Shown: positions 1 through 64,000, counted from the first letter of the stretch. The stretch is DNA of 64,000 nucleotides from Hydrogenothermus marinus (GCF_003688665.1 NZ_REFO01000011.1:124001-188000), one strand, 5' to 3'. Program-made: numbers and translations. The notes: generated by a model not told the origin, from the sequence alone.

Positions 1-410
1 ATGTTATAGTAAGAAATAAAGAAGCTTATGATGGGGCTTATCCATCAGGAAATTCAGTGGCTTATAATATGCTTGTAAATCTTTATAAAATTACTCAAGA
101 TAATAAATATTTAGATTATATAGAAAATACAGAAAAAGCTTTTTATAATCAAATAAAGGTTGCTCCTCAAGGATTTAGTATGTTTTTAAATGGCTATTTA
201 AATTTAGTGTATGGTTCAGAAGTTGTTATAGAAGGAAATAAAGAAGAAGCCCTTGATACAAGATTTTATTTAGAAAAAGAATATATTCCTTTAAAAGTAT
301 TGGACTATAAACCTTCTTCTAATTTAAAGATATATGTATGTAAAAACTTTACCTGTAAATATCCTGTAGATAATAAGGAAGATGCTTTAAAACAGCTACT
401 GGAGGGATAA
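1..410 (+). CDS. C-terminal end of a YyaL/SPATA20-type thioredoxin-domain protein (5' truncated by window edge)
   Basis: The reading frame is already open at base 3 and runs to the TAA at 408-410, so only the last ~136 residues are here. The start of the fragment carries DGAYPSGNSVAYNML, the glycosidase-like repeat typical of the DUF255/YyaL family (human SPATA20), and the end has the family's closing motif YVCKNFTCKYPV. The whole protein is normally ~600-700 aa, with an N-terminal thioredoxin-like domain followed by a six-hairpin glycosidase fold; its function is not firmly known. The stop codon abuts the ATG of mtnX, so the two are probably co-transcribed. Confidence 0.8.
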   Translation, partial: VIVRNKEAYDGAYPSGNSVAYNMLVNLYKITQDNKYLDYIENTEKAFYNQIKVAPQGFSMFLNGYLNLVYGSEVVIEGNKEEALDTRFYLEKEYIPLKVLDYKPSSNLKIYVCKNFTCKYPVDNKEDALKQLLEG

Positions 411-1076
411 ATGCAAAAAGTTTTTCTATCTGATTTTGATGGAACTATTACAGAAAGAGATGTAATCCATTCAATAATGGAAAATTTTGCACCACCTATT
501 TGGAAAAATATATTAAATGAACTTATGACTGGAAAGATTGATATAGATATTGGAATAAAAAAAATGTTTAATCTTATACCTTCAGATAAAAAAGAAGAGA
601 TTATAAACTGGGTTTTGGAAAATATAAAAATAAGAGAAGGTTTTGAAGATTTTTTAGATTTTTTAAATGAAAATAATATCCTATTTGTTATTTTAAGTGG
701 TGGAATTGATTTTTATATAAATCCTTTAATAGAGCCATACAAAGACAAAATATATAAAATTTATTCAAATAAAGCTATCTTTAAGAAAGATTATATAGAT
801 GTTGAGTTTATATATAAATGTGATGGAGTATGCAAAAGAAGTTGTGGTGTTTGTAAGCCTTATATAATCAAAAAAGATTTTAAAAATTATTTTAAATTTT
901 ATGCAGGGGATGGAATTACAGATTTAACAGCATCTGAATATGTAGATTTTATTTTTGCGACAGGTAGTTTACAAAAATATCTAAAAAACAAGGATTTCTT
1001 TTCTTTTGATAACTTCTATCAAATTAGAGAATTTATAAATGAAAAATTTATTTTAGAAAAAGTGAAGGGGATTTAA
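411..1076 (+). CDS. mtnX: HAD-family phosphatase MtnX (2-hydroxy-3-keto-5-methylthiopentenyl-1-phosphate phosphatase)
   Basis: The protein has 221 aa with HAD motifs in order: DFDGT at residues 8-12 (nucleophile D8, acid D10), LSGG at 95-98 and GDGITD at 166-171. A cysteine cluster (C137, C141, C145, C148) and the phrases FAPPIW and IREGF match Bacillus MtnX closely. MtnX dephosphorylates HK-MTPenyl-1-P in the methionine salvage pathway. GGAGGG stands just ahead of the ATG and overlaps the end of the previous gene. No other mtn genes are in the window, so the salvage role rests on similarity alone; a related phosphoserine phosphatase activity cannot be excluded. Confidence 0.75.
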   Translation: MQKVFLSDFDGTITERDVIHSIMENFAPPIWKNILNELMTGKIDIDIGIKKMFNLIPSDKKEEIINWVLENIKIREGFEDFLDFLNENNILFVILSGGIDFYINPLIEPYKDKIYKIYSNKAIFKKDYIDVEFIYKCDGVCKRSCGVCKPYIIKKDFKNYFKFYAGDGITDLTASEYVDFIFATGSLQKYLKNKDFFSFDNFYQIREFINEKFILEKVKGI

Positions 1077-1090
1077 ATCCCCTTATTTTT
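1065..1090. terminator. Bidirectional intrinsic terminator between mtnX and mat
   Basis: A perfect palindrome, AAGGGGATTT at 1065-1074 and its complement at 1075-1084, is followed by ATTTTT. It contains the mtnX stop codon and ends just before the convergent mat stop, so it can serve both strands. Confidence 0.75.
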
Positions 1091-2291
1091 AATAAAGTCT
1101 GAAATGTCTATTTAAGAATTTCTTCCATGTTTGAGGAAGATTATCTATCTCTTCTTGGGCTATTTTTCTAACTTTCTCTTCAATTCCTTTAATATCTTTA
1201 TTTGTTCTAAGCTTTACATCACATACTTGAGGCTCTGTAATAGGTTTTCCTATCTGACTTACAAGATAAACATAAGCTTCATCAACTTCTTCAACTTCAG
1301 AAACTATTCTTTCTGCCATATCCATTGCTGCAGTATTATAGATTTTACCTATATGAGAAACTGGATTTTTACCTGCTGCAGCTTCAAGACTCATAGGTCT
1401 ATATGGTGTAATAAGTCCATTAACTCTGTTTCCTCTTCCTATTTCACCATCATCTCCTGCTTCTGCAGATGTTCCTGTAACTGTAATATAAACAGAGCCA
1501 TTTTCTTCATCATCTGCAGTATTTAAAAATATATCAACATGTTTTTCTGTTAATCTTTGAGCTATAGAATATGCATAATTTTCAACTATTTCTTTTTTTT
1601 CTTTGTAATCATTTAAATCTTTAACATATTTATCAACAAAAGCCATAGCGATTGTTATTCTTATATTTTCTCCATTTCTAACACCCATTATTTTTATATC
1701 TTCACCAACATATGGATGATCCTTTTTAAATTCCTTGTTGTTTAATGCTCTTTCAAGTTCATAAACAATAGTTTCAATATCATCAAAAGGAGCATATCCA
1801 GTTCCAAAAGATGTATCATTTGCAAGAGGAATTTCACCTTTTAATTGGAATCTTTCAAAAAGTTCTACTAAATCTTTAGAACCTGGTTTTAATTGTGGAT
1901 GGATAATTACATGATTAGAAATATCTAAATTTGGAATGTTTTCAGAAAGCCATTTATGAGCTGTTTCTATTGCAAGCTCTTCTACAGGGAGTCTCTTTCC
2001 GTTAAGTTCATTTATTGCTCTACCTGTAAGGTATATCTCTATTGGAGAAATAATTGTTCCACCACCAAATTGTGGATCAGCTATACCTCCAATAAGTAAA
2101 GCCTTGTCAACATTATGGTGCATAATAGCTCCACACTCTTTTATATAAAGCTCTGAAAGTGCTATTGAAAGCTCTTCACCAAGAGCATCACATATAGTAT
2201 CAGGATGGCCTGTTCCTTTTCTCTCTACAATTTCAACAGGTTGCTCACTAACCTTTGGAAAATCCAAACTTCCAATAGAAATATTTGCCAA
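1089..2291 (-). CDS. mat: S-adenosylmethionine synthetase, archaeal type
   Basis: The 400-aa enzyme makes S-adenosylmethionine from ATP and methionine in the cytoplasm. It belongs to the archaeal-type family (PF01941), not bacterial MetK: the opening [17 protein letters not shown] and the [12 protein letters not shown] segment are characteristic. Length fits the archaeal enzymes (~400 aa). The start is TTG at 2289-2291; a strong GGAGG lies 6-10 bases upstream on the minus strand and no ATG is better placed. It is divergent from rpsT and convergent with mtnX. Aquificota are known to use this archaeal form, so it supports the lineage. metE at 25.8 kb could supply its methionine. Confidence 0.93.
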
Positions 2292-2391
2292 GTTTTTGAC
2301 CTCCAGCTAAATTTTTAAATTTTTGAAAATATTAGAATAATATATTTTTATATTCTTTACAAGAGGGTTTAATTGTAATAAAATATTAGTC

Positions 2392-2420
2392 TTGAATTTT
2401 TAATAAAAATTTTGTAAATT
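2392..2420 (+). promoter_or_regulatory. Possible sigma-70-type promoter for rpsT
   Basis: TTGAAT (2392-2397) and TAAATT (2415-2420) are separated by 17 bases, each matching the consensus at four of six positions, 28 bases before the rpsT ATG. The region is very AT-rich, so chance is a real alternative. Confidence 0.3.
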
Positions 2421-2447
2421 ATTTTTCACAAAAATTAGGAGGAATTA

Positions 2448-2723
2448 ATGGCTCACACAAGAAATGCAAGAAAAAGAGTTAGACAAGCTGAAAAAAGAAG
2501 ACTTATAAACAGATACCATATATCAAGAATGAGAACTGCTTTCAAAAGAATAAGAGAAGCATTAAAAGAAGGAGATATAGCAAAAGCTGAAAGTTTACTT
2601 CCAACCGCACAAAAAATAGCATATAGAGCTGCAGCGAAAGGAGCTATCCATAAAAATGAAGCTGCAAGAAGAGTTTCAAGATATGCTCAAAAGATAAACA
2701 AAGCAAAAGCTTTAGCTAAATAA
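2448..2723 (+). CDS. rpsT: 30S ribosomal protein S20
   Basis: A 91-aa, Lys/Arg-rich protein whose N-terminus (MAHTRNARKRVRQAEKRR) and C-terminal IHKNEAARRVSRYAQ are textbook S20. It binds 16S rRNA early in small-subunit assembly. AGGAGG stands 7 bases before the ATG. The gene is followed nine bases later by a tRNA gene, then tilS, ftsH and tatD, all on the same strand, which suggests one transcript beginning at rpsT. Confidence 0.97.
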   Translation: MAHTRNARKRVRQAEKRRLINRYHISRMRTAFKRIREALKEGDIAKAESLLPTAQKIAYRAAAKGAIHKNEAARRVSRYAQKINKAKALAK

Positions 2724-2731
2724 ATAATTTT

Positions 2732-2808
2732 GGCGGTGTAGCTCAGCTGGTTAGAGCACACGGCTCATATCCGTGCGGTCGCAGGTTCGAGTCCTGCCAC
2801 CGCCACCA
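2732..2808 (+). tRNA. tRNA with CAT anticodon (tRNA-Met; tRNA-Ile2 possible)
   Basis: A full 77-nt cloverleaf is visible: 7-bp acceptor stem GGCGGTG/CACCGCC, D arm GCTC...GAGC, anticodon stem CACGG/CCGTG with loop CTCATAT, variable loop CGGTC, T arm GCAGG/CCTGC, discriminator A and encoded CCA at 2806-2808. The anticodon CAT fits elongator Met. If C34 is converted to lysidine by TilS it would instead be the minor tRNA-Ile2, and the gene right after it is tilS. An initiator tRNA is unlikely, as the acceptor stem is fully paired at its first position. I cannot decide between Met and Ile2 from sequence alone. Confidence 0.95.
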
Positions 2809-2814
2809 TAAAAA

Positions 2815-4158
2815 ATGAATGTAGAAAAAAAATTTCTTCAAGCAATTAATGATTTTAATCTTATATCTGAAAATGAAAAAATACTAATAGCATACTCAAC
2901 AGGTGTTGATTCTTCAGTATTAACCTATTTGCTTTTAAAGTTTAAAAATTATCTTAAAATAAAAGAAATAGCATTAGCTTACTTAAATCACAAATTAAGA
3001 AAAGAAGCAGAAGAAGAAGAGATTTTTACAAAAGAAGTAGCAGAAAAGTTTGGGATAAAAGCATTTACCAAACAGGTTAATATAAAAGAAATAGCAAAAA
3101 AAGAAAAAAAATCAGTAGAACAAGTAGGAAGAGAAGAAAGATATAAATTTTTTAATGAAATTCTAAAAAAAGAAGATTTTGATAAAATAGCCACTGGCCA
3201 TCATCTTTCTGATCTTGCAGAAACTATGACTTTATGGTTTATACAAGGAAATAAAAAAGGTATAAAAGGATTTAAGCCAAAAGAAAAAAATATTATAAGA
3301 CCTTTGTATTATTTAACAAAAGAAGAAATATATAACTATGCAAAAGAAAAACAGATAGAATATAAAGAAGATATTACAAACTATAGTGTAGATTTTAAAA
3401 GAAATAAAGTAAGGCATGAAATTATTCCAAAATTAAAAGAGATTAATCCATCTTTTGAAAATTCTGCTCTTATAATGTCTTATTTTTTTAATTTAGATGA
3501 GGATTATTTTAATAAAAAAATTGAAAATTTTGATTTATTAGTTGATTTTATAGAGTTAAATCAGATAAAAGAAAAAGCCATTTTATATAGGTTAATAGAT
3601 AAATGGATATACGAAAAAATAGGTTGTAAACTTTCTTATAAAACTCTTAAATCAATAATAGATTTAGTAGAAACAGGTGGTACAAAAAAAGTTAAAATAT
3701 GCAATAATTATTATCTTATAAAGGAATATGATAGACTTTATCTAAACCTTGAAAAAAGTGATAAAACTACCTATTTTGAATATACAGTTAAACCCAATGA
3801 AAAGATTTATTTAAAGGAGATGGATAAAATTTTAGAGATTTTTAAGCTTTCTAATCCAAATTTGGAAGATTTAAAAAATGAAAAAGAGATGGTATGTTTT
3901 GATATAGATTCCAAAGATATAGAGTTTAAAATTAGACAAAGAAAAAAAGGAGATAGATTTAAACCTTTTGGTAGTTCATGGAAAAAGCTAAAAGATGTGA
4001 TGATTGATTTAAAAATTCCAGCAGATATGAGGGATAACATACCATTATTAACTTTTAAGGATAAAATTTTATGGATAATTGGTTATAAAAGATCAGACCT
4101 TTATCCTATTAATGAAAATTCTAAAAATGTGATTTGTTTTAAATTGAAGGAGGTTTAA
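2815..4158 (+). CDS. tilS: tRNA(Ile)-lysidine synthetase
   Basis: The 447-aa PP-loop ATPase attaches lysine to C34 of tRNA-Ile2(CAT), so that it reads AUA instead of AUG. The P-loop signature is STGVDSS at residues 28-34, where the usual SGGxDS has Thr in place of the first Gly. GHHLSDLAETM and the RNKVRHEIIP segment are conserved TilS features, and a C-terminal domain follows. The ATG lies only six bases after the CCA end of the upstream tRNA and has no Shine-Dalgarno of its own. Once the tRNA is cut out the mRNA would be nearly leaderless. ftsH follows after three bases. Confidence 0.92.
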   Translation: MNVEKKFLQAINDFNLISENEKILIAYSTGVDSSVLTYLLLKFKNYLKIKEIALAYLNHKLRKEAEEEEIFTKEVAEKFGIKAFTKQVNIKEIAKKEKKSVEQVGREERYKFFNEILKKEDFDKIATGHHLSDLAETMTLWFIQGNKKGIKGFKPKEKNIIRPLYYLTKEEIYNYAKEKQIEYKEDITNYSVDFKRNKVRHEIIPKLKEINPSFENSALIMSYFFNLDEDYFNKKIENFDLLVDFIELNQIKEKAILYRLIDKWIYEKIGCKLSYKTLKSIIDLVETGGTKKVKICNNYYLIKEYDRLYLNLEKSDKTTYFEYTVKPNEKIYLKEMDKILEIFKLSNPNLEDLKNEKEMVCFDIDSKDIEFKIRQRKKGDRFKPFGSSWKKLKDVMIDLKIPADMRDNIPLLTFKDKILWIIGYKRSDLYPINENSKNVICFKLKEV

Positions 4159-4161
4159 GCC

Positions 4162-6048
4162 TTGCAATTGTCAAAAAGTTTATTGATTTGGTTTTTAATA
4201 GGAGCATTAATGATACTTGCCTTTAATATGCTTGGTTCACAGCAGATGGCAAGTAATAAAATATCATTTACTGAGTTTATACATCAAATTCAGGAAAATA
4301 AAATTAAAGAAGCAACAGTAAAAGGAACAGAAATAATAGCAACAACTACTGAAGGTAAGAAGATAGAAACTGCAGTACCAGAAGGATATTCAAAAATTTA
4401 TGATATTCTTACTGAAAATGGTGTAAAAGTTAATGTTATTCCTTCTGAAAGTCATAGCTGGATAATGACTCTTTTAATATCTTGGCTTCCAATTATTCTT
4501 TTCATAGGACTTTGGATATTTATGATGAGACAGATGTCAGGAGGAGCTAATAGGGCATTCTCATTTGCAAAAAGTAAAGCAAAAGTCTATATGGAAGAAA
4601 AGCCTAATGTAAAACTTGATGATGTTGCAGGAATGGATGAGGTTAAAGAAGAAGTAAAAGAGATTATAGATTTCTTAAAAGACCCTCAAAGATTTCAAAG
4701 ACTTGGCGGTAGAGCTCCAAAAGGAATTTTATTTTATGGAGATCCAGGAGTTGGTAAAACATTACTTGCAAAAGCAATAGCAGGTGAAGCGGATGTACCA
4801 TTTATTTCTATATCTGGTTCTGACTTTGTGGAAATGTTTGTTGGTGTTGGTGCTGCAAGAGTAAGAGATTTATTTGAAACGGCAAAAAAGCATGCTCCAT
4901 GTCTTGTATTCATAGATGAGATAGATGCAGTAGGTAGAGCAAGAAGTGGCGTTGGTTTTGGTGGCGGACATGATGAAAGAGAACAAACATTAAACCAACT
5001 TCTTGTTGAGCTTGATGGTTTTGATTCAAATGAAGGAATAATAGTTATAGCTGCTACAAACAGACCAGATATATTAGATCCTGCATTACTCAGACCTGGT
5101 AGATTTGATAGACAGATATCTGTTCCAAAACCAGATGTAAAAGGAAGATATGAAATATTAAAAGTTCATGTGAAGAAAAAGAAAATACCTCTTGCAGATG
5201 ATGTTGATTTAATGGTAATAGCAAGAGGAACACCAGGATTTTCAGGTGCTGACCTTGCAAATGTAGTAAATGAAGCAGCTCTCCTTGCAGCAAGAAGAAG
5301 AAAAGAAAAAGTTACAATGAAAGAGTTTGAAGATGCTATGGATAGAATAATGATGGGACTTGAAAGGAAAGGAATGGCAATTACAGAAAAAGAAAAAGAG
5401 AAAATTGCTTACCATGAAGTTGGACATGCTATTGTAAGTGTAATGTTAAAAGAAGCAGATCCATTACATAAAGTATCTATTATTCCAAGAGGAATGGCTC
5501 TTGGTGTAACTGTAAATCTTCCGGAAGAAGATAGACATCTTTATTCTAAGAAAGATTTAATGGCAAGAATATTACAGCTTTTTGGTGGAAGAGCTGCAGA
5601 AGAAGTATTTTATGGTAAAGATGGAATTACAACAGGAGCAGAAAATGATTTAATGAGAGCAACAGAACTTGCATATAGAATGGTAGCATCTTGGGGAATG
5701 TATGATGAGATAGGACCTATCCATGTATCAACAACAAGAAATAATCCATTTATGCCTTCCCAATCTCCTGAAATAAGTGAAGAAACTGCAAGAAAGATAG
5801 ATGAGCAAGTAAATAAGATATTAAGAGAATCTTATGAAAAAGCTAAAAATATAATTGAAAGTTATAAAGATGCAGTAATAGCAATTGTAGAGCTTTTACT
5901 TGATAAAGAAACTATTACTTGTGAAGAGTTTTTTGCAATACTTGAAGAGTATGGAGTACCTGCTTTAAATAAATGTAGAAAAAAAGAAGTTAATGTAATT
6001 TCAGATTCTTCAGCTCCTGATGTACCACCGGGAACATTACCTGCTTAA
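4162..6048 (+). CDS. ftsH: ATP-dependent zinc metalloprotease FtsH
   Basis: A 628-aa inner-membrane AAA+ protease. Order of parts: TM helix near residues 7-25, a periplasmic segment, a second TM near 103-123, AAA domain with Walker A GDPGVGKT at 193-200, Walker [11 protein letters not shown], second region of homology ending in RPGRFDR, and the zinc site HEVGH from residue 418. It degrades misassembled membrane proteins and short-lived regulators. The start is TTG, chosen because GAAGGAGG ends eight bases before it, within the last codons of tilS. The tilS-ftsH order is common in bacteria. Confidence 0.96.
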
Positions 6049-6058
6049 GAGGTAGTAA

Positions 6059-6811
6059 ATGATAGATACCCATTGCCATCTTGATATGTTAAAAACTGAA
6101 GAAGATTTAAAAGAAAGTGTAGAAAAATTAGACTTCCTTTTAACTATTGGTTGTGATAAAGAAGAGATTAAAAAAGCAGTTGAACTTGCAAATAAATATG
6201 AAAATGTATATGCATCAATAGGTTTTCATCCTTATGATATTAAGGATATTACAGATAAAGATTTAGAAGAGCTAAAAGATACCATACAAAAAGAAAAAAA
6301 AGTAATAGCAGTTGGTGAGTTTGGTTTAGATTATTATAGAGATTATACTCCTAAGGATAAACAGAAATACTTTTTTGAAAGACAGATAGAAATAGCTAAA
6401 CAGTTAAATCTACCTATTATTATACATTCAAGAGAGGCACCAAGAGATACAGAAAAAATACTTGAAAAATATGCTCCATATCCTGCAAGTGGCATAATCC
6501 ACTGTTTTGGTGGAGATATGCAAATGATGGAAAAATGTGTAGATATGGGATTTTATATATCTTTTGCAGGAAATATTACATACCCGAAAGCTGAAAATCT
6601 TAGAGAAATTGCAAAGAAAGTACCTTTAAATAGATTATTACTTGAAACAGATAGCCCATTTTTAGCACCTCAGAAAAAAAGAGGAAAACCAAATAAACCA
6701 TCTTATATATACTATACAAGAGATTTTGTAGCAAACCTGTTAGGATTAACACCTGAAGAGCTTGAGAAGATAACAGATCAAAATGCAAAGAATGTTTTAA
6801 AGCTATCTTAA
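6059..6811 (+). CDS. tatD: TatD-family metal-dependent DNase
   Basis: The 250-aa amidohydrolase-fold protein has the family's metal ligands: DTHCHLD (H5, H7), GEFGLDYYRD, IHSREA, IIHCFGG and LLLETDSPFLAP. TatD proteins are two-metal nucleases with 3'-5' exonuclease activity on damaged DNA; the cellular role varies. Length is normal. AGAGGT precedes the ATG, ten bases after the ftsH stop, so it is the last gene of the rpsT-ftsH run. Its final codon overlaps the end of a gene remnant on the other strand by four bases. Confidence 0.93.
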   Translation: MIDTHCHLDMLKTEEDLKESVEKLDFLLTIGCDKEEIKKAVELANKYENVYASIGFHPYDIKDITDKDLEELKDTIQKEKKVIAVGEFGLDYYRDYTPKDKQKYFFERQIEIAKQLNLPIIIHSREAPRDTEKILEKYAPYPASGIIHCFGGDMQMMEKCVDMGFYISFAGNITYPKAENLREIAKKVPLNRLLLETDSPFLAPQKKRGKPNKPSYIYYTRDFVANLLGLTPEELEKITDQNAKNVLKLS

Positions 6812-6996
6812 GTTTCTTTATTATACTTTTTATAAAGTTTTATATTTTTATCAAGTTTTCCTATTTCTCTTGCTATATAAATAGGCTCATACCCCGGCCA
6901 AACATTAGTTCCAACTTTAAGAATTTCATTCTTTTGATTACAGGAATATGTTAAAATTATAAATATAATAATAAAAAGATACTTTAAAAAATTCAT
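6808..6996 (-). pseudogene. Truncated ABC-transporter substrate-binding protein (NrtA/SsuA/TauA-like) remnant
   Basis: Only 62 residues remain: a hydrophobic signal segment with a Cys (LTYSC, lipoprotein-like but a weak lipobox), followed by VGTNVWPGYEPIYIAREIGKL. That phrase is the conserved N-terminus of periplasmic binding proteins for nitrate, sulfonate or taurine-like substrates, normally ~320 aa. The frame stops where tatD begins on the opposite strand, and I see no continuation in other frames. It is most likely the 5' stump left by a deletion or rearrangement; a functional mini-protein is less likely. Confidence 0.55.
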
Positions 6997-7056
6997 TAAC
7001 TATTACACCTTAAGAAACTTTTAAAAAAAAGATAATGCTAGCAAGGAGGAAATTCA

Positions 7057-7659
7057 ATGGATAAATATGATGTAATTATAATTGGTGGTGGACCAGCAGG
7101 TTTATCATGTGCAATTACCTTAGGTTCTGCAAATGATAGATTTGATTGGTCAAAAAACAGAAAATACTTAGTTATTGATTCTGGTGGAAGTTCAGATTTA
7201 TTAAAAGCTGAACTTAATAATGTGGCAGGTATAAAAAAAGGAACAGTTGGAAAAGATTTACTTGAAGAAATAAAAAAACAAGCTCTTGAGTATGAAAATA
7301 TAGAGATTAAAAATGAAAGAGTTGTAAAAGCAGAAGAATCTGGAGAAGGTTTTCAAGTAGAAACAGAAAGTGGAAATGTTTATAAAGGTGATATTTTAGT
7401 AATAGCTACAGGTTTCCATGAGTTTTCAATTGAAGGATTAAATGTTGAAGTTATAGACAATGTGAAATCACCAAGGCCTGGAAAAGTAATGATTAAACAT
7501 GATGGAGATTTTAAAGTTAAAGATAATCTTTGGGTTGTAGGAAATGCCGCAGGATGCTTTACAATGTATGCTGCAGCTATAGGTTCAGGAGCACATGTTG
7601 CATGTAATATAATGAGCCAATGGGCTGGAAAAAATGTCGTAATTCATGATGTGCTCTAA
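7057..7659 (+). CDS. Small FAD-binding oxidoreductase (thioredoxin-reductase-like, single nucleotide-binding domain)
   Basis: The 200-aa protein begins with a Rossmann FAD motif, VIIIGGGPAGLSCA, and ends with NLWVVGNAAGCFTMYAAAIGSGAHVA, which aligns with the second FAD motif of thioredoxin reductases (normally GD, here GN). ILVIATGFHEF is the usual ATG motif. Thioredoxin reductases are ~300 aa; the inserted NADPH-binding domain with its CxxC is absent. So it can bind FAD, but its electron donor and target are unknown. It has a good AGGAGG and stands alone between a gene remnant and an aldolase. Confidence 0.7.
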   Translation: MDKYDVIIIGGGPAGLSCAITLGSANDRFDWSKNRKYLVIDSGGSSDLLKAELNNVAGIKKGTVGKDLLEEIKKQALEYENIEIKNERVVKAEESGEGFQVETESGNVYKGDILVIATGFHEFSIEGLNVEVIDNVKSPRPGKVMIKHDGDFKVKDNLWVVGNAAGCFTMYAAAIGSGAHVACNIMSQWAGKNVVIHDVL

Positions 7660-7670
7660 CTAAATAAAAC

Positions 7671-7679
7671 TGATATAAT
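7671..7679 (+). promoter_or_regulatory. Extended -10 promoter element upstream of the aldolase gene
   Basis: TGATATAAT (TGn followed by a perfect TATAAT) stands 32 bases ahead of the ATG at 7712. The same nine bases occur upstream of thiG and valS. No clear -35 box is visible, as expected for extended -10 promoters. Confidence 0.45.
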
Positions 7680-7711
7680 TTATTACAATTAAAATTGTAG
7701 GAGGGAAAATT

Positions 7712-9079
7712 ATGCCATCTATTGCAAATTCTCCAGCAGAATTACAGCAGTTATTAGAAGGTACTATATCCTATGAAGAAGGAAATGTAAAAATAGAAGA
7801 TGAAAATAAATTAAGAGATTCTGTTATAGATGATCTTATTTATACTGCAGTTTTTTCTGAAAATGAAGAGACGAAAGAAGAAGCTAAAAAGATTATAAGA
7901 GATGTAGCAAATGAACTTGGAGCAGTTGCCTCTTCAATAAATGATTTATATAGAGCTATGGCAAGAGGAGAAACAAGAGATTTTACAACACCTGCTATAA
8001 ACATTAGAGGAATGACTTATGATGTTGCAAGACAGATTTTTAAAGTAGCTTTAAAACATGATGTTGGAGCTTTCATATTTGAAATTGCAAAATCAGAGAT
8101 TGGTTATACATTCCAAAGACCTTCTGAATATACATCTGCAGTATTAGCTGCTGCAATAAAAGAAGGATATAAAGGACCTGTTTTTATTCAAGGGGATCAT
8201 TTCCAATTTAATGCAAAAAATTATGAAAAAGACCCAGAAGCAGAGCTTAACGCTATAAAAGATTTAACAGAAGAAGCTATAAAAGCTGGATTTTATAATA
8301 TAGATATAGATCCTTCTACCCTTGTTGATTACTCAAAATCTACATTAAAAGAGCAACAATACCATAATTATTTAAACACTGCAAAAATGACAAAATTTAT
8401 AAGAGAAATAGAACCAGAAGGAATAACTGTTTCTATTGGTGGAGAGATTGGACATATTGGTGGCAAAAACTCTACAGTAGAAGAGTTTGAAGCATTTATG
8501 GAAGGATATTTAGAAAATATTCCTGAAAATATGGAAGGCATTTCTAAAATATCTGTTCAAACAGGAACAGCACATGGTGGTATTCCTTTACCAGATGGAA
8601 CAGTTGCTAAAGTAAAGCTTGATTTTAATGTTTTAAGAGATATTGGAAAAGTAGCAAGAGAAAAATATAATCTTGGTGGTACTGTTCAACATGGTGCATC
8701 TACATTACCAGATGAGTTATTCCATAAATTCCCAAATAATAACTGTTGTGAAATCCACCTTGCTACAGGTTTTCAAAACATAATGTATGATTTAATTCCT
8801 GAAGATTTTAGAAATAAGATTTATAACTGGATAAAAGAAAATCTTAAAAATGAATGGAAAGAAGGCTGGACAGAAGAACAGTTTATTTATAAAACAAGAA
8901 AAAAAGGATTTGGACCATTTAAATATGAATGGTGGACCTTAGATAAAGAGTATAAAGATAAAATATTAGAAGCCCTTTATAACAAATTTGAGTTTTTATT
9001 TGATCAGCTTGCAGTTTTTAATACAAAGGAATATACAGATAAATATATAAAACTTGTAAAACTACCATATCAGAAATAA
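7712..9079 (+). CDS. Class II (zinc) fructose-bisphosphate aldolase family protein
   Basis: At 455 aa this is longer than standard class II FbaA (~300-360 aa). The zinc/active-site regions are clear: VFIQGDHFQFN (catalytic Asp and zinc His), SIGGEIGHIGG, SVQTGTAHGG and VQHGASTLPDELF. The extra length is an N-terminal helical segment of ~90 residues and a C-terminal extension rich in Trp and Lys. The likely role is aldol condensation in gluconeogenesis, which an autotroph needs, but tagatose-bisphosphate or another ketose-bisphosphate substrate is possible. GGAGGG precedes the ATG, and a promoter-like TGATATAAT lies upstream. Confidence 0.8.
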   Translation: MPSIANSPAELQQLLEGTISYEEGNVKIEDENKLRDSVIDDLIYTAVFSENEETKEEAKKIIRDVANELGAVASSINDLYRAMARGETRDFTTPAINIRGMTYDVARQIFKVALKHDVGAFIFEIAKSEIGYTFQRPSEYTSAVLAAAIKEGYKGPVFIQGDHFQFNAKNYEKDPEAELNAIKDLTEEAIKAGFYNIDIDPSTLVDYSKSTLKEQQYHNYLNTAKMTKFIREIEPEGITVSIGGEIGHIGGKNSTVEEFEAFMEGYLENIPENMEGISKISVQTGTAHGGIPLPDGTVAKVKLDFNVLRDIGKVAREKYNLGGTVQHGASTLPDELFHKFPNNNCCEIHLATGFQNIMYDLIPEDFRNKIYNWIKENLKNEWKEGWTEEQFIYKTRKKGFGPFKYEWWTLDKEYKDKILEALYNKFEFLFDQLAVFNTKEYTDKYIKLVKLPYQK

Positions 9080-9085
9080 TCAATG

Positions 9086-9109
9086 AGCAGGCTTTCGCCC
9101 CTGCTTTTA
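9086..9109 (+). terminator. Probable intrinsic terminator after the aldolase gene
   Basis: AGCAGG (9086-9091) pairs with CCTGCT (9100-9105) around an eight-base loop, followed by TTT and ACTTTT. It sits between the aldolase stop and the next gene's ribosome binding site. Confidence 0.5.
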
Positions 9110-9124
9110 CTTTTAGGAGTAAAA

Positions 9125-9637
9125 ATGTCTACTTTAGAAAATCAGATAAAAGCCATAAAGCAGATATATTCAGAAATAAAAAAAGCAGGTTATAACATTA
9201 CACCTATTATTGTTGGTAAATTTGCTTTAACTGTTTATTCTCAAGGAATGTATCCAGCCAATATAATCTCTCTTCTTTTTCCTGATTTAAATCTTTTACA
9301 AAAAGTTTTAAAAAATCTTGGATTTGAGCAAATAGGAGATTTTTGGACTAAAGGAGATTTAGTAGTAGAAATAAGCAAAAAATTTGAACTTATACCAACA
9401 GGAACCTTTAATCAGATAGAAGTTAATGGAGATATTATTAATGTAATATCTTTAGAAGATTTATTAATAGATATGATGAATGAATGTATAGCCGGAGATG
9501 AAGTTGTATGTGATTTAATAAAAACCTTAATTAAAAGCTATAAACAAGCTATAGACTTTCACAAAATCTATCAAAACTTAAAAAATAAACAAGCAGTTAT
9601 AAAATTTAGAGAGTTCCAAAAAGAGGCTAATTTATAA
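9125..9637 (+). CDS. Nucleotidyltransferase-like protein (DUF6036-like), function unknown
   Basis: The 170-aa protein starts at MSTLENQ, where TAGGAG stands seven bases before the ATG; a longer frame from 9083 would run through a terminator hairpin and is rejected. The pattern IIVGKFALTVYSQG, then LGFEQIGDFWTKGDLVVEIS, then VISLEDLLIDMM resembles small nucleotidyltransferase-fold proteins of the DUF6036/AbiEii type. However, the acidic catalytic pair (GS...DxD) is not evident, so it may be inactive. No toxin-antitoxin partner is next to it. The assignment is tentative. Confidence 0.5.
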   Translation: MSTLENQIKAIKQIYSEIKKAGYNITPIIVGKFALTVYSQGMYPANIISLLFPDLNLLQKVLKNLGFEQIGDFWTKGDLVVEISKKFELIPTGTFNQIEVNGDIINVISLEDLLIDMMNECIAGDEVVCDLIKTLIKSYKQAIDFHKIYQNLKNKQAVIKFREFQKEANL

Positions 9638-9751
9638 AGTTAGGAAACTGTCATAAAAAGCACCAGAATAATTCTCAATCGTATATTTTAAAGATATTTA
9701 TATTTCTATATTACAGCTATTTAAAGCTAAAATTTATAAATAAAATTAATT

Positions 9752-9775
9752 AGGCTACCAAAAGGTAGCCTTTTA
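9752..9775. terminator. Bidirectional intrinsic terminator
   Basis: AGGCTACC (9752-9759) pairs perfectly with GGTAGCCT (9764-9771) around an AAAA loop, followed by TTT. It separates the plus-strand nucleotidyltransferase-like gene from the convergent leuC. The preceding 110 bases (9638-9751) hold nothing I recognise. Confidence 0.75.
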
Positions 9776-9791
9776 TATAAGGTTAAGTTAT

Positions 9792-11078
9792 TTATACTAA
9801 AGCTTCTGCTTTTGTACCTACAACTTCATCAGGATGAGCAATTCTTCCAAGTACTGCTGAAGCTGCAGCTACTGCAGGGCCTGCAAGGTAAACTTCTGAA
9901 TTTGGATGTCCCATTCTTCCTGTGAAGTTTCTATTTGAAGTTGAAACTGCTACTTCTCCTTCTGCAAGAATACCCATATGTCCTCCAAGGCAAGGACCAC
10001 AAGTAGAAGTACTTATTAAACATCCTGCATCTGAAAGAATTTCTAAAATTCCTTCATGCATTGCTTGTCTATAGATATTGTCAGAAGCAGGTATTACAAT
10101 ACATCTTACATCTGGATGAACTTTTCTACCTTTTAATATTTGTGCAGCTATTCTTAAGTCTGACATTCTTCCATTTGTACAAGAACCAATAAACACTTGA
10201 TTAATTGGTCTTCCTGCTACTTCTGTTACTGGTTTTACATTTGAAGGTAAGTTTGGAGCTGCTACAACTGGCTCTATTTTTGATGCATCAAACTCATATT
10301 CACAGCAGTATTTAGCATCTTTATCTGCTTTATATATTACAGGCTCTCTCTTTATTCTTCCTTTTAACCAATCTAAAACTTTTTCATCTGCTTCCATAAT
10401 TGCATTTTTTCCACCTGCTTCAATAGCCATATTTGTAATAGTTAATCTATTTTCAACATCTAATTCTTTTATAGCCTCTCCATGGTATTCCATTGCTCTA
10501 TATAAAGCTCCATCAACACCTATTTCACCTATTACTGTTAAAACAAAATCTTTTCCACCTACCCATCTTTGAGGTTTTCCATAAAATGTAAATTTCATAG
10601 TTTCTGGTACTTTAAGCCAAGTCTCACCTGTAGCCCAAATATATGCTAAATCTGTAGAACCTACACCTGTTGAAAAAGCTCCTAATGCTCCATAAGTACA
10701 TGTATGTGAATCTGCACCTATTACTAAATCTCCTGGTACAATAAATCCTTTTTCAGGTAAAACAGTATGCATTACTCCGCTATCTTGACCTTCAAAATAG
10801 TTTTTTATTCCCATTTTTTTTGCAAAATCTCTTGATATTTTAATTTGCTGTGCAGAAAGTATATCTTTTGGTGGGAAGAAATGATCCATAACAAGTGCTA
10901 TTTTATCAGGATCATATACTTTATCTATTCCATATTTTTCAAGTTGTTTTATAGCAAGAGGTGCTGTTATATCATTAGCAATAGCTAAATCTACTTTAAC
11001 TGTTACAAGTTCTCCTGGTTCTACATATTTTCTTCCAGCATGAGCTGCTATTATTTTTTCTGTTAATGTCATACCCAT
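9792..11078 (-). CDS. leuC: 3-isopropylmalate dehydratase large subunit (aconitase family)
   Basis: The 428-aa [4Fe-4S] hydrolyase isomerises 2- to 3-isopropylmalate in leucine synthesis, together with LeuD. Cluster cysteines are visible at C300 (GSCTNGR) and C360/C363 (CGPCLGG), with IGADSHTCTYG near residue 130. The length and motifs fit the archaeal-type LeuC/HacA subfamily, so a homoaconitase-like role is the main alternative; full aconitase is excluded by size. leuD is not adjacent. The start is the first ATG, with AGGAGG nine bases upstream; an in-frame ATG two codons later is possible. Confidence 0.88.
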   Translation of the reverse strand: MGMTLTEKIIAAHAGRKYVEPGELVTVKVDLAIANDITAPLAIKQLEKYGIDKVYDPDKIALVMDHFFPPKDILSAQQIKISRDFAKKMGIKNYFEGQDSGVMHTVLPEKGFIVPGDLVIGADSHTCTYGALGAFSTGVGSTDLAYIWATGETWLKVPETMKFTFYGKPQRWVGGKDFVLTVIGEIGVDGALYRAMEYHGEAIKELDVENRLTITNMAIEAGGKNAIMEADEKVLDWLKGRIKREPVIYKADKDAKYCCEYEFDASKIEPVVAAPNLPSNVKPVTEVAGRPINQVFIGSCTNGRMSDLRIAAQILKGRKVHPDVRCIVIPASDNIYRQAMHEGILEILSDAGCLISTSTCGPCLGGHMGILAEGEVAVSTSNRNFTGRMGHPNSEVYLAGPAVAAASAVLGRIAHPDEVVGTKAEALV

Positions 11079-11173
11079 GAAAAAATCCTCCTAAAATTAA
11101 ATTATGACAAAATTTATTATATGTAATATTATATGTTAATAGTATGATAAATGCTAATATATGAGGTATAAAA

Positions 11174-11371
11174 ATGCAGAATCCAGATTTAGGAAATCTT
11201 CAAAAATGTGATCCGTACTCTTCTTTTGGTGTTTTTTGTAATGCTGATTCTTATATTGAAGGATTTATTATTATTTTAGGAGTAATAATTCTTGTAGCCT
11301 TAACTTTATGGTTTGTAAAGAAAAATCAAGAAACAAATAAAGATGATGAAAGGGCAAAAAAATGGCAGTAA
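11174..11371 (+). CDS. Small single-pass membrane protein, unknown function
   Basis: A 65-aa protein with two cysteines in an N-terminal ~27-residue segment (C12, C22), one strong TM helix (about residues 29-48) and a charged cytoplasmic tail KKNQETNKDDERAKKW. ATGAGGT lies upstream of the ATG as a modest binding site. It sits between leuC and two cytochrome c genes, all on the other strand. I do not recognise the family. The shape recalls small accessory subunits of respiratory oxidases, but nothing in the sequence proves it. Confidence 0.5.
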   Translation: MQNPDLGNLQKCDPYSSFGVFCNADSYIEGFIIILGVIILVALTLWFVKKNQETNKDDERAKKWQ

Positions 11372-11373
11372 TT

Positions 11374-11733
11374 TTAATGAAACTGGCTATCTAAATCAAG
11401 ATAAGAGTCATCATATTCTTTTTTCTTCTTTTCTTTTGCAGCTTTTGCACCTTCTTTTAGAACATATTCAGCTATAGCTTTAGCTTGAGAAAAAGGAATT
11501 TTAAATGGTGGCATAAAAGAAGGAGGATTTATTATTATTTTAGCAACTTCTTCTGCAGATTTTTCCGATGTTCCATATTTTTTCGCTATTTCTGCAAAAG
11601 AAGGTCCAGTTCTCTTTTGTGAAAAATCATGACAAGATAAACAGTTATACTTTTCAACTAAAAGTTTGCCTATATTTTTTTCTTGAGCAATAGATAAGGA
11701 AAATAAGCACGATATTATTATTAATAGCCTCAT
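11374..11733 (-). CDS. Periplasmic monohaem cytochrome c
   Basis: The 119-aa precursor has a signal peptide (about residues 1-16, ending SIA) and one haem-binding CLSCH at residues 31-35. RTGPSF follows, and the probable axial Met is M74 in PPSFMPPF. This is the class I c551/c552 layout. The C-terminus carries a charged tail (KEKKKKEYDDSYLDLD) beyond the usual fold. It would shuttle electrons in the periplasm, for example to a terminal oxidase. It lies downstream of a second cytochrome c on the same strand, with a hairpin between them. Confidence 0.85.
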   Translation of the reverse strand: MRLLIIISCLFSLSIAQEKNIGKLLVEKYNCLSCHDFSQKRTGPSFAEIAKKYGTSEKSAEEVAKIIINPPSFMPPFKIPFSQAKAIAEYVLKEGAKAAKEKKKKEYDDSYLDLDSQFH

Positions 11734-11747
11734 TTTTTAAATAAGAT

Positions 11748-11762
11748 CCCCCAAGAAGGGGG
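11748..11762. other. Short GC hairpin between two cytochrome c genes
   Basis: CCCCC (11748-11752) and GGGGG (11758-11762) enclose AAGAA. Read on the minus strand it lies between the two cytochrome genes and is followed by ATCTTATTT, a poor U-tract, so it could be a partial terminator or an mRNA-stability stem. Confidence 0.45.
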
Positions 11763-11771
11763 AAAATGTTC

Positions 11772-12092
11772 TTAATGGCTTAAGATAAAATCAGCTAATG
11801 CTTCAAGCTGATCTTTTGGTAAAGCTTTTGTTGTGTTTAATTGTGGTTGCATAATAGCAAATTTAGCAGGGTCTACAACAGCTGGATGTTCTCCTTTTAA
11901 AAAAGCTATTAATTCATTTTTCTTTCCTTTATAAGCAGATGCAATTTTCTTTAAAGATGGCCCTACAGTATCAACAGTAGCTTGATGGCAAGCTCCACAT
12001 CCTTTAGATTGGAAAACTTGAGATCCATCTGCTGCAAATGCTCCAGAAGCAATAACCATTGCTCCACTTAATGATAATAATAATTTTTTCAT
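11772..12092 (-). CDS. Periplasmic cytochrome c, class I
   Basis: A 106-aa precursor with a Sec signal peptide (MKKLLLSLSGAMVIASGAFA, then A), haem motif CGACH at residues 32-36, VGPSL after it, and likely Met ligand M81 in IMQPQL. This is the small c552-type electron carrier common in Aquificota. AGGAGG stands well placed before the ATG. It is the first of two consecutive cytochrome genes on the minus strand and is divergent from pilB. Confidence 0.88.
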   Translation of the reverse strand: MKKLLLSLSGAMVIASGAFAADGSQVFQSKGCGACHQATVDTVGPSLKKIASAYKGKKNELIAFLKGEHPAVVDPAKFAIMQPQLNTTKALPKDQLEALADFILSH

Positions 12093-12218
12093 AATACTAC
12101 CTCCTACTTAATTGAATTTGAATATTTTGATTTTATTATATTATAAATTAAACTTTATTATGTTGTATAATCTATTTTTATATAATTTATTTAAACTAAA
12201 TCGTAAAAATTATAAAAA

Positions 12219-13940
12219 ATGGAAAAAGAAAAAAGAAAATATAATCTATTAAGATTATTAGTAGATTTTGGAGCAGTTTCCCCTGAAACTGTGAGAGAGA
12301 ATGAAAACTTATTAACCAAAGATTTTTCTTCTTTTTTAGTCTCATTGATAAGAAATAATTTAGCTTCAGAGAATAAAATTAAAGAATTTTTTGTAAAAAA
12401 ATTAAATTTACTACCTTTCAAAAAAGAAAAGGTAGAATCAATTCCTGTCAACGATATTTTAAAAATATTTTCATTCCCATTTTTAAGAAGAAAATATTTT
12501 GTTCCTTTAAATGCAGATTTAGAAAACTTAAAAATTGCTATTTTAAATCCAACAGATAGAGAAATTATCCAGTATCTTAAGTTTACAGGTGTAAAAAATT
12601 ATAAAATGTATATTGCTACTTTATCAGAAATAGAAGAACTTCTATCACAATTAGCTCCTCATGTGTCTGCTAAAGATGTTTTAGAAGATATAGAGCTTGA
12701 AAGTGAAGTAGAAGAAGAAGTTATTAAAGAAGAGGAAGAATCTAATGAATTACTGGTTAAAGAAGCAGAAGAATCTCCAATAGTTAAAGCATCAAGAGCA
12801 TTTATAGTAAATGCAGTACGTATGGGAGCGTCTGATATACATATAGAACCTTTTGAAAAAGAAGTTAGAGTTAGATATAGAATAGATGGTATTTTAAGGC
12901 CTATCAAAATTTTACCTATTTCTGTAAAAGATGCTTTAATAGCTAGATATAAAATAATGTCTAATCTTGATATATCAGAGAAAAGACTTCCTCAAGATGG
13001 AAGAATTAGAATAAAAATTGATGGTAAACCTATTGATTTAAGGGTTTCTATTATTCCTACTGTGTATGGTGAAAAAATTGTAATGAGAATTCAAGATGTA
13101 GAAAGCTATAGAAATCTTAAACTTGAAGATTTAGGGTTTGAGGAAGATGATTTAAAGTTATTTAGAGAAGCAATATATAGCCCTTGGGGAATGGTTTTAG
13201 TAACTGGTCCAACAGGTTCTGGTAAAACTACAACCCTTTATACTGCTTTAATGGAAAGAAATACAAAAGATGTTAATATATCTACTGCAGAAGATCCAGT
13301 TGAGGTTGCAATAAAAGGTATAAATCAAGTTCAGGTTAAAGAAAATATAGGTTTAACATTTGCTGAAGTTTTAAGAGCATTTTTAAGACAAGACCCAGAT
13401 ATTATACTTGTTGGAGAGATTAGAGATAGAGAAACAGCAGAAATAGCAGTAAAAGCTGCATTAACAGGACACCTTGTTTTTTCTACACTTCACACTAATG
13501 ATGCACCATCTTCTATTACAAGACTTGTAGATATAGGTGTTGAAAGTTTTTTAGTTTCTACATCTGTAAATCTTATAGTCGCTCAAAGACTTATAAGAAA
13601 ATTATGTCCTAAATGTAAAAAACCTAGTAGATTTGGTAAAGAGTTTTGGCTTGGAGAAGGATTAACAGAAGAAGATATAGAGACTGGGGAGTTTTATGAT
13701 CATAATCCTGGAGGATGTGAGTATTGCAATCATACAGGATACAAAGGAAGAACTGCTGTTCATGAACTTTTAAAAATTGACGAAGATATTAAAAAAGCAG
13801 TTATAAAAGGAAAAACAGCAGAAGAAATAAGGGAAATAGCAATACAAAAAGGAATGAAAACATTATATCAAGATGGTTTAATAAAAATAAAGAAAGGAAT
13901 TACTGATATTGCTGAAGTAGAAAGGGTATTAATGAAGTAA
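12219..13940 (+). CDS. pilB: Type IV pilus assembly ATPase PilB (GspE/PilB family)
   Basis: A 573-aa hexameric motor that powers pilus extension. An N-terminal MshEN/T2SSE-N-like region covers residues ~1-160. The ATPase core has Walker A GPTGSGKTTT from residue 330, the Asp box and Walker B around QDPDIILVGEIRD, and His box LVFSTLHTNDAP. A zinc-binding four-cysteine motif follows (C463/C466 and C500/C503). There is no obvious Shine-Dalgarno before the ATG. pilT and pilC follow directly, so this is a pilus rather than a type II secretion locus; pilin and secretin genes are elsewhere. Confidence 0.92.
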   Translation: MEKEKRKYNLLRLLVDFGAVSPETVRENENLLTKDFSSFLVSLIRNNLASENKIKEFFVKKLNLLPFKKEKVESIPVNDILKIFSFPFLRRKYFVPLNADLENLKIAILNPTDREIIQYLKFTGVKNYKMYIATLSEIEELLSQLAPHVSAKDVLEDIELESEVEEEVIKEEEESNELLVKEAEESPIVKASRAFIVNAVRMGASDIHIEPFEKEVRVRYRIDGILRPIKILPISVKDALIARYKIMSNLDISEKRLPQDGRIRIKIDGKPIDLRVSIIPTVYGEKIVMRIQDVESYRNLKLEDLGFEEDDLKLFREAIYSPWGMVLVTGPTGSGKTTTLYTALMERNTKDVNISTAEDPVEVAIKGINQVQVKENIGLTFAEVLRAFLRQDPDIILVGEIRDRETAEIAVKAALTGHLVFSTLHTNDAPSSITRLVDIGVESFLVSTSVNLIVAQRLIRKLCPKCKKPSRFGKEFWLGEGLTEEDIETGEFYDHNPGGCEYCNHTGYKGRTAVHELLKIDEDIKKAVIKGKTAEEIREIAIQKGMKTLYQDGLIKIKKGITDIAEVERVLMK

Positions 13941-13969
13941 ATTAAGTATATAAAAAGAGGGTAGATAAA

Positions 13970-15043
13970 ATGAGTTTAACTATTGATAGTATAGCCCAAG
14001 AGTCTGTAGAAGCTAATGCTTCAGATATTCATATATTAGCAGGAGCACCACCTGCATTAAGAGTTGATGGAAAGATTGTTTATCTTACTCAATATCCAGT
14101 TTTAATGCCAAAAGATACACAGGAGTTAATATACTCAATAATGAATGAAAAACAAAGAAGAACTTTTGAGGAAAAACATGAAGTTGATTTCTCTGTTGGT
14201 ATAAAAGGCATAGGAAGATTTAGAGTAAATGTATATGCTCAAAGAGGAACAGTTGCTGCAGCTTTAAGAAGATTACCTTATGAAATAAAACCAATGGAAG
14301 AACTTGGGTTAATTCCATCAGTGAAAGAACTTTGCCATAAAAGTATGGGGCTTGTTTTGGTAACAGGTCCAACAGGTTCTGGTAAAACTACAACTTTAGC
14401 ATCTATGATTGATTATATAGATTCTCATTTCTCTTATCATATTATTACAATAGAAGATCCTATTGAATATCTATTTCCACATAAAAAGTCGGTAGTTTCA
14501 CAAAGAGAAGTTGGAAATGATACATATGGTTTTTCAACAGCACTAAAATATGCTCTTCGTGAAGATCCAGATGTAATACTTGTTGGAGAAATGAGAGATT
14601 TAGAAACTATAAAAGCTGCTTTAACAGCTGCAGAAACTGGTCATTTAGTTTTTGGTACACTTCATACAAATACAGCTGTTCAAACAATAAACCGTATAAT
14701 AAATGTATTTCCGGAACATGAACAAGATCAAATTAGAACAGAATTAAGTTTTGTTATTCAAGGAATTATTTCTCAGAGATTACTTCCAAGAATTGGTGGT
14801 GGTAGAGTATTAATACATGAAGTGTTAATTCCAAATACAGCTATAAGAAACTTAATTAGAGAAAATAAAATTCACCAAATTTATGGATTAATGCAATCGG
14901 GACAAGCAGAATCAGGAATGCAAACAATGAATCAATCTATATTAAAAGCTTTACGAGAAGGACTTATTTCTGTTGAAGATGCATTTAAAGCTTCTCCAGA
15001 ACCTCAAGAACTTGAAAGACTATTGAAAATGAGAGGAATATAA
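13970..15043 (+). CDS. pilT: Type IV pilus retraction ATPase PilT
   Basis: The 357-aa ATPase drives pilus retraction and twitching. Walker A GPTGSGKTTT begins at residue 133; EDPIEYLF, LREDPDVILVGEMRD and LVFGTLHTNTA follow. AIRNLIREN is the PilT-specific C-terminal signature, which separates it from PilB-type extension motors. Length is standard. GAGGGTAG is upstream of the ATG, 29 bases after pilB. Confidence 0.95.
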   Translation: MSLTIDSIAQESVEANASDIHILAGAPPALRVDGKIVYLTQYPVLMPKDTQELIYSIMNEKQRRTFEEKHEVDFSVGIKGIGRFRVNVYAQRGTVAAALRRLPYEIKPMEELGLIPSVKELCHKSMGLVLVTGPTGSGKTTTLASMIDYIDSHFSYHIITIEDPIEYLFPHKKSVVSQREVGNDTYGFSTALKYALREDPDVILVGEMRDLETIKAALTAAETGHLVFGTLHTNTAVQTINRIINVFPEHEQDQIRTELSFVIQGIISQRLLPRIGGGRVLIHEVLIPNTAIRNLIRENKIHQIYGLMQSGQAESGMQTMNQSILKALREGLISVEDAFKASPEPQELERLLKMRGI

Positions 15044-15047
15044 GAAA

Positions 15048-16274
15048 TTGGCTAAGTTTAGATATACTGCACGAGATAATTATGGTGTTTTAAGAAAAGG
15101 ATTTATTGAAGGTAATAATATTAAAGAAGCTGAAGAAAAATTAATTTCTCAAGGGTTTAAAGAAGTAAAAATACAGGAAATAAATATACCTTCAGAAAAA
15201 AAGAAAAATATAGAAATATCAATCTCTTTATTTAAACCAAAAGTTAAAGAAAAAGACCTTGCATTATTTACAAGACAGCTTGGAGCTATGATTAGTGCAG
15301 GTGTTGGTATTGCAACTGCTTTAGAGATAATAGCTGAGCAAACAACAAACAAAACTTTAAAAGAAGCATTATTAAAAGTTCAAGAAGATGTAATAGCAGG
15401 GACTTCTTTATCAAAAGCAATGGAAAAATTTCCTACGGTTTTTCCAAATTTTTTAGTTAATCTTATTGCTTCTGCTGAAGAATCTGGGAATTTAGATATT
15501 ATTTTACAAAGGGCAAGTCAATATTATGAAAAAATTGCAGCAATTAAAAGAAAGTTAATAAGTGCTTCTTGGTATCCTGCTGCAGTATTAATTATAGCAA
15601 CATTAATTGTAATAGGTATTTTAACTTTTATAGTTCCTACTTTTGCAAAAATGTATGCTGGAATGGGTGCAAACCTCCCATTTTTAACTCAGATTTTAAT
15701 AGATATTAGTAATAATTTAAGAACAAATGCTCTTTATATAATTATATTTATATTTGCTTTATTTGGTATAAATTCTTATTTTTATAAAACGCCTATTGGG
15801 AAAAAAATATACCATCGTATTATGTTAAAACTTCCATTACTTGGCCAGATATTTTTAAAAGGAGCTATAGCTAAATTTGCAAGAACTTTTGCTACATTAG
15901 TTGCAGGTGGTGTTCCTATTATTAGAGCTTTAGAAATAGCTTCTAAGGTTGTAGGAAATGTAATAATAGAAGATGCTATTTTAAAAGCAAAAGATGAAGT
16001 TGAAAAAGGTAAACCTTTATGGTCATCTCTTGATAAAAATATATTCCCTCCTATATTCATTTCTATGTTAAAGGTAGGTGAAGAGACAGGTAGAATGGAT
16101 GAAATGCTTGATACCATCGCAGAGTTCTTTGAAGATGAAGTAGATAGAGCAGTAGAAGGACTTTTATCAACTATAGAACCTTTATTAATGGTTTTTATAG
16201 GTGGTATAGTAGGATTTATAATAGTTGCTCTTTACCTACCTATATTCAAAATGGGAGAACTTATATCTAAATAA
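15048..16274 (+). CDS. pilC: Type IV pilus inner-membrane platform protein PilC
   Basis: A 408-aa polytopic protein of the GspF/PilC family. Two repeated cytoplasmic helical domains (about residues 60-185 and 265-385) alternate with three hydrophobic segments, and the LARQLGAM-like signature appears as LFTRQLGAMISAG. It anchors the PilB and PilT motors to the membrane. The start is TTG (TTG GCT AAG), four bases after the pilT stop; no ATG is available near the conserved N-terminus. Its stop codon overlaps the mnmA start by one base. Confidence 0.92.
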   Translation: MAKFRYTARDNYGVLRKGFIEGNNIKEAEEKLISQGFKEVKIQEINIPSEKKKNIEISISLFKPKVKEKDLALFTRQLGAMISAGVGIATALEIIAEQTTNKTLKEALLKVQEDVIAGTSLSKAMEKFPTVFPNFLVNLIASAEESGNLDIILQRASQYYEKIAAIKRKLISASWYPAAVLIIATLIVIGILTFIVPTFAKMYAGMGANLPFLTQILIDISNNLRTNALYIIIFIFALFGINSYFYKTPIGKKIYHRIMLKLPLLGQIFLKGAIAKFARTFATLVAGGVPIIRALEIASKVVGNVIIEDAILKAKDEVEKGKPLWSSLDKNIFPPIFISMLKVGEETGRMDEMLDTIAEFFEDEVDRAVEGLLSTIEPLLMVFIGGIVGFIIVALYLPIFKMGELISK

Positions 16275-17332
16275 TGAAAAAAGTAGCTGTTGGAATGAGT
16301 GGTGGAGTAGACAGCTCTGTAGCTGCTCTACTCCTTAAGGAGCAAGGATATGAGGTAATAGGTATTACTTTAAAGCTTTCTTCTATCCAAGCTTGTGAAG
16401 ATATACAAGTATGCTGTTCTCCTCAAGATGTAAAAGATGCAAAAAAAGTAGCTTCTTATTTAGGTATTCAGCATTTTACAATAGACTGGGAAAAAGATTT
16501 TAAAGATAAAGTAATTGATTACTTTATAAATGATTTAAAAGAAGGAAAAACACCAAATCCTTGTAGTATATGTAATAGAGAGATAAAAACAGGCAGATTA
16601 TATAAATATGTAAAAGCAGTTTTAGGAATAGACTATTTAGCTACAGGACATTATATAAACACTGTAGAGATAGAAGGTCAAAAGCTTATAAAAAGAGGTA
16701 TAGATAAAAATAAAGATCAGTCTTACTTTATGGCTCTTGTAGAAAAAGAGGTTATAAATGGGCTTATTTTTCCTCTTGGAAATTTAACTAAGGAAAAAAC
16801 AAGAGAAATAGCAGGAAAATATAAACTTCCAGTATCAAAGAAAAAAGATAGCTTTGAGATATGTTTTACAGCCGGTAAAACACCAGCAGAATATATACAA
16901 GAAACTAAAAGTTTTGAGCTAGAAGAAGGAGATATTTACCATATTTCAGGAAAAAAACTTGGAAAACATAAAGGCATTGCCTATTACACAATAGGACAAA
17001 GAAGAGGCCTTGGAATAAGATGGAATGAGCCTCTTTATGTTTTAGATAAAATCCCTGAAAAAAATATTTTAATTGTTGGTGAAAATAAAGAGCTTTTAAC
17101 TGATTTTGTTGAGACAATAAATTTTAATTTCCATTTACCAATAGAAAAATGGCAAGGAAATTTAAAAGTTCAAGGAAGATATAGACAAAAGCCAGTAGAT
17201 GTTGAAGATTTTTCATATAAAGATGGTGTTTTGAAAGTAAAATTTAAACAACCACAGATAAAATTTGCTTCTGGACAGATTTTAGCAGTTTATAAAGATG
17301 ATATTCTTTTAGGTGGTGGAATTATCAAGTAA
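16274..17332 (+). CDS. mnmA: tRNA-specific 2-thiouridylase MnmA
   Basis: The 352-aa PP-loop enzyme thiolates U34 of tRNA-Lys, -Glu and -Gln. It has GMSGGVDSSVAA at the N-terminus, the catalytic-cysteine regions PNPCSICNR and SFEICFTAG, and a C-terminal beta domain with GQRRGLGIR. Its ATG overlaps the pilC stop (TAATG), so it is co-transcribed with the pilus genes. Its 3' end overlaps the convergent tRNA nucleotidyltransferase by 24 bases. mnmC2 at 49.6 kb acts later on the same nucleotide. Confidence 0.95.
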   Translation: MKKVAVGMSGGVDSSVAALLLKEQGYEVIGITLKLSSIQACEDIQVCCSPQDVKDAKKVASYLGIQHFTIDWEKDFKDKVIDYFINDLKEGKTPNPCSICNREIKTGRLYKYVKAVLGIDYLATGHYINTVEIEGQKLIKRGIDKNKDQSYFMALVEKEVINGLIFPLGNLTKEKTREIAGKYKLPVSKKKDSFEICFTAGKTPAEYIQETKSFELEEGDIYHISGKKLGKHKGIAYYTIGQRRGLGIRWNEPLYVLDKIPEKNILIVGENKELLTDFVETINFNFHLPIEKWQGNLKVQGRYRQKPVDVEDFSYKDGVLKVKFKQPQIKFASGQILAVYKDDILLGGGIIK

Positions 17333-17866
17333 AGACTTTATATATTCTACAGCTTGCCTTTTTGTTTTTATTTTTCCTTTAATCTGTGCTTTTAATAAAC
17401 TATCTTTTAGCTTTCCAACTAAGGGAGAAGGCTTTAAATTAAAAATTTCTATTATTTCTTTACCTGACAAAAAAGGTTCTTCTCTTATCTGCTTTTGATA
17501 AATATTAAAATAGTAATCTTGAATCTGCTTAATAAAATCTACAGCTTCTTTTTTATTGATTTTAGAAATTAAAATTAAAAATGTATGAGTCAGTCTATCT
17601 TTGTTTTCGTATAACCAAAGGTTTAGCTTTTCTTTTTTTAAATTTTCTCTGTTTATAAATAGTTTTTCAAGAGATTGAAAGCCTTTAATTAAATTATTAC
17701 AAAACATAGTGGCTTTTTTACCAAGTGATAACTGCTTTCCAATTATTTTAAAATCTGTATAATTAATAAAAAAAGCAGAAACCTTTAAAAAAGTTTCATC
17801 TGTAAAATCTGAAAGAAATATTTTTTTACCAAAATTTTTTAAAAGATTTTTATTTATAAAACTTTC
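17309..17866 (-). CDS. C-terminal part of tRNA nucleotidyltransferase, in the -1 frame
   Basis: This frame is open from the end of a nine-A run at 17867-17875 down to the stop at 17309-17311 (about 185 codons) and has no good start of its own; the first ATG is only at 17707. Its end, FLSGKEIIEIFNLKPSPLVG then LLKAQIKGKIKTKRQAVEYI, is the normal C-terminus of bacterial class II CCA-adding enzymes and poly(A) polymerases. It therefore continues the protein coded at 17854-18780 and would need a -1 shift to be made. It overlaps the convergent mnmA by 24 bases. Confidence 0.75.
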   Translation of the reverse strand, partial: ESFINKNLLKNFGKKIFLSDFTDETFLKVSAFFINYTDFKIIGKQLSLGKKATMFCNNLIKGFQSLEKLFINRENLKKEKLNLWLYENKDRLTHTFLILISKINKKEAVDFIKQIQDYYFNIYQKQIREEPFLSGKEIIEIFNLKPSPLVGKLKDSLLKAQIKGKIKTKRQAVEYIKSLLDNSTT

Positions 17867-18780
17867 TTTTTTTTTAAATAATTTTCTAAATTTTTAAGAA
17901 CTTCTATTGATTCTTTTTCATTTAAAACTTCATTAATCTCAGGTACAATTTCTTGTAAAATATGTTTATCTAAAAGTTTGTCAAGGGTTTCATAACTTTT
18001 TTCTTTATCAAATATTTTTAAAATCTCATCTCTTAATCTTTCTATTGGTGCATTTTTTAAAATAGATTTATTTTCTTTTACCCATTTTTCAAAATCTTTG
18101 TCTATATCAAAATCTATTTCTTGGGCTATTCTATATCCTCTAATAATTCTTACTGGATCTTTTTCAATATTTTCATAAGAAATAGGTTTTATTATCCCAG
18201 CTTGTAAATCTTCTAATCCACCTGAAGGATCAAACAAAACAGTTTGAGATGCTCCAAGTCCTAATGCATCATCAAATACTATAGCCATTGCATTTATTGT
18301 AAAATCTCTACTTAATAGATTTTCATTTAATCTATCTACTATTTTTAATTCTTTTTCATTAAAATTTAAATCAGAATTTAAAATATCTGATATATCCATA
18401 TATGAAAAGTCAAATCTGTATTTAATATCTCCTTCAAAAAATATGATAGATGCAACTTTTGTTTCTTTTTCAAACTTAAAAATATCTCCACCAACTACTT
18501 TTTGAAAATTTTTAACAATTTCAAAAGGATCAGTAGTAACTACAAAATCTATATCTATTTTTTTACCAACAGGCCTGTTTAAAAGTCTATCTCTAATCCA
18601 TCCACCAACTATAAAAGCAACTGTATCTCTTGATAAAGCTCCTGCAAGTTTATCAAAATAAGAGTTATAAAACAAAAGGCCATGAACATACTTTGTTTTT
18701 ATATTAAACTCTTCTCTTTTTTCTTTTGGAGTATTTTGCCTATTTAAAATCTTTTCAAGAAGTTTTTCTATTCCAAACAT
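17854..18780 (-). CDS. tRNA nucleotidyltransferase (CCA-adding/poly(A) polymerase family), N-terminal part ending at a frameshift
   Basis: The 308 residues hold the catalytic head of a class II nucleotidyltransferase: FIVGGWIRDRLL, the carboxylates DIDFVV, RDFTINAMA, DPVRIIRGYRIA and PIERLRDEIL. It would add CCA, or only part of it, to tRNA 3' ends; Aquifex is known to split CC- and A-adding between two proteins. The frame stops right after a run of nine A, while the expected C-terminal domain continues in the -1 frame. Either this is a frameshift (mutation or sequencing error) or expression needs slippage. No Shine-Dalgarno is evident at the ATG. Confidence 0.85.
   Translation of the reverse strand: MFGIEKLLEKILNRQNTPKEKREEFNIKTKYVHGLLFYNSYFDKLAGALSRDTVAFIVGGWIRDRLLNRPVGKKIDIDFVVTTDPFEIVKNFQKVVGGDIFKFEKETKVASIIFFEGDIKYRFDFSYMDISDILNSDLNFNEKELKIVDRLNENLLSRDFTINAMAIVFDDALGLGASQTVLFDPSGGLEDLQAGIIKPISYENIEKDPVRIIRGYRIAQEIDFDIDKDFEKWVKENKSILKNAPIERLRDEILKIFDKEKSYETLDKLLDKHILQEIVPEINEVLNEKESIEVLKNLENYLKKKKVL
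17866..17875 (-). other. A9G slippery site at the tRNA nucleotidyltransferase frame break
   Basis: On the minus strand the frame reads TTA AAA AAA AAG AAA GTT TTA TAA. It contains A AAA AAG in the correct register, the same heptamer that drives -1 frameshifting in E. coli dnaX, and nine consecutive A also favour polymerase slippage. A -1 shift here leads straight into the open C-terminal frame (GAA AGT TTT...). Confidence 0.65.
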
Positions 18781-18831
18781 AAGATTATTATCAATGAATT
18801 TAAATTAAAAATCAAAGATATATCTCATAAA

Positions 18832-18863
18832 ATAAAAAAGCCTCCCGTTTTAACGGGAGGCTT
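18832..18863 (-). terminator. Strong intrinsic terminator of the porin gene
   Basis: A perfect 12-bp stem, AAGCCTCCCGTT (18838-18849) with its complement at 18852-18863, and a two-base loop. On the minus strand it is followed by a T-rich tract. It lies just after the porin stop and before the tRNA nucleotidyltransferase start. It is among the most stable hairpins in the window, as fits a highly expressed gene. Confidence 0.9.
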
Positions 18864-18889
18864 GGTAAGTTTCAGTTAGATATTTTTAA

Positions 18890-19978
18890 TTAGAATAAGA
18901 ATCCAGCTTCAAATGCTAATACAGTTCTTGAATCTTTACCATTTCCTTTATCATTTACAAATACTTTTTTATCTGTAGTAACATAAGCCGCTTCTACTCT
19001 TGCAAATGTGTTTTTAGTTGGTTTATAAGTAGGAGTTATTGTAAATGACCAAGCACTTTTTTCACCTGTTAGGTAAATTCCACTTCCTGATATATCTCCT
19101 GGAGCTGAATCTCCATTATTTACATATTCAATTCTTACAGGTACAGAAACTTGCTCATTAATTACAGGATCAACATTTAAAGCTATTCCTAATGCTGAAT
19201 CATCAGCACCAGGTGTTTTAGCATTATCATCTAAAGTAGTATAATCTATTTCTACTCCAACTTTAGCAACACCTGCATCAGCTTTTGCACATGCTACATA
19301 AAGATTTCTACCTGCTGACTCATCGTACATATGTAGTCCAACTTTTGCTACTCCAAGATCTGCCATTACACCGGCTTCTACTGCATCTTTTACATTACCC
19401 TGTCTTAAACCACCACCTTGATTATATCCAACATAAACTTTAGCAATACCTGCATCATAATTAACTCTTGCACCTGGATAAAGAACAGGATGACCAGTAA
19501 ATAAGATACCTCTTGTATAGTTTTTATTTAAGATAGTTAAAGGAGCTTCTCCAAATTTGTTCCATAAAAGACCTGCATCAATAGAAAGCCCTTCAATAGG
19601 AGCTATTGTTGCATAAGCAAGCCAAGGTTTGAATTCAGAAGTTTGACCATACTTTATTAAATTGTTATCATTTACAACTTTTCCAGATGCAATTACAGTT
19701 GGAATATCAAAGCTTGCAAACGCTGCATTAAATCCTATTGGGCTTTTGTTAGGATCTGCTTTTTTCATTAAACCAATAGCAAAAGTTGTAACATGGAAAT
19801 TATCTTGATTTCCTGCTACATTATTCTGTGCTGCTACATGATCATTATCCATGTAATCATAACTTGCAGAAACTCCACCATAAAGTGTAATATCTGTATT
19901 TGCTACAGTTAAAGTTCCTGCATTTGCAGCTCCTGCTGCAACTAATCCTGCTGCTGCTAAACCTAATACTTTTTTCAT
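18890..19978 (-). CDS. Outer-membrane porin-like beta-barrel protein
   Basis: The 362-aa precursor has a clear signal peptide (MKKVLGLAAAGLVAAGAANA, cleaved before GTL). The rest is alternating polar/hydrophobic beta-strand sequence rich in Gly, Ala and Asp, and it closes with the terminal Phe signature AFEAGFLF used for barrel insertion. This fits a general or specific outer-membrane porin of ~16 strands; substrate unknown. AGGTTTAG-type spacing and a TTGACA promoter lie upstream, and a strong terminator follows, all consistent with a monocistronic, abundant protein. Two cysteines are absent from the signal and one (YVACAKADAG) lies mid-barrel. Confidence 0.8.
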   Translation of the reverse strand: MKKVLGLAAAGLVAAGAANAGTLTVANTDITLYGGVSASYDYMDNDHVAAQNNVAGNQDNFHVTTFAIGLMKKADPNKSPIGFNAAFASFDIPTVIASGKVVNDNNLIKYGQTSEFKPWLAYATIAPIEGLSIDAGLLWNKFGEAPLTILNKNYTRGILFTGHPVLYPGARVNYDAGIAKVYVGYNQGGGLRQGNVKDAVEAGVMADLGVAKVGLHMYDESAGRNLYVACAKADAGVAKVGVEIDYTTLDDNAKTPGADDSALGIALNVDPVINEQVSVPVRIEYVNNGDSAPGDISGSGIYLTGEKSAWSFTITPTYKPTKNTFARVEAAYVTTDKKVFVNDKGNGKDSRTVLAFEAGFLF

Positions 19979-20018
19979 GTTACTAAACCTCCATTAAAAT
20001 ATAGTTTTTTCTATTATT

Positions 20019-20048
20019 AAGATATTCTATTTTATATTAAGTTGTCAA
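20019..20048 (-). promoter_or_regulatory. Probable sigma-70-type promoter of the porin gene
   Basis: On the minus strand a perfect TTGACA (20048-20043) is followed, after 18 bases, by TATCTT (20024-20019), about 40 bases before the porin ATG. Confidence 0.45.
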
Positions 20049-20187
20049 GTATTTACTTACCATATTTCTTAATTCGTATATTTTTATGCAAACTTTATAC
20101 CAAAAGAGACTTTTATAAGATAAGCCTTTATCAGCTAAATCTTTTGTTTTTTTGCAAATTTACAAAAAAATTAATATATTTTAGATT

Positions 20188-20196
20188 TGATATAAT
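20188..20196 (+). promoter_or_regulatory. Extended -10 promoter element for thiG
   Basis: TGATATAAT stands 31 bases before the thiG ATG and is identical to the elements before the aldolase gene and valS. The rest of the 249-bp region between the porin gene and thiG shows no thiamine riboswitch; I looked for the conserved TPP-box core (CUGAGA) and found none. Confidence 0.45.
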
Positions 20197-20227
20197 TAAA
20201 ACATAAATTTGTTTTTGGAGGAATTAA

Positions 20228-21028
20228 ATGTTTAATGAAGAAAAACTCTTAGAAAATGATGTTTTAAAGATTGGAGATAAAACCTTTAAATCAAGGCTTA
20301 TAGTTGGCTCAGGTAAGTATAAAGATTTTGAAGAAACTGCAAAAGCTACAGAGGCTTCTGGAGCTGAAATGATAACTGTTGCAGTAAGAAGAGTTAATAT
20401 TACAAATCCTGATGAGCCTAACCTTTTGGACTATATAGATACTTCTAAAGTAATGATTCTTCCAAATACTGCTGGTTGTTATACTGCAGAAGAAGCAGTT
20501 GTAACTGCTAAACTTGCAAGAGAAGCTCTCGGACATGGATTTGTTAAGCTTGAGGTTATAGGAGATCAAAAAACATTATATCCTGATATGATAGAAACTT
20601 TAAAAGCTGCTGAAATTTTAGTTAAAGAAGGATTTACAGTTTTACCTTATATTACAGATGATCCAGTAATGGCAAAAAGATTTGAAGATATTGGTTGTGC
20701 CGCAGTAATGCCATTAGCTGCTCCTATTGGCTCAGGACTTGGACTTCAAAATCCATATAATATTCTCTTTATAAAAGAAGCAGTAAATGTTCCTGTTATA
20801 GTTGATGCAGGAATTGGTACAGCATCAGATGCAGCAATTGTTATGGAACTTGGTGTTGATGGTGTTTTAATGAATACTGCTATAGCACAAGCAAAAGATC
20901 CAATTAAAATGGCTGTTGCAATGAAATATGCAGTTAAAGCTGGAAGACTTGCATATCTTGCAGGAAGAATTCCTAAAAAGATGTATGCTTCTGCATCTTC
21001 TCCAACTGAAGGAATTATAGGCAGATAA
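20228..21028 (+). CDS. thiG: Thiazole synthase ThiG
   Basis: The 266-aa TIM-barrel enzyme forms the thiazole phosphate ring of thiamine from deoxyxylulose phosphate, dehydroglycine and ThiS-thiocarboxylate. Conserved segments are [39 protein letters not shown] and [21 protein letters not shown] precedes the ATG. thiS and thiH are not next to it. It is probably monocistronic or reads partly into the following gene, because a terminator hairpin lies right after its stop. Confidence 0.95.
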
Positions 21029-21029
21029 A

Positions 21030-22007
21030 ATGAAATCTAAAATAAGGAGCTTTTTGCTCCTTTTTATAATTTTATTTATTTGTTTCCTTTATTTAGAAAA
21101 ATTTTTTCCTATTGCTTATTTAAAAAAAGTATATTCTGAAAACAATAAAATTGAAAAACCACAAACTTTAAAGAAGATAGATCTTATATATCATCCAATA
21201 ACTGAATATGATGGAAATTCTTTAATAACTTTAAAAGATTTAATAGATAATCTAAATAAAAATCAGTATATATTCCTTACAGAAAAAAATCCTCTTTTTT
21301 TTGAAGGAAAGTATAAAAATAGATTTATATATGTAAAAAATATACCTTGTAAAGAGATATTTTCTGTAAAAGAGGAATCTTCAGGAATTTTAAGTTTTTT
21401 TAAAAAATTTAAATATTATATTTTTTATCCATTTAATAAAGAGTATGCTTTCTATAAAAAATCAGAAATTATTGATAAGTTGCAATTTTTCAAAAAATTT
21501 AGCCCTATTACAGGCCAGTGTTTTGTTGCTAAATCTGATGCTTATATATCTTTAAAAACAACTAATTTTGAATATCCAAGCTTAAAATATCAATTAAAGC
21601 TTATAAAAAATGCTGTTTATGTTAAGAAAGATTTTGATAAATTAAGTTTTTTTAAGAAAAAGATAGAAATTGCTGAAAGTATTAAAAATGGAAGTTCTTA
21701 CACTTATTTTTATGAAAATCCAGATTTTGATTTTTATGCAGTAGAAGGAAAGAAAGAACTTACTCTTGGAAGCCCATTAAAATTAGAAAATAATCCAATA
21801 ATTTATGTTTATAAACCTACAGGAAATTATATTATAGCAGTTTATAAAAATGGTAAAGTTTATAAGTATTATAATAGCTCTTTTTCAATAAAACCTAAAA
21901 CTGCTGGATATTATTTTTTTATTGTTTATAAATATGATTTTAATCTAAAAAATATTTATTTTTCTTTTGAACCTGTAATAATAACTAATTCTTTTTATGT
22001 TCAATAA
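21030..22007 (+). CDS. Membrane-anchored, degenerate PHP-domain-like protein
   Basis: The 325-aa protein has an N-terminal hydrophobic anchor (about residues 6-22). It then shows IDLIYHPITEYDGNSLITL and NKNQYIFLTEKN, spaced like the start of a PHP phosphoesterase domain (DxHxHT...SDG...ITDH) but with most metal-binding His lost. The C-terminal ~100 residues (GSSYTYFYENP, then a beta domain ending KPKTAGYYFFIVYKY) resemble the beta-sandwich that follows PHP domains in periplasmic members of that family. So it is probably a non-catalytic relative. Its first codons lie inside a terminator-like hairpin. The ATG is two bases after the thiG stop, without a clear binding site. Confidence 0.5.
   Translation: MKSKIRSFLLLFIILFICFLYLEKFFPIAYLKKVYSENNKIEKPQTLKKIDLIYHPITEYDGNSLITLKDLIDNLNKNQYIFLTEKNPLFFEGKYKNRFIYVKNIPCKEIFSVKEESSGILSFFKKFKYYIFYPFNKEYAFYKKSEIIDKLQFFKKFSPITGQCFVAKSDAYISLKTTNFEYPSLKYQLKLIKNAVYVKKDFDKLSFFKKKIEIAESIKNGSSYTYFYENPDFDFYAVEGKKELTLGSPLKLENNPIIYVYKPTGNYIIAVYKNGKVYKYYNSSFSIKPKTAGYYFFIVYKYDFNLKNIYFSFEPVIITNSFYVQ
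21044..21068 (+). terminator. Terminator-like hairpin inside the first codons of the gene after thiG
   Basis: AAGGAGC (21044-21050) pairs with GCTCCTT (21056-21062) around a TTTTT loop and is followed by TTTATAATTTT, a full intrinsic terminator shape. It would end thiG transcripts, yet it overlaps codons 5-11 of the downstream frame. Confidence 0.55.
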
Positions 22008-22611
22008 TATCTTTAATCTCTTTTTCAGAAATATTTCCTTCTCTTAATATAATTGGTTTCCCATTTTCTATTTTTACTATTGTAGATGGTTTTTCAGATT
22101 TAGGTTTATCGCCTGTAAAATATAAATCTATATTTTCTTTAAAATATTTAAAAGCTTCTTCAATATTTTTTGCAGGTGGTAAGTTTTCAGGATTTGCACT
22201 TGGTGCAATTACTGCAGGAATTTTATTTAATAAATTAACTATAACACCTTCTTTTGGAATTCTAAAAGCTAAACTATTTAATCCTCTATGTAAATATTCA
22301 AACTCCGTAGGATTTTTTAGATTTAAAATAACAGTAATTCCTTTTGCTTGTAAAAGCTTTTTTTCTTCCGTAGATAAATAAACATTAAACTTTTTTAAAA
22401 CTGATATATCTTTAATTAAGATAATATATGGTTTATCCGGTTTCCTCTTTTTTATTTTGTAAACTCTTTCTACTGCTTTTTTATTAAAAGCATCTGCTAA
22501 AATTCCATATAAAGTATCTGTAGGAAAAACAACAACTTTTCCGTTTTTTAAAGCTTTTATAATATCTTCTAAATTATTTGTAAATATGTTCTTCTGATGG
22601 GAATTTTCCAT
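21985..22611 (-). CDS. Threonylcarbamoyl-AMP synthase (Sua5/YrdC/YciO family)
   Basis: The 208-aa enzyme makes threonylcarbamoyl-AMP from Thr, bicarbonate and ATP, the first step of t6A formation on ANN-decoding tRNAs. Family hallmarks are VVFPTDTLYGILADA, KIKKRKPDKPYIILI, LAFRIPKE and PAVIAPSANP. Length matches the short TsaC form without the Sua5 C-terminal domain; YciO paralogues cannot be ruled out. Its start lies 38 bases inside panB and its end overlaps the convergent PHP-like gene by 23 bases, so it is translationally coupled to panB. Confidence 0.85.
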   Translation of the reverse strand: MENSHQKNIFTNNLEDIIKALKNGKVVVFPTDTLYGILADAFNKKAVERVYKIKKRKPDKPYIILIKDISVLKKFNVYLSTEEKKLLQAKGITVILNLKNPTEFEYLHRGLNSLAFRIPKEGVIVNLLNKIPAVIAPSANPENLPPAKNIEEAFKYFKENIDLYFTGDKPKSEKPSTIVKIENGKPIILREGNISEKEIKDIIEHKKN

Positions 22612-23368
22612 TTATTATATCTTCTTTAAACTCTTTTAAAGCATTTAAAAATAAATTTCTACTTTCTATATATCTTTTTACAAATTTAGGTGATTTATCA
22701 AAAAATCCAAGCATATCATGTAAAACAAGCACTTGGCCATCTGTATATTTGCCTGCACCTATTCCTATGGTCGCAATATCTAAAATTTCTGTAATTTCTT
22801 TTGCTAAATCAGAAGGAACTGCTTCAAGAACTATAGAAAAAACTCCTGCTTCTTGTAAAATTTGAGCATCTTCTATTATTTTTCTTCTTTGTTTTTCTGT
22901 TTTCCCTTGTAGTTTATATCCTCCTAATGCATGAACAGATTGAGGGGTAAGTCCTAAATGTCCCATTACAGGAATTCCTGCATTTACTAACTTTTGTATT
23001 ATAAGGGCTATCTCTCTTCCACCTTCTACTTTAACTGCATTAGCTCCTGTTTCTTTCATTATTTTTCCTGCATTTTTTAATGCTTCTTCTTTGCTAACTT
23101 GATAGGTTAAAAAAGGCATATCTACTACTATAAATGTATTCGGAGCCCCTTTTCTAACTGCTTTTGCATGATAAATCATTTCATTTAGTGAAACTGGAAG
23201 GGTAGAATCATAACCTGCATCTACCATTCCAACAGAATCACCAACTAAAATGCAATCAATTCCTGCTTCTTCACATATTTTTGCAGACCAGTATTCATAA
23301 GTAGAGATCATACTTATTTTTTTCTTTTCTTTTTTTGCTTTAAAAAAATCATTTATATTTTTCATCAT
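22574..23368 (-). CDS. panB: 3-methyl-2-oxobutanoate hydroxymethyltransferase
   Basis: The 264-aa TIM-barrel enzyme makes ketopantoate from alpha-ketoisovalerate and methylene-tetrahydrofolate for pantothenate and CoA. Metal and substrate motifs are ILVGDSVGMV, VDMPFLTYQ, VKVEGG, VMGHLGLTPQSVHALGGYK and IGIGAGKYTDGQVLVLHDMLG. GGAGAA precedes the start (MMKN; either Met is possible). It lies between proA and tsaC in a tight minus-strand operon. Confidence 0.95.
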   Translation of the reverse strand: MMKNINDFFKAKKEKKKISMISTYEYWSAKICEEAGIDCILVGDSVGMVDAGYDSTLPVSLNEMIYHAKAVRKGAPNTFIVVDMPFLTYQVSKEEALKNAGKIMKETGANAVKVEGGREIALIIQKLVNAGIPVMGHLGLTPQSVHALGGYKLQGKTEKQRRKIIEDAQILQEAGVFSIVLEAVPSDLAKEITEILDIATIGIGAGKYTDGQVLVLHDMLGFFDKSPKFVKRYIESRNLFLNALKEFKEDIINGKFPSEEHIYK

Positions 23369-23374
23369 TTCTCC

Positions 23375-24718
23375 TTATTTTCTTTCACATGCTTCTTTGT
23401 TTATATTAATTTCTTCCTCTTCTTTAGGAATGCCAACATTATTTCTTATCTGTCCATTTCCAAAGATTATAAATTTAGGGATAGTAAGTTCTTTTAATCC
23501 CATTGGACCTCTTGCATGGATTTTATCTGTAGATATTCCCATTTCTGCACCAAGTCCAAACTCATTTCCATCTGTAAATCTTGTAGATGCATTTATATAA
23601 ACTGCTGCACTATCTACATTGTTTATAAATTTCATTCCTTTTGTATAGTTTTCAGTGATTATACTTTCTGAATGAGAAGATCCATATTTATGGATAAAAT
23701 CTATTGCTTCATCATGGCTATCAACTACTTTTACTGCTATTATTAAATCTAAAAACTCTTCATAAAAATCTTCTTCTGTTGCAGGTTTTATTTCTGTATT
23801 TTTTGCTTTTGGATCATCTTTTAAAATCTGTAAAGCTCTTTCATCACATCTCATCTCAACGCCTGCTTTACCATAATAGTATGCTATTTCAGGTAGAAAT
23901 TTTTCTGCTATATCTTTATGAACAATTAAGTTTTCTATAGCATTACAAACTGAAGGTCTTTCAACTTTTGCATTATATGCAATATTTAATGCTTTATCAA
24001 AATCTGCTTCATCGTCAATGTAAAGATTACATACACCTTTATAATGTTTTATTACAGGTATTTTAGAATTTTCTGCAACTGCTCTAATAAGTCCTTCTCC
24101 ACCTCTTGGTATAACAACATCTATATATTGGTCAAGTTGTAAAAGTTCATTAACTACTTGCCTATCTGTGCTATCAACAAAAGCAATAGCATCTTCAGGA
24201 TAACCTACTTCTCTTGCTGCTTGTTTTAATATATCAACAAGTACTCTATTTGAGTTTATTGTTTCACTTCCACCTTTTAAAATTACTGCATTTGAAGATT
24301 TTATACATAAAGATGCTGCTTCTATAGTAACATTTGGTCTTGCTTCATAAACTATTAAAATACTTCCAAGAGGCACTCTCATCTGTCCAACTTTTAAACC
24401 ATTTGGCCTTGTCCACATTGAAATTACTTCACCAACAGGATCAGGTAAAGCTATAACATCATTTAAAACCTGCACCATTCCATTTATTCTTTTCTCATTT
24501 AAAGCAAGTCTATCAAGTAAAGCTTTTGAATATCCTTTTTTTTCTGCTTTTTCTAAATCTTTCTGATTTTCCTTTTGAAGTTCTTCTTTCCTTTCTAAAA
24601 TAAGCTCAGCTGCTCTTTTTAAAAGTTTATTTTTTGTATCTGTGTCTATGGAAAAAAGCTTTCTTTTTACTTTATCTACTTTTTTAGCTATTTCTATTGC
24701 ATAATCCTTAGGATTCAT
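23375..24718 (-). CDS. proA: Gamma-glutamyl phosphate reductase
   Basis: A 447-aa NADPH-dependent reductase that turns gamma-glutamyl phosphate into glutamate semialdehyde for proline synthesis. It has the ALDH-like fold, catalytic Cys in RPSVCNAIENL, LGSILIVYEARPNVT and GPMGLKELT. It is ~25 residues longer than most ProA proteins, mainly from a C-terminal acidic tail (GIPKEEEEININKEA). AGGAGG is well placed before the ATG. It is the first gene of the proA-panB-tsaC run; proB is not adjacent. Confidence 0.94.
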   Translation of the reverse strand: MNPKDYAIEIAKKVDKVKRKLFSIDTDTKNKLLKRAAELILERKEELQKENQKDLEKAEKKGYSKALLDRLALNEKRINGMVQVLNDVIALPDPVGEVISMWTRPNGLKVGQMRVPLGSILIVYEARPNVTIEAASLCIKSSNAVILKGGSETINSNRVLVDILKQAAREVGYPEDAIAFVDSTDRQVVNELLQLDQYIDVVIPRGGEGLIRAVAENSKIPVIKHYKGVCNLYIDDEADFDKALNIAYNAKVERPSVCNAIENLIVHKDIAEKFLPEIAYYYGKAGVEMRCDERALQILKDDPKAKNTEIKPATEEDFYEEFLDLIIAVKVVDSHDEAIDFIHKYGSSHSESIITENYTKGMKFINNVDSAAVYINASTRFTDGNEFGLGAEMGISTDKIHARGPMGLKELTIPKFIIFGNGQIRNNVGIPKEEEEININKEACERK

Positions 24719-24789
24719 TGCACTACCTCCTGGGTATATTTAATATATATTATAGTATTAAGCTAAAAATTATGAGGTAGGTTAAAAGA

Positions 24790-25707
24790 ATGGAAAAAAA
24801 TGAAAATTTTAAAGCAGGGTTTGTTGCATTAGTAGGAAAGCCAAATGTTGGAAAATCAACCCTTTTAAATAATATATTAAAAACTAAACTTTCTATAGTA
24901 AGTCCAAAGCCCCAAACTACAAGATTAAGAATCGTAGGTGTTTACAATGATAAAGATGCTCAAATAATATTTTTAGATACTCCTGGAATTCAAAAAGGTA
25001 AAGATATATTAACAAAAACAGTTGTTGATTCTGCAGTTTCTTCAATGGAAGAAGCAGATATTATCACTATGGTAATAGATGGAGTAAAAGGCTGGACAAA
25101 AGAAGATGATCAATTAGTAGAAAACTATTTAGAAAAATTAAACAAACCAACTATTTTACTTATAAATAAAGTAGATAAAGTTAAGCCAAAAGATGTTTTA
25201 CTTCCTTTAATTGAAGAAGTATCACAAAAATATGAGTTTAAAGAAATTATTCCAATTTCAGCTTTAAAAGGCACAAATTTAGATAGATATATAGAAGTTT
25301 TAAAAAAATATTTACCTGAATCTCCTCCATTATTTCCAGAAGATCAGATAACAGACTTACCTTTAAAATTTTATATTGCAGAAATAATTAGAGAAAAAGC
25401 ATTCAATCTATTAAAAAAAGAACTTCCATACTCAATAGCAGTAGAAGTTGAAAGTATTAAAGAAGGAGAAAAAAATAAAAATCTATTAATAATAGATGCA
25501 GTTCTTTATGTAGAAAGAGAAAATCATAAAAAAATAGTAATAGGTAAGAATGGCCAAACTCTTAAAAAAATAGGAAAACTTGCAAGGGAAGAACTTGAGT
25601 TTTTACTGAAGAAAAAGATATATCTCAATCTTTGGGTAAAAGTTAAACCTGAATGGAAAGAAGACCTAACTTTATTAAAAACCTTAGGATACCAATATAT
25701 ATCTTAA
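24790..25707 (+). CDS. era: GTPase Era
   Basis: The 305-aa GTPase helps assemble the 30S subunit near the 3' end of 16S rRNA. G1 is GKPNVGKSTLLN, the switch region holds PQTTRLR, G3 is DTPGI, G4 is NKVD and G5 is ISALKG. A C-terminal KH RNA-binding domain contains KIVIGKNGQTLKKIGKLARE. Length is standard. GAGGTAG lies upstream of the ATG, 9-15 bases away. It stands between divergent proA and metE. Confidence 0.96.
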   Translation: MEKNENFKAGFVALVGKPNVGKSTLLNNILKTKLSIVSPKPQTTRLRIVGVYNDKDAQIIFLDTPGIQKGKDILTKTVVDSAVSSMEEADIITMVIDGVKGWTKEDDQLVENYLEKLNKPTILLINKVDKVKPKDVLLPLIEEVSQKYEFKEIIPISALKGTNLDRYIEVLKKYLPESPPLFPEDQITDLPLKFYIAEIIREKAFNLLKKELPYSIAVEVESIKEGEKNKNLLIIDAVLYVERENHKKIVIGKNGQTLKKIGKLAREELEFLLKKKIYLNLWVKVKPEWKEDLTLLKTLGYQYIS

Positions 25708-25775
25708 CTTAATTTGCACTAAAAATTATAATATGTGAAAATAAAATATTAAGGAAAATTTTTAGGAGGAATTTT

Positions 25776-28085
25776 ATGGCAGTTAAGACTACAATCTTTG
25801 GTTATCCAAAAATTGGCCCAAATAGAGAATTAAAGAAAGCTATTGAAAGCTACTGGAAAGGTGAAATATCTAAAGAAGAGATGCTAAAAAAAGTAGAAGA
25901 AGTTGATATTGATAGAATGAAAAGGGTAATAAATGCAGATTTAGACTATATCCCATCAAATGATTTTTCTTTATATGATTTTGTTTTAGATGTATCTACT
26001 ATGGTAGATATGATCCCAAAAAGATTTAGAAATATAGAAGATGGACTTGATAGATATTTTGCAATGGCTAGAGGAACAAAAGATGCTATTGCTTGTGAAA
26101 TGACAAAATGGTTTGATACTAACTACCATTACATAGTACCTGAAATAGAAGGAGCTTTTAAACTTGTAAAAAATAGACCTTTAGATTCATATAAATGGGC
26201 AAAAGAAAAACTTGGAGTTGAAACAAAACCTGTTTTAGTTGGAGCTTTTACATATTTAATGCTTTCCAAGGTTTATGAAAGACAAGAAGGCTCTCTTTTA
26301 ATGAAAATGGTAAAAGCTGAAGAAAGTGAAAAATTTAAGCCACTTTTATTTGAGCTTGCATCTGTTTATAACCAGATGTTAAGAGAGCTTCAAGAAGAAG
26401 GTGTTAAAGCTGTTCAATTTGATGAGCCTGCTCTTGTTTTAGATTTAGATGAAGATAAAATAAATGCTCTTATTGATGCTTACAGAATAATTACAGAAGG
26501 AATTACAGATATAGAGATTTTTGTTCATACTTATTATGAAAGCTTAGATCATTTTGAAAAAATAACAAAAGAGCTTCCAGTTTCTGGTATTGGACTTGAT
26601 TTTGTTGTAAATAATGAAAATCTTGAGAATTTAAAGAAATATGGATTCCCTGAAGATAAAAAACTTCAAGCTGGAGTAATATCAGGAAGAGATCCTTGGA
26701 AAACAGATTATAAACAAGTTTTAAATCTTATTGAAGAAATTAAAAAATATGTTTCTGAAGATAGAATTATTTTATCTAATGCTGCGCCTTTATTCCATTT
26801 ACCTGTTTCTCTTGAGTCAGAAAAAGGACATTTAAATGAAGATTTATTAGAGCTTCTATCTTTTGCAGATGAAAGACTTGAAGAAATAAAAACTTTAAAA
26901 CAGATAATAAATAAAGGAAAAGAAATACCTTCTCAAACTCTCCAAGAATTTAGAGATAAGTTTAAAAATGAAGAAGTTCAAAAGGCTATAGAGGACATAG
27001 ACAATCATGAGATTAAAAGACCTCATGATTTCAAAGAAAGATATAAAAAACAGATAGAACTTTTAGGCCTTCCAAGATTTCCTACTACTACAATTGGAAG
27101 TTTTCCTCAAACAAAAGAAGTTCGTCAGATGAGAGCTAAATTTAGAAAAGGTGAAATATCTGCAGAAGAATATGAAAACTTTATAAAAGAGCAGATTAAA
27201 AAAGCTATAGAAATACAAGAAGAGCTTGAACTTGATGTATTTGTTCATGGAGAGTTTGAAAGAACAGATATGGTTGAGTTTTTCGGACAAAAAATGGATG
27301 GATTTGCATTTACTAAAAATGGGTGGGTTCAGTCTTATGGTACAAGATGTGTAAGACCCCCAATTATATATGGAGATGTATCAAGACCAGAGCCAATGAC
27401 TATAAAAGAGATAGTTTATGCTCAAAGTCTTACAGAAAAGCCAGTAAAAGGTATGTTAACAGGGCCTGTAACTATATTAAACTGGTCTTTTTACAGAAAA
27501 GATATACCTAAGAAAGATATTGCATATCAGATAGCAATAGCTTTAAGAGATGAAGTTTTAGATTTAGAAAAAGCTGGAATAAAAGTAATCCAGATTGATG
27601 AGCCTGCATTTAGAGAAGGACTTCCTTTAAAGAAAAGAAAACAAGAAGAATATTTAAATTGGGCTGTTAAAGCATTTAGACTTACAAACAATACAGTTGC
27701 AGAAACAACTCAAATCCATACTCATATGTGTTATTCAGAATTTAATGAGATTATAGAATGGATTTATGCAATGGATTCTGATGTAATTTCAATAGAGGCA
27801 TCAAGATCAAAAGGTGAAATAATAGAGGCATTTGAAAAATTCAATTATGATCATGGAATTGGAGTTGGAGTTTACGATATTCATTCTCCAAGAGTGCCAC
27901 CTGTTGAAGAGATGTTAGAAATAGCAGAAAGAACTGTCCAAGTAATAGATAAAAATCTCATTTGGATAAATCCAGATTGTGGTTTAAAAACAAGAGGTTG
28001 GGAAGAAACAATACCAGCTCTAAAAAATATGGTTCAGGTTGCAAAGATATTAAGAGAAAAATACGGTGAAAAATATGATTGGTAA
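25776..28085 (+). CDS. metE: Cobalamin-independent methionine synthase MetE
   Basis: The 769-aa enzyme transfers a methyl group from methyl-tetrahydrofolate-glutamates to homocysteine without B12. Two TIM-barrel halves are seen: N-terminal TTIFGYPKIGPNRELKKA and C-terminal FPTTTIGSFPQTKEVRQMR. The zinc ligands are in the second half (HTHMCYSEF, VFVHGEFERTDMVEFF, INPDCGLKTRGW). AGGAGGA precedes the ATG, and a terminator follows the stop. I see no SAM or cobalamin riboswitch in the 68-bp leader. Confidence 0.96.
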   Translation: MAVKTTIFGYPKIGPNRELKKAIESYWKGEISKEEMLKKVEEVDIDRMKRVINADLDYIPSNDFSLYDFVLDVSTMVDMIPKRFRNIEDGLDRYFAMARGTKDAIACEMTKWFDTNYHYIVPEIEGAFKLVKNRPLDSYKWAKEKLGVETKPVLVGAFTYLMLSKVYERQEGSLLMKMVKAEESEKFKPLLFELASVYNQMLRELQEEGVKAVQFDEPALVLDLDEDKINALIDAYRIITEGITDIEIFVHTYYESLDHFEKITKELPVSGIGLDFVVNNENLENLKKYGFPEDKKLQAGVISGRDPWKTDYKQVLNLIEEIKKYVSEDRIILSNAAPLFHLPVSLESEKGHLNEDLLELLSFADERLEEIKTLKQIINKGKEIPSQTLQEFRDKFKNEEVQKAIEDIDNHEIKRPHDFKERYKKQIELLGLPRFPTTTIGSFPQTKEVRQMRAKFRKGEISAEEYENFIKEQIKKAIEIQEELELDVFVHGEFERTDMVEFFGQKMDGFAFTKNGWVQSYGTRCVRPPIIYGDVSRPEPMTIKEIVYAQSLTEKPVKGMLTGPVTILNWSFYRKDIPKKDIAYQIAIALRDEVLDLEKAGIKVIQIDEPAFREGLPLKKRKQEEYLNWAVKAFRLTNNTVAETTQIHTHMCYSEFNEIIEWIYAMDSDVISIEASRSKGEIIEAFEKFNYDHGIGVGVYDIHSPRVPPVEEMLEIAERTVQVIDKNLIWINPDCGLKTRGWEETIPALKNMVQVAKILREKYGEKYDW

Positions 28086-28109
28086 TAGGGGATTCTTTCC
28101 CCTATTTTT
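28084..28109 (+). terminator. Intrinsic terminator after metE
   Basis: AATAGGGG (28084-28091) pairs with CCCCTATT (28099-28106) around a seven-base loop, followed by TTT. It begins at the metE stop codon. Confidence 0.8.
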
Positions 28110-28118
28110 ATAAAGCAT

Positions 28119-28853
28119 ATGGAATATAAATTCTTAGTTTCGTATGTTCTCATTTTAATAGCTCTTTATTATTCTTACAGAGAAAAATTAGGAATAGAGA
28201 AAACTATACTTATAAATTCTTTAAGGGCATTTATTCAATTATTAATCCTTGGATATGCTCTTGTTTATATTTTTAAACTAAAACATCCAATTGAACTTAT
28301 TTTTATACTTTTTTTAATGATTTTATTTGCAAGTTATACTGCTCAAAATAGAGTAAATCTAAAAGAAAAAGGATTTTTAGTAGCTTTTTTATCTATATTT
28401 TTTTCATCATCTTTAGTTATAGCTTCTTTGTTAGTATTACAAATTATATCTTTTAAACCTAATGAGCTTATTCCTGTTGGTGGAATGGTAATAGGAAACT
28501 CTTTAAATGTTTATAGTTTAACAGTAGATAGATTAAAAGGTGAAATAAAAAATAATATAGACTTAATTGAAAATTTTATTGCTATTGGTGCAACATTAAA
28601 AAATGCTTTATATGAGATGAAAAAAGCTTCAGTAAAAGCTGCTTTAATACCAACTTTAAATAATCTTCAAACAGTTGGAATAATCCATATTCCGGGAATT
28701 ACAACAGGAATGCTTCTTGCAGGTGCAGAGCCTTTAAAAGCAGTTTCTTATCAGCTTGCAATAATGTATATGATGGTTGCAGTCGCTTTATTTACAGCTG
28801 TTATAACTATAAATATTGGATACAGAAAGATATTTGTTTCAGTTTTTAGCTAA
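28119..28853 (+). CDS. FetB/YbbM-type (UPF0014) ABC transporter permease
   Basis: A 244-aa polytopic membrane protein with about seven TM helices. UPF0014 signatures are SLRAFIQLLILGYAL, GGMVIGNSLNVYSL and HIPGITTGMLLAGAEPLKAVSYQ. In E. coli, FetB pairs with the ATPase FetA in iron homeostasis. No ATPase gene is adjacent here, so the partner must lie elsewhere or the unit is incomplete. The binding site before the ATG is weak. Confidence 0.82.
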   Translation: MEYKFLVSYVLILIALYYSYREKLGIEKTILINSLRAFIQLLILGYALVYIFKLKHPIELIFILFLMILFASYTAQNRVNLKEKGFLVAFLSIFFSSSLVIASLLVLQIISFKPNELIPVGGMVIGNSLNVYSLTVDRLKGEIKNNIDLIENFIAIGATLKNALYEMKKASVKAALIPTLNNLQTVGIIHIPGITTGMLLAGAEPLKAVSYQLAIMYMMVAVALFTAVITINIGYRKIFVSVFS

Positions 28854-29064
28854 TTTAGATACTTTTATTTTCTTTGATAGTTATCAAAATTTTTATTTCT
28901 GCGTAAATTTCAAGAGCTGAAAGTATTATTGTAATAGTTTTTAATGAAATATTTTTTCCAGACAGTTTTTAATACTTTTACACTTTTCAGTTTTGTTTGA
29001 GATTCTTTATTGCTAATCTATTAATATTAGTTTTTATAATTTATTTAATCTTTTATATACCTAA
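28854..29064. other. Non-coding stretch after the UPF0014 gene, possible short gene remnant on minus strand
   Basis: About 210 AT-rich bases without a convincing gene. On the minus strand a short frame (28855 to about 28977) encodes hydrophobic sequence containing LSALEIYAEIKILITIKEN but has no usable start codon. It might be the 3' stub of a decayed membrane-protein gene. No terminator or riboswitch shape is evident. Confidence 0.25.
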
Positions 29065-29190
29065 GTGAGAAATTATAAAAATATTATAAATTGGTGTATC
29101 TTGATTCTATCAGGGGTAGCTTTAGCAATCCCCCTTTTATATAATATTATTGGGATAAAAAATGACTCTGCTGAGTATAAAGGAGAATAA
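29065..29190 (+). CDS. Possible 41-aa small membrane protein upstream of cobW-like gene
   Basis: A GTG-started frame of 41 codons that directly follows an in-frame TAA. It encodes a short basic N-terminus, one hydrophobic segment (about residues 7-29, with SGVALAIPLLYN) and a polar tail (KNDSAEYKGE). The end of the frame contains AAGGAG, which could serve as ribosome binding site for the CobW-family gene nine bases on. No Shine-Dalgarno is seen before the GTG, so translation is uncertain. I do not recognise the family. Confidence 0.35.
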   Translation: MRNYKNIINWCILILSGVALAIPLLYNIIGIKNDSAEYKGE

Positions 29191-29199
29191 TAAAAAACT

Positions 29200-30129
29200 A
29201 TGCATTCTTTTATAATAACAGGTTTTTTAGGTACAGGAAAAACAACTTTACTTATAAATAATATAAAGAAATATTTTAAAGATAAAAAAATTGCAATAGT
29301 TGTTAATGAATTTGGAGAAGTTGGTGTTGATGGACAAATATTAAAAAATGTATATAGCGAAGTTTTAGAAATATCTGAAGGATGTATTTGTTGTAAACTA
29401 TCTGCAGAATTTGAAAAAGGAGTAAAAGAAATTATTAAAGATTATAATCCTGAAATAATTTTTATAGAAACCTCTGGAACTTCAGAACCTTTTCCAATAT
29501 TCCTTTCTTTACAAAATCTTGGGATATCAGTTGAAGGTATTATATGTGTCATAGATGCGAAGAATTTTAATTCTTATAAAGATGATGCTACTGCTAAATA
29601 TCAAATAGGTGGTTCAAATATAATTGTTTTAAATAAAATTGATTTAATAGAGGAAAAACAGTTAGAAAGTTTAGAAAAAGAAGTAAGAGAAATTAAAGAA
29701 AAATATAATATAAAAAATATTTTAACTGGAGAGGTTATATTCAAAAATTATGTTATATACAAAACAAAATTTGGAATATTACCCAAGGAAATATTTGATG
29801 GTATCTATAAAATAGATGAAATTATAAAAATAGCTCAAGAAAATGTAGAAACAGGAGTTTTTCAATCTAAACATAACTTTTCTCAAAGAATTATATATCT
29901 ACCTGATAATTTTTCATTTGAGGATATTGATAAAATATTGTCTAATATTCCAAATAATATTTTTAGGATAAAAGGCATTATTAAAGCCAAAGATGTACCA
30001 ACTCCTTTAGTAGTAAATTACTCATTTGGAGATCTTTCATTTTCAGAGCTTCCTTCTTACGAAGGAAAATCTTTCTTAGTTTTCATAGGCTCTAATTTAG
30101 AAACTAAAAATATAATTAAATTAAATTAG
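29200..30129 (+). CDS. CobW/COG0523-family GTPase (putative metal chaperone)
   Basis: A 309-aa G3E-class GTPase: P-loop GFLGTGKTT at residues 8-16, the metal-binding CxCC motif GCICCKL (C62, C64, C65), FIETSGTSEP, and NKIDLIE for guanine recognition. A CobW C-terminal-like domain follows. COG0523 proteins load metals, often zinc, into target enzymes. It converges with dabA, whose product needs a zinc site; the stops are only eight bases apart. It might therefore be a metallochaperone for DabA, but cobalt or other metals are possible. Confidence 0.85.
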   Translation: MHSFIITGFLGTGKTTLLINNIKKYFKDKKIAIVVNEFGEVGVDGQILKNVYSEVLEISEGCICCKLSAEFEKGVKEIIKDYNPEIIFIETSGTSEPFPIFLSLQNLGISVEGIICVIDAKNFNSYKDDATAKYQIGGSNIIVLNKIDLIEEKQLESLEKEVREIKEKYNIKNILTGEVIFKNYVIYKTKFGILPKEIFDGIYKIDEIIKIAQENVETGVFQSKHNFSQRIIYLPDNFSFEDIDKILSNIPNNIFRIKGIIKAKDVPTPLVVNYSFGDLSFSELPSYEGKSFLVFIGSNLETKNIIKLN

Positions 30130-30137
30130 ATTAAATT

Positions 30138-33005
30138 TTAAATTTCAATGAAGTTGTTGTTTTCATATTTATAAATCTTATTATCTTTTCTATCTAAAAC
30201 AACTAATCTAATCCATTCATTTTTTATTATATTATTTGATAAAGCTGATTTTTGCATAGCTTTATTTACAATATCAATAGGGGCTTCTACAAAAGTTATC
30301 AATCTCATAGGCTCATGATATGGTTGATCTGCAAGGTTAACAGTTTGTTCAGGAAGACCAATTTTTAAATCACTGAAATTGCCAAAAAATACCCCTACCT
30401 TACTAACTATATTATGATAAACCTTTGAACCTGCCCCAAAAACTTCATTATCTGTTGTTGAAAAATAATGCTCCATATTTATCCATTCTCCAACAACTAA
30501 TGGGCCTGAAAAAATAGTAGTTAAAACATTTCCATCTTCATCTTCTTCCCAGTTATAAGAATGTAAAAATACTCTATTAAACATAGGGAAATTTTTAGTA
30601 CTTTCTCTTTTACCTATAAAAAAAGCATTATTCTTAGATAATCCCCATTCTGGTCTTGGTTCAGACCAATCACAAGATTTTGTAAATATATCTTCTTCTG
30701 TTTCTGTATAAGGTAAAAATTTAGCTCTTTCAAGCCTAGATTTAGAAGATGCTTTCTCAAAATCAGATTTTATTTTTTCTATCAACTTTAATTCTTCATC
30801 ATTAAGAATATCTAAATTTTCTAAAAATAACTCATCTGTTGTTGTATTATGAAGACTTGGTATAAACTTTACATATTCAGGAATATTTATACCTTCTTCA
30901 AGTAGCTTTTTTCTTACCTCTTTATCATTAGCCATCATAGATATTACTCTTGCATTTGGAAGACCAACTCCACCACCACAAGCACCACAGTCTAAAGCTG
31001 ACTCAAAAGGATTATTATCTGATTTACTTCCATGACCAAACACAAATACAAATTTTGGGAAATTTTGTGTTAATCCTATAAGCTGAAGGAAATTTTTAAC
31101 ATAAGATACTTTCTCTTCTAAAGTAAATCCTACTTGTCTTAATTTTTCTTTTTGCATTTCATAATTTTCTTTGTTTACTGAATATTTGGTTTTTAAAATT
31201 TCAAGAAATTCTTCAGGGATATTTAAATCTAAACTTTTATTTAAAACTAGATATTCCCATACTTTTTCAACTTCAGATAAAGATATATTTCTTTTTAACT
31301 TTTCAGTTAAAAACTCTTCTATAATTTTAAAATGAACTTTTTTAGCGAATTCTTCTACTTCATCATCTGTTAATTTATTTATAGTATATATAGTTTTTGG
31401 TTTTTTAGGCCTAAATTTAGAGAAAAATTTATCTATCTGTCTTGGGAATAAAGTTTTTCCAAAAAGATTTATACCAAAAAGCCATCCTACTGCTTCTACC
31501 ATAATAAATGGAGTATAGGGATTGTTTTTTAAATCATTTAAAACATTCTTTAAGATTGAAAACATTTTCTTCCTAGATTTATATTCTTTATATCCTTCCT
31601 TTGGAAGTTCAAAAACAGTATTTTTAGGTTTTATTATAGCTGGACATAAAAACTGCTCATGACCTTTATCTAATTCAATGAATGTAATAGGTACACCGAA
31701 AAAGCCTGCTACTCCATATGTAAAATAAGGCCCTATTTTCTCTAAATATCTTCTTATAGATTCAGATCTCACATCTATACAAAAAACAGCTGCTGCCAAA
31801 TAGGATTTTTCCATAGAAGGATTAGAGCTTAAAAACTCACTTAAATATTTATTTATATAACTATCTTCTAAGGATTTTAGCCATAAATATCCTTCTTCAT
31901 TTTTTAGAGTATATATAAATTTCGCAAATTCTACAATATCTTTATCAAAGGTTGTTATTTCCTTTCTTATATTTAAAATTTGGTTTTTAATTATATTAAT
32001 TTCTTCTTCTTTATATATTCTCAAAATTTCTTTAAATTCACCTTCTGAAGAAGCTGTTTCCATTAAATCTACAAATTTAGGTAGTAATTTACCTTTATAT
32101 TTTAAAAGTTTTAGAATTACATAATTTTGATTTTGATTTATAAAATCATTTAGCTTTTTAAAATCTGATATTTTTTGTTTGCTAATATATTTATGCTCAT
32201 AAAAAAGCCTAATAGCTAGATAATCTTCTATAGAAGAAGGATATTCTTGTTGAAAGGGATAATCTTTGTCTTCAGATCTATATTTTATAAATCCTGCCCA
32301 ACCTACTTGTTTTAAAAGATGAATTAATAAATAATTTTCTTTATCTTCTACTTTTAGATTTTCTAATATTTTTTCAATAAAAACCTCTGCAGATTCTTGA
32401 ATGTTTTCTCCTTCATAATACTTAAAAACGTTAAACATTCCTAAATTTCTTTGATACATTGAAAGAGTAGTTTGTTCTTCATCTAAAAATCTAGTTATAA
32501 ATTCAATAATATCTTTTTCTATTTGATCTTTTAAGTTTGTATCAAATATAGCATCATATATTTCATATAAGGTAAGATTTTTTATAAGCTTTTTAATAGT
32601 TTCTTCTGTAGTTTTCTCAATTGTTTCTGTTTTTATAAACTCTATTAACTCTTCTTCATCAATACATTTGTTTATTTTTTCAAATTTATATTTATTCCAG
32701 TTTGGACTTATCTCTATTAAAAATTTCTTTGCTTCATAAAAATATTTTTTATAATTGTTTTCCTCTAATACTTTAAGAAGATTTTCTTCAAAAATATCTT
32801 CCCTAATAGTTCCATCCATATAAAGATTTACATAATACTCAGGTTCCATATATACATTTCCTTCAAAAATCTCTTTTGCTTTGTTTACCGCATTTTTAAA
32901 ATGTTGTTTTTCAAAGCCTTTTAATGGATTGTGATGAATAAAGTTTTTTATTGGCCAGTATTGAGGAATAATTGATTTTATATTATCAATATTTTTATTT
33001 ACCAT
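30138..33005 (-). CDS. dabA: DabA, probable inorganic carbon transporter subunit (DUF2309/UPF0753)
   Basis: The 955-aa protein belongs to the DUF2309 family, the cytoplasmic carbonic-anhydrase-like subunit of DAB pumps. The beta-CA-type zinc site is complete: C409 and D411 with R413 in FCIDVRSES, H658 in FGHGS, and C673 in LDCGACGG. The 15-residue step from His to Cys equals that in Halothiobacillus DabA2 (C351, D353, H524, C539). The N-terminus has WPIKNFIHHNPLKGFE, also typical. DabA is thought to hydrate CO2 one-way, driven through DabB, to store bicarbonate. The gene overlaps the upstream 8-TM gene by 11 bases and is last in the operon. Confidence 0.93.
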   Translation of the reverse strand: MVNKNIDNIKSIIPQYWPIKNFIHHNPLKGFEKQHFKNAVNKAKEIFEGNVYMEPEYYVNLYMDGTIREDIFEENLLKVLEENNYKKYFYEAKKFLIEISPNWNKYKFEKINKCIDEEELIEFIKTETIEKTTEETIKKLIKNLTLYEIYDAIFDTNLKDQIEKDIIEFITRFLDEEQTTLSMYQRNLGMFNVFKYYEGENIQESAEVFIEKILENLKVEDKENYLLIHLLKQVGWAGFIKYRSEDKDYPFQQEYPSSIEDYLAIRLFYEHKYISKQKISDFKKLNDFINQNQNYVILKLLKYKGKLLPKFVDLMETASSEGEFKEILRIYKEEEINIIKNQILNIRKEITTFDKDIVEFAKFIYTLKNEEGYLWLKSLEDSYINKYLSEFLSSNPSMEKSYLAAAVFCIDVRSESIRRYLEKIGPYFTYGVAGFFGVPITFIELDKGHEQFLCPAIIKPKNTVFELPKEGYKEYKSRKKMFSILKNVLNDLKNNPYTPFIMVEAVGWLFGINLFGKTLFPRQIDKFFSKFRPKKPKTIYTINKLTDDEVEEFAKKVHFKIIEEFLTEKLKRNISLSEVEKVWEYLVLNKSLDLNIPEEFLEILKTKYSVNKENYEMQKEKLRQVGFTLEEKVSYVKNFLQLIGLTQNFPKFVFVFGHGSKSDNNPFESALDCGACGGGVGLPNARVISMMANDKEVRKKLLEEGINIPEYVKFIPSLHNTTTDELFLENLDILNDEELKLIEKIKSDFEKASSKSRLERAKFLPYTETEEDIFTKSCDWSEPRPEWGLSKNNAFFIGKRESTKNFPMFNRVFLHSYNWEEDEDGNVLTTIFSGPLVVGEWINMEHYFSTTDNEVFGAGSKVYHNIVSKVGVFFGNFSDLKIGLPEQTVNLADQPYHEPMRLITFVEAPIDIVNKAMQKSALSNNIIKNEWIRLVVLDRKDNKIYKYENNNFIEI

Positions 33006-33735
33006 TTAAAACCTCCATAATACCATTAATACCCCATATTGTAAGAAGAAAAATAATAAAAAAATGAATAAATTTTTCGCTTCCAAGTATATCCTTATAG
33101 AATATATATTTATTTGGTTTTCCAAAAACAGTATTTGTTAATACCCTCATAGCAATTAAGAAATTAGTAAAAAACACAATGCCAAAAACTATATACCAGA
33201 TATAAGAGGTTTCATTTTTTATAAAACTATTAAACAAAAATACTGCATTAGGAAATGGTGGATATAAAGCTAAGGATATTAGATAAATTCTTAAGACAAA
33301 ACCAATGATAGGCGATTCAAGAGCAAGTCCAGAGATTCCACTAAAGTTTGCACTTCCATAGTTATTTTTATAATAATTTCCTACAAAATATAATCCTACA
33401 CAAGTTATAATTAAAGCCACTGCATAATAAATAGAATACTTAATATCAATTAATAAAAAAATACTACTATTTAAAAATAGAAAATAATAAGCAAGTTTAT
33501 ATAAGTTTGAAGTTTTTATAGCTTTATAAGCTGTTATCAATGTAGATATTAAAGAAATAATAATAAAAGCATAAGAAAAATCTACTTGATAAATAAATCT
33601 TAGTAGAAGACCTATAATCAATAAATTAGAAAATAAAGGAAAGTACTTAGATAAATTTTTATTTTTTTTGTCTAAAATTTCAAATAAAAAATAATAAGGT
33701 ATTCCTCCAACTAAAATAAAAATTAGTAATTCCAT
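32995..33735 (-). CDS. Polytopic membrane protein between dabB and dabA (antiporter-subunit-like)
   Basis: A 246-aa protein with about eight predicted TM helices and few charged residues. The stretch SGISGLALESPIIGFVLRI then ALYPPFPNAVFLFN recalls the loop-and-helix region of NuoL/NuoM/MrpD-type antiporter subunits (the LPPFNGF region). It is far shorter than those ~450-600 aa proteins and lacks their conserved Lys/Glu channel residues. It is 12 bases after dabB and overlaps dabA by 11, so all three are surely co-expressed. Described DAB pumps are two-gene dabA-dabB units, so this may be an extra membrane subunit. Function unknown. Confidence 0.7.
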   Translation of the reverse strand: MELLIFILVGGIPYYFLFEILDKKNKNLSKYFPLFSNLLIIGLLLRFIYQVDFSYAFIIISLISTLITAYKAIKTSNLYKLAYYFLFLNSSIFLLIDIKYSIYYAVALIITCVGLYFVGNYYKNNYGSANFSGISGLALESPIIGFVLRIYLISLALYPPFPNAVFLFNSFIKNETSYIWYIVFGIVFFTNFLIAMRVLTNTVFGKPNKYIFYKDILGSEKFIHFFIIFLLTIWGINGIMEVLNGK

Positions 33736-33747
33736 AAACCTACCTCA

Positions 33748-35355
33748 TTAAAAAAATTTGGAAATTTTAAACATTAATTTTGGAAAAAAACTTTCTTTTG
33801 CCAAGATTTTGTAAAATACCCATTTAATTTTATTAGGTTTTTCACCATTTATTTCTATATCAATAAAATGGGTTTTATATATAAATAGCCAACCAATTAT
33901 AAGAATAAGAAACATAATACCTAAGGATATAATAATAGATATATCTAAAGAAGCTACTTTATAAAATAATTTTGCGTTTTCACCATATAAAAACTTTTCA
34001 ATTAAACTACCAAAAAATTCATAAGTAAATACTACTAAAATAAATGAACTTAGAAGTCCAAATATAACCTTTAAAGAATCAGATTTGGAAACCTTAAAGA
34101 AAGATAGAAATAGTTGCGTACTTGTAAGCCATGCAAAAGCAAGTATTACTATTGCAGTATTAAAATAGAAAAATTCTTCACTGATAATAAATTTAATACC
34201 AGCAAATATTAGTACAGGTAATATAGTAAATAAAGCAATTATCCAATAAAAGTTCTTACTGTAATTAACCTTCTCTTCCCAAAAAACTTCATAGGATAAT
34301 TTTTTTGGTATATTTGGATCATGTCTTGCATAATGGATTAAACTCCCTGATTCTAAGAATAAAGATGCTTTAAAAATTCCATGAACCATAAGATGATAAA
34401 TTGCAAGACTAAAAGCTCCAATGCCTATTTCCATTATCATATATCCCATCTGACCAACAGTAGAATAACCAAGAGATCTTTTAATATCAGGAACTGCAAG
34501 CATTATAATAGATGCAAAAATAGCAGTAATAAGACCAAAAATAAAAGCTACATTTAAAACTGTTGGAGTTAGTAAAAGTAAAAATGCAAGCTTATTTAAT
34601 ACAATTCCTCCAACATTAACAACTCCTGCATGCATCAATGCAGATACAGGGGTTGGTGCAGAAGATGTATAAGGTAACCATATATGAAAAGGTATATTCG
34701 CTGATTTCATTAAGGCTGCAAAAAGAAATAAAAAACCTATTAAATATATTTCTATATTGCCTGAAAACCCATATTCATATCTTTCAAGCCATAATTTAGA
34801 AAGCTCTGTCAGATTAAATATGCCAAAAGTTTTATATACTAATATAATACCTATAATAAAAAGAAAATCTGCCAACTTATGAATTAGAATAGTCCAACTT
34901 CCAAACTTAACAGTTTGTTTATCTTCAATCTTAAATGATACAAGGAAGTACAGAGTTAAACTCATTATTTGCCAAGCAATAGCAAGTACAATTATATTAT
35001 TACTCATAATAAGAAGATATATAGCAGCAAATATAAAATTTAATAAGATATAAAATCTTTTAAACCCTTTTTCATCCCACATATATTTAGCACTATACTT
35101 TCTTATAACAATACCTAAAATAGCTACATATACAACTAAAATAGAAGCCATTTCATTAAATATTAATAAATCTCCAAATCCATAAATATTTTTTTGATTG
35201 GCTATTACATAATAGGCCCCTGCAATTCCTAAAACAGCAATTAAAAAGGAAAAATACATACTAATTTTTGAAATAGCTTCTTTGCTATTAATAAAGGAAA
35301 TTAAGAAAGCTATAATAACAGGTATAAATGGTATTAATAACACAGTTTTTTCCAT
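33748..35355 (-). CDS. dabB: DabB, proton-antiporter-like membrane subunit (NuoL/MrpA-like)
   Basis: A 535-aa membrane protein with ~14 helices and the Proton_antipo_M signature: K217 in MKSANIPFHIWLPYTSS, then APTPVSALMHAGVVN. In TM5 the motif AWQIMSLTLYFLV has Gln129 where NuoL and MrpA have the key Glu. DabB is the membrane partner that couples DabA to an ion gradient. Its place directly upstream of the DUF2309 gene marks it as DabB and not a Complex I subunit. GAGG precedes the ATG; tandem palindromes stand 57-113 bases upstream of it. Confidence 0.9.
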   Translation of the reverse strand: MEKTVLLIPFIPVIIAFLISFINSKEAISKISMYFSFLIAVLGIAGAYYVIANQKNIYGFGDLLIFNEMASILVVYVAILGIVIRKYSAKYMWDEKGFKRFYILLNFIFAAIYLLIMSNNIIVLAIAWQIMSLTLYFLVSFKIEDKQTVKFGSWTILIHKLADFLFIIGIILVYKTFGIFNLTELSKLWLERYEYGFSGNIEIYLIGFLFLFAALMKSANIPFHIWLPYTSSAPTPVSALMHAGVVNVGGIVLNKLAFLLLLTPTVLNVAFIFGLITAIFASIIMLAVPDIKRSLGYSTVGQMGYMIMEIGIGAFSLAIYHLMVHGIFKASLFLESGSLIHYARHDPNIPKKLSYEVFWEEKVNYSKNFYWIIALFTILPVLIFAGIKFIISEEFFYFNTAIVILAFAWLTSTQLFLSFFKVSKSDSLKVIFGLLSSFILVVFTYEFFGSLIEKFLYGENAKLFYKVASLDISIIISLGIMFLILIIGWLFIYKTHFIDIEINGEKPNKIKWVFYKILAKESFFPKLMFKISKFF

Positions 35356-35411
35356 TTCAACCTCAAAATTTTTTATTGAAGAAATTTTAGTTAAAAATAC
35401 AACAAAAACAT

Positions 35412-35468
35412 AAAATATAACGCTGTTTTATTTTAAATTTATTGTAAAATATAACAATGTTTTATTTT
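35412..35468. promoter_or_regulatory. Two tandem 23-bp imperfect palindromes in the dabB/por intergenic region (putative operator)
   Basis: Copy 1 (35412-35434) and copy 2 (35446-35468) each read AAAATATAAC, three variable bases (GCT or AAT), then GTTTTATTTT. The half-sites are inverted repeats with one mismatch, and the copies are identical outside the three central bases. Their spacing of 34 bp puts them on roughly the same helix face. The layout suggests a dimeric regulator binding twice. In such AT-rich DNA chance cannot be fully excluded. Confidence 0.5.
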
Positions 35469-35528
35469 GTGATATTAATCATTTTTTAAATGTTAACATA
35501 CCTTTATTGTAAGGTAAAAGTTATTAAG

Positions 35529-35557
35529 TTGAATTAAGATAAATTTTAATTTATTAT
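35529..35557 (+). promoter_or_regulatory. Probable sigma-70-type promoter of the por operon
   Basis: TTGAAT (35529-35534) and TATTAT (35552-35557) are 17 bases apart, 38 bases before the first por ATG. The tandem palindromes end about 60 bases upstream of the -35 box, a position suited to an activator. Confidence 0.45.
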
Positions 35558-35595
35558 TAATTACTAACTAAAAATTTATATTTTAGGAGGATAAA

Positions 35596-36168
35596 ATGGC
35601 AAAGTTAGGACCAGCACACTACTCGCCTTATCCAGTAGCAGTGTATGAAGGAGTTTTAAATCCACCTCAAGGAAAAGCTCTTTTATTTGATAAGGTAGTA
35701 GATAAAGAAACAGCAATGAGAGAAGCTGCTAAAGCTATGTTAACAAGAGAAAACCCAACAATATTTGTTGGACCACTTGTATTATATGCATGGAATGAAG
35801 ATGCAGAAAAAAAAGCTAAATTAGTTAAAGAAATGGCAGAAGTTTTAAATGCAAGAATAATTCCTATGTATGATTATAGACCAAAATATCCAAAAGTTGA
35901 TCCTGAAGTAGAAATAAATCCTAACCATCCTAATCTAACTATTTGGCAAAATAATATAAAGGCTTGTATTTTTATAGGTGTTCATGATCATTATGCAAGT
36001 GTTGCTTTAAAAATAATAAGATGTGAAACAGACTGTTTTACTATAAGTTTAGATACTCCAAGTGGTCATGAAGATGCAATGATTACTATAAGAAGTACAG
36101 ATGTAGAAGATTTAGAAAAATTTATAGAAATAGCAAAAGAAGTAAAAAAAGAGCTAGGATTAGCTTAA
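35596..36168 (+). CDS. 2-oxoacid:ferredoxin oxidoreductase, epsilon/PorE-type accessory subunit
   Basis: The 190-aa protein is the first gene of a four-gene oxidoreductase operon. Sequence such as AAKAMLTRENPTIFVGPLVLYAW resembles the epsilon-subunit fold of CO dehydrogenase/acetyl-CoA synthase, which is also what the small extra subunit of Hydrogenobacter-type pyruvate synthase looks like. It has no ferredoxin cysteine motifs (only three scattered Cys). The role is probably structural or subunit-docking. AGGAGG is well placed before the ATG; the alpha subunit follows after 24 bases. Confidence 0.75.
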   Translation: MAKLGPAHYSPYPVAVYEGVLNPPQGKALLFDKVVDKETAMREAAKAMLTRENPTIFVGPLVLYAWNEDAEKKAKLVKEMAEVLNARIIPMYDYRPKYPKVDPEVEINPNHPNLTIWQNNIKACIFIGVHDHYASVALKIIRCETDCFTISLDTPSGHEDAMITIRSTDVEDLEKFIEIAKEVKKELGLA

Positions 36169-36192
36169 CATAAAACATAGGAGGTTTTTATT

Positions 36193-37383
36193 ATGGAAAC
36201 AATAAAAAATAAATCACAAACAAATAGAGCAGGTCAAAAGATAGTTTCTCCAGATTATCTTTTATTTGAAGCTCCAAGAACAAAACATTTTATGACTGGC
36301 TCAGAGGTAACAAAAGAAGCAGTAAAAAGAGCTTCAGTAGATGCATCTGTTTCATATCCTATTACACCACAGTCTGAAGCAGCTCACTTAATTGGGGAAC
36401 TTTGGGCAGAAGGATATGTAGGTGTATATTTCAGAGGTGAAAATGAGTTTGGTGTTATGTCAGAAGTTGTTGGATGTTCAATAGCAGGTGGAAGAACAAT
36501 TACAACAACTTCTGGACCAGGTACTCTTAGAGCTTTTGAAAACTTTCCAATGTGGGCAGGTACAAGAGCTCCTATGCAGCTTGTTTTAATGGCAAGAGGA
36601 GTAAACTCACCGCTTACTATACAGCCAGATAACCTGGAAGTAGGATTTTTATTAGATACAGGTTGCATGATCTGGTATGCAGAAAATGTTCAAGAATTAT
36701 TTGATATGATCCTTGCAGGATTTGTTGTTGCAGAACAACCTGATGTACATGTTCCTGTAATTACAGCTGTTGACGGATTTTTTGTTTCACATACAAGAGA
36801 AGCAGTATATCTTCCACCAGATGATATAGCATTACCACCGTATGATCCATATAAATCTCCTATGCCTGTAATAGACAATGAAATTCCTCCGGGAAGATTT
36901 TTAAGAGATCCATTTGTTATGAAATCTAATTACACATCTTATGCAACTCATGCAAGCTGGCAATGGGAAGTAAGATCGGCTATAGAGAGATCAAGACCTT
37001 ATGCTAAACATTACCTTAAAGGTCTTACTGAAGAGTTTGGTGATAAAGATGCTGAAATAGTATTTGTAGCAGCAGGTACAGCAGCAGCTCAATCAAAAGA
37101 AGCAGTTAGACTTTTAGAAGCAGAAGAAGGTATAAAAGCAAAAGTTGTTAAACTTAAAACAATAAGACCTTTCCCTTATAAAGAATTAGAAGAAGCAGTT
37201 AAAAATGCTAAATATATATTTGTTCCAGAATTTAACGTTGTTGGATGGCTTGAAAGAGAAGTTAGAAAAGCTCTTTATAAAAAATCTAATGCAGAAATTA
37301 TTGGTACACCAAGAGTTGCTGGTGGTATGACAATGCCTAAAGAAGCAATTGTAAAAGAAGTTTTAGAATTTATAAGAAAGTAA
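36193..37383 (+). CDS. porA: 2-oxoacid:ferredoxin oxidoreductase alpha subunit (pyruvate synthase type)
   Basis: The 396-aa alpha subunit carries the pyrimidine-binding half of the TPP site: TGSEVTKEAVKRA, SYPITPQSEAAHLIGELW, ENEFGVMSEVVGCSIAGGRT and TTSGPGTLRAFENFP. Together with beta and gamma it would fix CO2 onto acetyl-CoA (pyruvate synthase) or succinyl-CoA (2-oxoglutarate synthase) in the reductive TCA cycle; the sequence does not decide between them for me. AGGAGG lies before the ATG. Confidence 0.88.
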   Translation: METIKNKSQTNRAGQKIVSPDYLLFEAPRTKHFMTGSEVTKEAVKRASVDASVSYPITPQSEAAHLIGELWAEGYVGVYFRGENEFGVMSEVVGCSIAGGRTITTTSGPGTLRAFENFPMWAGTRAPMQLVLMARGVNSPLTIQPDNLEVGFLLDTGCMIWYAENVQELFDMILAGFVVAEQPDVHVPVITAVDGFFVSHTREAVYLPPDDIALPPYDPYKSPMPVIDNEIPPGRFLRDPFVMKSNYTSYATHASWQWEVRSAIERSRPYAKHYLKGLTEEFGDKDAEIVFVAAGTAAAQSKEAVRLLEAEEGIKAKVVKLKTIRPFPYKELEEAVKNAKYIFVPEFNVVGWLEREVRKALYKKSNAEIIGTPRVAGGMTMPKEAIVKEVLEFIRK

Positions 37384-37400
37384 ACAGGAGGTAATTTAAT

Positions 37401-38261
37401 ATGTCAATGAAAATATATCAATTAAATGAAGAATTTAGGAATATTGTTCCTCAAGAGATAGTAGCACTTCAAGAAAATGCTACTTGGGGAAATCCAAAAA
37501 GAGGAGTTATGGACCTTCCTGTATCAAAAGAGCTTCTTGAAGAACACTCTCTTTGTGCAGGTTGCCCTGAATCAGCAGCTTTAAGATATATATTAGCATC
37601 TTTACCAAATCCAGAGGATACAATTATTGTTAATTCAACAGGATGTACTTCTTTAATGTTCCCACATATTGCACTTCATACGGTTCACTCACTTTTCGGA
37701 AACCAAAACTCAGTAGCTACAGGAATTAAAAGAACTTTAGAATGGAGATTCCCTGATAAAACTAAAGATGTTGTTGTTCTTGCTGGTGATGGTGCAACAG
37801 TTGATATTGGTCTTGATTACACATTACAATCATTCTTCAGACAAGAAAAAATAACTACAATATGTTTTGATAACGAAGTTTATGCAAATACAGGTGGGCA
37901 AGAATCAGGATTAACACCTAAGGGACATGTATTTAAAATGGCTCCAAAAGGAAAGCAGTTTGAAAAGGTTCCTATGTGGCAATTAGCTATAGATTCAGGC
38001 TGTCATTATGTTGCAAGACTTACAGTTTCATCTCCAAAAAGAGTTGAGAAAGTAATAAAAGAAGCTATTTATGTAGCAAGAGAAGTTGGTCCTACGTATG
38101 TTCACCTTTATACTCCATGTATACTTGAAATTGGATTAAACTCTGATGATGGATTGGAAGAAATGAGAGGAAGAGATAAAGAAAGATTTAAATTCTTTGA
38201 ATATAAATCTCCTGAAGCTGAAGAAGTTATTAAGAAATACAAAGAGGAGGGCTTGTTATAA
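37401..38261 (+). CDS. porB: 2-oxoacid:ferredoxin oxidoreductase beta subunit
   Basis: The 286-aa beta subunit has the TPP-Mg site VVLAGDGATVDIGL...DNEVYANTGGQ and cysteines for a [4Fe-4S] cluster (CAGCPESAALR near residues 52-55, CTS..., and TPCILEIG). It transfers electrons from the TPP intermediate to ferredoxin, or takes them from it in the reductive direction. AGGAGG precedes the ATG; its stop overlaps the gamma-subunit start by one base. Confidence 0.9.
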   Translation: MSMKIYQLNEEFRNIVPQEIVALQENATWGNPKRGVMDLPVSKELLEEHSLCAGCPESAALRYILASLPNPEDTIIVNSTGCTSLMFPHIALHTVHSLFGNQNSVATGIKRTLEWRFPDKTKDVVVLAGDGATVDIGLDYTLQSFFRQEKITTICFDNEVYANTGGQESGLTPKGHVFKMAPKGKQFEKVPMWQLAIDSGCHYVARLTVSSPKRVEKVIKEAIYVAREVGPTYVHLYTPCILEIGLNSDDGLEEMRGRDKERFKFFEYKSPEAEEVIKKYKEEGLL

Positions 38262-38977
38262 TGCAAAGACAATTACTTAGTATAAGAATGCCTGCTCTTG
38301 GTGGGCAAGGTGCTGTTACTGCTGCTCATATTATAGCTACTGCTGCATCTTATGAAGGATATCATGCTATTTCAAATCCATTCTTTGGTGCAGAAAAAAG
38401 AATGGCTCCTTCTGAAAGTTATGCAAGATTAGGAATTATTCCTATCTATGATAGAGGAGAAGTTGTTTATCCTGATGTAATTATGGTATTCCACCCACAA
38501 GTTATTACTATGGGTAAATCTTACACTATGCCTTTCTATTCAGGTATTAAGAAAAACGGATTAATTCTTATAAATAGTGAAGAAAACTTATTAAATGCAG
38601 AAGATGCTCAATTCCTTGAAAGCTTAAATGTAAAAGTTTTAACTAAGGACTTTACAAAATTTGCAGTAGAGTTAGCAGGCACAGAACTTGCTACTAATAT
38701 GGCAATGCTTGGAGCTTTATTTGGAGCAATAGGTGTTGTAAGTAAAGAATCTATTGAACAAGGTATTAAAGATAGATTCTTGAAAAAATATGTTGCATCT
38801 GGTGGTACTGCTACTCTTGATTCTGCTATTGAAAGAAAGTTCAAAAAGAAACTTGAATTAATTGAGAAAAACCTTGCAACTGCATCTGCAGCTTATGATC
38901 TTGCAAGAGAATGGGCTATAAACAATGGATTAGAACCTTTCTTACCACCACCTCCACAAGAGGAAAAAGTAGCTTAA
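38261..38977 (+). CDS. porG: 2-oxoacid:ferredoxin oxidoreductase gamma subunit
   Basis: A 238-aa protein with the gamma-domain signature MPALGGQGAVTAAHIIATAA and the following NPFFGAEKRMAPSESYARLG, which contacts CoA. It is coupled to beta by a TAATG overlap with GGAGGG upstream. It closes the operon ahead of a strong terminator. No delta (2x[4Fe-4S] ferredoxin-type) subunit gene is present on either side. Confidence 0.9.
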   Translation: MQRQLLSIRMPALGGQGAVTAAHIIATAASYEGYHAISNPFFGAEKRMAPSESYARLGIIPIYDRGEVVYPDVIMVFHPQVITMGKSYTMPFYSGIKKNGLILINSEENLLNAEDAQFLESLNVKVLTKDFTKFAVELAGTELATNMAMLGALFGAIGVVSKESIEQGIKDRFLKKYVASGGTATLDSAIERKFKKKLELIEKNLATASAAYDLAREWAINNGLEPFLPPPPQEEKVA

Positions 38978-38988
38978 TATAAAAGCAA

Positions 38989-39014
38989 AAGCCTCCTTTT
39001 TGGAGGCTTATTTT
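38989..39014. terminator. Bidirectional terminator between the por operon and queE
   Basis: AAGCCTCC (38989-38996) and GGAGGCTT (39002-39009) enclose a TTTTT loop, with ATTTT after. The stem overlaps the queE stop codon on the minus strand. Confidence 0.8.
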
Positions 39015-39652
39015 ACTTCAAAAATTTTATGATATTGAGGAATAATTCTAACTTCTATATTTTTTTCTAAAAGTTTTTTTTGTAAATCTCTGGATTTTTT
39101 AAACATCTCTTTTTTATTATCTTCAGGCTGTAAAATTATAGGGATATCATTTAAATGAATATCTTTAAATTTTAATATATCTTCTATTTTTAATAAATTA
39201 TCTACAACAAATTTTAATTCTTTTATATAAGGTAAAAGCTTATCATTTATATAAAAATTATTAAAAGGTTTTGGAGAACAAACTATATGGATATTTTTAT
39301 TATATCTTTTGTAAAGAACTGATATTATGTTTCTAAATAAAGTGCCATTAGTCTCAATAATAACAAAATATCCTTCTTCTAAAAGAGTTTTAAATAATAA
39401 ATCAAAACCTTCATTATATAAAGGCTCTCCTCCAGTAAGACATACTTTTTTGTTTTTAAAAAATTTAATAACTTTTAAAATTTCATTAATATCCATTAAT
39501 TTATAATTTTCTGTATCATATGAGTATTTAGTATCACACCAGGAACATCTTAAATTGCAACCTTCAAGTCTTATAAAAGAAACAGGATAGCCAACAAGAC
39601 TACCTTCACCTTCTATAGAATCAAATATCTCTATAATTTTTATTTTTGCCAT
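39008..39652 (-). CDS. queE: 7-carboxy-7-deazaguanine synthase QueE (radical SAM)
   Basis: The 214-aa radical SAM enzyme converts 6-carboxytetrahydropterin to 7-carboxy-7-deazaguanine for queuosine synthesis. The cluster motif is GCNLRCSWCDTKYS (CxxxCxxC) after FDSIEGEGSLVGYPVSFIRLE, and LTGGEPL follows. Its ATG overlaps the folE stop by one base. folE supplies the dihydroneopterin triphosphate that feeds the same pathway; a PTPS-family gene lies at 47.1 kb, and queC is not here. Confidence 0.92.
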   Translation of the reverse strand: MAKIKIIEIFDSIEGEGSLVGYPVSFIRLEGCNLRCSWCDTKYSYDTENYKLMDINEILKVIKFFKNKKVCLTGGEPLYNEGFDLLFKTLLEEGYFVIIETNGTLFRNIISVLYKRYNKNIHIVCSPKPFNNFYINDKLLPYIKELKFVVDNLLKIEDILKFKDIHLNDIPIILQPEDNKKEMFKKSRDLQKKLLEKNIEVRIIPQYHKIFEVK

Positions 39653-40215
39653 TAATATTTTTTATGAGAATTTATAAGATTTAAAAACTCATTTCTTGTT
39701 TTTTCATTTTCCATAAAAATTCCTGTAAGTTTGCTTGTTACAGTATAAGAAGTTGGATTTTTTACTCCTCTCATTGACATACAAAGATGCTCTGCTTCCA
39801 TTACAACAGCTACACCTTTTGGATTTAGCTCTTTTTCTAAAAATTCTGCTATTTGGCCTGTTAATCTTTCTTGAACTTGAGGTCTATATGAAAACTTATT
39901 TACAACTCTTACAAGTTTTGAAAGTCCACAAACTTTTCCATCTGGAATATATGCAATATGAGCTTTTCCAAAAAATGGTAAAAGATGATGCTCACAAAGA
40001 GAGTAAAACTGAATATCTTTCACAACAACCATTTCATTATAATTTCCTATATCTTCAAAAACAGTCATATTAAAATTTTCATAAGATTTAAACTCTTTCC
40101 AAAGTCTTACTATTCTATCTGGTGTTTCTTTTAGTCCTTCTCTATCTGGATCTTCTCCAATAGCCTCTAAAAATAATCTAATAGATTCTTTTAACTTTTT
40201 TTCATCTATGCTCAT
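39652..40215 (-). CDS. folE: GTP cyclohydrolase I
   Basis: The 187-aa enzyme turns GTP into dihydroneopterin triphosphate, the branch point to folate and queuosine. The zinc ligands are in [19 protein letters not shown] and in [24 protein letters not shown] is also conserved. AGGAGT precedes the ATG. It lies in a tight run CoA-binding protein-folE-queE, so its product is probably shared by both pathways. Confidence 0.95.
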
Positions 40216-40226
40216 TAATTACTCCT

Positions 40227-40643
40227 TTATAAAAGTTTTTGACATTCTACTTTCATACATTTTCCAACTATAACATTATAGCCTTCTTTATCAAGCTCTT
40301 TAACAACTTCTTCATTAACAGTACCTGGTTGAAACCAAAAGGTTTTAAATCCTTTTTTCTTTGCCTCTTCTGCTGTAAATTTAACATCAGCAGGCCTTCT
40401 AAAAACATCAACTATATCAATATCAACAAGTATATCAAGTAAAGATTTATAAACAGGTCTTCCAAGTATTTCTTGTCCTGCATATTTTGGATTTACAAAG
40501 TAAATATTAAATCCATAATTTTTAACAACCTCTGAAACAAAATAACTTGGTTTTGAAGGATTAGTTGATATACCAACTACTGCAACATTTTTACTTTCTT
40601 TTAATATTTTCTTTATATCTTCATCTTTCTCTATAATAGGCAT
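40227..40643 (-). CDS. CoA-binding domain protein (YccU/COG1832 family)
   Basis: A ~138-aa Rossmann-fold protein: VAVVGISTNPSKPSYFV, INPKY-like VNPKYAGQEILGRPVY, DIVDVFRRP and FWFQPGTVNEE are hallmarks of COG1832. Members bind CoA; a precise role is unknown. I chose the second ATG (after MP), because GAGGT lies seven bases before it but directly abuts the first one at 40649. It heads the folE-queE run. Confidence 0.85.
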   Translation of the reverse strand: MPIIEKDEDIKKILKESKNVAVVGISTNPSKPSYFVSEVVKNYGFNIYFVNPKYAGQEILGRPVYKSLLDILVDIDIVDVFRRPADVKFTAEEAKKKGFKTFWFQPGTVNEEVVKELDKEGYNVIVGKCMKVECQKLL

Positions 40644-40725
40644 TGGCATACCTCTTTTTTTAATATACTATAATTTTAGATATAATCATTTAAAATGATT
40701 TTTACCATAATATTATGGAGCAAAT

Positions 40726-41571
40726 ATGAAGCCAAAAGTAAAATCACCTTTATCTGAAGAAGTTACAAAAGTAAAAGTAATGTTAAGAAAATTGAATCTA
40801 AATACAGTATGCCAAGAAGCATCTTGCCCTAATATTGGTGAGTGTTATTCAAGAAAAACAGCAACTTTTATGATTATGGGAGATACCTGTACAAGAAACT
40901 GTCCTTATTGTGATGTAAGCCATGGAAGACCTAAACCATTAGATGAAAATGAGCCAGAAAATATAGCAAAAGCAGTAAAATATTTAGGACTTAAATATGT
41001 TGTAATTACTTCTGTAAATAGAGATGATCTTCCAGATGGAGGAGCCTCCCATTTTGCAAAAGTTGTAAATAAAGTAAGAGAATATTTTCCAGATTGTAAA
41101 ATAGAGGTTTTAATTCCTGATTTTTTAGGAAACTGGAATTCTTTAAAGATAGTAGCAGATAGCAAACCAGATGTAATAAATCATAATATAGAAACGGTTC
41201 CTTCTCTTTATAAAAAAGTAAGACATAGAGGAAATTATAAGCTTTCTTTACAGTTAATAAAGCAGATAAAAATATTAAATGAAAACATCATATCCAAATC
41301 AGGAATTATGGTTGGACTTGGAGAAACAAAAGAGGAAATAATTCAAGTAATGGAAGATTTAGTTGAGCATAACTGTGATATTTTAACTATAGGTCAATAT
41401 TTAAGACCTTCTAAAAATCATTTACCTGTTGAAAAGTTTTATACTAAAGAAGAGTTTGAAGAGTTAAAAGAGATAGGTTATAAAATAGGTTTTAAAGAGG
41501 TTTATAGTGGACAGCTTGTTAGAAGTTCATACCATGCAGATGAAGTTTTTAATAATTTAAAGGAAGGATAA
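40726..41571 (+). CDS. lipA: Lipoyl synthase
   Basis: The 281-aa radical SAM enzyme inserts two sulfurs into octanoyl chains on lipoyl domains. Both clusters are visible: auxiliary CQEASCPNIGEC and radical SAM CTRNCPYCD; the C-terminal RSSYHADE is the lipoyl-specific Arg-Ser-Ser motif. TATGGAG is a usable binding site. The next gene follows after one base. The natural targets here would be glycine cleavage H or oxoacid dehydrogenase E2 proteins. Confidence 0.96.
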   Translation: MKPKVKSPLSEEVTKVKVMLRKLNLNTVCQEASCPNIGECYSRKTATFMIMGDTCTRNCPYCDVSHGRPKPLDENEPENIAKAVKYLGLKYVVITSVNRDDLPDGGASHFAKVVNKVREYFPDCKIEVLIPDFLGNWNSLKIVADSKPDVINHNIETVPSLYKKVRHRGNYKLSLQLIKQIKILNENIISKSGIMVGLGETKEEIIQVMEDLVEHNCDILTIGQYLRPSKNHLPVEKFYTKEEFEELKEIGYKIGFKEVYSGQLVRSSYHADEVFNNLKEG

Positions 41572-41572
41572 T

Positions 41573-41980
41573 ATGGAATTTCAACCTCATCATGTTGCTT
41601 TAACTGTTTCCAATATAGAAAAAACTATAGAGTTTTACAAAAAATTTGGCTTTAAAGAAGTTATAAGATGGAAAGCAGAAGATAATAGCCTAATTGTTGT
41701 TCATTTAAAGCTAAATAATTTTATTTTAGAGCTTTTTTCTTTTAAAGATGTAAAAGAAGGTGCAGTAGAAAAAGAGCTTTTTGAGGATTTAAAACATAAA
41801 GGATATAGACATTTTGCTTTAAAAGTTGTAAATTTAGAAGAGGTATCTTCCAAACTGAAAGAAAAAGGAATAATTCCAATAAATAAAATAAACTTAGGGA
41901 AAACAGGAATTAAATACTTTTTTGTAAAAGACCCAGAAGGAAACTTTTTAGAAATAGTAGAAGACAAAAGAAAGTTTTAG
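41573..41980 (+). CDS. Glyoxalase/VOC-family protein
   Basis: A 135-aa protein of the vicinal-oxygen-chelate fold with two beta-alpha-beta-beta-beta units: HHVALTVSNIEKTIEFYKKF at the start and YFFVKDPEGNFLEIVED at the end. Candidate metal ligands are His near residue 5, Glu in the FILELF strand, a mid-protein His (RHFALKV) and the final Glu. The substrate is unknown; lactoylglutathione lyase or a dioxygenase/isomerase are options. It is tightly linked to lipA. Confidence 0.8.
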   Translation: MEFQPHHVALTVSNIEKTIEFYKKFGFKEVIRWKAEDNSLIVVHLKLNNFILELFSFKDVKEGAVEKELFEDLKHKGYRHFALKVVNLEEVSSKLKEKGIIPINKINLGKTGIKYFFVKDPEGNFLEIVEDKRKF

Positions 41981-41991
41981 GAGGAGTAGCC

Positions 41992-42456
41992 ATGAAAAAG
42001 GTATTATTTTTTCTACTTGTATTAATTTTTTCATCTTATGCAAAAGATAATGAAGTTAGGAAGGTTGTTTTTGATTTAAGAACAGGAGATATAAAAAAGT
42101 TTGAAAATACTATTAATGGAATAGCAAAACATATTGATTACTATGAGTCCCAATTTAAAACATTAAAGGTAGTTATAGTAGCCCATGGAGATAGCTATAA
42201 ATTTTTCCTAAAAGATTTATCAAAAACTCCTTATAAAAATGATAAAGAGCTTTTAAAAAAACAAAAACTGTTATATGAAAGATTAAAAAATTTACATGAT
42301 TTTTATAAAGTAAAATTTGAAATATGCAAACTCGGAATGGAAGCAAGACATTTGGATATAAGTAATTTATATCCATTTGTAAAACCAGTTTATTCTGCCT
42401 TAGTTGGCCTTGTAGAATGGCAAAATAAAGGATATGCTTATATGCCAATATTTTAA
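41992..42456 (+). CDS. Periplasmic DsrE/DsrF-like protein
   Basis: The 154-aa precursor has a signal peptide (about residues 1-17, MKKVLFFLLVLIFSSYA). The mature part shows the DsrE fold: VVIVAHGDSYKFFL and FEICKLGMEARHL, with a single conserved-position Cys, then YPFVKPVYSALVGLVEWQNKGYAYMPI. Such exported DsrE-like proteins often occur in sulfur-oxidising bacteria, with sulfur-carrier roles suggested but not proven. AGGAGTAG precedes the ATG. The neighbours lipA (sulfur insertion) and trpS give little context. Confidence 0.75.
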   Translation: MKKVLFFLLVLIFSSYAKDNEVRKVVFDLRTGDIKKFENTINGIAKHIDYYESQFKTLKVVIVAHGDSYKFFLKDLSKTPYKNDKELLKKQKLLYERLKNLHDFYKVKFEICKLGMEARHLDISNLYPFVKPVYSALVGLVEWQNKGYAYMPIF

Positions 42457-42471
42457 GAAGGAGGTAAAGAT

Positions 42472-43725
42472 TTGAAAATAGTTAGTGGAATGAGACCTAC
42501 AGGTAAACTTCATATTGGACATTATTTTGGAGTTATACAAAACTGGTTAAAACTACAAGAAGAACATGAATGTTATTTTTTTATAGCAGATTGGCATGCT
42601 TTAACAAATAAATATAAAGAAACAGAAAATCTTAAAGAAAATATAAGACAGATGATAATAGATTGGCTTGCTTGTGGATTAAATCCTGAAAAATCTACAT
42701 TATTTATACAATCATTGGTAAAACAACATGCAGAACTATCTTTACTTTTTTCTATGATTACACCAAAAAGTTGGCTTGAATTAAACCCATCATATAAAGA
42801 TTTAAAGTTTAATCTTTTTTATCAATACTTAAAAGATTTCTTCTTAGGAAAAAAAATAAAAATAAACCAAGCACCTCCAGCTGAAAGCTTTGAAGAAGCT
42901 TATGAAAAAGCAAATGGAAAACAAAAAAATAAAATATTTGAAGAATATTTAAAAGAGATTTTCCATAAAGCTTTTTACAATAAAAAAGGTTTAGATTTTG
43001 ATTATTTAAAAGAAACATTAATAAAATTTGGACTTCAGAAAAAAATAGTTGAAGAAGCAGTAAAAAATTTAAAAGAAGGAGATGTTGGTAAAGATATAGA
43101 TACCCTTGGATTTTTATCTTATCCTGTTTTACAAGCGGCAGATATTCTTATATATAAAGCAGATGCAGTACCTGTAGGTGAAGATCAACTTCCACATATA
43201 GAACTTACAAGAGAAATTGCAAGAAGATTTAATAATCTATACAAAGAGATTTTTCCTGAACCAAAAGCAATGTTAACAGAAGAGGCAAAACTACTTGGAA
43301 TAGATGGAAGAAAAATGTCTAAATCTTATAATAATGCTATTTATCTATCAGATGATAATGAAACTGTTGATAATAAAGTATTACAGATGAAAACAGACCC
43401 AAAAAGAATTAAGAAAACTGACCCTGGTAATCCTGAAGTTTGCACTGTATTTGATTATCACAAGATATTTACTAAAGATGAACTTCTTTTAAATGATATA
43501 GATAAAAAATGTAGAAATGCAGAAATAGGCTGTGTTGAATGTAAAAAAATACTTGCAAAAAACTTAAATAATTTTCTAAATCCTATAAGAGAAAAAAGAA
43601 AAGAGATTGAAAAAGATATTAAAAAGTATGAAAAAATATTCATAGATGGAAGTTTAAAATGCCGACAAATTGCAGAAAATACAATGGAAGAAGTTAAAGA
43701 TGCAATGAATTTATATAAAATTTAA
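42472..43725 (+). CDS. trpS: Tryptophanyl-tRNA synthetase with a large internal insertion
   Basis: A class I synthetase of 417 aa, against ~330 for typical bacterial TrpRS. HIGH-like LHIGHYFG is at residues 13-20 and KMSKSYNN at 281-288; DILIYKADAVPVGEDQLPHIE is the specificity region. About 85 extra residues, Lys/Glu-rich and helical, lie between WLELNPSYKD (101-110) and LGFLSYPVLQAADIL (212-226). The start is TTG with AGGAGGT eight bases upstream. The gene closes the lipA run and is followed by a terminator. Confidence 0.93.
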   Translation: MKIVSGMRPTGKLHIGHYFGVIQNWLKLQEEHECYFFIADWHALTNKYKETENLKENIRQMIIDWLACGLNPEKSTLFIQSLVKQHAELSLLFSMITPKSWLELNPSYKDLKFNLFYQYLKDFFLGKKIKINQAPPAESFEEAYEKANGKQKNKIFEEYLKEIFHKAFYNKKGLDFDYLKETLIKFGLQKKIVEEAVKNLKEGDVGKDIDTLGFLSYPVLQAADILIYKADAVPVGEDQLPHIELTREIARRFNNLYKEIFPEPKAMLTEEAKLLGIDGRKMSKSYNNAIYLSDDNETVDNKVLQMKTDPKRIKKTDPGNPEVCTVFDYHKIFTKDELLLNDIDKKCRNAEIGCVECKKILAKNLNNFLNPIREKRKEIEKDIKKYEKIFIDGSLKCRQIAENTMEEVKDAMNLYKI

Positions 43726-43743
43726 GGGGCAAAGCCCCCTTTT

Positions 43744-43746
<3 letters not shown>
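43724..43746. terminator. Intrinsic terminator between trpS and gap
   Basis: AAGGGGC and GCCCCCTT (43724-43741) form a GC-rich stem with an AAA loop, followed by a run of T. It lies between convergent genes and can act on trpS. Confidence 0.7.
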
Positions 43747-44766
<1,020 letters not shown>

Positions 44767-46356
44767 TTATAAAATAATTTCTTTTGCTTTTAAAATTTCA
44801 GGAATTTGTTGTATTTCTTCAAGAATTGTTTTGTTTAATCTATCATCAAGTTGTAATGCACCAAGAGCAATTTTTCCTTTTTCAAGTCTTCCAAGTCTAA
44901 ATCCTGCTATATTTATATTATGTTTAGCAAGTATTTCTCCTATTTTAGCTATTACTCCTGGAACATCTTTGTTTTCAAATATTAATATAACTCCTGTAGG
45001 CTCAATATCAATCCAGTAATTATCTATTAGCATAATTCTTGGTATTTTTCCATAAAATGCAGTTCCACCAACAACCTTTTCTTCTTTCTCATTTTTAGCA
45101 GTAATTTTTATGAAATCTTTAAAGTTTTCCCCTCTTTCTTTGGTTGTTTTTACTATATTAATTCCTCTTTCCTTTGCTATATATGGAGCATTAATAATAT
45201 TTACTGGTATATCCAGGGCTGGTGATAAAAATCCTTTTAAAACATAAGCAGAAATCGGGTCTATATGTTCCTTTATATCTCCTCTTGTTTCTATAATTAT
45301 CTCTTGGAAATTTCCTCCTGCATATTGGGCTAATAAACTTCCAAGTTTTTCTGCAAGTTCAAGATATGCTTTTATAGAAGCAAGTCCTTCTGTAATTGTA
45401 AATGGTGCGTTTACTGCAGATTCTACAAATCTTCCTTTAAGAGCATTTATTACCTGTTGTGCAACTTTTATAGCAACATTGTCTTGAGATTCATAAGTAT
45501 TTGCTCCTATATGTGGAGAAAGGCTAATATTATCAAACTCAAAAAGTCTTCTTATTTTCTCATCTGGAGGTTCTTTTGAAAATACATCAAGGCCAATTCC
45601 TGCAAATTTACCTTTTTTCATATATTTATATAATGCATCTTCATCAACAATACCACCTCTTGCTGCATTTACAAAATAAACACCATCTTTTAATAATCCA
45701 ATCTCTCTTTCTCCTATCATTCCTTTAGTTTCTTCAGTTAAAGGACAATGAAGTGTAAGTATATCCACTCTTTTTAATAAATCATCAAGATTTTCAACAA
45801 GTTCAACACCAAGTCTATCGCCTTTTTCTCTTGGAATATATGGATCATATGCTATTACTGTTGCTCCTGATGCTTTACATCTTATTGCAACTTGAGAACC
45901 AACATTTCCAAGTCCTATAATCCCAACAACTTTTCCATTTAACTCTTCACCCATAAATTTTTTTCTATTCCAGTTTCCTTTAAGCATATCTTCATGGGCA
46001 AGATGTAATTTTCTTAAAATAGCATACATATGAGCCATTGTAAGCTCTGCGGCACCTACAGTATTTGCTCCTGGTGTATTTACTACTAATATTCCTCTTT
46101 TAGAACATTCTTCTAAATCTACATTATCAACACCAACTCCTGCTCTACCAACAACTTTTAATTTTTCTGCTCTTTCTAAAAGCTCTTTAGTTACAGGTGT
46201 TCTACTTCTTGTAATTATTGCATCATAATCTTTAATTATTTCAAGAAGTTCTGCGAACTGAATTTCTGGCTGGTAATCTACTTCTATATCTTCTTCCTGA
46301 TTTAAAATATCTAAACCTTTTGTTGAAATATGATCAGCTACTAAAACTTTAAACAA
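44767..46356 (-). CDS. serA: D-3-phosphoglycerate dehydrogenase
   Basis: The 529-aa long-form SerA oxidises 3-phosphoglycerate in serine synthesis. Order: substrate-binding domain, NAD Rossmann domain with GIIGLGNVGSQVA and the catalytic Arg/Glu/His region ending SPHIGANTYESQDNVA, an intervening ASB domain (about 320-450), and a C-terminal ACT domain (IFENKDVPGVIAKIGEIL), likely for serine feedback. AGGAGGT precedes the ATG. gap lies 12 bases downstream. Confidence 0.95.
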   Translation of the reverse strand: MFKVLVADHISTKGLDILNQEEDIEVDYQPEIQFAELLEIIKDYDAIITRSRTPVTKELLERAEKLKVVGRAGVGVDNVDLEECSKRGILVVNTPGANTVGAAELTMAHMYAILRKLHLAHEDMLKGNWNRKKFMGEELNGKVVGIIGLGNVGSQVAIRCKASGATVIAYDPYIPREKGDRLGVELVENLDDLLKRVDILTLHCPLTEETKGMIGEREIGLLKDGVYFVNAARGGIVDEDALYKYMKKGKFAGIGLDVFSKEPPDEKIRRLFEFDNISLSPHIGANTYESQDNVAIKVAQQVINALKGRFVESAVNAPFTITEGLASIKAYLELAEKLGSLLAQYAGGNFQEIIIETRGDIKEHIDPISAYVLKGFLSPALDIPVNIINAPYIAKERGINIVKTTKERGENFKDFIKITAKNEKEEKVVGGTAFYGKIPRIMLIDNYWIDIEPTGVILIFENKDVPGVIAKIGEILAKHNINIAGFRLGRLEKGKIALGALQLDDRLNKTILEEIQQIPEILKAKEIIL

Positions 46357-46447
46357 GATTTACCTCCTACTACTTGATTAAAATTAAATTATACTTCAAA
46401 ATTAGATATAAAGTTATAATAATTTTATTGTTTTTAAGGAGGTTAAG

Positions 46448-46609
46448 ATGGATACTGAAAGTCAATGGTGGGAGCTTGCAGGAATAATATTTTTTACTTT
46501 TATGGTTGTAACTGTTGGTCTTTTATGGGGACTTGCTATAAAAGCTAGTTATAATGAAGAAAAAATGAAACAAAAACAAAATCAAAAGGAAAATCAAGAT
46601 GGAAAATGA
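46448..46609 (+). CDS. Small single-TM protein, unknown function
   Basis: A 53-aa frame with a strong AAGGAGG seven bases before its ATG. The sequence has an acidic start with a Trp pair (MDTESQWWELAG), a TM helix (about residues 9-31) and a tail of Lys, Gln and Asn (KQKQNQKENQ). It overlaps the next gene by 11 bases, which implies coupling. It is the first gene of the seven-gene run to mnmC2. I do not recognise the family; it looks like a respiratory-complex accessory peptide, which is only an impression. Confidence 0.65.
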   Translation: MDTESQWWELAGIIFFTFMVVTVGLLWGLAIKASYNEEKMKQKQNQKENQDGK

Positions 46610-47105
46610 AAAAAAGGGTTTAAACTGGCCTTTGATAGTAATTACTGGATTTGGTGTTGTTGGAGTTTTTATAATAACTTTTATATTTGTTCAACAACTT
46701 GCAATTAGAACTGTAAAAGAAGCTATTTTACTTGAAAAAGCATATCCAAAAGTAAAACCTCAAGAATATATAAATGAGTTAAAAATAGAAGCTAAAAAAA
46801 ATAAATTAACATTAATAGAAATAGCAAAATCAGATAAAGTTTTTGTATATCAATTAATAAAAAAAGATTTACTAAAAAAATTTATGGAAGAAGTTCCAAA
46901 TGCATCTATCTCTGCAGTAGTTACACTATCTATATATGATTTAGGAGATGGAACTTCTATTGTTGCTACAAATCCTTATATATGGGATATGATACTTCCA
47001 TCAAACTATTTAGATGATATTGTTCAAAATTATAGTCAGGAAATTTCTCTTATTTTAGATGATATTTATTGGAAATTAAAAGAGAAAAAGAAGGAGCTAA
47101 AATAA
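46599..47105 (+). CDS. Membrane-anchored protein, unknown function
   Basis: A 168-aa protein with one N-terminal TM helix (about residues 10-30) and a soluble domain of ~135 residues. The segment ISAVVTLSIYDLGDGTSIVATNPYIWDMILPS has a weak likeness to DUF302-type folds, but I would not assign it. It overlaps the upstream small TM gene by 11 bases and the downstream PTPS gene by one, so it belongs to that operon. Confidence 0.7.
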   Translation: MENEKKGLNWPLIVITGFGVVGVFIITFIFVQQLAIRTVKEAILLEKAYPKVKPQEYINELKIEAKKNKLTLIEIAKSDKVFVYQLIKKDLLKKFMEEVPNASISAVVTLSIYDLGDGTSIVATNPYIWDMILPSNYLDDIVQNYSQEISLILDDIYWKLKEKKKELK

Positions 47106-47452
47106 TGCCATATATAGTAAGAGTTAGAAAAGAATTCCAAGCAGCTCATTTTTTAACAGATTACCATGGAAAACCAGAACCTCTCCATGGACATACTTGG
47201 GAAGTTGAAATATTTATAAGAGCAGATAAGCTTGATAAAGGTGGAATGGGTTTTGATTTTATAGAGATAGATAAATTTTTAGATGAGATATTACCAAATT
47301 ATAAATGTATGAATGATATATATGATTTTTCTCCAAGTGCAGAAAATGTTGCAAAATATCTATATGATAAAATTAAAGAAAGATATCCATCTCTTCAAAA
47401 AGTTGTAGTATGGGAAACAAAACATGGTGGAGCAGAATATTATGAAGAATAA
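47105..47452 (+). CDS. 6-pyruvoyl-tetrahydropterin synthase/QueD-family protein, PTPS-III-like active site
   Basis: The 115-aa T-fold protein starts at MPYIVRV, with AAGGAG upstream; the longer frame is rejected. Zinc ligands are the His in FQAAHFL and both in LHGHTWEV, and WETKHGGAEY holds the conserved Glu. The catalytic Cys of QueD (four before HGH) is Pro here, while Glu stands at -3 (PEPLHGH), as in PTPS-III proteins that replace FolB in folate synthesis. The usual LDHxxLND is also altered (LPNYKCMND). So it may serve folate, queuosine (queE and folE are at 39-40 kb) or both. Confidence 0.8.
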   Translation: MPYIVRVRKEFQAAHFLTDYHGKPEPLHGHTWEVEIFIRADKLDKGGMGFDFIEIDKFLDEILPNYKCMNDIYDFSPSAENVAKYLYDKIKERYPSLQKVVVWETKHGGAEYYEE

Positions 47453-48209
47453 AATAATATTTTTAATCTTATTTCTAATTGGATTTGCTTATGCTGATAC
47501 TTTAATAATTAATAAAAAAGGAAAAGATACTTATATACAAGAAGAAAAATTTATGTTTGCAGAAGGTGAAAATGTAATTGGTCCTATAAAACTTATTCCA
47601 ATTATATCTTCTTCATTAATTAAAGTAGAATTAAAAAATGGCTATTTAATAAGTTATCTTTTATCAGATTTTAATAAAAACTGGGAAAAAAATTTAAAAG
47701 GAAAAATAGTATCTGTAGAAGGAAATGGAAGATTTATAACTGGAAAAGTAATAGATATACAAGATAACTATATAATAATTGATACTCCAAAAGGTATTAC
47801 AATCACTACTATTCCAAAATTTCCAGCAAGAATATCTTTAAAAGGAAAATTTCAAGATAGTTTCTCACCAACTTTAAATTTAAAGATTTATTCAAAAGAT
47901 ATTCAAGAAAAAACAATAAAAATTATTTATCCTGTTGAAGGTATTAAATATTCAATGAAATATATTGAGGAAAATAAAAGATTAACTGCTTATTTTATAC
48001 TTGAAAATAATACTCCTGTTGATTTTAAAAATATAGATTTAGTTTTAAAAGGAAACTTTTTTACAAAGAAATTTAAAAATGTATATCTACCAGCTTTTAG
48101 TAAAAAAGTAATAAAAGCAGATATCCCTCCAGAAAAATATGAAGAAGGAATTATTTATAAATACAAAAATCAAACTTTTAACAAAACAACTATATATAAA
48201 AGCAAGTAA
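47442..48209 (+). CDS. Exported protein with DUF4139-like features
   Basis: A 255-aa precursor starting MKNKIIFLILFLIGFAYA, a signal peptide followed by DTLIINKKG. The start is the Met 18 bases into the longest frame, overlapping the PTPS gene by 11 bases. The mature part is beta-rich; VEGIKYSMKYIEENKRLTAY and LENNTPVDFKNIDLVLKG recall DUF4139 proteins, in which a beta domain ends in phrases such as W.A.Y and N.T..DF.N..L.L. The function is unknown; likely periplasmic. rsmI overlaps its stop by one base. Confidence 0.6.
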   Translation: MKNKIIFLILFLIGFAYADTLIINKKGKDTYIQEEKFMFAEGENVIGPIKLIPIISSSLIKVELKNGYLISYLLSDFNKNWEKNLKGKIVSVEGNGRFITGKVIDIQDNYIIIDTPKGITITTIPKFPARISLKGKFQDSFSPTLNLKIYSKDIQEKTIKIIYPVEGIKYSMKYIEENKRLTAYFILENNTPVDFKNIDLVLKGNFFTKKFKNVYLPAFSKKVIKADIPPEKYEEGIIYKYKNQTFNKTTIYKSK

Positions 48210-49051
48210 TGGCAACTTTATATGTTGTGGCAACACCAATTGGAAATCTTGAAGATATTACATTTAGAGCTATTAAAATTTTAAAATCTGTAAATTATAT
48301 TGCTTGCGAAGATACAAGACAGACAAAAAAACTTTTAAATCATTATGGAATAGAAGGTAAAAAATTAATATCCTACTTTGAGCATAATGAAGAAAAATCT
48401 GCAGAAAGAATACTAAAAATATTAGAAAAAGAAGATGTTGCTTTAGTCTCAGATGCAGGAACACCAACTTTATCTGACCCTGGATATAAACTTGTAAAAC
48501 TTGCTTATGAAAAAGGCTTTAAAGTTTCTCCTATACCGGGAGCATTTGCAGGAGCTACTGCTTTATCTGCTTCAGGACTTCCTACTGATAAATTTTTATT
48601 TGTAGGATTTTTACCAAATAAAGATACTAAAAGAAAACAGCAGTTAGAATGGCTAAAAGAATGTGGAATTACTTTTATTTTATATGAAAGTCCAAAAAGG
48701 GTTTTAAAAACATTACAAGCAATACAAGATATATTACCTTCGTCAGAAGTTGTAGTTGCAAAAGAACTTACAAAAATACATGAAGAATTTATAAGAGGAA
48801 AAGCATCTGAAATAATTAAATATCTTGAAGAAAATCCAGACAAACTAAAAGGAGAGTTTGTAATTATATGCTATCCAGAAGAAGAAAAAGAAAGTAGTAA
48901 AGAAGATATGATAAAAGAGATAAAAACTTTAAAAGAAAAAGGAATAAAAACTAAAGAGATAGCAAAAAAAGTTGCAGAAAAATACAATATTTCAAAAAAG
49001 GAAGCTTATAATTTAGCAATAGAGGAAGAAAATGAAAAAAGTGATATTTGA
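48209..49051 (+). CDS. rsmI: 16S rRNA (cytidine(1402)-2'-O)-methyltransferase
   Basis: The 280-aa SAM enzyme 2'-O-methylates C1402 in the ribosomal decoding centre. It is a tetrapyrrole-methylase-fold protein with VATPIGNLEDITFRA, CEDTRQTKKLLNHY, LVSDAGTPTLSDPG and PIPGAFAGATALSASG. Length is standard, with a C-terminal Lys/Glu-rich helical region. It is coupled on both sides: one-base overlap with the exported protein gene and 20-base overlap with the FAH-family gene. Confidence 0.95.
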   Translation: MATLYVVATPIGNLEDITFRAIKILKSVNYIACEDTRQTKKLLNHYGIEGKKLISYFEHNEEKSAERILKILEKEDVALVSDAGTPTLSDPGYKLVKLAYEKGFKVSPIPGAFAGATALSASGLPTDKFLFVGFLPNKDTKRKQQLEWLKECGITFILYESPKRVLKTLQAIQDILPSSEVVVAKELTKIHEEFIRGKASEIIKYLEENPDKLKGEFVIICYPEEEKESSKEDMIKEIKTLKEKGIKTKEIAKKVAEKYNISKKEAYNLAIEEENEKSDI

Positions 49052-49637
49052 AGGAAAAGATATTTTCCCAACTAAAATATTATGTGTTGGTAGGAATTAT
49101 GTAGAACATATAAAAGAGTTAAATAATAAAATTCCAGATGATATTGTATTTTTTATAAAACCAAACTCTTCTATTTCAGGTCAGATTATAAAACCAGCCA
49201 AAAAATGTAGATATGAAGGGGAAATATCCTTTTTAATATTTGATAATCAGATAAAAGCAGTTGGATTTGGAATAGATTTAACCTTAGTAGAAGAACAAGA
49301 AAAAGCAAAAAAAGAAGGACTTCCTTGGGAAAAAGCAAAAGCCTTTGATAACTCTGCTATTTTTTCAGAATTTGTAGAAATAAATAATTTAGAAAATTTA
49401 CAGATGGAGCTTTATATAAATGACAATCTAAGACAAAAAGTAGATATAAGCTTAATGATATATAAGCCATATCAGATAATACAAAAAGCCTGTGAATATT
49501 TTTCATTTAAAAATGGAGATATTTTAATGACAGGAACGCCAAAAGGAGTTGGATATTTTGAAAAAGGTGATAAATTTGTAGGAAGAATTTTAAAAAATAA
49601 TGAAATTATTGTAGAAAAAGAATGGATAGTAAGATAG
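49032..49637 (+). CDS. Fumarylacetoacetate hydrolase (FAH) family protein
   Basis: A 201-aa protein with the FAH fold: KILCVGRNYVEHIKEL at the start, FFIKPNSSISG, the metal-binding acid in CRYEGEISFLI, and ILMTGTPKGVGYFEKGD. Bacterial members include acylpyruvases and oxaloacetate decarboxylases (YcgM/FAHD1 type), which is the most likely class given the short length. Repair of oxaloacetate-type metabolites would suit a reductive TCA organism, but this is inference. Confidence 0.85.
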   Translation: MKKVIFEGKDIFPTKILCVGRNYVEHIKELNNKIPDDIVFFIKPNSSISGQIIKPAKKCRYEGEISFLIFDNQIKAVGFGIDLTLVEEQEKAKKEGLPWEKAKAFDNSAIFSEFVEINNLENLQMELYINDNLRQKVDISLMIYKPYQIIQKACEYFSFKNGDILMTGTPKGVGYFEKGDKFVGRILKNNEIIVEKEWIVR

Positions 49638-50476
49638 TAACAGCAGACGGAACAGAAACTTTTTTTAATAAAGAATATAATGAAGCTTACCATAGTACAA
49701 AAGCAGGAGCTTATACTGAAAGTCTTCATAAATTTATAAATCCAACAAAAATAAAAGAACTGGCAAAAAATCAAAATCAGATAAATATTTTAGATGTAGG
49801 TTTTGGTCTTGCATATAATGTTGCAGTCTGTTATACAGAAGCTATAAAAGTAAATCCGGATATAAAACTTAATATCATCTCAATTGAAAAAGATGAAAAA
49901 AATTTTGAAAGAATAAAAAAGTTTAATATTCCTACCGAATTAGAAAAAGCTTATCAAATAATAAATTTAGGTATTTTTGAAAAAGAAAATGTAGGAAAAA
50001 ATGAATATAAAATTTATAAAGTAGAAAATAAAAATCTAAATCTAAAAGTAATTTTAGGAGAAGGAAGACAGATTTTAAAAGATTTATCCTTAGAAATTTC
50101 AAACTTTTTTGATGGAGTGTTTTATGATGCATTTTCTCCAAAGGTTAACACAGAGATGTGGACTGTAAATATTTTTAAGATAGTTAAAAATTTAATGAAA
50201 GAAAAAGCTATTTTGGCAACTTATAGTGCATCTTTAGCAGTTAGAAAAGGTTTAATAGAAGCAGGTTTTAAGATAGGTCTTGTTGAACCAATAGGAAGAA
50301 AAAGTTATTCAACAGTAGCAACAATAAATGGTAGTATTCCACCTTTAACAGAAAAAGAAGAAAAAAGATTAAAAGAATCTCCTTATGCTACTTCTTATTA
50401 TGATAATGAGAACTTAGACTTACCAAAAGAAATCATAAAAGAAAACTGGGAAAAAAGATTAAAAGATAAACTTTAG
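49622..50476 (+). CDS. tRNA 5-aminomethyl-2-thiouridine methyltransferase MnmC2-like (DUF752), stand-alone
   Basis: The 284-aa protein has the DUF752 layout: TADGTETFFNKEYNEAYHS, SAM-binding ILDVGFGLAYNVAV, FDGVFYDAFSPKVNTEMW, and RKSYSTVATIN. DUF752 from Aquifex was characterised as a tRNA methyltransferase that works without the fused oxidase domain of proteobacterial MnmC. It would complete mnm5U34 on tRNAs thiolated by MnmA, whose gene is at 16.3 kb. The gene overlaps the FAH gene by 16 bases and converges with lnt by four. Confidence 0.87.
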   Translation: MDSKIVTADGTETFFNKEYNEAYHSTKAGAYTESLHKFINPTKIKELAKNQNQINILDVGFGLAYNVAVCYTEAIKVNPDIKLNIISIEKDEKNFERIKKFNIPTELEKAYQIINLGIFEKENVGKNEYKIYKVENKNLNLKVILGEGRQILKDLSLEISNFFDGVFYDAFSPKVNTEMWTVNIFKIVKNLMKEKAILATYSASLAVRKGLIEAGFKIGLVEPIGRKSYSTVATINGSIPPLTEKEEKRLKESPYATSYYDNENLDLPKEIIKENWEKRLKDKL

Positions 50477-51975
50477 CTACTTCTTTTTATTAAAAAGCTT
50501 ATATATCCAATAAATAAGATAATAAAAAGAATAAATAAAATATTTTTATACTTAATCCAAAAAGTATTTTCTGATAAAAGTTTAACATCTGCAATAAGAA
50601 TATCTCTTTTAAATAATGGTAATTTTTTTTCTACTGTACCATCAGGTAAAATTACTGCAGAAATTCCTGTATTTGTAGCTCTTATTAAAAATCTGCCGGT
50701 TTCAACTGCTCTAATTCTTGCCATCTCAAAATGCTGAAAAGGAGCAGAAGTTTTTCCAAACCATGCATCATTTGAAACATTTACAATAATATTTCCTTTT
50801 TTTGCAAAGTCTGATACAAAATTTGGGAATATTGCCTCAAAACATATTAAAGGAATAAACTTAAAATCTTTATAATTTAAAATATTCATTCTTTCTCCTG
50901 ATTTAAAATCATATCCTTCAAGATATGGAAATAAACTTGAAAAAAGCTTAAAAGGAAAAGGAGTATATTCACCAAAAGGAACAAGCTTTATTTTGTTATA
51001 AAAATCAACTAAATTATGATTTTCATCAAATAAAAATAATGAGTTAAATAAATAAAGCTTATCATCAATATACATAAAGTTATCAAGTCCTATTAAAAAT
51101 GGGATCTTATAAGGTTTTATCTCTTTAAAAAATTTATCCTTAATCTCACTTTCTGAAAAATAGAAAAATGGAACTGCAGATTCTGGAAGAATTATCAAAT
51201 CAGGATTTTGTTTTACTGCTTTTTTAAATAAATTTAAATAAACATTAAGTATGTAATCAGAATATTTTTTATCATTTTGTTTAATATCTTCTTCTATATT
51301 TCCTTGTAAAATAGCTATTTTATAACTTTTTCCATAAAAACTTTTTTTATAAAATGAAAAAAATGTATAAGGAACTATAAAAATAATTACTGCTAAAGCA
51401 AAATAGATAATATTTTTTCTTTTAATTGAATAAAAAATCAAAGAAGAGATTAATATAACAATAAAAGAAAGTCCATAAATTCCAATATAAGATGCTAAAT
51501 TTTCTATAGGATGCATATAAGAAATCATATAACCTGCTAAATTCCATGGAAACCCAGAATATGGAAAATACTCTCTTGATATTTCTATTAAAACCCATAA
51601 AAAAGGAGCTAAAAATATAGCAATTAATCCAAATCTGTTAATAAATCCTTTTAAAATTAAAGAAAATGAAACAAAATATAAAATAGAATAAAAAAAAGAA
51701 AATAAAATTAACAATAAAATAGAAACAAAAATATTTACACCACCATAATAATTAATGGCTTTTATTATCCAGTAATAAGAAAATAAAGCAAAAGAAAAAC
51801 CAGTTATAAAAGAATAAAAAAGAGTATATTTATAACTATTTTCAGCAGTTAACTGAAATAATATAAAAAAGCCTATAATAAAAGCAAAAGGAATATAAAA
51901 GTTAGGTAAAGAGATAGACAATAAAATTCCTGCGACTATAGACAAACTTGTATTTTTCATTATAATTTTAGTCAT
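50473..51975 (-). CDS. lnt: Apolipoprotein N-acyltransferase
   Basis: A 500-aa inner-membrane enzyme that adds the third acyl chain to lipoproteins. About seven hydrophobic segments fill residues 1-190; the nitrilase-like periplasmic domain follows with the Glu-Lys-Cys triad in LPESAVPF, KIKLVPFGEYTPF and LICFEAIFP, and a last TM helix. Lipoproteins such as the one at 52.5 kb would be its substrates. A second in-frame Met (MKN, five codons in) is an alternative start. Confidence 0.93.
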   Translation of the reverse strand: MTKIIMKNTSLSIVAGILLSISLPNFYIPFAFIIGFFILFQLTAENSYKYTLFYSFITGFSFALFSYYWIIKAINYYGGVNIFVSILLLILFSFFYSILYFVSFSLILKGFINRFGLIAIFLAPFLWVLIEISREYFPYSGFPWNLAGYMISYMHPIENLASYIGIYGLSFIVILISSLIFYSIKRKNIIYFALAVIIFIVPYTFFSFYKKSFYGKSYKIAILQGNIEEDIKQNDKKYSDYILNVYLNLFKKAVKQNPDLIILPESAVPFFYFSESEIKDKFFKEIKPYKIPFLIGLDNFMYIDDKLYLFNSLFLFDENHNLVDFYNKIKLVPFGEYTPFPFKLFSSLFPYLEGYDFKSGERMNILNYKDFKFIPLICFEAIFPNFVSDFAKKGNIIVNVSNDAWFGKTSAPFQHFEMARIRAVETGRFLIRATNTGISAVILPDGTVEKKLPLFKRDILIADVKLLSENTFWIKYKNILFILFIILFIGYISFLIKRSS

Positions 51976-52039
51976 AGATAAACCTTAAAATTTGTTTTAT
52001 TTAATTTTAATAAAAAATATAAAAAAGAGGTAATGTAAA

Positions 52040-52327
52040 ATGGGAAAACTAAAAATAGTAATAGATAGAATTACATGTGAAGGAATTGGACCTTGTGCTG
52101 AAGAAACAGATTTAATAGAACTTGACAAAAGACATAAAGCAGTATTTTTAGAGCCTGGCAAAGACAAAGAAGAACTTTTTAAACAGTTAGAAGAAAAGAA
52201 AAAACAGGTTGTAGAAGTAGAAGTTCCTATTGACAAAGAGGAAGAAATTTTTAGAGCAGCTGAAGCTTGCCCAGTAGATGCAATTATAATATATGATGCA
52301 GAAACAGGAGAACAACTTTATCCATAA
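52040..52327 (+). CDS. Ferredoxin with three cluster cysteines (probable [3Fe-4S] type)
   Basis: A 95-aa protein beginning MGKLKIVIDRITCEGIGPC. Cluster cysteines are C13 and C19 (C-x5-C) and C77 in EACPVDAI; the fourth Cys of [4Fe-4S] ferredoxins is missing. The C-x5-C...CP pattern matches [3Fe-4S] ferredoxins, with an insertion of charged residues between the halves. It could carry electrons for the 2-oxoacid oxidoreductase, whose operon has no ferredoxin-like subunit; this is speculation. GAGGTAA precedes the ATG. Confidence 0.8.
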   Translation: MGKLKIVIDRITCEGIGPCAEETDLIELDKRHKAVFLEPGKDKEELFKQLEEKKKQVVEVEVPIDKEEEIFRAAEACPVDAIIIYDAETGEQLYP

Positions 52328-52336
52328 GAGATTAAA

Positions 52337-52447
52337 ATGCTAAATAAAATTTATCAATGGTATGAAGCAGGAATTAAATACACTTTAATTGTAATTCCTA
52401 TTATATTATTTATTGTTATGGCTTATTTATATGTAAAATCAAGCTAA
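52337..52447 (+). CDS. 36-aa single-TM peptide, unknown function
   Basis: A short frame nine bases after the ferredoxin stop encoding MLNKIYQWYEAG, then one TM helix (about residues 14-33) and a short basic end. The upstream AAGAG is a possible binding site. It lies in line with the ferredoxin and lipoprotein genes. The amphipathic start plus one helix is typical of small membrane regulators or subunits, but I know no family for it. Confidence 0.45.
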   Translation: MLNKIYQWYEAGIKYTLIVIPIILFIVMAYLYVKSS

Positions 52448-52461
52448 AATAGGTAAAAAAT

Positions 52462-52905
52462 ATGAAAAAAATAATAATTTTTTTACAGATTATAGCCATA
52501 GGTATTTTATCTTTCAGCTGTACAAGAATGTATAACTCAAATGAAGTTTCAGTATATGATACAAATACAGTATTAACATATGAAGAAGGAGTTGTTGAGG
52601 ATATAAAACCTGTAATTATAAAAGATGATGGAAGTGGAACATTTATAGGGGCAGCTATCGGTGCTGTTCTTGGAAGTTTTATAGGGGAAGGGAAAGCAAC
52701 ATCTTTATCTACTTTATTAGGTGGTTTGGTTGGAGCTTATGCAGGAAATCAACTTGACAAAGCAAATGCAGAAGAACTTTTTATTAAATTAGATAATAGT
52801 AGAAAAATAGTTGTAATTGTAAAAGGTGTAAATATTCAAAAAGGAGATAGAGTTAGAATTATAAAAGAGGGAAATAAAATAGTTAGAGTTGAAAGAATAA
52901 CATAA
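52462..52905 (+). CDS. Lipoprotein with a glycine-zipper (2TM/SlyB-like) domain
   Basis: The 147-aa precursor has a signal peptide with lipobox LSFSC (lipidated Cys about residue 20). A glycine-zipper pair follows, GTFIGAAIGAVLGSFIG and LSTLLGGLVGAYAGNQL, then a C-terminal beta segment with GVNIQKGDRVRIIKEG. This is the layout of SlyB/PcP-type outer-membrane lipoproteins, which help keep the envelope stable. It is probably matured by Lnt, coded just upstream on the other strand. Confidence 0.82.
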   Translation: MKKIIIFLQIIAIGILSFSCTRMYNSNEVSVYDTNTVLTYEEGVVEDIKPVIIKDDGSGTFIGAAIGAVLGSFIGEGKATSLSTLLGGLVGAYAGNQLDKANAEELFIKLDNSRKIVVIVKGVNIQKGDRVRIIKEGNKIVRVERIT

Positions 52906-52969
52906 TTGAATTTTTTTATCTGAATATGTTAACTTATTCTTAATATTAAGTTAACAAAATGGAAATAAA

Positions 52970-53668
52970 TTGAAATTAATAGAAAAAAACTTCTCAAAAT
53001 ATAGCCAATTTTATGAAAAATATGCAAACATTCAAAAAGAAGTTTCTTTAGAATTTAAAAAATATTTTTTCGTAGGTAAAGGTTTAGATTTAGGATGTGG
53101 AACTGGATTTTTAACACAAGTAGTCAAAAATGATTTTAATAAAATAATTGGAGTAGATATTTCCAAAAATATGATTGATATTTACAATAAAAAAGGATTT
53201 ATAGGAATTACAGCAGATATTCAGAGTTTACCTTTTAAAAAAAATAGCATTGATTTTGCAGTTTCAAGTTTTGCTCTTCATTGGACAGATATTAAAAAAT
53301 CTTTTAAAGAAATTTATAGAGTTTTAAAAGAAGAAGGAAAATTTGTATTTAATATTCCAATTAAAGACTCTCTTTCAGAAATACATAATATTTTAGATAA
53401 AGAAACATTTAAGTTTTATTCAAAAGATTGTGTTGTAGAAAGTTTAAAGCCTTATTTTAGAATTGAAAATATAACTATCAAGCAAAAAAAATTATCCTTT
53501 GAAAACGGTAAAGATTTATCTCTTTATTTTAAACTTACAGGAACTTCTCTCAATCAAAAAGACAAAACCATAGGAGAAAAGCTAAAAAATATAAAAAAAC
53601 TATTTAATACAAGCTATCCTATAAATACTAAATTTAAGCTATTATTTATTGAGGCAATTAAGAGTTAA
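52970..53668 (+). CDS. SAM-dependent methyltransferase, BioC-like
   Basis: A 232-aa class I methyltransferase: KNFSKYSQFYEKYANIQKEV at the start, SAM motif GLDLGCGTGFLTQV, then ADIQSLPFKKNSIDFAVSSF and LHWTDIKKSFKEIYRVLKE. The start and the WTDI...EIYRVL stretch resemble BioC, the malonyl-ACP O-methyltransferase that opens biotin synthesis, but a generic methyltransferase is possible. The start is TTG; the nearby ATG at 52959 is out of frame and stops after four codons. No other bio genes are near. Its end overlaps the convergent gene by 11 bases. Confidence 0.7.
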   Translation: MKLIEKNFSKYSQFYEKYANIQKEVSLEFKKYFFVGKGLDLGCGTGFLTQVVKNDFNKIIGVDISKNMIDIYNKKGFIGITADIQSLPFKKNSIDFAVSSFALHWTDIKKSFKEIYRVLKEEGKFVFNIPIKDSLSEIHNILDKETFKFYSKDCVVESLKPYFRIENITIKQKKLSFENGKDLSLYFKLTGTSLNQKDKTIGEKLKNIKKLFNTSYPINTKFKLLFIEAIKS

Positions 53669-53948
53669 CTTTATTTGCTCTAAAAATTCTCATTTTTTGC
53701 CCATCTATAATCTCATATTCAGGTTCAAAAACCTCTTCAGAAGAAAATAAATCTTTAACATTATAATTTGCACAGATAGCATTTATAGCTTTTTTTATTT
53801 CCTCTTTATCCATTACATCTGTTTCCCAGTAAGTTGCAAAAACAAGATTTCCTTCTGCATCATGTATTGCAAGTCTTACCTCATCTACTAATTTTTCTGT
53901 AGGATCGCCATATAAAGTTAATGTTGCATATAAATCTTTATTTTCCAT
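53658..53948 (-). CDS. Conserved-looking small acidic protein, unknown function
   Basis: A ~96-aa soluble protein with no signal peptide: MENKDLYATLTLYGDPTEKL, then LVFATYWETDVMDKEEIKKAI and FEPEYEIIDGQKMRIFRAN. It seems an alpha/beta fold and has one Cys. I choose the Met three codons inside the longest frame, because AAGGA lies seven bases before it and abuts the earlier ATG. I do not recognise the family. Neighbours on both sides are on the other strand. Confidence 0.6.
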   Translation of the reverse strand: MENKDLYATLTLYGDPTEKLVDEVRLAIHDAEGNLVFATYWETDVMDKEEIKKAINAICANYNVKDLFSSEEVFEPEYEIIDGQKMRIFRANKVNS

Positions 53949-54038
53949 TTTATACATCCTTTTTAGATAAAATTATAACCTATACTTTTATATTTTCGAT
54001 AAAATTTTTTATTTAAAAAAGTTTTAGGAGGTTTGAGA

Positions 54039-54827
54039 ATGAAAAAAATTTTAATACCTATCTTGGCAGTTGGCTTACCTGTTTTTGCTTCAGAAGTTTC
54101 AGAGAATAATGAAGAATCTAAGGAACTTGGAGTAGAGTTTTCTGTTGACTACTGGGTGGCTTTTCCTGATGGAAATATAAATGTAGAAGGGAAAAATTAT
54201 GGTATGGATACTATTGGATATGATAAAGCAAAAGATATAGGAGCTAAATTTATATATGAAGGACTTTTAGACAAAAACTTAAATCTTGTTTTGGCATATA
54301 CACCTATTAAATTTGAAGCAAAAGATAAAGAGGCAACATCTAATATATCTATAAAAGAGTTTAACGTAGCTCCTAGTGAAAAATATGAAAGCAAATATGA
54401 TTTTAATAATTATGATTTTGGGCTTTTATATGATATTGAGGAACTAAAAGAAAAAACAGAAGATAGATTGGATATAAGAGTTGGTGCAAGTTTAAGATAT
54501 TTAAATGCAAGTATGGAATTTAAAGCTGAAAATGGCTCTGAATATAAAAAAGATTATTCAAGTTTAAAACCTATGTTTGATATTGAAGCAGAAACAGAAG
54601 TTTTACCTGTAAATCAAGATTTAACTGCTGAAATTATTTTAGAACTACAGTCTTATGTATGGAATGGAGAGTATTTACATGATTTTATAGATTCTGCAAG
54701 GGTAAATTATAAACATTTCTTTGTAGAAGCAGGATATAGAGTAATAAAATATAAACTTAAAGATGGAGATATAAAATCTAAAAATACTGCAGAAGGATTC
54801 TTCTCAAGTGTAGGTGTTATGTTTTAG
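54039..54827 (+). CDS. Outer-membrane beta-barrel protein
   Basis: The 262-aa precursor has a signal peptide (MKKILIPILAVGLPVFA, then SEVS). The mature part is made of amphipathic beta-strands, such as LNLVLAYTPIKFEA, LDIRVGASLRYLNA and HFFVEAGYRVIKYKLKD, and ends in GVMF with a terminal Phe. The composition fits an 8-10-stranded barrel of the TIGR04219 kind; function unknown. AGGAGG is seven bases before the ATG; a TTG two codons upstream is rejected. Confidence 0.75.
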   Translation: MKKILIPILAVGLPVFASEVSENNEESKELGVEFSVDYWVAFPDGNINVEGKNYGMDTIGYDKAKDIGAKFIYEGLLDKNLNLVLAYTPIKFEAKDKEATSNISIKEFNVAPSEKYESKYDFNNYDFGLLYDIEELKEKTEDRLDIRVGASLRYLNASMEFKAENGSEYKKDYSSLKPMFDIEAETEVLPVNQDLTAEIILELQSYVWNGEYLHDFIDSARVNYKHFFVEAGYRVIKYKLKDGDIKSKNTAEGFFSSVGVMF

Positions 54828-54840
54828 TCTATATTTAAGA

Positions 54841-54849
54841 TGATATAAT
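54841..54849 (+). promoter_or_regulatory. Extended -10 promoter element for valS
   Basis: TGATATAAT stands 44 bases before the valS start codon, identical to the elements at 7671 and 20188. Confidence 0.45.
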
Positions 54850-54893
54850 ACTAAATTGCACAATTTAGTAACTTTTTAAGGAGGATTTCTATA

Positions 54894-57800
54894 TTGCCAC
54901 TTAATGAATATAATCCTGCACAGATAGAAGAAAAATGGTATAGAAATTGGCTAAAGGATAACATATTTTACGCTACTCCTGAAAATGAAGCAGAATCTTT
55001 TTCTGTTGTAATGCCACCGCCAAATGTTACTGGAAGTCTTCATATTGGCCATGCTTTAAATATAACTCTTCAAGATATTTCTGTTAGATATAAAAGAATG
55101 AAAGGTTATAACACTTTATGGCTACCAGGATTTGATCATGCAGGAATTGCTACTCAATGGGTAGTTACAAGACAGCTTGAAGAAAAAGGAATAAAAAGAT
55201 TTGATTTAGGAAGAGAAAAATTTATACAAAAAGTATGGGAATGGGTACCAAAAGCAAGAGATACTATAAAAAAACAGGTTGAAAAAATTGGAGCATCTTG
55301 TGATTGGTCAAAACAAAGATTTACTTTAGATGAAGGTTTTGCAAGAGCAGTAAGGGAAGCATTTTATAGACTTTATAAAGAAGGATATATATTTAAAGCA
55401 CCTTACATAGTTAACTGGGACCCAAAAGATAGGACAGCTATTTCTGATCTTGAAGTTGAGTATAAAGAAGAAAAAGGAAATCTTTGGTATATAAAATATC
55501 CAGTAGTTGATGAAAATGGAAATGAAACAGGTGAATATATTACTGTAGCTACAACAAGACCAGAAACTATGCTTGGAGATACTGCAGTAGCAGTACATCC
55601 TGAAGATGAAAGATATAAACATTTAGTAGGCAAAAAAGTAAAACTTCCATTAGCAAAAGAGATAAGAAAAACATGGGATGATAAAGAAGTTTCAAATCTT
55701 ATTCCAATAATAGCAGATGAATATGTTGATCCAGAATATGGAACAGGAGCAGTAAAAATAACACCAGCTCACGATCCAAATGATTTTGAAGTAGGTAAAA
55801 GACATAATTTACCTATGGTAATAGTTATGGATGAATCTGCTACCATGAATGAAAATGCAGGAGAGTTTAAAGGGCTAAATAGATTTGAAGCAAGAAAAAA
55901 AATAGTAGAAAAACTTAAAGAAATAGGACTTTTAGAAAAAATAGAAGACATAGTCCATAGTGTCGGACATTCTCAAAGATCAGGAGCAGTCGTAGAGCCA
56001 TATCTTTCCATACAATGGTTTGTTAATACCAAAAAGCTTGCAAAAAATGCTATAAAAGTTGTAGAGAATGAAGATATAAGATTTATTCCAAAACAATGGG
56101 AAAAAACCTATTTAAACTGGATGTATGAGATTAGAGAGTGGTGTATATCTAGACAGATATGGTGGGGACATAGAATCCCTGTATGGTATTGTCAAGATTG
56201 TAATAATGTAAATGTATTTAATGATGAAATTTTTGAAAATATTGCAGATAAAGTAATATTTAATATCTATGCAGATACAAGAATATCTCAGTTTTTTACA
56301 TTAAAAGAGTTAGAAAGCTATTTAAACAGCCAAAACTTTACTCATTCAGATAAAACAAATCTTGAGTTTTATGAAAAGATTGTTTTCAAAAAAGATATAC
56401 CTCAATTAAAAAAAGAAAATCTACACCAGTTTTTAGATAAAAATTATAAAAAGGTTCCTTCATTAAATAAAGAAAATAATGAAGATTTTATAGGTTTTGT
56501 ACCACATGCAATTTTCTATATGTATATTAATGGATATATAAAAGATAATTTTACAGCTGAAGATATTTTAAAAGCTTACAAAGAACATGAAAAAGAGATA
56601 AAAGATATTCTAAATATGTTCTTAAATAGAATAAAAAAAGAGGAAATCTTAAAAGATAAAGAAAAATTAGAAAAATGGCTTATAGATCATGCATATGGTA
56701 ACTGCAAAAATGGAAGAATTTTCTTTTCAGAAATAGATGGCAGTTTTGGAATTATTGAAGAAAGTATAAAAGATGTTTATTACTTTATAGATTTAAAATG
56801 TGAAAAATGTGGAAGTAGAAACTTAAAACAAGAAGAAGATGTACTTGATACTTGGTTTTCATCAGGACTTTGGCCATTTGGAACTCTTGGTTGGCCTGAA
56901 AATACAAAAGAGCTTAATAAATATTATCCAACTTCATTACTTGTAACTGGATTTGATATTATCTTCTTCTGGGTTGCAAGAATGATAATGATGGGAATGC
57001 ATTTTATGAAAGAAAAACCATTTTCAGATGTGTATATTCATGCTCTTGTTAGAGATGAAAAAGGCGAGAAAATGTCTAAAACAAAAGGAAATGTAATAGA
57101 TCCTTTAGATATGGTTAAAAAATATGGAGCAGACTCTTTAAGATTTACTTTAGCTGCTTTAGCAGCTCAAGGAAGAGATATAAAACTTTCAGAAAAAAGA
57201 ATAGAAGGATATAAACATTTTGCAAATAAAATCTGGAATGCATCCAAATATGTCCTTCAAAATATAGATAAAGCAACTGTAGTTTCAGATATTTTATCTC
57301 TCAATTTATCAGAAGAAGATAAATGGATAATATCTAAACTTCAAAAAACTATAAAAAAATTAGAAGATGCATTAACAAGTTATAGATATAATGATTATGC
57401 AAATAGTATTTATGACTTTTTCTGGCATGATTACTGTGATTGGTATCTTGAGTTTACAAAAGAAAGAATATACAAAGGCTCAGATAAAGATAAACAGACA
57501 GCAATATCTGTATTAATCTATGTTTTAGACCAGTCTATGAGACTTTTACATCCAGTTATGCCATTTATTACTGAAGAAATATGGCAAAAAATACCTACAA
57601 AAGATAAAGAGTATTTACCTATAGCTAATTTCCCTGAATATGATGAAAATAAAGTTTTTGAAAAAGAAGAACAGTTAGTAGAAGATATTAAAGAGATGAT
57701 TATTGGAATTAGAGCAACAAGGGCAGATTTTGGTATCCAGCCTTCAAGAAAAGTAGATGTATTTATAAAACCTACAAATAAAGAAATAGAAAGGGTTTTA

Positions 57801-58148
57801 AATAATTTAGTAAACTCATTAAAAGGACTTATAAAAGCAGAAAATCTAAAAATATCAACAGAACTTGAAAAACCAGAAAATATGGCAGTATCTATTTCAA
57901 AAATAGCAGAAAGTTATCTTGATATAGCCGGCGCTATTGATATAGAAAAAGAGTTAGAAAGACAGAAAAAAGTATTAAAAGATATTGAAAAATCTATATC
58001 TATATCTGAGAAAAAGCTTTCAAATGAAAACTTTGTAAAAAAAGCACCTGAGCATGTAGTAGAAAAGGAAAGACAGCTTTATAATGAACTAAAAGAAAAA
58101 CAAGAAAAAGTTAGTAAAATAATTGAAAGCTTGAAAAAACTAAAATAA
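54894..58148 (+). CDS. valS: Valyl-tRNA synthetase with a ~180-residue insertion in its zinc ribbon
   Basis: A class I synthetase of 1084 aa, against ~870-950 in most bacteria. LHIGHALN and EKMSKTKGNVIDP are the HIGH and KMSKS motifs; the editing domain includes TTRPETMLGDTAVAVHPED. C433/C436 (WYCQDC) and C636/C639 (CEKCG) are normally ~20 residues apart but here are 200 apart. The insertion, residues ~440-630, is Lys/Glu-rich and helical. A C-terminal coiled coil follows (about 1015-1084). The start is TTG with AGGAGG upstream. gmhA follows after ten bases. Confidence 0.95.
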   Translation: MPLNEYNPAQIEEKWYRNWLKDNIFYATPENEAESFSVVMPPPNVTGSLHIGHALNITLQDISVRYKRMKGYNTLWLPGFDHAGIATQWVVTRQLEEKGIKRFDLGREKFIQKVWEWVPKARDTIKKQVEKIGASCDWSKQRFTLDEGFARAVREAFYRLYKEGYIFKAPYIVNWDPKDRTAISDLEVEYKEEKGNLWYIKYPVVDENGNETGEYITVATTRPETMLGDTAVAVHPEDERYKHLVGKKVKLPLAKEIRKTWDDKEVSNLIPIIADEYVDPEYGTGAVKITPAHDPNDFEVGKRHNLPMVIVMDESATMNENAGEFKGLNRFEARKKIVEKLKEIGLLEKIEDIVHSVGHSQRSGAVVEPYLSIQWFVNTKKLAKNAIKVVENEDIRFIPKQWEKTYLNWMYEIREWCISRQIWWGHRIPVWYCQDCNNVNVFNDEIFENIADKVIFNIYADTRISQFFTLKELESYLNSQNFTHSDKTNLEFYEKIVFKKDIPQLKKENLHQFLDKNYKKVPSLNKENNEDFIGFVPHAIFYMYINGYIKDNFTAEDILKAYKEHEKEIKDILNMFLNRIKKEEILKDKEKLEKWLIDHAYGNCKNGRIFFSEIDGSFGIIEESIKDVYYFIDLKCEKCGSRNLKQEEDVLDTWFSSGLWPFGTLGWPENTKELNKYYPTSLLVTGFDIIFFWVARMIMMGMHFMKEKPFSDVYIHALVRDEKGEKMSKTKGNVIDPLDMVKKYGADSLRFTLAALAAQGRDIKLSEKRIEGYKHFANKIWNASKYVLQNIDKATVVSDILSLNLSEEDKWIISKLQKTIKKLEDALTSYRYNDYANSIYDFFWHDYCDWYLEFTKERIYKGSDKDKQTAISVLIYVLDQSMRLLHPVMPFITEEIWQKIPTKDKEYLPIANFPEYDENKVFEKEEQLVEDIKEMIIGIRATRADFGIQPSRKVDVFIKPTNKEIERVLNNLVNSLKGLIKAENLKISTELEKPENMAVSISKIAESYLDIAGAIDIEKELERQKKVLKDIEKSISISEKKLSNENFVKKAPEHVVEKERQLYNELKEKQEKVSKIIESLKKLK

Positions 58149-58158
58149 AAGGTAAAAG

Positions 58159-58737
58159 ATGGAAGAATTTGTTGAGAAAATATTTTTAGAAAGTGCAAAA
58201 CTTAAAGAAGAGTTTGCCTATCAATACTCTGAAGATATAGTAAATCTTGGTATTTTAATGGCTAAAAGGCTTAAAATGGGATATAAGATTTTAATATGTG
58301 GAAATGGTGGAAGTGCTGCAGATAGTCAGCATTTTGCCGCAGAGATAGTTGGAAGATTTGAAAAAGAAAGAAAAGGTTATCCTGCTATAGCTTTAACAAC
58401 AGATACCTCAGCTTTAACAGCTATAGGAAATGACTATGGATTTGAAGAAATATTTTCAAGACAAGTAGAAGCTCTTGGAGAAAAAGGAGATATTCTTATT
58501 GGAATATCAACAAGTGGAAATTCAAAAAATGTAATAAAAGCAGTAGAAAAAGCAAAAGAATTAAATCTATTTACAGTAGGATTTTTAGGAAAAGATGGTG
58601 GTAAACTAAAAAATATAGTAGATAAAGCCTTTATTGTTCCTCATAATAATACTGCAAGGATTCAAGAAGTTCATCTGACCTTAGAACATACATTATGCAA
58701 AATAATAGATATGTATTTAACAGGAGAAATATCTTAA
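58159..58737 (+). CDS. gmhA: Sedoheptulose-7-phosphate isomerase
   Basis: The 192-aa SIS-fold enzyme makes D-glycero-D-manno-heptose 7-phosphate for the LPS inner core. Hallmarks are [57 protein letters not shown] and [13 protein letters not shown]. The presence of heptose synthesis supports a true outer membrane. It directly follows valS and ends in a terminator. Confidence 0.94.
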
Positions 58738-58744
58738 ATATATG

Positions 58745-58772
58745 ATGAGGGCTAAAAGCCCTCATTTTTTTT
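58745..58772. terminator. Intrinsic terminator after gmhA
   Basis: ATGAGGGCT (58745-58753) and AGCCCTCAT (58757-58765) form a perfect nine-base-pair stem with an AAA loop, followed by eight T. It separates gmhA from the convergent ferredoxin gene. Confidence 0.88.
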
Positions 58773-59106
58773 AAAACATTCCTGGAGGTTTTCCTTTAGA
58801 TGTTATAAGTCTTTCTACAGGCTCCCCACCTAAGATATGTTTTTCAATAATTTCTTCTACATCATCTGGAGTAACCCTTCCATACCAAACTGCATCAGGA
58901 TAAACAACTACATTTGGACCAAACATACAAGGCCCTAAGCATCCTGTTGGAGTTACTGCCATTTTACTCATTAATTCTGGTTTAGTCATTAAAACTTCTT
59001 GAAACTTAGTAAATATTTTGTCAGAGCCTTGAGCTCCACAAGATGGCATTCCTGGTGGTTTATTTTGCATACATACAAAAACATGTCTAAAAGTTTGATC
59101 TGCCAT
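58771..59106 (-). CDS. Thioredoxin-fold [2Fe-2S] ferredoxin
   Basis: A 111-aa protein with the four cluster cysteines C12, C23, C56 and C60, the pattern of the Aquifex/Azotobacter-type [2Fe-2S] ferredoxins related to NuoE. HVFVCMQNKPPGMPSCGAQGS and VTPTGCLGPCMFGPNVVVYPD are close to that family. It is a soluble electron carrier whose partner is not known here. AGGAGG precedes the ATG. Confidence 0.92.
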   Translation of the reverse strand: MADQTFRHVFVCMQNKPPGMPSCGAQGSDKIFTKFQEVLMTKPELMSKMAVTPTGCLGPCMFGPNVVVYPDAVWYGRVTPDDVEEIIEKHILGGEPVERLITSKGKPPGMF

Positions 59107-59191
59107 TTAGTTTCCTCCTTGAAAATTTTTTTAAAATTGTAAATCTAAATATTACTAAAAAAAAATGATTTAAGTTAGATTTTTCTTTTCC

Positions 59192-59200
59192 TGTTAAAAT
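59192..59200 (+). promoter_or_regulatory. Possible extended -10 element for pyrF-rpoN-hpf
   Basis: TGTTAAAAT (TGn with TAAAAT, five of six consensus bases) lies 39 bases before the pyrF ATG. No -35 box stands out. Confidence 0.3.
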
Positions 59201-59239
59201 ATATTGGCAAATTTTTAAAAGGAGCTTAAACTTAAAAAT

Positions 59240-59929
59240 ATGAAAAAGAAAAAAAGGTTAGCAGTAGCTTTAGACTTTACAACTATAGAAGAAGCAGAAA
59301 AATTTTTATATAATATTGAAGATAAAGATATAATTATTAAAATTGGATACTCTTTATTCATAAAGTATGGTACAGATATTACAGATTTTGTAAAAAACAG
59401 AGGTTTTGACCTGTTTTTAGATTTAAAACTTCATGATATACCAAATACAGTCTATAATGGGGTAAAAGCGGCTCTTTATACAGGAGCAGACTATTTGACA
59501 ATTCATACCTTAGGTGGTATTAAAATGTTAGAAAAAGCAGTTGAAGCTAAGAAGGATTCAGATTTAAAATTACTTGGCGTTACAATATTAACAAGTCATG
59601 ATGAAAAATATTTAGATTATATAGGTAGTAAATATTCTATTAAAGAATTAGCTTTAAAACTTTCAAAAAATGCAGTAAATATAGGTATAGATGGCATTGT
59701 TTGCTCTGCAGAAGAGGTAAAACAGATAAAAGAAGACATAAAGAAAGAATTTATAGCAGTAGTACCGGGAATAAGAACTGAAAAAATAGAAGGAGATGAT
59801 CAAAAAAGAGTATTAACACCAGAAGAAGCTATAAATCTTGGAGCCGATATTATTGTTGTAGGAAGGCCTATAATAAAAGCAAAAGATCCAAATAAAAAAA
59901 TTAAAGAAATAAAAGAAAGAATAAATTAA
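59240..59929 (+). CDS. pyrF: Orotidine 5'-phosphate decarboxylase
   Basis: The 229-aa TIM-barrel enzyme makes UMP from OMP. The catalytic charge network is [36 protein letters not shown] and [12 protein letters not shown] are the other conserved segments. AAGGAG is upstream of the ATG. The stop overlaps the rpoN start by one base, which makes an unusual but tight pyrF-rpoN coupling. Confidence 0.95.
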
Positions 59930-61236
59930 TGAAACAAACTTTAAATTTAAAACTTTCAAATAAGCTTGTAATTACTTTAAGTTTAAAACAACAGATAAAA
60001 ATTTTAACTTTAAATAAATTAGAACTTAAAGAAGAAATAAGACATGAGCTTGAGGAAAATCCATTTTTAGAAGAGATAGCAAATTTAGAATCTGATTATA
60101 TGCCTTTAAAAGATTTATCTTCTTATTATAATGAAGATGAAGAGATTTCATTATCTAATAGAATAGCTTATACACCAACACTTTTTGATATCCTTGATTT
60201 TCAGATAGATTTAGAATTTGAAGGCAAAGAAAAAGATATTGCAAGAGAAATTATTGGAAATTTAGATGAAAAAGGTTTATTAGATGTAGATATAGAAGAT
60301 ATTGCAAATAAGCTTAAAGTTTCAAAAGAAAAAGTAGAAGAAGTTAGAAAAAGGGTTTTAAAATTAGAACCAACTGGTATTGGTGCTAAAAGCATAGAGG
60401 AATATTTAATTACTCAATATGAAGAAAGATATGGAAAAGATGAAGTTGTAGAAAAAATTATTAAAGAAGATGCTTTTTATCTAAATGATATTGAATATTT
60501 AAAAGAAAAATATTCTTCTATTCATGAAGAGGAATTAAAGGACAAAATCTGTAATATAAAGCAACTTACACCATATCCAACTTTTGATTTATCTTTGGAT
60601 AATGTTCAATATATAGAACCTGATATATTTATTGTTGAAAAAGAAGATGGATTTGATATAAAAATAAATGAAACAGGTATTCCTAATTTAAAATTAACTA
60701 CTCAGTATAAAAAATTAATTAATAAAAAAGATTTATCACCAGAAACTAAAAAGTTTTTAGAAGAAAAATTGGAAAAAGCAATAGGAATAATTAAAGGGAT
60801 TCAACAAAGAAGAGAAAATTTAGAAAAGATAACAAAAGCTTTAGTAGAAGCCCAAACTGAATTTCTAAAAAAAGGTAAAGCATATTTAAAACCATTAACG
60901 TTAAAAGATATTTCTGAAAAAGTTGAATTACATGAATCAACTATTAGTAGAATTATTTCAAATAAATATGCATATACGCCTCTTGGGGTTATTCCTTTAA
61001 AATCTTTCCTTGCTTCAAAAGTAAGCAAGCTCAGTCAAGATATATCTTCAGAAAAAGTAAAATATCTTATAAAAGAGATTATTGAAAAAGAAGATAAGAA
61101 AAAACCTTTAAGTGACGAAGGAATATCTAAGGTACTTAGAAAAGAATATGGAATTAGAGTAGCAAGAAGGACAATAGCAAAATATAGAGAAGAATTAAAA
61201 ATACCAAATTCAACTGCAAGGAGGAAGAAAAAATGA
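59929..61236 (+). CDS. rpoN: RNA polymerase sigma-54 factor
   Basis: The 435-aa sigma factor has all three regions: an N-terminal activator-interaction region (LSLKQQIKILTLNKLEL then HELEENPFLEE), a core-binding region (about 80-300), a helix-turn-helix segment (LKDISEKVELHESTISRII), and the RpoN box ARRTIAKYREELKIP at the C-terminus. It directs enhancer-dependent transcription. The hpf start overlaps its stop by four bases, the common rpoN-hpf pairing. Confidence 0.95.
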   Translation: MKQTLNLKLSNKLVITLSLKQQIKILTLNKLELKEEIRHELEENPFLEEIANLESDYMPLKDLSSYYNEDEEISLSNRIAYTPTLFDILDFQIDLEFEGKEKDIAREIIGNLDEKGLLDVDIEDIANKLKVSKEKVEEVRKRVLKLEPTGIGAKSIEEYLITQYEERYGKDEVVEKIIKEDAFYLNDIEYLKEKYSSIHEEELKDKICNIKQLTPYPTFDLSLDNVQYIEPDIFIVEKEDGFDIKINETGIPNLKLTTQYKKLINKKDLSPETKKFLEEKLEKAIGIIKGIQQRRENLEKITKALVEAQTEFLKKGKAYLKPLTLKDISEKVELHESTISRIISNKYAYTPLGVIPLKSFLASKVSKLSQDISSEKVKYLIKEIIEKEDKKKPLSDEGISKVLRKEYGIRVARRTIAKYREELKIPNSTARRKKK

Positions 61237-61799
61237 AGATTGAACATGTAGGAAAAAACATCCAAGTTACAGATTTTATTAAAGATTATGCAGAGCATAA
61301 ACTGGAAAAATTAAAGCCATATTTGAAGGATATTGATATATCTGAAGATTCTGTTATTGTAAAAATAACCTATGATTTTGAAAAACATAGACATAGAAAT
61401 AGAGTAGATATAGATATTTATTTTAATACTCCAGGCGGTGGAGTAATTCATGCATGGGAGGAAAGCAATGATTTATATGCAGCTATAGATTTTGTAATAG
61501 ATGAAGTAGAAAGACAGCTTGTAAGATTAAAAGCAAGAAGAGTAGAAGAAAGAAGAAGACTTGCCAAACTAAAAGAACAAGAAAGAAGAACTGCAGTTGA
61601 AGAAGAAAGCATAAAAAAACCATTAATTACTTTAGAGCCTTTACCTATGGAAAAACCTATGACAGTTGATGATGCAAGACTATTACTTGAAGAAATGGGA
61701 GCATTTTTCTTACCTTTTAGAAATGCAGAAACAGGTGAAATTAATGTAATATATAGAAAAAAAGCTGGGAACTATGGACTTATAGCACCAGGAGTTTAA
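61233..61799 (+). CDS. hpf: Ribosome hibernation promoting factor, long form
   Basis: A 188-aa protein: an N-terminal ribosome-binding domain (residues ~1-105, KIEHVGKNIQVTDFIKDYAEHK, and VIHAWEESNDLYAAIDFVID) and a C-terminal dimerisation domain (about 125-188, MTVDDARLLLEEMGAFFLPF, INVIYRKKAGNYGLI). The long form joins two 70S ribosomes into 100S dimers in stationary phase. GCAAGGAGG in the end of rpoN is its binding site. Confidence 0.94.
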   Translation: MKIEHVGKNIQVTDFIKDYAEHKLEKLKPYLKDIDISEDSVIVKITYDFEKHRHRNRVDIDIYFNTPGGGVIHAWEESNDLYAAIDFVIDEVERQLVRLKARRVEERRRLAKLKEQERRTAVEEESIKKPLITLEPLPMEKPMTVDDARLLLEEMGAFFLPFRNAETGEINVIYRKKAGNYGLIAPGV

Positions 61800-61802
61800 A
61801 TA

Positions 61803-61832
61803 AAAAAAAAGGGGCTTATGTCCCCTTTTTAT
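61803..61832. terminator. Bidirectional intrinsic terminator between hpf and trmD
   Basis: AAAAAGGGG (61806-61814) and CCCCTTTTT (61822-61830) enclose a seven-base loop. It contains runs of A before and T after, so it works on both strands. The trmD stop lies within it. Confidence 0.85.
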
Positions 61833-62577
61833 AAATATCTTCAAATGTTTTTCCTTTTTTTATAAATTCCAGCATTTTTAAATCTTCTTTTGAAAGGTTT
61901 GTTTTTTCTAATAAATCAGGCCTTTTTTTATATGTTTTTTCAAGCTGTTTCCATCTTCTCCATTTTTTTATTAATTCATGATGCCCAGATAATAAAATTT
62001 CAGGTACTTTCATATTTTTATATTCTGCAGGCCTTGTATAATTAGGATACCCTAAAAGATTGTCAGAAAAAGAATCCACTTTTAAACTATCTTCATCACC
62101 TACAACACCGGGAACTAACCTTGATACTGCATCTATAATTACAACAGCAGCAGGCTCACCACCTGATAAAATAAAATCTCCTATGGAAACCTCTTCATCA
62201 ACAATTGTTTTTACCCTTTCATCAACTCCTTCATATCTTCCACAAATAATTAATATTTCATCCTTTTTAGAAAGCTCTTTTGCAAACTCTTGATTAAATC
62301 TTCTTCCCCAAGGCTCTGTAATTAAAACATAAGGTTTATATCCTTTTTCTAATATACTTTCATAAGCTTTAAAAATAGGTTCTGGTTTCAAAAGCATACC
62401 AGGGCCGCCGCCATATACTACATCATCTACAGTTTTATGTTTATCAGTAGTAAAATCTCGTGGATTTATATTTTCAATAGATATTAATCCTTTTTTTATA
62501 GCCTGTTTTATAATACCTGTCTCTTTTAATCCTTCAATAAGTTGTGGGAATATAGATATTGTGAAAAATTTTTTCAT
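61816..62577 (-). CDS. trmD: tRNA (guanine(37)-N1)-methyltransferase
   Basis: The 253-aa SPOUT enzyme methylates G37 of tRNAs with G36, guarding the reading frame. The knot and SAM site are GGGPGMLLKPEP, IICGRYEGVDERV, SIGDFILSGGEPAAVVIIDA, VDSFSDNLLGYPNYTRP and LLSGHH. Length is standard. In many genomes it sits in the rpsP-rimM-trmD-rplS operon, but none of those genes is adjacent here. Confidence 0.95.
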   Translation of the reverse strand: MKKFFTISIFPQLIEGLKETGIIKQAIKKGLISIENINPRDFTTDKHKTVDDVVYGGGPGMLLKPEPIFKAYESILEKGYKPYVLITEPWGRRFNQEFAKELSKKDEILIICGRYEGVDERVKTIVDEEVSIGDFILSGGEPAAVVIIDAVSRLVPGVVGDEDSLKVDSFSDNLLGYPNYTRPAEYKNMKVPEILLSGHHELIKKWRRWKQLEKTYKKRPDLLEKTNLSKEDLKMLEFIKKGKTFEDIYKKGT

Positions 62578-62680
62578 AATGAATAAATTATATCTTTTTT
62601 AGGAAATTACAAAAAGACTAAAATTAATGATTTTATAATTATGATGATTTAAATGAGAAAGGAAAGACTTGAATAAAATT

Positions 62681-62706
62681 AAAGCCCCTTTTAAAAAGGG
62701 GCTTTT
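62681..62706 (-). terminator. Intrinsic terminator of the superoxide reductase gene
   Basis: AAAGCCCCTTTT (62681-62692) and AAAAGGGGCTTT (62694-62705) form a stem just after the superoxide reductase stop on the minus strand, with T-rich flanks. The ~100 bases on to trmD hold nothing else I recognise. Confidence 0.8.
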
Positions 62707-62714
62707 AAAATATA

Positions 62715-63122
62715 TTAAGCACCTACTGGTTCTTCAGCTTCTTTAACTTCTACTTCAACTTCTGGACCTTGCCAGAGACCATGTTTTGTGCAGTAGCTCA
62801 TAGCTTGGAGTTTCATTTTTTTCTTAGTAGGAACAATATAAAAATCAACTTCAGCTTGAGAGCATTGGTTTCCTTGTGTTCCTGGAACAAATGTAGCTTG
62901 TCCTAAGAAAGTATCACCATCCCAAAGTTGAACCCAAGCAATGTAATGATCAAAATCATCAGGATGACAATATTCTTCACCAACTTTTACTTTAACTTTT
63001 AATTTTTGTCCTTTTACTGCTTCTCCTTCAACATGAACAAATGGAGAATGTCTGTCAATATAGTCTCTTTTAGCTTCTTTGTCAATTGTTGAAATATCAA
63101 CATAGTTGTTTATTTTTGGCAT
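62715..63122 (-). CDS. Superoxide reductase (neelaredoxin class, single iron centre)
   Basis: The 135-aa protein has the full Fe(His)4Cys set: H25 (DRHSPFV), H53 and H59 (CHPDDFDHYIAW), C111 and H114 (YCTKHGLW). It reduces superoxide to hydrogen peroxide without making oxygen, a defence of anaerobes and microaerophiles. The N-terminal rubredoxin-like domain of desulfoferrodoxin is absent. The usual Glu-Lys just before the first His is Asp-Arg here. I start at the second Met, seven bases after AAGGAGG, since the first abuts it. A terminator follows. Confidence 0.87.
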   Translation of the reverse strand: MPKINNYVDISTIDKEAKRDYIDRHSPFVHVEGEAVKGQKLKVKVKVGEEYCHPDDFDHYIAWVQLWDGDTFLGQATFVPGTQGNQCSQAEVDFYIVPTKKKMKLQAMSYCTKHGLWQGPEVEVEVKEAEEPVGA

Positions 63123-63202
63123 TTTCATACCTCCTTAAGTATTTAATTTTGGTTTTTATTTTATTTCTAATATATGTATCTCTAAATGATATTTATCATT
63201 AA

Positions 63203-63910
63203 TTAAATTATTATTTCTTGGAAGTCTTTATCCCATTTACCTAATAATGTTGGTTTTGTTGTAGAAATTTTCAATATATCTAAAAACTGATTTCTAGGAA
63301 TTTCTATAGCCCCAAATCTAGCCATGTGAACTGTTGCTTGCTGACAATCTATAATATCAAATTTCCATTCTTGTAGTTTTTTTACTAAATAGACAAAAGC
63401 AACTTTTGAGGCATCTGAAACTATATGAAACATAGATTCTCCAAAAAATGCTCTACCAATTGAAACACCATAAAGTCCACCTACAAGCTTATTATCTATG
63501 TACGCTTCTACACTGTGAGCAATACCTATTTTATGAAGGTTTATATATGCTTCTATCATCTCCGTAGTTATCCAAGTTCCATCTTGTCCTTTCCTTTTTA
63601 CAGTAGCACACATTTTAATAACATCTTCAAAATTTTCATCAAATCTAATCTCAAATTTATTCTTTTTTAATACTTTTTTTAAGCTTCTTTGGATTTTTAG
63701 ATTTTCAGGAAATAACACCATTCTTGGATTAGGACTCCACCATAAAATAGGCTCATCTTCACTATACCAAGGGAAAATGCCATTTTTATAAGCAAAAATT
63801 AATCTTTCTACAGATAAATCTCCACCATAAGCCAAAGGAAAATCATCAGGTGCGAAATAAGGGTCTGGGAAATAAATATCTGGATTATTTTTATCAATAA
63901 TAAATTTCAT
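63203..63910 (-). CDS. aat: Leucyl/phenylalanyl-tRNA-protein transferase
   Basis: The 235-aa enzyme adds Leu or Phe to the N-terminus of proteins with basic first residues, marking them for ClpAP-type degradation. Hallmarks are FPLAYGGDLSVERLIFAYKNGIFPWY, ILWWSPNPRMVLFP, GTWITTEMIEAY, GLYGVSIGRAFFGESMF and DCQQATVHMARFGA. I start at MKFIIDKN, with AAAGG ten bases upstream; a frame reaching 63970 has an unrelated 20-residue prefix. Confidence 0.93.
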   Translation of the reverse strand: MKFIIDKNNPDIYFPDPYFAPDDFPLAYGGDLSVERLIFAYKNGIFPWYSEDEPILWWSPNPRMVLFPENLKIQRSLKKVLKKNKFEIRFDENFEDVIKMCATVKRKGQDGTWITTEMIEAYINLHKIGIAHSVEAYIDNKLVGGLYGVSIGRAFFGESMFHIVSDASKVAFVYLVKKLQEWKFDIIDCQQATVHMARFGAIEIPRNQFLDILKISTTKPTLLGKWDKDFQEIII

Positions 63911-63969
63911 TTTTAAAACCTTTCGTTTATAATAACTAATATTAAATATATAAAAAGAGGTAAAAATCA

Positions 63970-64000
63970 ATGGATATAAAAGTTTTTAGTGGAAAAATAA
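63970..64000 (+). CDS. Start of a gene cut by the window edge, possibly ribose-phosphate pyrophosphokinase
   Basis: GAGG ends nine bases before this ATG, and the ten visible codons read MDIKVFSGKI. KVFSG at this position is typical of Prs (PRPP synthetase) N-termini, but ten residues cannot prove it. It is divergent from aat. Confidence 0.4.
   Translation, partial: MDIKVFSGKI

What the first reader, a model, noticed from the sequence alone, without database searches (positions are those of the whole stretch)
30138..35355. DAB inorganic-carbon pump operon with a third, intervening membrane gene
Seen: dabB (33748-35355), an 8-TM 246-aa gene (32995-33735) and dabA (30138-33005) run together with a 12-base gap and an 11-base overlap. 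DabA keeps the complete beta-CA-like zinc site (C409, D411, R413, H658, C673). Known: the described DAB pumps are two-gene DabA/DabB systems. Inferred: the middle protein resembles a fragment of an antiporter subunit and may be an extra coupling or assembly subunit, giving a three-part pump. I could not search for homologues, so its novelty is unproven.
Basis: partly seen in the sequence, partly recalled or inferred. Interest (0 to 1): 0.8.

Follow-up and report, generated by a model that had tools for sequence, protein, structure and literature searches.

The report
Three-gene DAB1-type carbon-dioxide pump operon
This hot-spring bacterium carries the three-gene version of a known bacterial pump that turns CO2 into bicarbonate inside the cell; the extra middle gene is not new, but it proves to be a shrunken respiratory-complex subunit that goes with every pump examined on this branch of the family.

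Summary
In detail: dabB, a 246-aa membrane gene and dabA run together, with a 12-base gap and an 11-base overlap, and DabA keeps the zinc site. The claim of a new three-part pump is not supported: Halothiobacillus DAB1 is already described as three-subunit (PMC13144422), and its interstitial gene was in the plasmid that rescued CA-free E. coli (PMC7714395). What I add: (1) all 80 closest DabA loci in GTDB genomes have the middle protein, 74 as a gene and 6 fused to DabB. Among 52 Aquificota genomes with dabA, every one whose dabA 5' side could be read has it, about half fused to DabB. (2) Five DAB2-type loci lack it, and the DabA tree separates the two kinds cleanly. (3) The middle protein is the C-terminal half of a NuoM/MrpD-like antiporter with its proton-path residues lost; Nitrospira keeps a longer, NuoM-like version. 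(4) In Hydrogenobaculum, middle gene plus dabA were gained and lost as a block, apart from dabB. (5) Only DabAs of this type carry about 75 extra residues after the membrane finger. Most likely it is a proton-inactive bridging/coupling subunit between DabB and DabA. Its position and necessity are untested.

The parts
33748..35355 (-). dabB (535 aa): NuoL-like proton-channel subunit
   Evidence: PF00361 1.5e-42; best NCBIfam matches are NuoL models; residues equivalent to DabB2 S256, H260, K310, S316, H339, H343, K347, D185 and K235 all present
32995..33735 (-). middle gene (246 aa, ~8 TM): DAB1-type third subunit, a reduced C-terminal half of a NuoM/MrpD-like antiporter subunit
   Evidence: hhalign to H. 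neapolitanus-type middle proteins 97% and to the fused DabB C-terminus 97.5%; AF2 pLDDT 95.9; Foldseek hits are ND4/NuoM/MrpD/NdhD/HycC-type antiporter subunits
30138..33005 (-). dabA (955 aa): cytoplasmic beta-CA-like zinc subunit with membrane finger
   Evidence: PF10070 1.1e-217; 9rd0_A (DabA2) 4.4e-81
31779..31781 (-). DabA C409 (zinc ligand), followed by D411 and R413
   Evidence: CIDVR motif; invariant in 92 DabAs
31494..31496 (-). DabA E504, equivalent of the finger glutamate E444 of DabA2
   Evidence: alignment; invariant in 92 of 92
31176..31448 (-). approximate position of the DAB1-type insert in DabA (between finger E504 and H658; 147-170 aa against 76-89 aa in DAB2 type)
31032..31034 (-). 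DabA H658 (zinc ligand)
30987..30989 (-). DabA C673 (zinc ligand)
29200..30129 (+). COG0523/CobW GTPase with CxCC motif, convergent with dabA; candidate zinc metallochaperone (inference)
   Evidence: PF02492 7e-47; recurs beside dabA in relatives
35596..38977 (+). pyruvate:ferredoxin oxidoreductase-type operon (CO2-fixing enzyme of the reductive TCA cycle), divergent from dabB
   Evidence: PF02552, PF01855/PF17147, PF02775, PF01558; recurs beside dab operons

Best explanation
The locus encodes a DAB1-type DIC-accumulating complex: a proton-motive-force-driven, one-way carbonic anhydrase with three subunits. Protons pass inward through DabB, which is NuoL-like, and past the DabA finger glutamate (E504). 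That movement switches on the buried zinc site of DabA, and CO2 that has diffused in is hydrated to trapped bicarbonate. The middle protein is the C-terminal half of a NuoM/MrpD-like antiporter subunit that has lost its proton-path residues. It most likely sits against DabB where complex I has the neighbouring antiporter subunit, and contacts DabA, perhaps through the DAB1-specific insert after the finger. It would act as a proton-inactive bridging, coupling or assembly subunit. Shown here: family membership, conserved catalytic and proton-path residues, descent and fold of the middle protein, its co-occurrence with this DabA type, and its natural fusion to DabB. Inferred: docking site, contact with DabA, and coupling role.
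For: Same gene order and detectable homology in H. neapolitanus-type DAB1 loci (L103, L097). 80 of 80 closest loci have it; 18 members assigned by position were confirmed with an HMM not trained on them, and the only other ORFs it hit were the 6 fused DabBs. In Aquificota about half of the readable dabA loci have it fused to DabB (753-792 aa where complete), which argues for physical association with DabB. On the DabA tree, mid-bearing and mid-less types are split by one branch (support 100) and the fusions form one group. The middle profile aligns to residues ~270-480 of NuoM/NuoN-type proteins and to NuoL, but not to control membrane proteins. Nitrospira has a 439-aa version matching NuoM 211-477 at 3e-19 and the middle profile at 98.5%. 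Foldseek top hits are ND4/NuoM/MrpD/NdhD. The TM12 Glu/Lys position is Leu/Met/Phe/Val/Ile in 72 of 76. Middle gene plus dabA were duplicated, and in G053 lost, as a unit with dabB left alone. The DabA insert occurs in 88 of 88 mid-bearing and 0 of 4 mid-less DabAs.
Against: No expression, co-purification or mutant data exist for this protein. The literature available here does not say whether the middle gene is needed in DAB1; DAB2 works without it (PMC13144422). The AF2 model of the natural fusion is only moderate (pLDDT 77.9, pTM 0.72), so it does not fix the docking position. The insert and the middle gene both follow one branch of the tree, so their association is a single evolutionary event. 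Only 4 DAB2-type DabAs (few lineages), plus the solved DabA2, were compared. Each antiporter comparison is weak on its own.
Confidence: 0.75

Rival explanations
1. The middle protein is an active second proton (or Na+) channel half that adds a second ion per CO2, so the three-part pump works against a steeper bicarbonate gradient.
For: It descends from a proton-pumping NuoM/MrpD-like subunit. Some polar or charged residues are conserved (basic K/R at window position 71 in most members, acidic D215 in 67 of 76).
Against: The TM12 exit Glu/Lys is replaced by hydrophobic residues in 72 of 76. The half carrying the TM5 Glu and TM7 Lys is missing in most members. A half bundle alone cannot form a full channel.
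Confidence: 0.08
2. The middle protein is an assembly or stability factor needed only for membrane insertion of DabB/DabA, not part of the finished pump.
For: DAB2 is active without such a protein (PMC13144422) but fell apart during purification until its subunits were fused, so a stabiliser would be useful. It sits between the two genes that need assembling.
Against: Permanent fusion to DabB in about half of the Aquificota loci means it stays in the complex there.
Confidence: 0.12
3. A decaying gene fragment carried along with no function.
For: It is a truncated, diverged antiporter homologue with no Pfam match.
Against: Retained in every comparable locus across Aquificota, Campylobacterota, Pseudomonadota and Nitrospirota, with intact frames, conserved motifs and tight coupling.
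Confidence: 0.02

Closest known systems
DAB1 (dabB1 / hneap_0908 / dabA1) of Halothiobacillus neapolitanus
   Same: Three genes in the same order; homologous DabA, DabB and middle protein (L103, named H. neapolitanus); three-gene set functional in E. coli (PMC7714395).
   Different: DabA identity about 33%. H. neapolitanus DAB1 lies in a carboxysome-linked operon with rubisco-related genes (PMC7714395), whereas here the neighbours are a CobW GTPase and pyruvate:ferredoxin oxidoreductase genes of the reductive TCA cycle.
DAB2 (DabA2-DabB2, PDB 9rd0)
   Same: Zinc site, finger glutamate and DabB proton-path residues.
   Different: No middle protein in the five DAB2-type loci checked. DabA lacks the ~75-aa insert. 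Residue at NuoL E144: Ile in DAB2, mostly Gln in the Aquificota/Campylobacterota group and mostly His/Phe in Pseudomonadota.
MpsABC of Staphylococcus aureus
   Same: DabA/DabB homologues with a third gene in the operon.
   Different: mpsC lies downstream, is confined to staphylococci and is dispensable (PMC6689103). Its sequence was not compared here.
NuoM / MrpD / NdhD3 antiporter subunits
   Same: Fold and sequence of their C-terminal half.
   Different: Half length; exit Glu/Lys lost.

Membership tests
DAB / DAC inorganic-carbon pump | DabA (PF10070) with Cys2His zinc site and Asp-Arg dyad | tested here: met
   725 bits; C409, D411, R413, H658, C673
DAB / DAC inorganic-carbon pump | DabB of PF00361 with NuoL-type proton path | tested here: met
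DAB / DAC inorganic-carbon pump | Finger glutamate in DabA (E444 of DabA2) | tested here: met
   E504
DAB / DAC inorganic-carbon pump | Energy-coupled DIC accumulation / rescue of CA-free E. coli | not testable with these tools
   needs expression
DAB1-type three-subunit DAC | Small membrane protein encoded between dabB and dabA, homologous to that of H. neapolitanus | tested here: met
   position; hhalign 97.3% between the Aquificota/Campylobacterota set and the set holding L103; HMM hit on L103 weak alone, 2e-3
DAB1-type three-subunit DAC | DabA falls in the DAB1-type clade, not DAB2 | tested here: met
   tree, support 100
DAB1-type three-subunit DAC | Middle protein is part of the purified complex | not testable with these tools
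   no biochemical data found
DAB2-type two-subunit DAC | dabB directly followed by dabA, no middle protein | tested here: not met
NuoM/MrpD antiporter subunit (PF00361) | Full two-half bundle with TM5 Glu, TM7 Lys, TM12 Glu/Lys | tested here: not met
   No Pfam match; C-terminal half only; TM12 residue lost

The most novel reading that the evidence does not exclude
The third protein is an obligatory, defining subunit of DAB1-type pumps: a relic of a second complex-I antiporter subunit that docks on DabB and contacts the DAB1-specific insert of DabA. DAB1-type pumps would then be a simplified complex-I membrane-arm tip (NuoL plus half a NuoM) driving a carbonic anhydrase, parallel to cyanobacterial NDH-1MS (NdhF3/NdhD3/CupA), and coupled differently from DAB2.
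Probability: 0.35. Interest if true: 0.6.

Novelty: new member of a known kind. Interest (0 to 1): 0.42.

Why it matters
The only solved DAC structure, DAB2, lacks this subunit. Much of the family, including pumps of reductive-TCA autotrophs at hot springs and vents and the DAB1 used in synthetic CO2-concentrating E. coli, carries it as a gene or fused to DabB. So conclusions drawn from DAB2 may not transfer, and the 'two-gene' Aquificaceae systems are three-domain systems in disguise. The natural fusions and the Nitrospira form give ready material for structures and deletion tests.

Tried and rejected
A mixed alignment of fusions, separate DabBs and separate middle proteins for one AlphaFold job: MAFFT kept placing the middle proteins on the DabB N-terminus, so the fusion was modelled with only 6 rows covering its C-terminus and the docking position is not resolved. 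Direct PDB sequence search with the middle proteins: no hits. The idea that DAB1-type DabB regains the NuoL E144 ion-pair switch where a neighbour subunit is present: rejected, the position is Gln/His/Phe/Ser/Ile and never Glu. The idea that the mid-dabA pairs of Hydrogenobaculum lack a DabB altogether: rejected, dabB is elsewhere in both genomes. Possible Aquificota exceptions without an adjacent middle gene (G084, G076): both genomes have it beside or fused to a dabB on another contig. DabB-middle fusion in G010, suspected from a 721-aa frame: two separate genes. Desmarais 2019 (PMC10184468) and 10.1128/JB.00377-21 are not held, so their data on the middle gene could not be checked.

Full report
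OBSERVATION. DabA matches PF10070 end to end and DabB matches PF00361. The middle protein has no Pfam match; NCBIfam gives weak hits to the C-terminal half of MrpD-type proteins (best E = 1e-4). The zinc site C409/D411/R413/H658/C673 is intact. E504 corresponds to E444 of the H. neapolitanus DabA2 finger, which is required for activity (PMC13144422). Six DabB proton-path residues whose mutation impaired DAB2 (S256, H260, K310, H339, H343, K347) are conserved in the window DabB.

PRIOR KNOWLEDGE. The premise that described DAB pumps are two-gene is wrong. PMC13144422 calls H. [quoted passage not shown] coli. Neither text as held says what the gene does or whether it is needed. The third gene of S. 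aureus mpsABC is a different case: downstream, confined to staphylococci and dispensable (PMC6689103).

DISTRIBUTION. A scan of GTDB genomes with a DabA alignment returned the 80 closest loci: Aquificota, Campylobacterota, Pseudomonadota and one Nitrospira, including a genome named H. neapolitanus (L103) and Guyparkeria (L097, whose DabA zinc cysteine is residue 462, as published for DabA1). Of these, 74 have a separate middle ORF and 6 have it fused to the DabB C-terminus. One separate copy is cut by a contig end (L048) and one ORF is short (L061, 161 aa). For 18 loci the first HMM missed the ORF; an HMM built without them then found all 18 (E 1e-79 to 1e-7), and apart from middle ORFs the only ORFs it hit in those loci were the 6 fused DabBs. 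Across the phylum Aquificota (136 genomes, 52 with dabA), every locus whose dabA 5' side could be read has the protein, separate or fused, except two genomes that have it with dabB on another contig. By my count about 25 loci are separate and 27 fused, a few cut by contig ends. The phylum's two-gene operons are thus three-domain systems. Five DAB2-type loci (L070, L098, L090, L137, L138) have dabB followed directly by dabA. A maximum-likelihood DabA tree separates mid-bearing from mid-less types by one branch, puts the fusions in one group, and places Nitrospira first on the mid-bearing side. The outgroup branch is long, so the position of the Nitrospira row is not certain.

HOMOLOGY. Profile comparisons join the Aquificota/Campylobacterota middle proteins with the Pseudomonadota ones (97.3%), and both with the fused DabB C-termini (97.5% and 99.3%). 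The joint profile aligns to the C-terminal half of NuoL, NuoM and NuoN homologues, most often residues ~270-480, and not to control membrane proteins or to DabB itself. AlphaFold2 gives a confident model (pLDDT 95.9, pTM 0.92), and the PDB hits are ND4/NuoM/MrpD/NdhD/HycC-type antiporter subunits. The Nitrospira third protein is 439 aa; its residues 164-423 match NuoM 211-477 at 3e-19 and the middle profile over nearly its whole length at 98.5%. It is a less reduced relative. At the TM12 Glu/Lys position, 72 of 76 middle proteins have Leu, Met, Phe, Val or Ile. The family therefore looks like a shortened, proton-inactive antiporter subunit.

PARTNERS. Fusion to DabB argues for contact with DabB. 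Hydrogenobaculum argues for a link to DabA: G057 has dabB-mid-dabA plus a second mid-dabA pair without dabB, and in G053 mid and dabA are gone from the dabB locus while the other mid-dabA pair stays. In addition, the mid-bearing DabAs have 147-170 residues between the finger glutamate and the zinc histidine, against 76-89 in the four DAB2-type ones. This co-variation rests on one branch of the tree, so it is a lead, not proof.

MECHANISM. Shown: catalytic, finger and proton-path residues are conserved, so the vectorial CO2-hydration mechanism proposed for DAB2 should apply. Inferred: the middle protein occupies the NuoM-facing flank of DabB and bridges to DabA, stabilising or tuning coupling. 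The moderate model of a natural fusion (L071) resembles NuoL but does not settle the interface.

CONTEXT. The dab operon is divergent from a pyruvate:ferredoxin oxidoreductase-type operon and convergent with a CobW GTPase. 2-oxoacid:ferredoxin oxidoreductase genes and often CobW recur beside dab operons in Aquificota and Campylobacterota. Co-location of DIC genes with reductive-TCA genes is already reported (PMC10880623). No beta-carbonic anhydrase was found in the window's genome.

VERDICT. The identity, universality, fusion and co-inheritance of the third subunit are useful additions and make its role directly testable.

Noticed in passing
29200-30129 (window); L042, L043, L044, L045, L058, L062, L071, L135: A CobW/COG0523 GTPase with a CxCC motif lies next to dab operons in many Aquificota and some Campylobacterota; a candidate zinc metallochaperone for DabA.
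   Followed up: partly
L135:4076-10392 (G027); L063: In Sulfurihydrogenibium-like genomes an SbtA-type bicarbonate transporter gene lies between the dab middle gene and dabA; in L135 it is followed by a P-II-type protein gene, merging two DIC uptake systems in one operon next to por genes.
   Followed up: partly
L133, L134, L160, L161 (Hydrogenobaculum-type genomes G053, G057): A mid-dabA pair without dabB sits far from the dabB locus; in G053 the dabB locus has lost its own mid-dabA, leaving dabB alone.
   Followed up: yes
L114:1671-2990 (Nitrospira): The third protein of the dab operon is 439 aa and NuoM-like over its C-terminal part, apparently a less reduced form.
   Followed up: yes
35596-36168 (window): The first gene of the pyruvate:ferredoxin oxidoreductase operon matches the CO dehydrogenase/acetyl-CoA synthase epsilon family (PF02552).
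   Followed up: no
L020-L024; L081, L097, L103: A P-II-like gene (117 aa in Aquificaceae) directly follows or overlaps dabA in the fused-type operons; a similar small ORF follows dabA in Halothiobacillus/Guyparkeria DAB1 loci (only the L022 copy was checked against Pfam).
   Followed up: partly
L094:2108-9060 (Nitrosomonas eutropha Nm57): Two dabA genes of equal length (1046 aa) in tandem behind one dabB.
   Followed up: no
window genome G000: No beta-carbonic anhydrase (PF00484) found, so how pumped bicarbonate is turned back to CO2 for the ferredoxin oxidoreductases is unclear; alpha, gamma and other CA classes were not searched.
   Followed up: partly
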